This document shows positions 1-9,658 of a stretch of 9,658 nt of DNA, piece after piece. Origin of the DNA: Candidatus Latescibacterota bacterium (lineage in GTDB: Bacteria > JAAXHH01 > JABIQT01); assembly GCA_018667995.1 (NCBI GenBank), contig JABIQT010000207.1:1-9658 (forward strand), in the 5' to 3' direction. Positions within the stretch are counted from its first letter, which is position 1, and each line of letters opens with the position of its first letter. A program made the translations under genes and the position numbers. The notes below the pieces were generated by a model. That model worked only from the letters and a program-made list of their open reading frames with translations. It searched no databases and was not told the DNA's origin.

Positions 1-405
1 AAAATGAAACTTCAGAATATGGCCGTGTCCGTTTCCGATCGTCTTGGGCGCGCGTTACCGGAAACTTTTCAGGATGTGGGGTTGACCAATACACTGGCCT
101 TCAAAGCATATCGCCCTCAACCCTTCAGCGGCGATGTCGCGCTCTTTCTGTCGAGAGAGATCACTGCCGGATACTCCAACAACCCCGAGGCGGACTGGTC
201 GGGTGTTGGACAGGGCGACGTATCTGTAAACCTTATCGAAGATGATGGTATTACCGGTCATCAGGCGGGCGAGGGCATGTTTGTGGAACCGTTCGTGGGA
301 GAACTGGCCAGGAAACTCGAAGCTTGCCTGGCGGACAAACGCGAGTCGAGCGCTAGGTCAGCAGGCATTGATGTGGCGGACACAGCAGCAGGTGGGGCTT
401 GCTGA
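1..405 (+). CDS. C-terminal part of an NRPS/PKS-type thioesterase domain (5' end outside window)
   Basis: The reading frame is open from the first base, so the apparent ATG at 4 is probably an internal Met and the gene most likely starts upstream of the window. The visible ~134 residues resemble the last part of a type I thioesterase (alpha/beta hydrolase) that releases product from a carrier domain. They contain a YRPQPFSGDVALF strand-like segment (about residues 36-48), then a GH pair (His86, codon 259-261) followed by MFVEPFVGELARKLEACL. This matches the family's catalytic-His region (GxH, then an EP motif, then a terminal helix). The catalytic Ser and Asp would lie upstream and are not visible. 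The last ~20 residues are Ala/Gly-rich and outside the fold. The gene converges with the methyltransferase gene, with 37 bp between the stops and no clear terminator. A stand-alone type II thioesterase or a decayed remnant is possible but less likely. Confidence 0.7.
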   Translation, partial: KMKLQNMAVSVSDRLGRALPETFQDVGLTNTLAFKAYRPQPFSGDVALFLSREITAGYSNNPEADWSGVGQGDVSVNLIEDDGITGHQAGEGMFVEPFVGELARKLEACLADKRESSARSAGIDVADTAAGGAC

Positions 406-442
406 AGCGTAAGGTCCAATCAGCCAATTTGATCATCCGGCA

Positions 443-1246
443 TCAATCAGATCGAAAGTACATTCCTCTGTAACCCGGGACGTAGCACTCTGGATGGAAC
501 GGGATCTTAAGATCTCGAGAGTCCTTCCATTCATCAATCAAGTGGTACCCTTCTGCTCGCATTCCCGCGATCAGTTCTTCTCGATTCTGGATTCTGTAAG
601 GTGTAACTGCATATCCAATGTACTGCAGTGTTATATAGGGATCCCCGTCATATATTGGAGTGCGATTGATGAGCACGTGTTGTGGTCTTTCGTTCAGACC
701 GCCGATCATCCTATCAATGGATTTCTCCAGGTATTGAAGGGTACCACACGTCAGAAGCAAGTCTGTATTCTCGGCGTCCTCGAAGTCGGTGGTGAAATCG
801 AGTCTTTCCTCGCCTCGTTCCCGAGCCAGTTCGGCACCTTTGTCGACAATTTCTGGAATTTCACACACGGTCCATTCCAATGTGTCGGGGAATGCCAGCT
901 TCTTGCGGTAGGCATAAAACTCTAATCCCACGTTGCCGCCCAAATTGAAGAGGCGCCTCACGTCAGGAAATATGGCAGACAGCCAGAACAGGACAGGGTA
1001 GTCCTTTGGATCCAGCGTCTCCGAGTCCTTATTGGCCGTAATCTGTGACACGGAATCGCTGTCTCCGATAACACTCTGGTTGTAGCCGGATTCTACTGAT
1101 TTTGGAGATGCGGCGTTGGCTTCCTGCACGGTTTGGTAGACACCCCTGCATGTATTGTAGCGTCTGCCGAATGATCGGTAAAGAAACAGGTCTGATAGCA
1201 CGGGGGTTGCTTCAATCATACGAGCCACGGCAGATTTTACGCTCAT
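443..1246 (-). CDS. Putative SAM-dependent methyltransferase, TIGR04325 family
   Basis: This 267-residue protein matches, by recall of the family pattern, the TIGR04325 putative methyltransferases, often found in polysaccharide or other biosynthetic clusters; their acceptors are mostly unknown. It has an N-terminal Tyr-rich segment (about 20-60), then DYPVLFWL (82-89). A Gly-rich SAM-binding loop, LFNLGGNVGLEFY, lies at 99-111, with an acidic residue at the end of the next strand (E129). The LLLTCGTLQYL strand is at 163-173, and the conserved C-terminal block is VLINRTPIYDGDPYITLQY (191-209), TPYRIQNREE, GYHLIDEW and IPF. Length fits the family. The ATG at 1246 has a modest GAGAG ribosome-binding site 6 nt upstream. 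It is the last gene of the minus-strand block, 184 bp after DUF218 copy 1, so it may also have its own promoter. No signal peptide is evident, so it is probably cytoplasmic. Family assignment is firm; the substrate (peptide product, sugar or lipid) is unknown. Confidence 0.82.
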   Translation of the reverse strand: MSVKSAVARMIEATPVLSDLFLYRSFGRRYNTCRGVYQTVQEANAASPKSVESGYNQSVIGDSDSVSQITANKDSETLDPKDYPVLFWLSAIFPDVRRLFNLGGNVGLEFYAYRKKLAFPDTLEWTVCEIPEIVDKGAELARERGEERLDFTTDFEDAENTDLLLTCGTLQYLEKSIDRMIGGLNERPQHVLINRTPIYDGDPYITLQYIGYAVTPYRIQNREELIAGMRAEGYHLIDEWKDSRDLKIPFHPECYVPGYRGMYFRSD

Positions 1247-1324
1247 TCTATGCTCTCGATTGCCGCCAACGGTGGCCGGCCAGTTAGACTAGAGGAAAGT
1301 GCTGCGATATTGGGCAGGTCATGG

Positions 1325-1354
1325 TTCGTGTTCTTAGTTTTCGTGTTCTTAGTT
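1325..1354. repeat. Perfect tandem repeat of a 15-bp unit upstream of the methyltransferase gene
   Basis: TTCGTGTTCTTAGTT occurs twice with no gap (1325-1339 and 1340-1354). It sits in the 184-bp gap between DUF218 copy 1 and the methyltransferase, 79-108 nt upstream of the methyltransferase start. Two back-to-back copies could be a direct-repeat operator or a slippage product. I see no good -10/-35 pair adjacent to it on the minus strand, and the rest of the gap shows no terminator. Confidence 0.85.
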
Positions 1355-1430
1355 CATGTTGCCTGGGAAGATCGTCGTTTTGTGGTTTGAGATCTTGCTC
1401 ATGGTACGTTCTGCGGTACAGCAGGTGCCC

Positions 1431-2051
1431 TTATATCCATCCTTTCCAGCGATAATAGATCAGTTTCACGGTTTCAATGGATATGGACTCTAATAGGTCT
1501 ATATGGGCAGAAACAAGACGACCGTGTTTTTCGTAATAAGTGACGGGGGCGTTGTATACGATGAATCCCTGCTTCCTGAATACGAGACTCCCGCGGAGGC
1601 TGTGCCAGGCGGATGTTACCACCAGGGCGGAACGCCACCCGTTCTCGTCAAATATCCTTCGAACATTTTGGGCATTCTCGAAGGTGGATTCTGCTTCATC
1701 ATCTGCGGTGATGGCACCAGGCGAGACTCCCATTTCCAGAGCCAGTTCAGACATCTTCTGAGCTGCCGTGACCGGCCAACCGCCTCCGGTAAAGATAATG
1801 TGAGGTGCGTAGCCTTTTTTCAGCAAAGTGATACCTTGAATGGTTCGTCGCAGAGAATCAGAAGAATGAGAGTTATCTTCCAAGAGCCCGGACCCCAGGA
1901 CCACAATGGCGTCCGTTTTCTCAAGGGCCGTCGGCGCTACAAGCCATTGACCGCAATAGGGAAGAATCCAGGCAAAGGTGACCACGGTTCCTACCACTAA
2001 ACATCCAGCCACCAGCCATCGGTATTCCGATAGTAATCTCAGTGTTTCCAT
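1431..2051 (-). CDS. DUF218 / YdcF-SanA-ElyC-like membrane-anchored protein, copy 1
   Basis: The protein has 206 residues from the ATG at 2051. This start has GAGG 8 nt upstream; an in-frame ATG at 2078 and a GTG at 2108 lack this support. A single N-terminal membrane segment (about 12-30) would place the domain outside the cytoplasmic membrane, as in SanA and ElyC. The DUF218 fold is recognisable by TDAIVVLGSG (46-55), IIFTGGG (85-91), STFENAQN (122-129) and VVTSAWHSLRG (144-154), the last with the conserved His150 and Arg153. It ends in the family-typical YYRWKGWI. Known members affect envelope integrity and vancomycin or detergent tolerance, and E. coli YdcF has been reported to bind S-adenosylmethionine; no reaction is established. 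It lies 103 bp after its paralogue and upstream of a methyltransferase, probably in one transcript. Its role here is unknown. Confidence 0.85.
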   Translation of the reverse strand: METLRLLSEYRWLVAGCLVVGTVVTFAWILPYCGQWLVAPTALEKTDAIVVLGSGLLEDNSHSSDSLRRTIQGITLLKKGYAPHIIFTGGGWPVTAAQKMSELALEMGVSPGAITADDEAESTFENAQNVRRIFDENGWRSALVVTSAWHSLRGSLVFRKQGFIVYNAPVTYYEKHGRLVSAHIDLLESISIETVKLIYYRWKGWI

Positions 2052-2059
2052 GAGCCTAA

Positions 2060-2063
2060 CCTC
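2060..2063 (-). promoter_or_regulatory. Ribosome-binding site deciding the start of DUF218 copy 1
   Basis: On the minus strand GAGG (within TTGAGG) lies 8 nt upstream of the ATG at 2051. The two longer in-frame starts at 2078 and 2108 have no comparable motif. The 2051 start also gives a protein nearly equal in length to the downstream-annotated start of copy 2. Confidence 0.55.
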
Positions 2064-2154
2064 AATATGACGCTCCATCTGGCAACTGCCTGGGGAGGAA
2101 TTTGGCACATTGAGCCTTACTGAAAGCTATGGTCAGCTGCGACTGGTTTGCCAC

Positions 2155-2778
2155 TTACATCCATCCTTTCCAGCGATAATAGGCTCGACTGAGGTATTCC
2201 GGAATGACGGCCTCCATCAAGACCACGTCCTCTCGGAAGGAGTCCGCAAAGGATTCGAAGAATATGATTGGGGCCTCATAGATGATGAGGTCATTTCGCG
2301 AGAAGACGGCCACTGCCCGCTGCATCTGCCAGGGCGAGGTGACCAGGAGCGCGGATCGCCAGTTTCTCCTTGCGAAAATCTCCTGTACGGAATCTGCGTT
2401 TACCTTCAAAGATGTCGACTCAGTATCCAGAATGGTATTTTCACGTGGTACACCCAGATCGATTGCCAGATCTCTCATTCTCTTCAGGGAGGCTTCGGAT
2501 CCGCCTCCGCCCGAGAAAACCAGATGTTTCGCAAGTCCGCGGTTGTGTAGTTGTATCGCAAATACGGTCCGCCGGAGCGTCCTTTCCGAGAGTGTGCCAT
2601 CCCAAAGAGCGTCTCCGAGTACAATGATGGCATCGGCTTCGCGTATGTTACTGGTCACTATCAGGGCTCGGCCCATCATCGGAGTAACCCATTTAACGCC
2701 GACCAGTAAGCCTCCGAGCAGCAAGGCGCCTGCCAGGAGAATCCCATTGATGCCCGCCATGTAATCCCATATTTTCAT
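2155..2778 (-). CDS. DUF218 / YdcF-SanA-ElyC-like membrane-anchored protein, copy 2
   Basis: This is a paralogue of the next gene. From the ATG at 2778 it has 207 residues; an ATG at 2814 would add 12 residues. I prefer 2778 because its length then matches copy 1 (206), although neither start has a strong ribosome-binding site. It has an N-terminal membrane segment (about 8-30), then the DUF218 domain with EADAIIVLGDAL, LVFSGGGGSE and WRSALLVTSPWQMQRA, and ends in YYRWKGWM. The canonical His of the TSxxHxxR motif is Gln here (in WQMQRA), and the ExxSxNTxENA-type motif is degraded (DTESTSLKVNA), so its active site differs from copy 1. It is the first gene after the strong minus-strand promoter. 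An extracytoplasmic location is inferred; function is unknown. Confidence 0.83.
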   Translation of the reverse strand: MKIWDYMAGINGILLAGALLLGGLLVGVKWVTPMMGRALIVTSNIREADAIIVLGDALWDGTLSERTLRRTVFAIQLHNRGLAKHLVFSGGGGSEASLKRMRDLAIDLGVPRENTILDTESTSLKVNADSVQEIFARRNWRSALLVTSPWQMQRAVAVFSRNDLIIYEAPIIFFESFADSFREDVVLMEAVIPEYLSRAYYRWKGWM

Positions 2779-2811
2779 CGTGGTCAATCCATGTTCTGCA
2801 TGCTCACTAAA

Positions 2812-2850
2812 CATCTTCTACGACCAATCCTATCGACCGTCAAGAAGATG
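2812..2850. repeat. 8-bp inverted repeat in the divergent intergenic region
   Basis: CATCTTCT (2812-2819) is the perfect inverse of AGAAGATG (2843-2850), separated by 23 bp. The right arm falls about where transcription from the minus-strand promoter should begin, and the left arm lies within the transcript. It could be a hairpin at the 5' end of the DUF218 message or a repressor site between the divergent genes. Arms of this length also occur by chance. Confidence 0.4.
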
Positions 2851-2852
2851 GC

Positions 2853-2881
2853 ATTATAGATCTGTTCAGTCCGGAAGTCAA
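2853..2881 (-). promoter_or_regulatory. Near-consensus sigma70-type promoter for the minus-strand block
   Basis: Read on the minus strand, TTGACT (2881-2876; 5 of 6 matches to TTGACA) is followed by exactly 17 bp and then TATAAT (2858-2853; 6 of 6). Transcription should start near 2846, giving a leader of about 65-70 nt before the ATG at 2778. This is the best promoter in the window. The facing PPTase gene has only a poor match here (TCGACC-N16-TATAGA at 2833-2860), so the two directions may differ in strength. Confidence 0.7.
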
Positions 2882-2906
2882 GCGGGCCGGAAGGTGGAAC
2901 ACAACC

Positions 2907-3725
2907 ATGTCGAGGTACCACGACCATAGCACCCGTGAAGTCGGCCAAGAAGATGACGCCAGAAGTGACTTCTGGCAAATTCCTACTGATTGGCCGGTCC
3001 TGGACGCAGATCATGTACACCTCTGGCGTGTCGATCTGAACCAGACTGATGACTTGGTAGCGCGATATTCTCGGGTCCTCGCCCCCGACGAGGAATATCG
3101 CGCTGGCCGATTCCGCTTTGAACGACACAAAAGGCGTTTCGTCGTTGGTCGGGCCATACTCCGGCAGGTGCTCGGTCGCTATCTGGATCTAAGTCCGGCA
3201 CATGTCGCATTCGGTTACGGTCCTAAAGGCAAACCTTTTGTGGATCACTCTACCGATCATTTGATCAGGTTTAACCTTTCGCACACCGAAGAGCTCATGG
3301 TTCTTGCAGTAAGTTTGAACAGAGAAATGGGGGTCGATGTGGAGTTCATGAGACCCATATCCGACATCGATCAGCTAGCCGATCACTGTTTCTCTGAGAA
3401 GGAACTCCGCACATTCAAGCAACTCAAATCCCAACATCGTCGAGCGGCATTCTTCCGATGTTGGACGCGTAAGGAAGCCTATGTTAAGGCCATAGGGGAC
3501 GGATTCTCTGCGCCATTGAAGGGATTTGATGTGAGCTTTTTGCCAGAAGCCGAGGCCCGTCTGTTGCGTGTAGTGGCAGACTCTGAAGAGGCGGATAAAT
3601 GGTCAATGTGTTCCTTCGAACCTGCCCTGGATGTTCAGGGTGCACTCGTAGCCGCTGGAAATGATTGGAACGCGCATTTCTACCGGTGGGCTAAGCCTTG
3701 GAGCGAATGCGTCTCGGTTGTGTAG
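2907..3725 (+). CDS. Sfp-type 4'-phosphopantetheinyl transferase
   Basis: The enzyme transfers 4'-phosphopantetheine from coenzyme A to the conserved Ser of carrier domains, here most likely Ser1009 of the adjacent NRPS and carriers of the upstream enzyme. All Sfp/Gsp-family motifs are visible in 272 residues: YGPKGKPFV (104-112), FNLSHT (122-127), GVDVE (142-146, with the Mg-binding Asp144 and Glu146), CFSEKEL (161-167) and CWTRKEAYVKAIGDG (185-199, containing the conserved Lys-Glu pair). It is longer than typical Sfp proteins (about 225-240) because of an acidic ~35-residue N-terminal extension before the first family segment, VHLWRVDL. The ATG at 2907 has AAGGTGG about 9 nt upstream, which supports this start. 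It is divergent from the DUF218 genes and is followed by a strong hairpin, so it may be transcribed separately from the NRPS. Cytoplasmic. Confidence 0.95.
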   Translation: MSRYHDHSTREVGQEDDARSDFWQIPTDWPVLDADHVHLWRVDLNQTDDLVARYSRVLAPDEEYRAGRFRFERHKRRFVVGRAILRQVLGRYLDLSPAHVAFGYGPKGKPFVDHSTDHLIRFNLSHTEELMVLAVSLNREMGVDVEFMRPISDIDQLADHCFSEKELRTFKQLKSQHRRAAFFRCWTRKEAYVKAIGDGFSAPLKGFDVSFLPEAEARLLRVVADSEEADKWSMCSFEPALDVQGALVAAGNDWNAHFYRWAKPWSECVSVV

Positions 3726-3761
3726 TGGTATTAGCAATACCCATGTACAAAAGTGGGGCTG

Positions 3762-3788
3762 GAAAGCGTTCCGCCACGGAACGCTTTC
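3762..3788. terminator. Perfect 12-bp stem-loop after the PPTase gene, terminator-like
   Basis: GAAAGCGTTCCG (3762-3773) and CGGAACGCTTTC (3777-3788) are exact inverse complements around a 3-nt loop (CCA), starting 36 bp after the PPTase stop. The stem is strong. The bases that follow on the + strand (GGGATAAC) are not a U-tract, so it is not a classical intrinsic terminator. It could stabilise the 3' end of the PPTase message or stop transcription with a factor. Confidence 0.55.
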
Positions 3789-3862
3789 GGGATAACTGGC
3801 TATTTCCGAGCCTGTCAGCGGATAATCAATCGTCAATTTGAAAAAACTCTCGCATTTGTTAC

Positions 3863-3890
3863 TTGATCGTCGGGATCAACATATTAGATT
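3863..3890 (+). promoter_or_regulatory. Candidate promoter overlapped by an operator-like palindrome, upstream of the NRPS
   Basis: TTGATC (3863-3868) and GATCAA (3874-3879) form a perfect inverted repeat with a 5-bp spacer, the shape of a dimeric regulator site. The same TTGATC could serve as a -35 element (4 of 6) with TAGATT (3885-3890, 4 of 6) 16 bp downstream. If real, transcription would begin near 3897 and the NRPS message would carry a leader of about 290 nt. The match is weak and the palindrome is short. Confidence 0.3.
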
Positions 3891-4174
3891 GAGCAAGGTT
3901 CAGCGACTCAATTACCTGATCCTCCCCCGAAACAACTCTGTCGGCCGTTAGCATGTGGCCTAGTCGAAAACAGGACTTCGAGACGGATTTTCTACCCAGT
4001 CTTCCCATGTGTAGAGAGTCCATCTTAAGAACTCATAATGTCAGGATTGATGTTCCGGAGTGACATGATCTCGGTGTCCGGGCGGGAACCCATCAGTACT
4101 TCGTGTATTTCTGCTCTCGCTCGCGGTTTCGAGCTCGACTCCCGTAAATACAATCCTCAATGATTGACGTATTC

Positions 4175-4180
4175 GAGGTG
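4175..4180 (+). promoter_or_regulatory. Ribosome-binding site deciding the NRPS start
   Basis: GAGGTG sits 7 nt upstream of the ATG at 4188. The longer in-frame option is a TTG at 4164, which would place this motif inside the coding region and has no ribosome-binding site of its own. Confidence 0.65.
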
Positions 4181-4187
4181 TCAGCCT

Positions 4188-7100
4188 ATGGATATGACGC
4201 AAACTCGGCTCTCATACACACAAGAATCCATATGGTTTCTGGATAGGCTATTTCCTGGCAAGGTTCCCAACAACCGTACCTCGGTTTGGCGGATCCAGGG
4301 CGATTTGCATGAAGAGGCGTTGCGTTCGGCGTTGGGGGAGATGGTTCACAGGCACGAGATTTTACGAACATCCTATCCTACCGACGACGCGCTTCCAGTT
4401 GCCCGTGTTGAATTGTCGGTAACACTTCCACTCACTCTCATAGATTTGAGTGACCTGACCGCGCCTAAGCGCGAAGCCGCAATCCTGGTTCAGACTCGAA
4501 GGGATCGATCTCATACCTTTGATATCGGCCAGGCGCCGCTATACCGGATCTCGCTCATTCGGTCCAGCGGAGCGGAACACGTCCTCATCCTGACGATGCA
4601 TCAGATCATCTGCGATGCCTCGTCAGTACAGGTGTTCTGCAAAGACCTTGCCGATTTGTATGTTGCATTCTGCCAGTGTGAATCCGTGCCAGCTTCCGAA
4701 CCATCTCGCCAGTATCGGGAATTTGTAGCCAGAGAGAGGAAGTCCTTTCAGGACGAACTCTCGGAACGGAGTCGGTCATATTGGCTGGCGAGACTCGGCA
4801 GGGATATCCCTGTCCTGGAATTGCCCACTGACAGGCCGCGACCGAAACGTCATACCCACGAATACGAGGTACAAGATCTGTCAATGTACAGATCGGATAC
4901 TGAGGCACTCAGGGACCTCGGTGAACGTGAATCTTGTTCGGTATTCGTGATACTTGCCTCTTTGCTGAATGTCCTTCTCTATCGTTACACCGACATGGAG
5001 GAGGTGGTCATCGGAACACCGGTGGCTACGCGAGGAGATGGTGATTCAACGCGAAGTATAGGTGTTTTTCTAAACGTCTGTGTTCTTAAAGTATCCCTTA
5101 GTGGTGAGATGCTCTTTACGGATCTTATCCATGGTGTAAAGGGCACTGTGGACGCAGCCTTTGAGCATAAACACCTGCCGTTTGACAGGTTGGTGGAAGA
5201 TCTGAAAATCGAACGACATGCCGGGCGAAACCCATTGTTTCAGGTCATGCTCGAACTAACAGATACGCCCATTCTCGAACTCACAGGCTCAAAGACGATA
5301 CATGAAGCCACGGAATGGGATTCGGTGGCAATGGATCTGAGTCTGCGCTTCATGTGGGAACCGGAGGGGCTTACAGGATCCTTGGTATTCAATTCTGACC
5401 TCTTTGACGTCTCCACCATAGGGCGCATGGCCGGCCACTTTCGTACCTTGCTGGATGCGGTCATCGCGGATCCTGCGAGGCCAATATCGCAATTGCCGTT
5501 GCTCTTAGGCGAAGAACACGAACAGCTACTGACCTGGAACCAGACCGCCGCGAAGTACCCTCAGAATCTGCTCCTGCACCAGCCATTTGAGCAACAGGTG
5601 GAGAAGACTCCGGATGCAGTTGCGTTGGTCTACCAAGAAGCCACGCTCAGCTATCGGGAACTGAACCATCATTCCAATCTGTTAGCTGGCTTTCTGAAAA
5701 CCAAGGGCGTCGGACCTGGCGCGCTGGTGGGGCTCTGTGCCGAACGATCCTTTGAAATGGTGATCGCATTATATGCCATTCTCAAGGCAGGAGCGGCATA
5801 CGTACCACTGGACCCGGTCTATCCCAGGGACCGGCTGGAAGCCATGCTTGAGGACGCTCGGATCAGCCTCACTCTTGTTCAGGATAGGTTTACCCATTTG
5901 GTTTCAGGTCGTGAGATGGAGATAATCTCTCTCGATTGTTTGCTCGATTCAGGGAATCCTCTGATACCGGAAGAAATAAGCGATATGAACCCGGACATAC
6001 CAACGAATCCTGAAAGTCTTGCCTATGTGCTCTTTACATCGGGTTCGACGGGACGACCCAAAGGAGTTATGGTCTCGCACGGCGCCATTCTAAATCGTCT
6101 GTTCTGGGGGCAGAGCTGTTATCCTCTGACAGAAAAAGATGCCTTGCTTCAGAAGACACCTTACAGTTTTGACGTTTCGGTTCCTGAGTTCTTCCATCCG
6201 CTACTGGCGGGAGCACGGATGATCATCGCCGAGCCGGACGGACACCGCGATGGTGCATATCTGATCGACCTAATAAGGAAGCACCATGTCACATCCGTGC
6301 ACTTTGTTCCATCCATGCTGCAGATATTCCTTGAGAATTCTGGCGCACATTCCTGTACGTCAATCAGACGCGTCACTTGCAGCGGTGAAGCTTTGTCCTA
6401 TGATCTCCAGGAACGCTTTTTTTCGGTGATGAGTGCTGATCTGCTGAACCTGTATGGTCCGACGGAAGCCGCAGTAGAGGTAACGTACTGGGATTGTGTG
6501 CGGGAGTCCGGCCGAACAGACGTACCCATAGGGTATCCCGTCGCTAACACATCGCTGTATATCCTCGATAAGTCCATGAATCCCGTTCCCGTTGGTGTTC
6601 CCGGTGAGTTGCATATCGGTGGTGTACAGGTTGCACAAGGGTACATTAATCGACCGGAATTGACAGAGGAGCGATTTGTTCGCGATCCCTTTTCGGAAGA
6701 TTCGAATGCTCGTATGTACAAGACGGGTGATCTGTGCAGATTCCTGGCTGACGGATGTGTTGAGTACCTCGGACGTAACGACTTTCAAGTGAAAATCCGG
6801 GGGTTTCGCATCGAGCTTGGCGAGATAGAGGCGGTACTTCTCCAGCACGAATCGGTCCGTGAGGCTGTGTTGTTGGCACGCGAAGACACGCCGGGAGACC
6901 TACGTTTAGTTGCTTACGTGACTCAGATTACTAATGAAATAGACGCCGAGATCATGCGTGCTTATCTGGCTCCAAAACTTCCAGATTACATGGTGCCGTC
7001 TGCTTTCGTTATGATGGAGAGCTTGCCTTTGACGGAAAGCGGCAAGACGAACCTGCGAGCGCTTCCTGCTCCAGACTATGGAGCCCAGTCGTCCGCCGAT

Positions 7101-8219
7101 TACATGGCGCCACGTGGAGACGTAGAAGAGGCCATCGCTGAAATCTGGGAGGAGACGCTCCAGATCGGACAGGTGGGCATTCGAGATAATTTCTTTGAGA
7201 TTGGTGGCAATTCGTTAATCGCAGTTCGACTTTTTGCCAAGATCAATGATCGTTTCGGAGTGGACTTGCCACTTGCTGCTATATTTGAGGCGCCCAATAT
7301 AGAAGAATCCTCAAAGCTTATTGGAAATCTGATAGTTTCGGAATCGTCTTCTGATGTGCAAACGTCTGACATGCGTGAATTGGACAACAGCACTACCGGC
7401 GAACCATCCAATAGCGCATTAACCACTGGAGAATGGACGCCTCTTGTGGCCCTACAAGCGAAGGGAAGCCGACTGCCGTTTTTCTGCATGCACGGCGCGG
7501 GTGGGAATGTCCTGAATTTCCATCTCTTGTCAACGAAACTCGGGGAAGATCAACCATTCTTTGGACTTCAGGCACAGGGGGTGGACGGCAAACTACCGCC
7601 TCTGGAATCGATCGAACAGATGGCCGAAATCTACATCGATGCGGTCAAAACGGTACAACCAGAAGGCCCCTATCTTCTAGGAGGCTACTCAGGTGGTGGC
7701 ATTGTTGCGCTGGATATGGCACGTCAGCTTGCGGGTAAGGGTGAAGAGATTGGATTGCTTGTCTTCCTTGATACGTTTGCTCCTCGATTGCCCAAACGCT
7801 CGTACACTGTTGGAGAAAAGCTAAGGCTCTTGTGGGATCTCGGCATCCAGGGCTGGTTACGGTTGCGCCTCGACATAGAAATTGAAAGATTCAAGCGGTA
7901 TCAAGTCTGGAATAATCTTCGAAAGGGAAAACCGGTTCCACTCCAGCTAAGAGAAACGTATCTGATGAACTCATTTGTTCAGACACAGGTTAAATACGAT
8001 CCGAAGGACCCCTACTTGGGCCCGATCCACCTGCTGACTGCCGAAAGAGTTAATGTGATACATGAACATGTAGCACACGACCTCGGCTGGAGCCACATGC
8101 CCACAGGAGAGATCACAGTGCATCGCGTGCCCGGCGGGCATGATGATTTGGTACTTGAACCCAATGTCAATGTATTGGTCGATCATATGCGTAGATGTCT
8201 TGATGCCGCTCAGCCCTGA
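4188..8219 (+). CDS. Single-module nonribosomal peptide synthetase, C-A-T-TE
   Basis: A 1343-residue one-module NRPS with EntF-like domain order. Condensation domain (about 5-440): SYTQESIWFLDRL, RHEILRTSYP, then HQIICDA at 138-144 in place of HHxxxDG, IGVFLN, HKHLPFDRLVEDL and RNPLFQVML. Adenylation domain (about 460-970): LSYREL (487), TSGSTGRPKG (617-626), NLYGPTEAA (754-762), YKTGDL, VKIRGFRIELGEIE and Lys953. Pocket residues aligned to GrsA/EntF are D662 V663 P666 H705 T730 S732 L755 V763 E764 K953, nearest to serine codes such as DVWHFSLVDK. Carrier domain: FFEIGGNSL with Ser1009, the phosphopantetheine site. A Ser/Thr/acidic linker follows (about 1045-1078). Thioesterase (about 1080-1340): GYSGG with Ser1168, LDT with Asp1195, and GGHDD with His1318, a complete triad. 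It likely activates one amino acid and releases or cyclises the product. The altered condensation motif makes its peptide-bond-forming role uncertain. Cytoplasmic. Confidence 0.96.
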   Translation: MDMTQTRLSYTQESIWFLDRLFPGKVPNNRTSVWRIQGDLHEEALRSALGEMVHRHEILRTSYPTDDALPVARVELSVTLPLTLIDLSDLTAPKREAAILVQTRRDRSHTFDIGQAPLYRISLIRSSGAEHVLILTMHQIICDASSVQVFCKDLADLYVAFCQCESVPASEPSRQYREFVARERKSFQDELSERSRSYWLARLGRDIPVLELPTDRPRPKRHTHEYEVQDLSMYRSDTEALRDLGERESCSVFVILASLLNVLLYRYTDMEEVVIGTPVATRGDGDSTRSIGVFLNVCVLKVSLSGEMLFTDLIHGVKGTVDAAFEHKHLPFDRLVEDLKIERHAGRNPLFQVMLELTDTPILELTGSKTIHEATEWDSVAMDLSLRFMWEPEGLTGSLVFNSDLFDVSTIGRMAGHFRTLLDAVIADPARPISQLPLLLGEEHEQLLTWNQTAAKYPQNLLLHQPFEQQVEKTPDAVALVYQEATLSYRELNHHSNLLAGFLKTKGVGPGALVGLCAERSFEMVIALYAILKAGAAYVPLDPVYPRDRLEAMLEDARISLTLVQDRFTHLVSGREMEIISLDCLLDSGNPLIPEEISDMNPDIPTNPESLAYVLFTSGSTGRPKGVMVSHGAILNRLFWGQSCYPLTEKDALLQKTPYSFDVSVPEFFHPLLAGARMIIAEPDGHRDGAYLIDLIRKHHVTSVHFVPSMLQIFLENSGAHSCTSIRRVTCSGEALSYDLQERFFSVMSADLLNLYGPTEAAVEVTYWDCVRESGRTDVPIGYPVANTSLYILDKSMNPVPVGVPGELHIGGVQVAQGYINRPELTEERFVRDPFSEDSNARMYKTGDLCRFLADGCVEYLGRNDFQVKIRGFRIELGEIEAVLLQHESVREAVLLAREDTPGDLRLVAYVTQITNEIDAEIMRAYLAPKLPDYMVPSAFVMMESLPLTESGKTNLRALPAPDYGAQSSADYMAPRGDVEEAIAEIWEETLQIGQVGIRDNFFEIGGNSLIAVRLFAKINDRFGVDLPLAAIFEAPNIEESSKLIGNLIVSESSSDVQTSDMRELDNSTTGEPSNSALTTGEWTPLVALQAKGSRLPFFCMHGAGGNVLNFHLLSTKLGEDQPFFGLQAQGVDGKLPPLESIEQMAEIYIDAVKTVQPEGPYLLGGYSGGGIVALDMARQLAGKGEEIGLLVFLDTFAPRLPKRSYTVGEKLRLLWDLGIQGWLRLRLDIEIERFKRYQVWNNLRKGKPVPLQLRETYLMNSFVQTQVKYDPKDPYLGPIHLLTAERVNVIHEHVAHDLGWSHMPTGEITVHRVPGGHDDLVLEPNVNVLVDHMRRCLDAAQP

Positions 8220-8431
8220 TCTATTCTTTGAACTTAATTTGGCGAGATTACTTATCCTATCGCATAGCGGTCGAGCACTGGCGAAGATGGTACTTGCATG
8301 AAGATTCAATGGCAGCCTGGTGAGATAATCAGGACCGCACATCTTCCTCCCGACGTACGATGCCTGCGCGGGGTGCCAGTATCAAAATTAGTTAGCGATT
8401 CGTAAATCCACCACAGCAAGGTACCTAGTAT

Positions 8432-8815
8432 ATGTCCGTTAATCTGTATCGCGTCATCCTCCCTGTAACCGACATAGAACGGGCGGTAACATTTTACGCC
8501 GAGCTGCTGGAGGCACCAGGATCGCGCGTCTCACCGGGCCGTCATTACTTCGAATGTGGCGGCACCATCCTCGCGTGTTTTGATCCGTGCGCCGACGGAG
8601 ATGCCATTGAGTCCCGTCCGAACCAGGGCCACCTCTATTTTTCAGTCTCGGATCTGAATGCTGCCCATGAAAGAGCCACCTCTGCAGGGCGTCTATCCGT
8701 CGATGCGTCTGTTGCTACCATGCCGTGGGGGGAAAAGTGCTTCTACGGTGAGGACCCTTTTGGTAATCCATTCTGCTTCGTCGATGACAGTACCTGTTTC
8801 ACCGGAGAGTCATGA
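8432..8815 (+). CDS. VOC-superfamily (glyoxalase/bleomycin-resistance fold) protein
   Basis: This 127-residue protein has the paired beta-alpha-beta-beta-beta layout of the vicinal oxygen chelate superfamily: RVILPVTDIERAVTFYAELL (7-26), YFECGGTILACF (39-50), HLYFSVSDLNAAHERA (67-82) and GEDPFGNPFCFV (106-117). At the usual metal-ligand places I see Arg7 instead of His/Gln and Cys115 instead of the Glu of DPxGNxxE, with His67 retained, so a classical glyoxalase metal site is doubtful. Members of this fold include antibiotic-binding resistance proteins. Its stop overlaps the start of a MATE exporter by ATGA, so the two are probably translationally coupled, which favours a self-protection role over metabolism. 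The ATG at 8432 has AAGG about 10-13 nt upstream, a weak site. The 212 bp before it show no terminator or clear promoter, so it may be co-transcribed with the NRPS. Confidence 0.82.
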   Translation: MSVNLYRVILPVTDIERAVTFYAELLEAPGSRVSPGRHYFECGGTILACFDPCADGDAIESRPNQGHLYFSVSDLNAAHERATSAGRLSVDASVATMPWGEKCFYGEDPFGNPFCFVDDSTCFTGES

Positions 8816-9658
8816 GCGTACCGGTCGAACAGACCCCCAGCAATACCACCCGAACTATTCTTCTTCTCGCATGGCCCGCCATTCTCGAAAATCTGATGAA
8901 TACCGCAGTGTACGTGCTCGACAGTGTTTTCGTTGGACGCCTGGGTACCCAGGCTTTTGCCGCAGTAGGCCAGACGTCGATGATCATGATGACGGTGACC
9001 TTCTCCCTATCCGGAGTCGGCATTGCCGCGGGAGCCATCGTTGCTCGTAATATTGGCCGCAAAGACCACGCGTCGGCGAGTGAAGCTGCTGGCCAGGGAA
9101 TGCTACTGGGAACGATGATAGGCGTTGTGGTCACTGTGCTCGGTATGATGTATGCGGAAACGGTGCTCATGTGGCTGGGTACACCATCAGACGTTATTGA
9201 GGCCGGTACGCGGTATCTTCAAATAGTCTTTGCCGGTAGCATCTTTCGAATGGTGTCTTTCGTGGGAGGCGGTGTTCTCCGAGCGGCTGGCGACACGAGA
9301 ACACCCATGTGGGCTTCGGCCGGCATGAATCTGTTCAATGTGGTAGGCAACTTGGTTCTGATTTTCGGTCTGGGGCCGTTTCCCCGCATGGAAACCGATG
9401 GTGCTGCTTTGGCCACATGCCTGTCCTTCGTGGTCGGTGCAGTGGTCATAGTATTGAGACTGTTCCGATCTGGTGGCCTGATTCATGTTTCCTTCGATCA
9501 GATCCGTCGGTATATCCCATCGGTCCAGAGGGCAATAATCAGAATCAGCCTGCCCAATATGGCCGAACAGCTTCTGTTTCAGGGCGGCTATTGGATTTTT
9601 CTCTGGATTGTAACCAGCCTCGGTACCGTATCACTGGCCGCGCACTTTATGGCCGTTC
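8812..9658 (+). CDS. MATE-family efflux transporter (3' end outside window)
   Basis: The frame from the ATG at 8812 is open to the window end (282 codons; MATE proteins usually have about 450 residues). It encodes a multi-spanning membrane protein with MATE signatures: WPAILENLMN (21-30) at the start of the first half, then VLDSVFVGRLG (35-45), VGIAAGAIVARNIGRKD (69-85), GGVLRAAGDTRTPMW (153-167) and TDGAALAT (195-202). A second-half counterpart, SLPNMAEQLLFQGG (246-259), echoes the first helix, as expected from the internal duplication of these transporters. MATE proteins use Na+ or H+ gradients to export drugs and natural products. The start overlaps the VOC stop as ATGA, which makes coupled translation likely. 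In this context it most plausibly exports the cluster product. It could also be a general multidrug pump. Confidence 0.92.
   Translation, partial: MSVPVEQTPSNTTRTILLLAWPAILENLMNTAVYVLDSVFVGRLGTQAFAAVGQTSMIMMTVTFSLSGVGIAAGAIVARNIGRKDHASASEAAGQGMLLGTMIGVVVTVLGMMYAETVLMWLGTPSDVIEAGTRYLQIVFAGSIFRMVSFVGGGVLRAAGDTRTPMWASAGMNLFNVVGNLVLIFGLGPFPRMETDGAALATCLSFVVGAVVIVLRLFRSGGLIHVSFDQIRRYIPSVQRAIIRISLPNMAEQLLFQGGYWIFLWIVTSLGTVSLAAHFMAV

Follow-up and report, generated by a model that had tools for sequence, protein, structure and literature searches.

Glutamine at the second C3 histidine position in the condensation domain of a single-module C-A-T-TE synthetase from Candidatus Latescibacterota

The contig and its synthetase gene

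The window, i.e., the whole stretch of DNA analysed (9,658 nucleotides), is one entire contig (G000:C590) of a 6.06 Mb metagenome-assembled genome (MAG) of Candidatus Latescibacterota bacterium, which is distributed over 1165 contigs and is 85% complete with 4% contamination. G+C content is even throughout the contig, with a slight increase toward the 3' end. The central gene encodes a nonribosomal peptide synthetase (NRPS) made of one module (Table 1), with an intact reading frame and intact adenylation (A), thiolation (T) and thioesterase (TE) domains; the PDB matches of the A domain include EntF. The protein begins nearly at motif C1, a docking domain is absent ahead of the condensation (C) domain, and the contig carries no visible donor module.

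Table 1. Features of the window (positions on the 9,658-nucleotide contig; aa, residues of the synthetase).
Feature	Position	Strand	Basis
DUF218 (ElyC/SanA-like) gene	1431..2108	-	
DUF218 (ElyC/SanA-like) gene	2155..2814	-	
Sfp/HetI-type 4'-phosphopantetheinyl transferase (PPTase)	2907..3725	+	Pfam PF01648, PF22624
Single-module NRPS, C-A-T-TE, 1343 aa	4188..8219	+	ATG start preceded by GAGGTG
Condensation (C) domain, N-terminal	4206..5531	+	Pfam PF00668, aa 7-448, 273 bits
C3 motif H138-Q139-IIC-D143-A144 replacing HHxxxDG	4599..4619	+	Direct reading; alignment
AGA = Arg182 replacing the conserved C4 Trp (YxDYAxWQ)	4731..4733	+	Direct reading; alignment
Adenylation (A) domain, core motifs intact	5586..7046	+	Pfam PF00501 (aa 467-819) and PF13193 (aa 879-953)
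Thiolation (PCP, T) domain, IGGNS motif retained	7131..7310	+	Pfam PF00550, aa 982-1041
Type I thioesterase (TE) domain, GYSGG motif retained	7479..8156	+	Pfam PF00975, aa 1098-1323
VOC-fold/glyoxalase protein	8432..8815	+	Pfam PF00903
MATE-family exporter, truncated at contig end	8812..9657	+	Pfam PF01554; TIGR00797 above cut-off

The PPTase gene upstream and the VOC and MATE genes downstream lie on the same strand as the NRPS gene. The PPTase, which scores 215 bits with the NCBIfam HetI model, below the cut-off of that model, is the probable activator of the synthetase T domain. The VOC gene, possibly in the same operon as the NRPS gene, shares 4 bases with the MATE gene. On the opposite strand, the two adjoining DUF218 genes, apparently a tandem duplication, adjoin a TIGR04325 methyltransferase gene.

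The Rfam search of the window gave no match. No close relatives of the synthetase were found in the GTDB genome scan, the protein is absent from the other 15 of the 16 genomes of the MAG's phylum, none of which gave a C-domain match either, and plasmid records returned generic NRPS matches only, all below 60% identity. PKS modules are encoded in the MAG itself, as is a second NRPS whose N-terminus is docking-like; fragments of a type I PKS-NRPS line are spread over its contigs C774, C850 and C260 (loci L001, L135, L136).

The C3 motif and the divergence of the condensation domain

Read directly from the DNA and numbered from the ATG at 4188, the codons CAT CAG ATC ATC TGC GAT GCC give HQIICDA, and alignments with PDB entries (Txo1, Txo2, TycC6, TomBC) place Gln139 at the position of the catalytic His with Asp143 retained, as the first-pass annotation of the locus had it; an alternative HH pair at the active site was looked for in these alignments and none was found. 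A single miscall is an unlikely cause, because both the His codon (now CAG) and the Gly codon (now GCC) are altered while the frame stays open over 1343 aa. The domain covers positions 6-456 of the 456 of the PF00668 model, which places it in the Pfam C-domain family, with HQIICDA at C3 where HHxxxDG is expected; as the literature admits HQ variants, among them ORF18 of the streptothricin pathway, the departure marks a variant and not an exclusion from the family. The AlphaFold model has a normal C fold (mean pLDDT 88, pTM 0.88), and the top PDB structural matches of this predicted model are Txo2, Txo1, DhbF and TomBC, with TM values of about 0.88 for Txo2, DhbF and TomBC.

Assignment to three other groups was considered and rejected. 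An X domain, the P450 recruiter of glycopeptide synthetases, is located between the last T domain and the TE, whereas the domain studied here is N-terminal, and by sequence it scores 113 bits with the X domain 4tx2 vs. 232 bits with Txo2; a heterocyclization (Cy) domain would have DxxxxD at C3, where the window reads HQIICD; and the score with the EntF equivalog model (NCBIfam NF007605) is 616 bits against a cut-off of 2400.

The trees were built without characterised starter C or X domain sequences, and their SH-aLRT supports derive from quick runs. On this basis the window C domain groups most closely with that of L001, an HHxxxDG domain of the same genome (SH-aLRT 89-91), joined on a long branch. 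As an L-clade C domain would, the window domain sits apart from the long-branch Myxococcota clades formed by E domains and the C domains after them, clades that were assigned by gene order alone. The first tree had placed the window domain beside TomBC, apparently through long-branch attraction, since this grouping was gone under a mixture model.

The first-pass annotation had further held that the other core motifs were intact and that general decay could on this ground be dismissed. The former is wrong and the latter does not follow. At the 64 columns in which at least 93% of 88 canonical C domains agree, the window domain departs 22 times, the canonical domains on average 2.1 times, L001 five times, TomBC 20 times and the acidobacterial HQ C-A-T-TE domains of a second scan 7-13 times. 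Besides the C4 Trp, the window domain has lost the C5 Arg (now K301) and the Trp following the C3 motif (now S145); Asp143, the Arg of RHExxR and the Trp of YW are retained. In a relative-rate test that used 95 outgroup modules and L001, the other C domain of the MAG, as the point of comparison, the window C domain proved 6.3 points further away than that of L001 (95%, 2.7-9.9), while its A domain was not further than L001's, and the window minus L001 difference was larger for C than for A by 0.085 (95% interval 0.037-0.132). Since the C domain is accelerated and the A domain is not, the change in constraint is specific to the C domain, and it is compatible with loss of function or with a new function alike.

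Recurrence of Gln at C3 and the acidobacterial series

Among 77,152 bacterial C domains surveyed in PMC10212144, C3 was "almost always HHxxxD" except in the heterocyclization type. Scanning for the exact pattern TMH[H/Q][ILV]xxD[AG]x[ST] returned 868 HH and 0 HQ matches in 195 genomes of Myxococcota, the only group in which the HQ share among C domains was measured, as the HQ families came from HQ-selecting searches. Across about 85,000 GTDB genomes the HQ pattern occurred at 34 loci, a lower bound because the pattern misses LHQ forms, and in 12 of them the motif lay within a C domain. Five of these are C-T didomains from actinobacteria and three belong to acidobacterial gp2 clusters; Bryobacteraceae, Blastocatellia (HQxxxDA), Mesorhizobium and Hyphomicrobiaceae contribute one each. 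The Mesorhizobium domain (L069, 5579-6946), carried on a plasmid, was left out as evidence of function, its A domain being broken. That A domain ends after about 60 residues and continues in frame into a sequence that by eye resembles lysine 2,3-aminomutase, probably through a deletion. Judged by sequence and by these scans, the HQ swap is real, beyond chance, rare and of several bacterial origins. HQ variants were already known (ORF18, HQxxxDM), and the HQxxxDA of the window is a variant form of them; the literature search found no paper naming HQxxxDG or HQxxxDA, and HQxxxDM in the review PMC11546977 only.

Using the HQ domain as a query against 396 genomes of Acidobacteriota, we found a conserved A-T / P450 / C-A-T-TE cluster (L138-L140, L173-L182), accompanied in some cases by a PPTase. 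The N-terminal C domains of these clusters group together in a single clade with a support of 100; their C3 motifs begin with HQ, HH, HL or SH, and the HQ members retain the C4 Trp. Pairwise dN/dS values among the HQ C domains range between 0.13 and 0.38, in line with such estimates as were obtained for the A and TE domains, which indicates that they are under purifying selection. The fetched stretches of the HQ clusters L173-L176 and L178 contain no other C domain, and in genome G386 the HQ domain is the sole C domain of the genome. Such cases, by their conservation, suggest that an HQ domain is able to form the bond. L138 (HQ) and L140 (HL) are 95% identical in the C domain, with a dN/dS of 0.25 vs. 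0.24 for A; here the work could also be done by another HQ C domain, which is free-standing. Because HQ recurs and is maintained by selection in the acidobacterial family, Gln need not mean a dead enzyme.

The HQxxxDA form occurs in some of the acidobacterial C-A-T-TE proteins and in Blastocatellia; L001, the nearest in the tree, has HHxxxDG. The window domain falls outside the acidobacterial HQ clade; a clade uniting window, L001 and the acidobacterial family was compatible with the data (p=0.72), but a common origin of every HQ domain was rejected (AU p=6e-14). With the nearest relative an HH domain, the Gln was therefore probably gained within the window's own lineage, and the acidobacterial conservation bears on the window by analogy only.

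Possible functions of the HQ domain

The role of the second His of HHxxxDG remains debated (PMC11546977, PMC8097023). The statement of the first-pass annotation that its replacement usually costs activity agrees with the engineered H2697Q variant of fuscachelin C3, left with about 1% of activity (PMC8097023), and with AmbB H953A, which is inactive (PMC8968710). DFT calculations, however, have the bond form first and the proton leave afterwards, which would let water serve as base instead of His (PMC8097023), and the natural ORF18 is active, its Gln-to-Ala mutant less so (PMC11546977). Together with the recurrence and conservation of HQ domains, this makes the earlier interpretation incomplete, sound as its observation was.

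We tentatively favour, at a probability of roughly 45%, a divergent C domain that is fed in trans and in which Gln139 acts as a positioning residue. The C-A-T-TE synthetase, alone on its contig, would take its donor from a carrier protein or an acyl-CoA encoded elsewhere, and the C domain would still condense, without His chemistry. Hydrogen bonds from Gln139 would place the acceptor amine, the proton going to water or substrate, while Asp143 would retain the structural salt bridge and Ala144 would narrow the acceptor side. The A domain would load one amino acid on the PPTase-activated T domain, the C domain would acylate it there, and the product, once released by the TE, would be exported by the MATE protein.

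Several observations stand against an active domain, namely the acceleration restricted to it, the loss of the C4 Trp, the lack of a donor module in view and the behaviour of engineered mutants. Nearly as probable is a C domain that is inactive and maintained as a structural C-A platform or as a binder of a partner, as X domains are, leaving an A-T-TE enzyme whose TE would set the amino acid free or join it into oligomers. The excess of 0.085 in C over A and the 22 changed columns fit such a platform, as do the near abolition of activity by an engineered His-to-Gln change (PMC8097023), the absence of docking domain and donor module, and the acidobacterial L140, which has Leu at this site and whose C domain is 95% identical to that of an HQ orthologue. 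Nonetheless, the domain still has Asp143 as well as the Arg of RHExxR and the Trp of YW, several conserved clusters have an HQ domain as the only C domain found, and TomBC, from a known pathway, is an equally divergent C domain. As for the donor, the protein could be the terminal module of the MAG's own PKS-NRPS line and receive its chain, an unlikely arrangement whose probability overlaps that of the preferred reading, being compatible with an active C domain. The PKS modules of the MAG and the docking-like N-terminus of its other NRPS, whose C domain is the nearest tree relative, speak for it, but a docking domain is missing from the window gene, whose flanking genes are unrelated.

Formation of an ester or another bond, or acylation of an acceptor that is not carrier-bound, is quite improbable. 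Ester-forming C domains such as SgcC5 and Fum14 exist, yet SgcC5 retains HHxxxDG, no sequence feature of the window domain and no other finding points specifically to an ester, which the first-pass annotation had named as one possibility, and the T domain in cis offers an ordinary acceptor. In favour of altered chemistry, the acceptor of ORF18, also HQ, is a free aminoglycoside (PMC11546977), and C3 departures are commoner among C domains with small acceptors (PMC8097023). An error in sequencing or assembly, or decay of the gene, is the least probable explanation: the MAG is fragmented, but two codons depart independently, the long frame is open, the A, T and TE motifs are intact, and the same Gln recurs elsewhere.

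The favoured trans-fed C domain has partial counterparts in known systems. The ORF18 C-PCP didomain, known here by description from the review PMC11546977, shares the Gln for the second C3 His and partners in trans, but has neither A nor TE domain and closes its motif with Met instead of Ala. The acidobacterial clusters share the C-A-T-TE order with an N-terminal HQ C domain, HQxxxDA in some and a PPTase in some; they differ in their separate clade, in their A-T and P450 partners, in keeping the C4 Trp and in some 50 residues before C1 that the window protein does not have. EntF is likewise a C-A-T-TE protein beginning at C1, with a related A domain and a donor in trans, but it has the canonical His, and the window has no EntB or EntE nearby and stays far below the EntF cut-off. 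Tomaymycin TomBC (8qnf; TM 0.88) resembles the window domain in the closing Ala of its HHxxxDA and in having no Trp after the motif, although it keeps both His residues and shares 28% sequence identity.

It is rather doubtful that Gln at the second C3 position represents a recurrent alternative catalytic state of trans-acting C domains; if it did, the HQxxxDA of the window and the acidobacterial H/Q/L orthologues would mean that forming a peptide bond depends on positioning and does not require His as a base. Published tests of C3 mostly concern engineered mutants in His-tuned domains, and natural HQ domains, above all the acidobacterial H/Q/L series, allow the role of the C3 histidine to be probed in proteins that evolved with Gln. 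Annotation rules that label HQ C domains as inactive can be wrong.

The actinobacterial C-T didomains (L051, L058, L067, L079, L084) share HQ at C3 with the window and differ from it in reading HQxxxDGPS, in having no A or TE domain and in belonging to another clade; their HQL[VI]SDGPS is invariant in five species. An A-domain frame lies ahead of the didomain, and in L137 also a ketosynthase and a class III aminotransferase.
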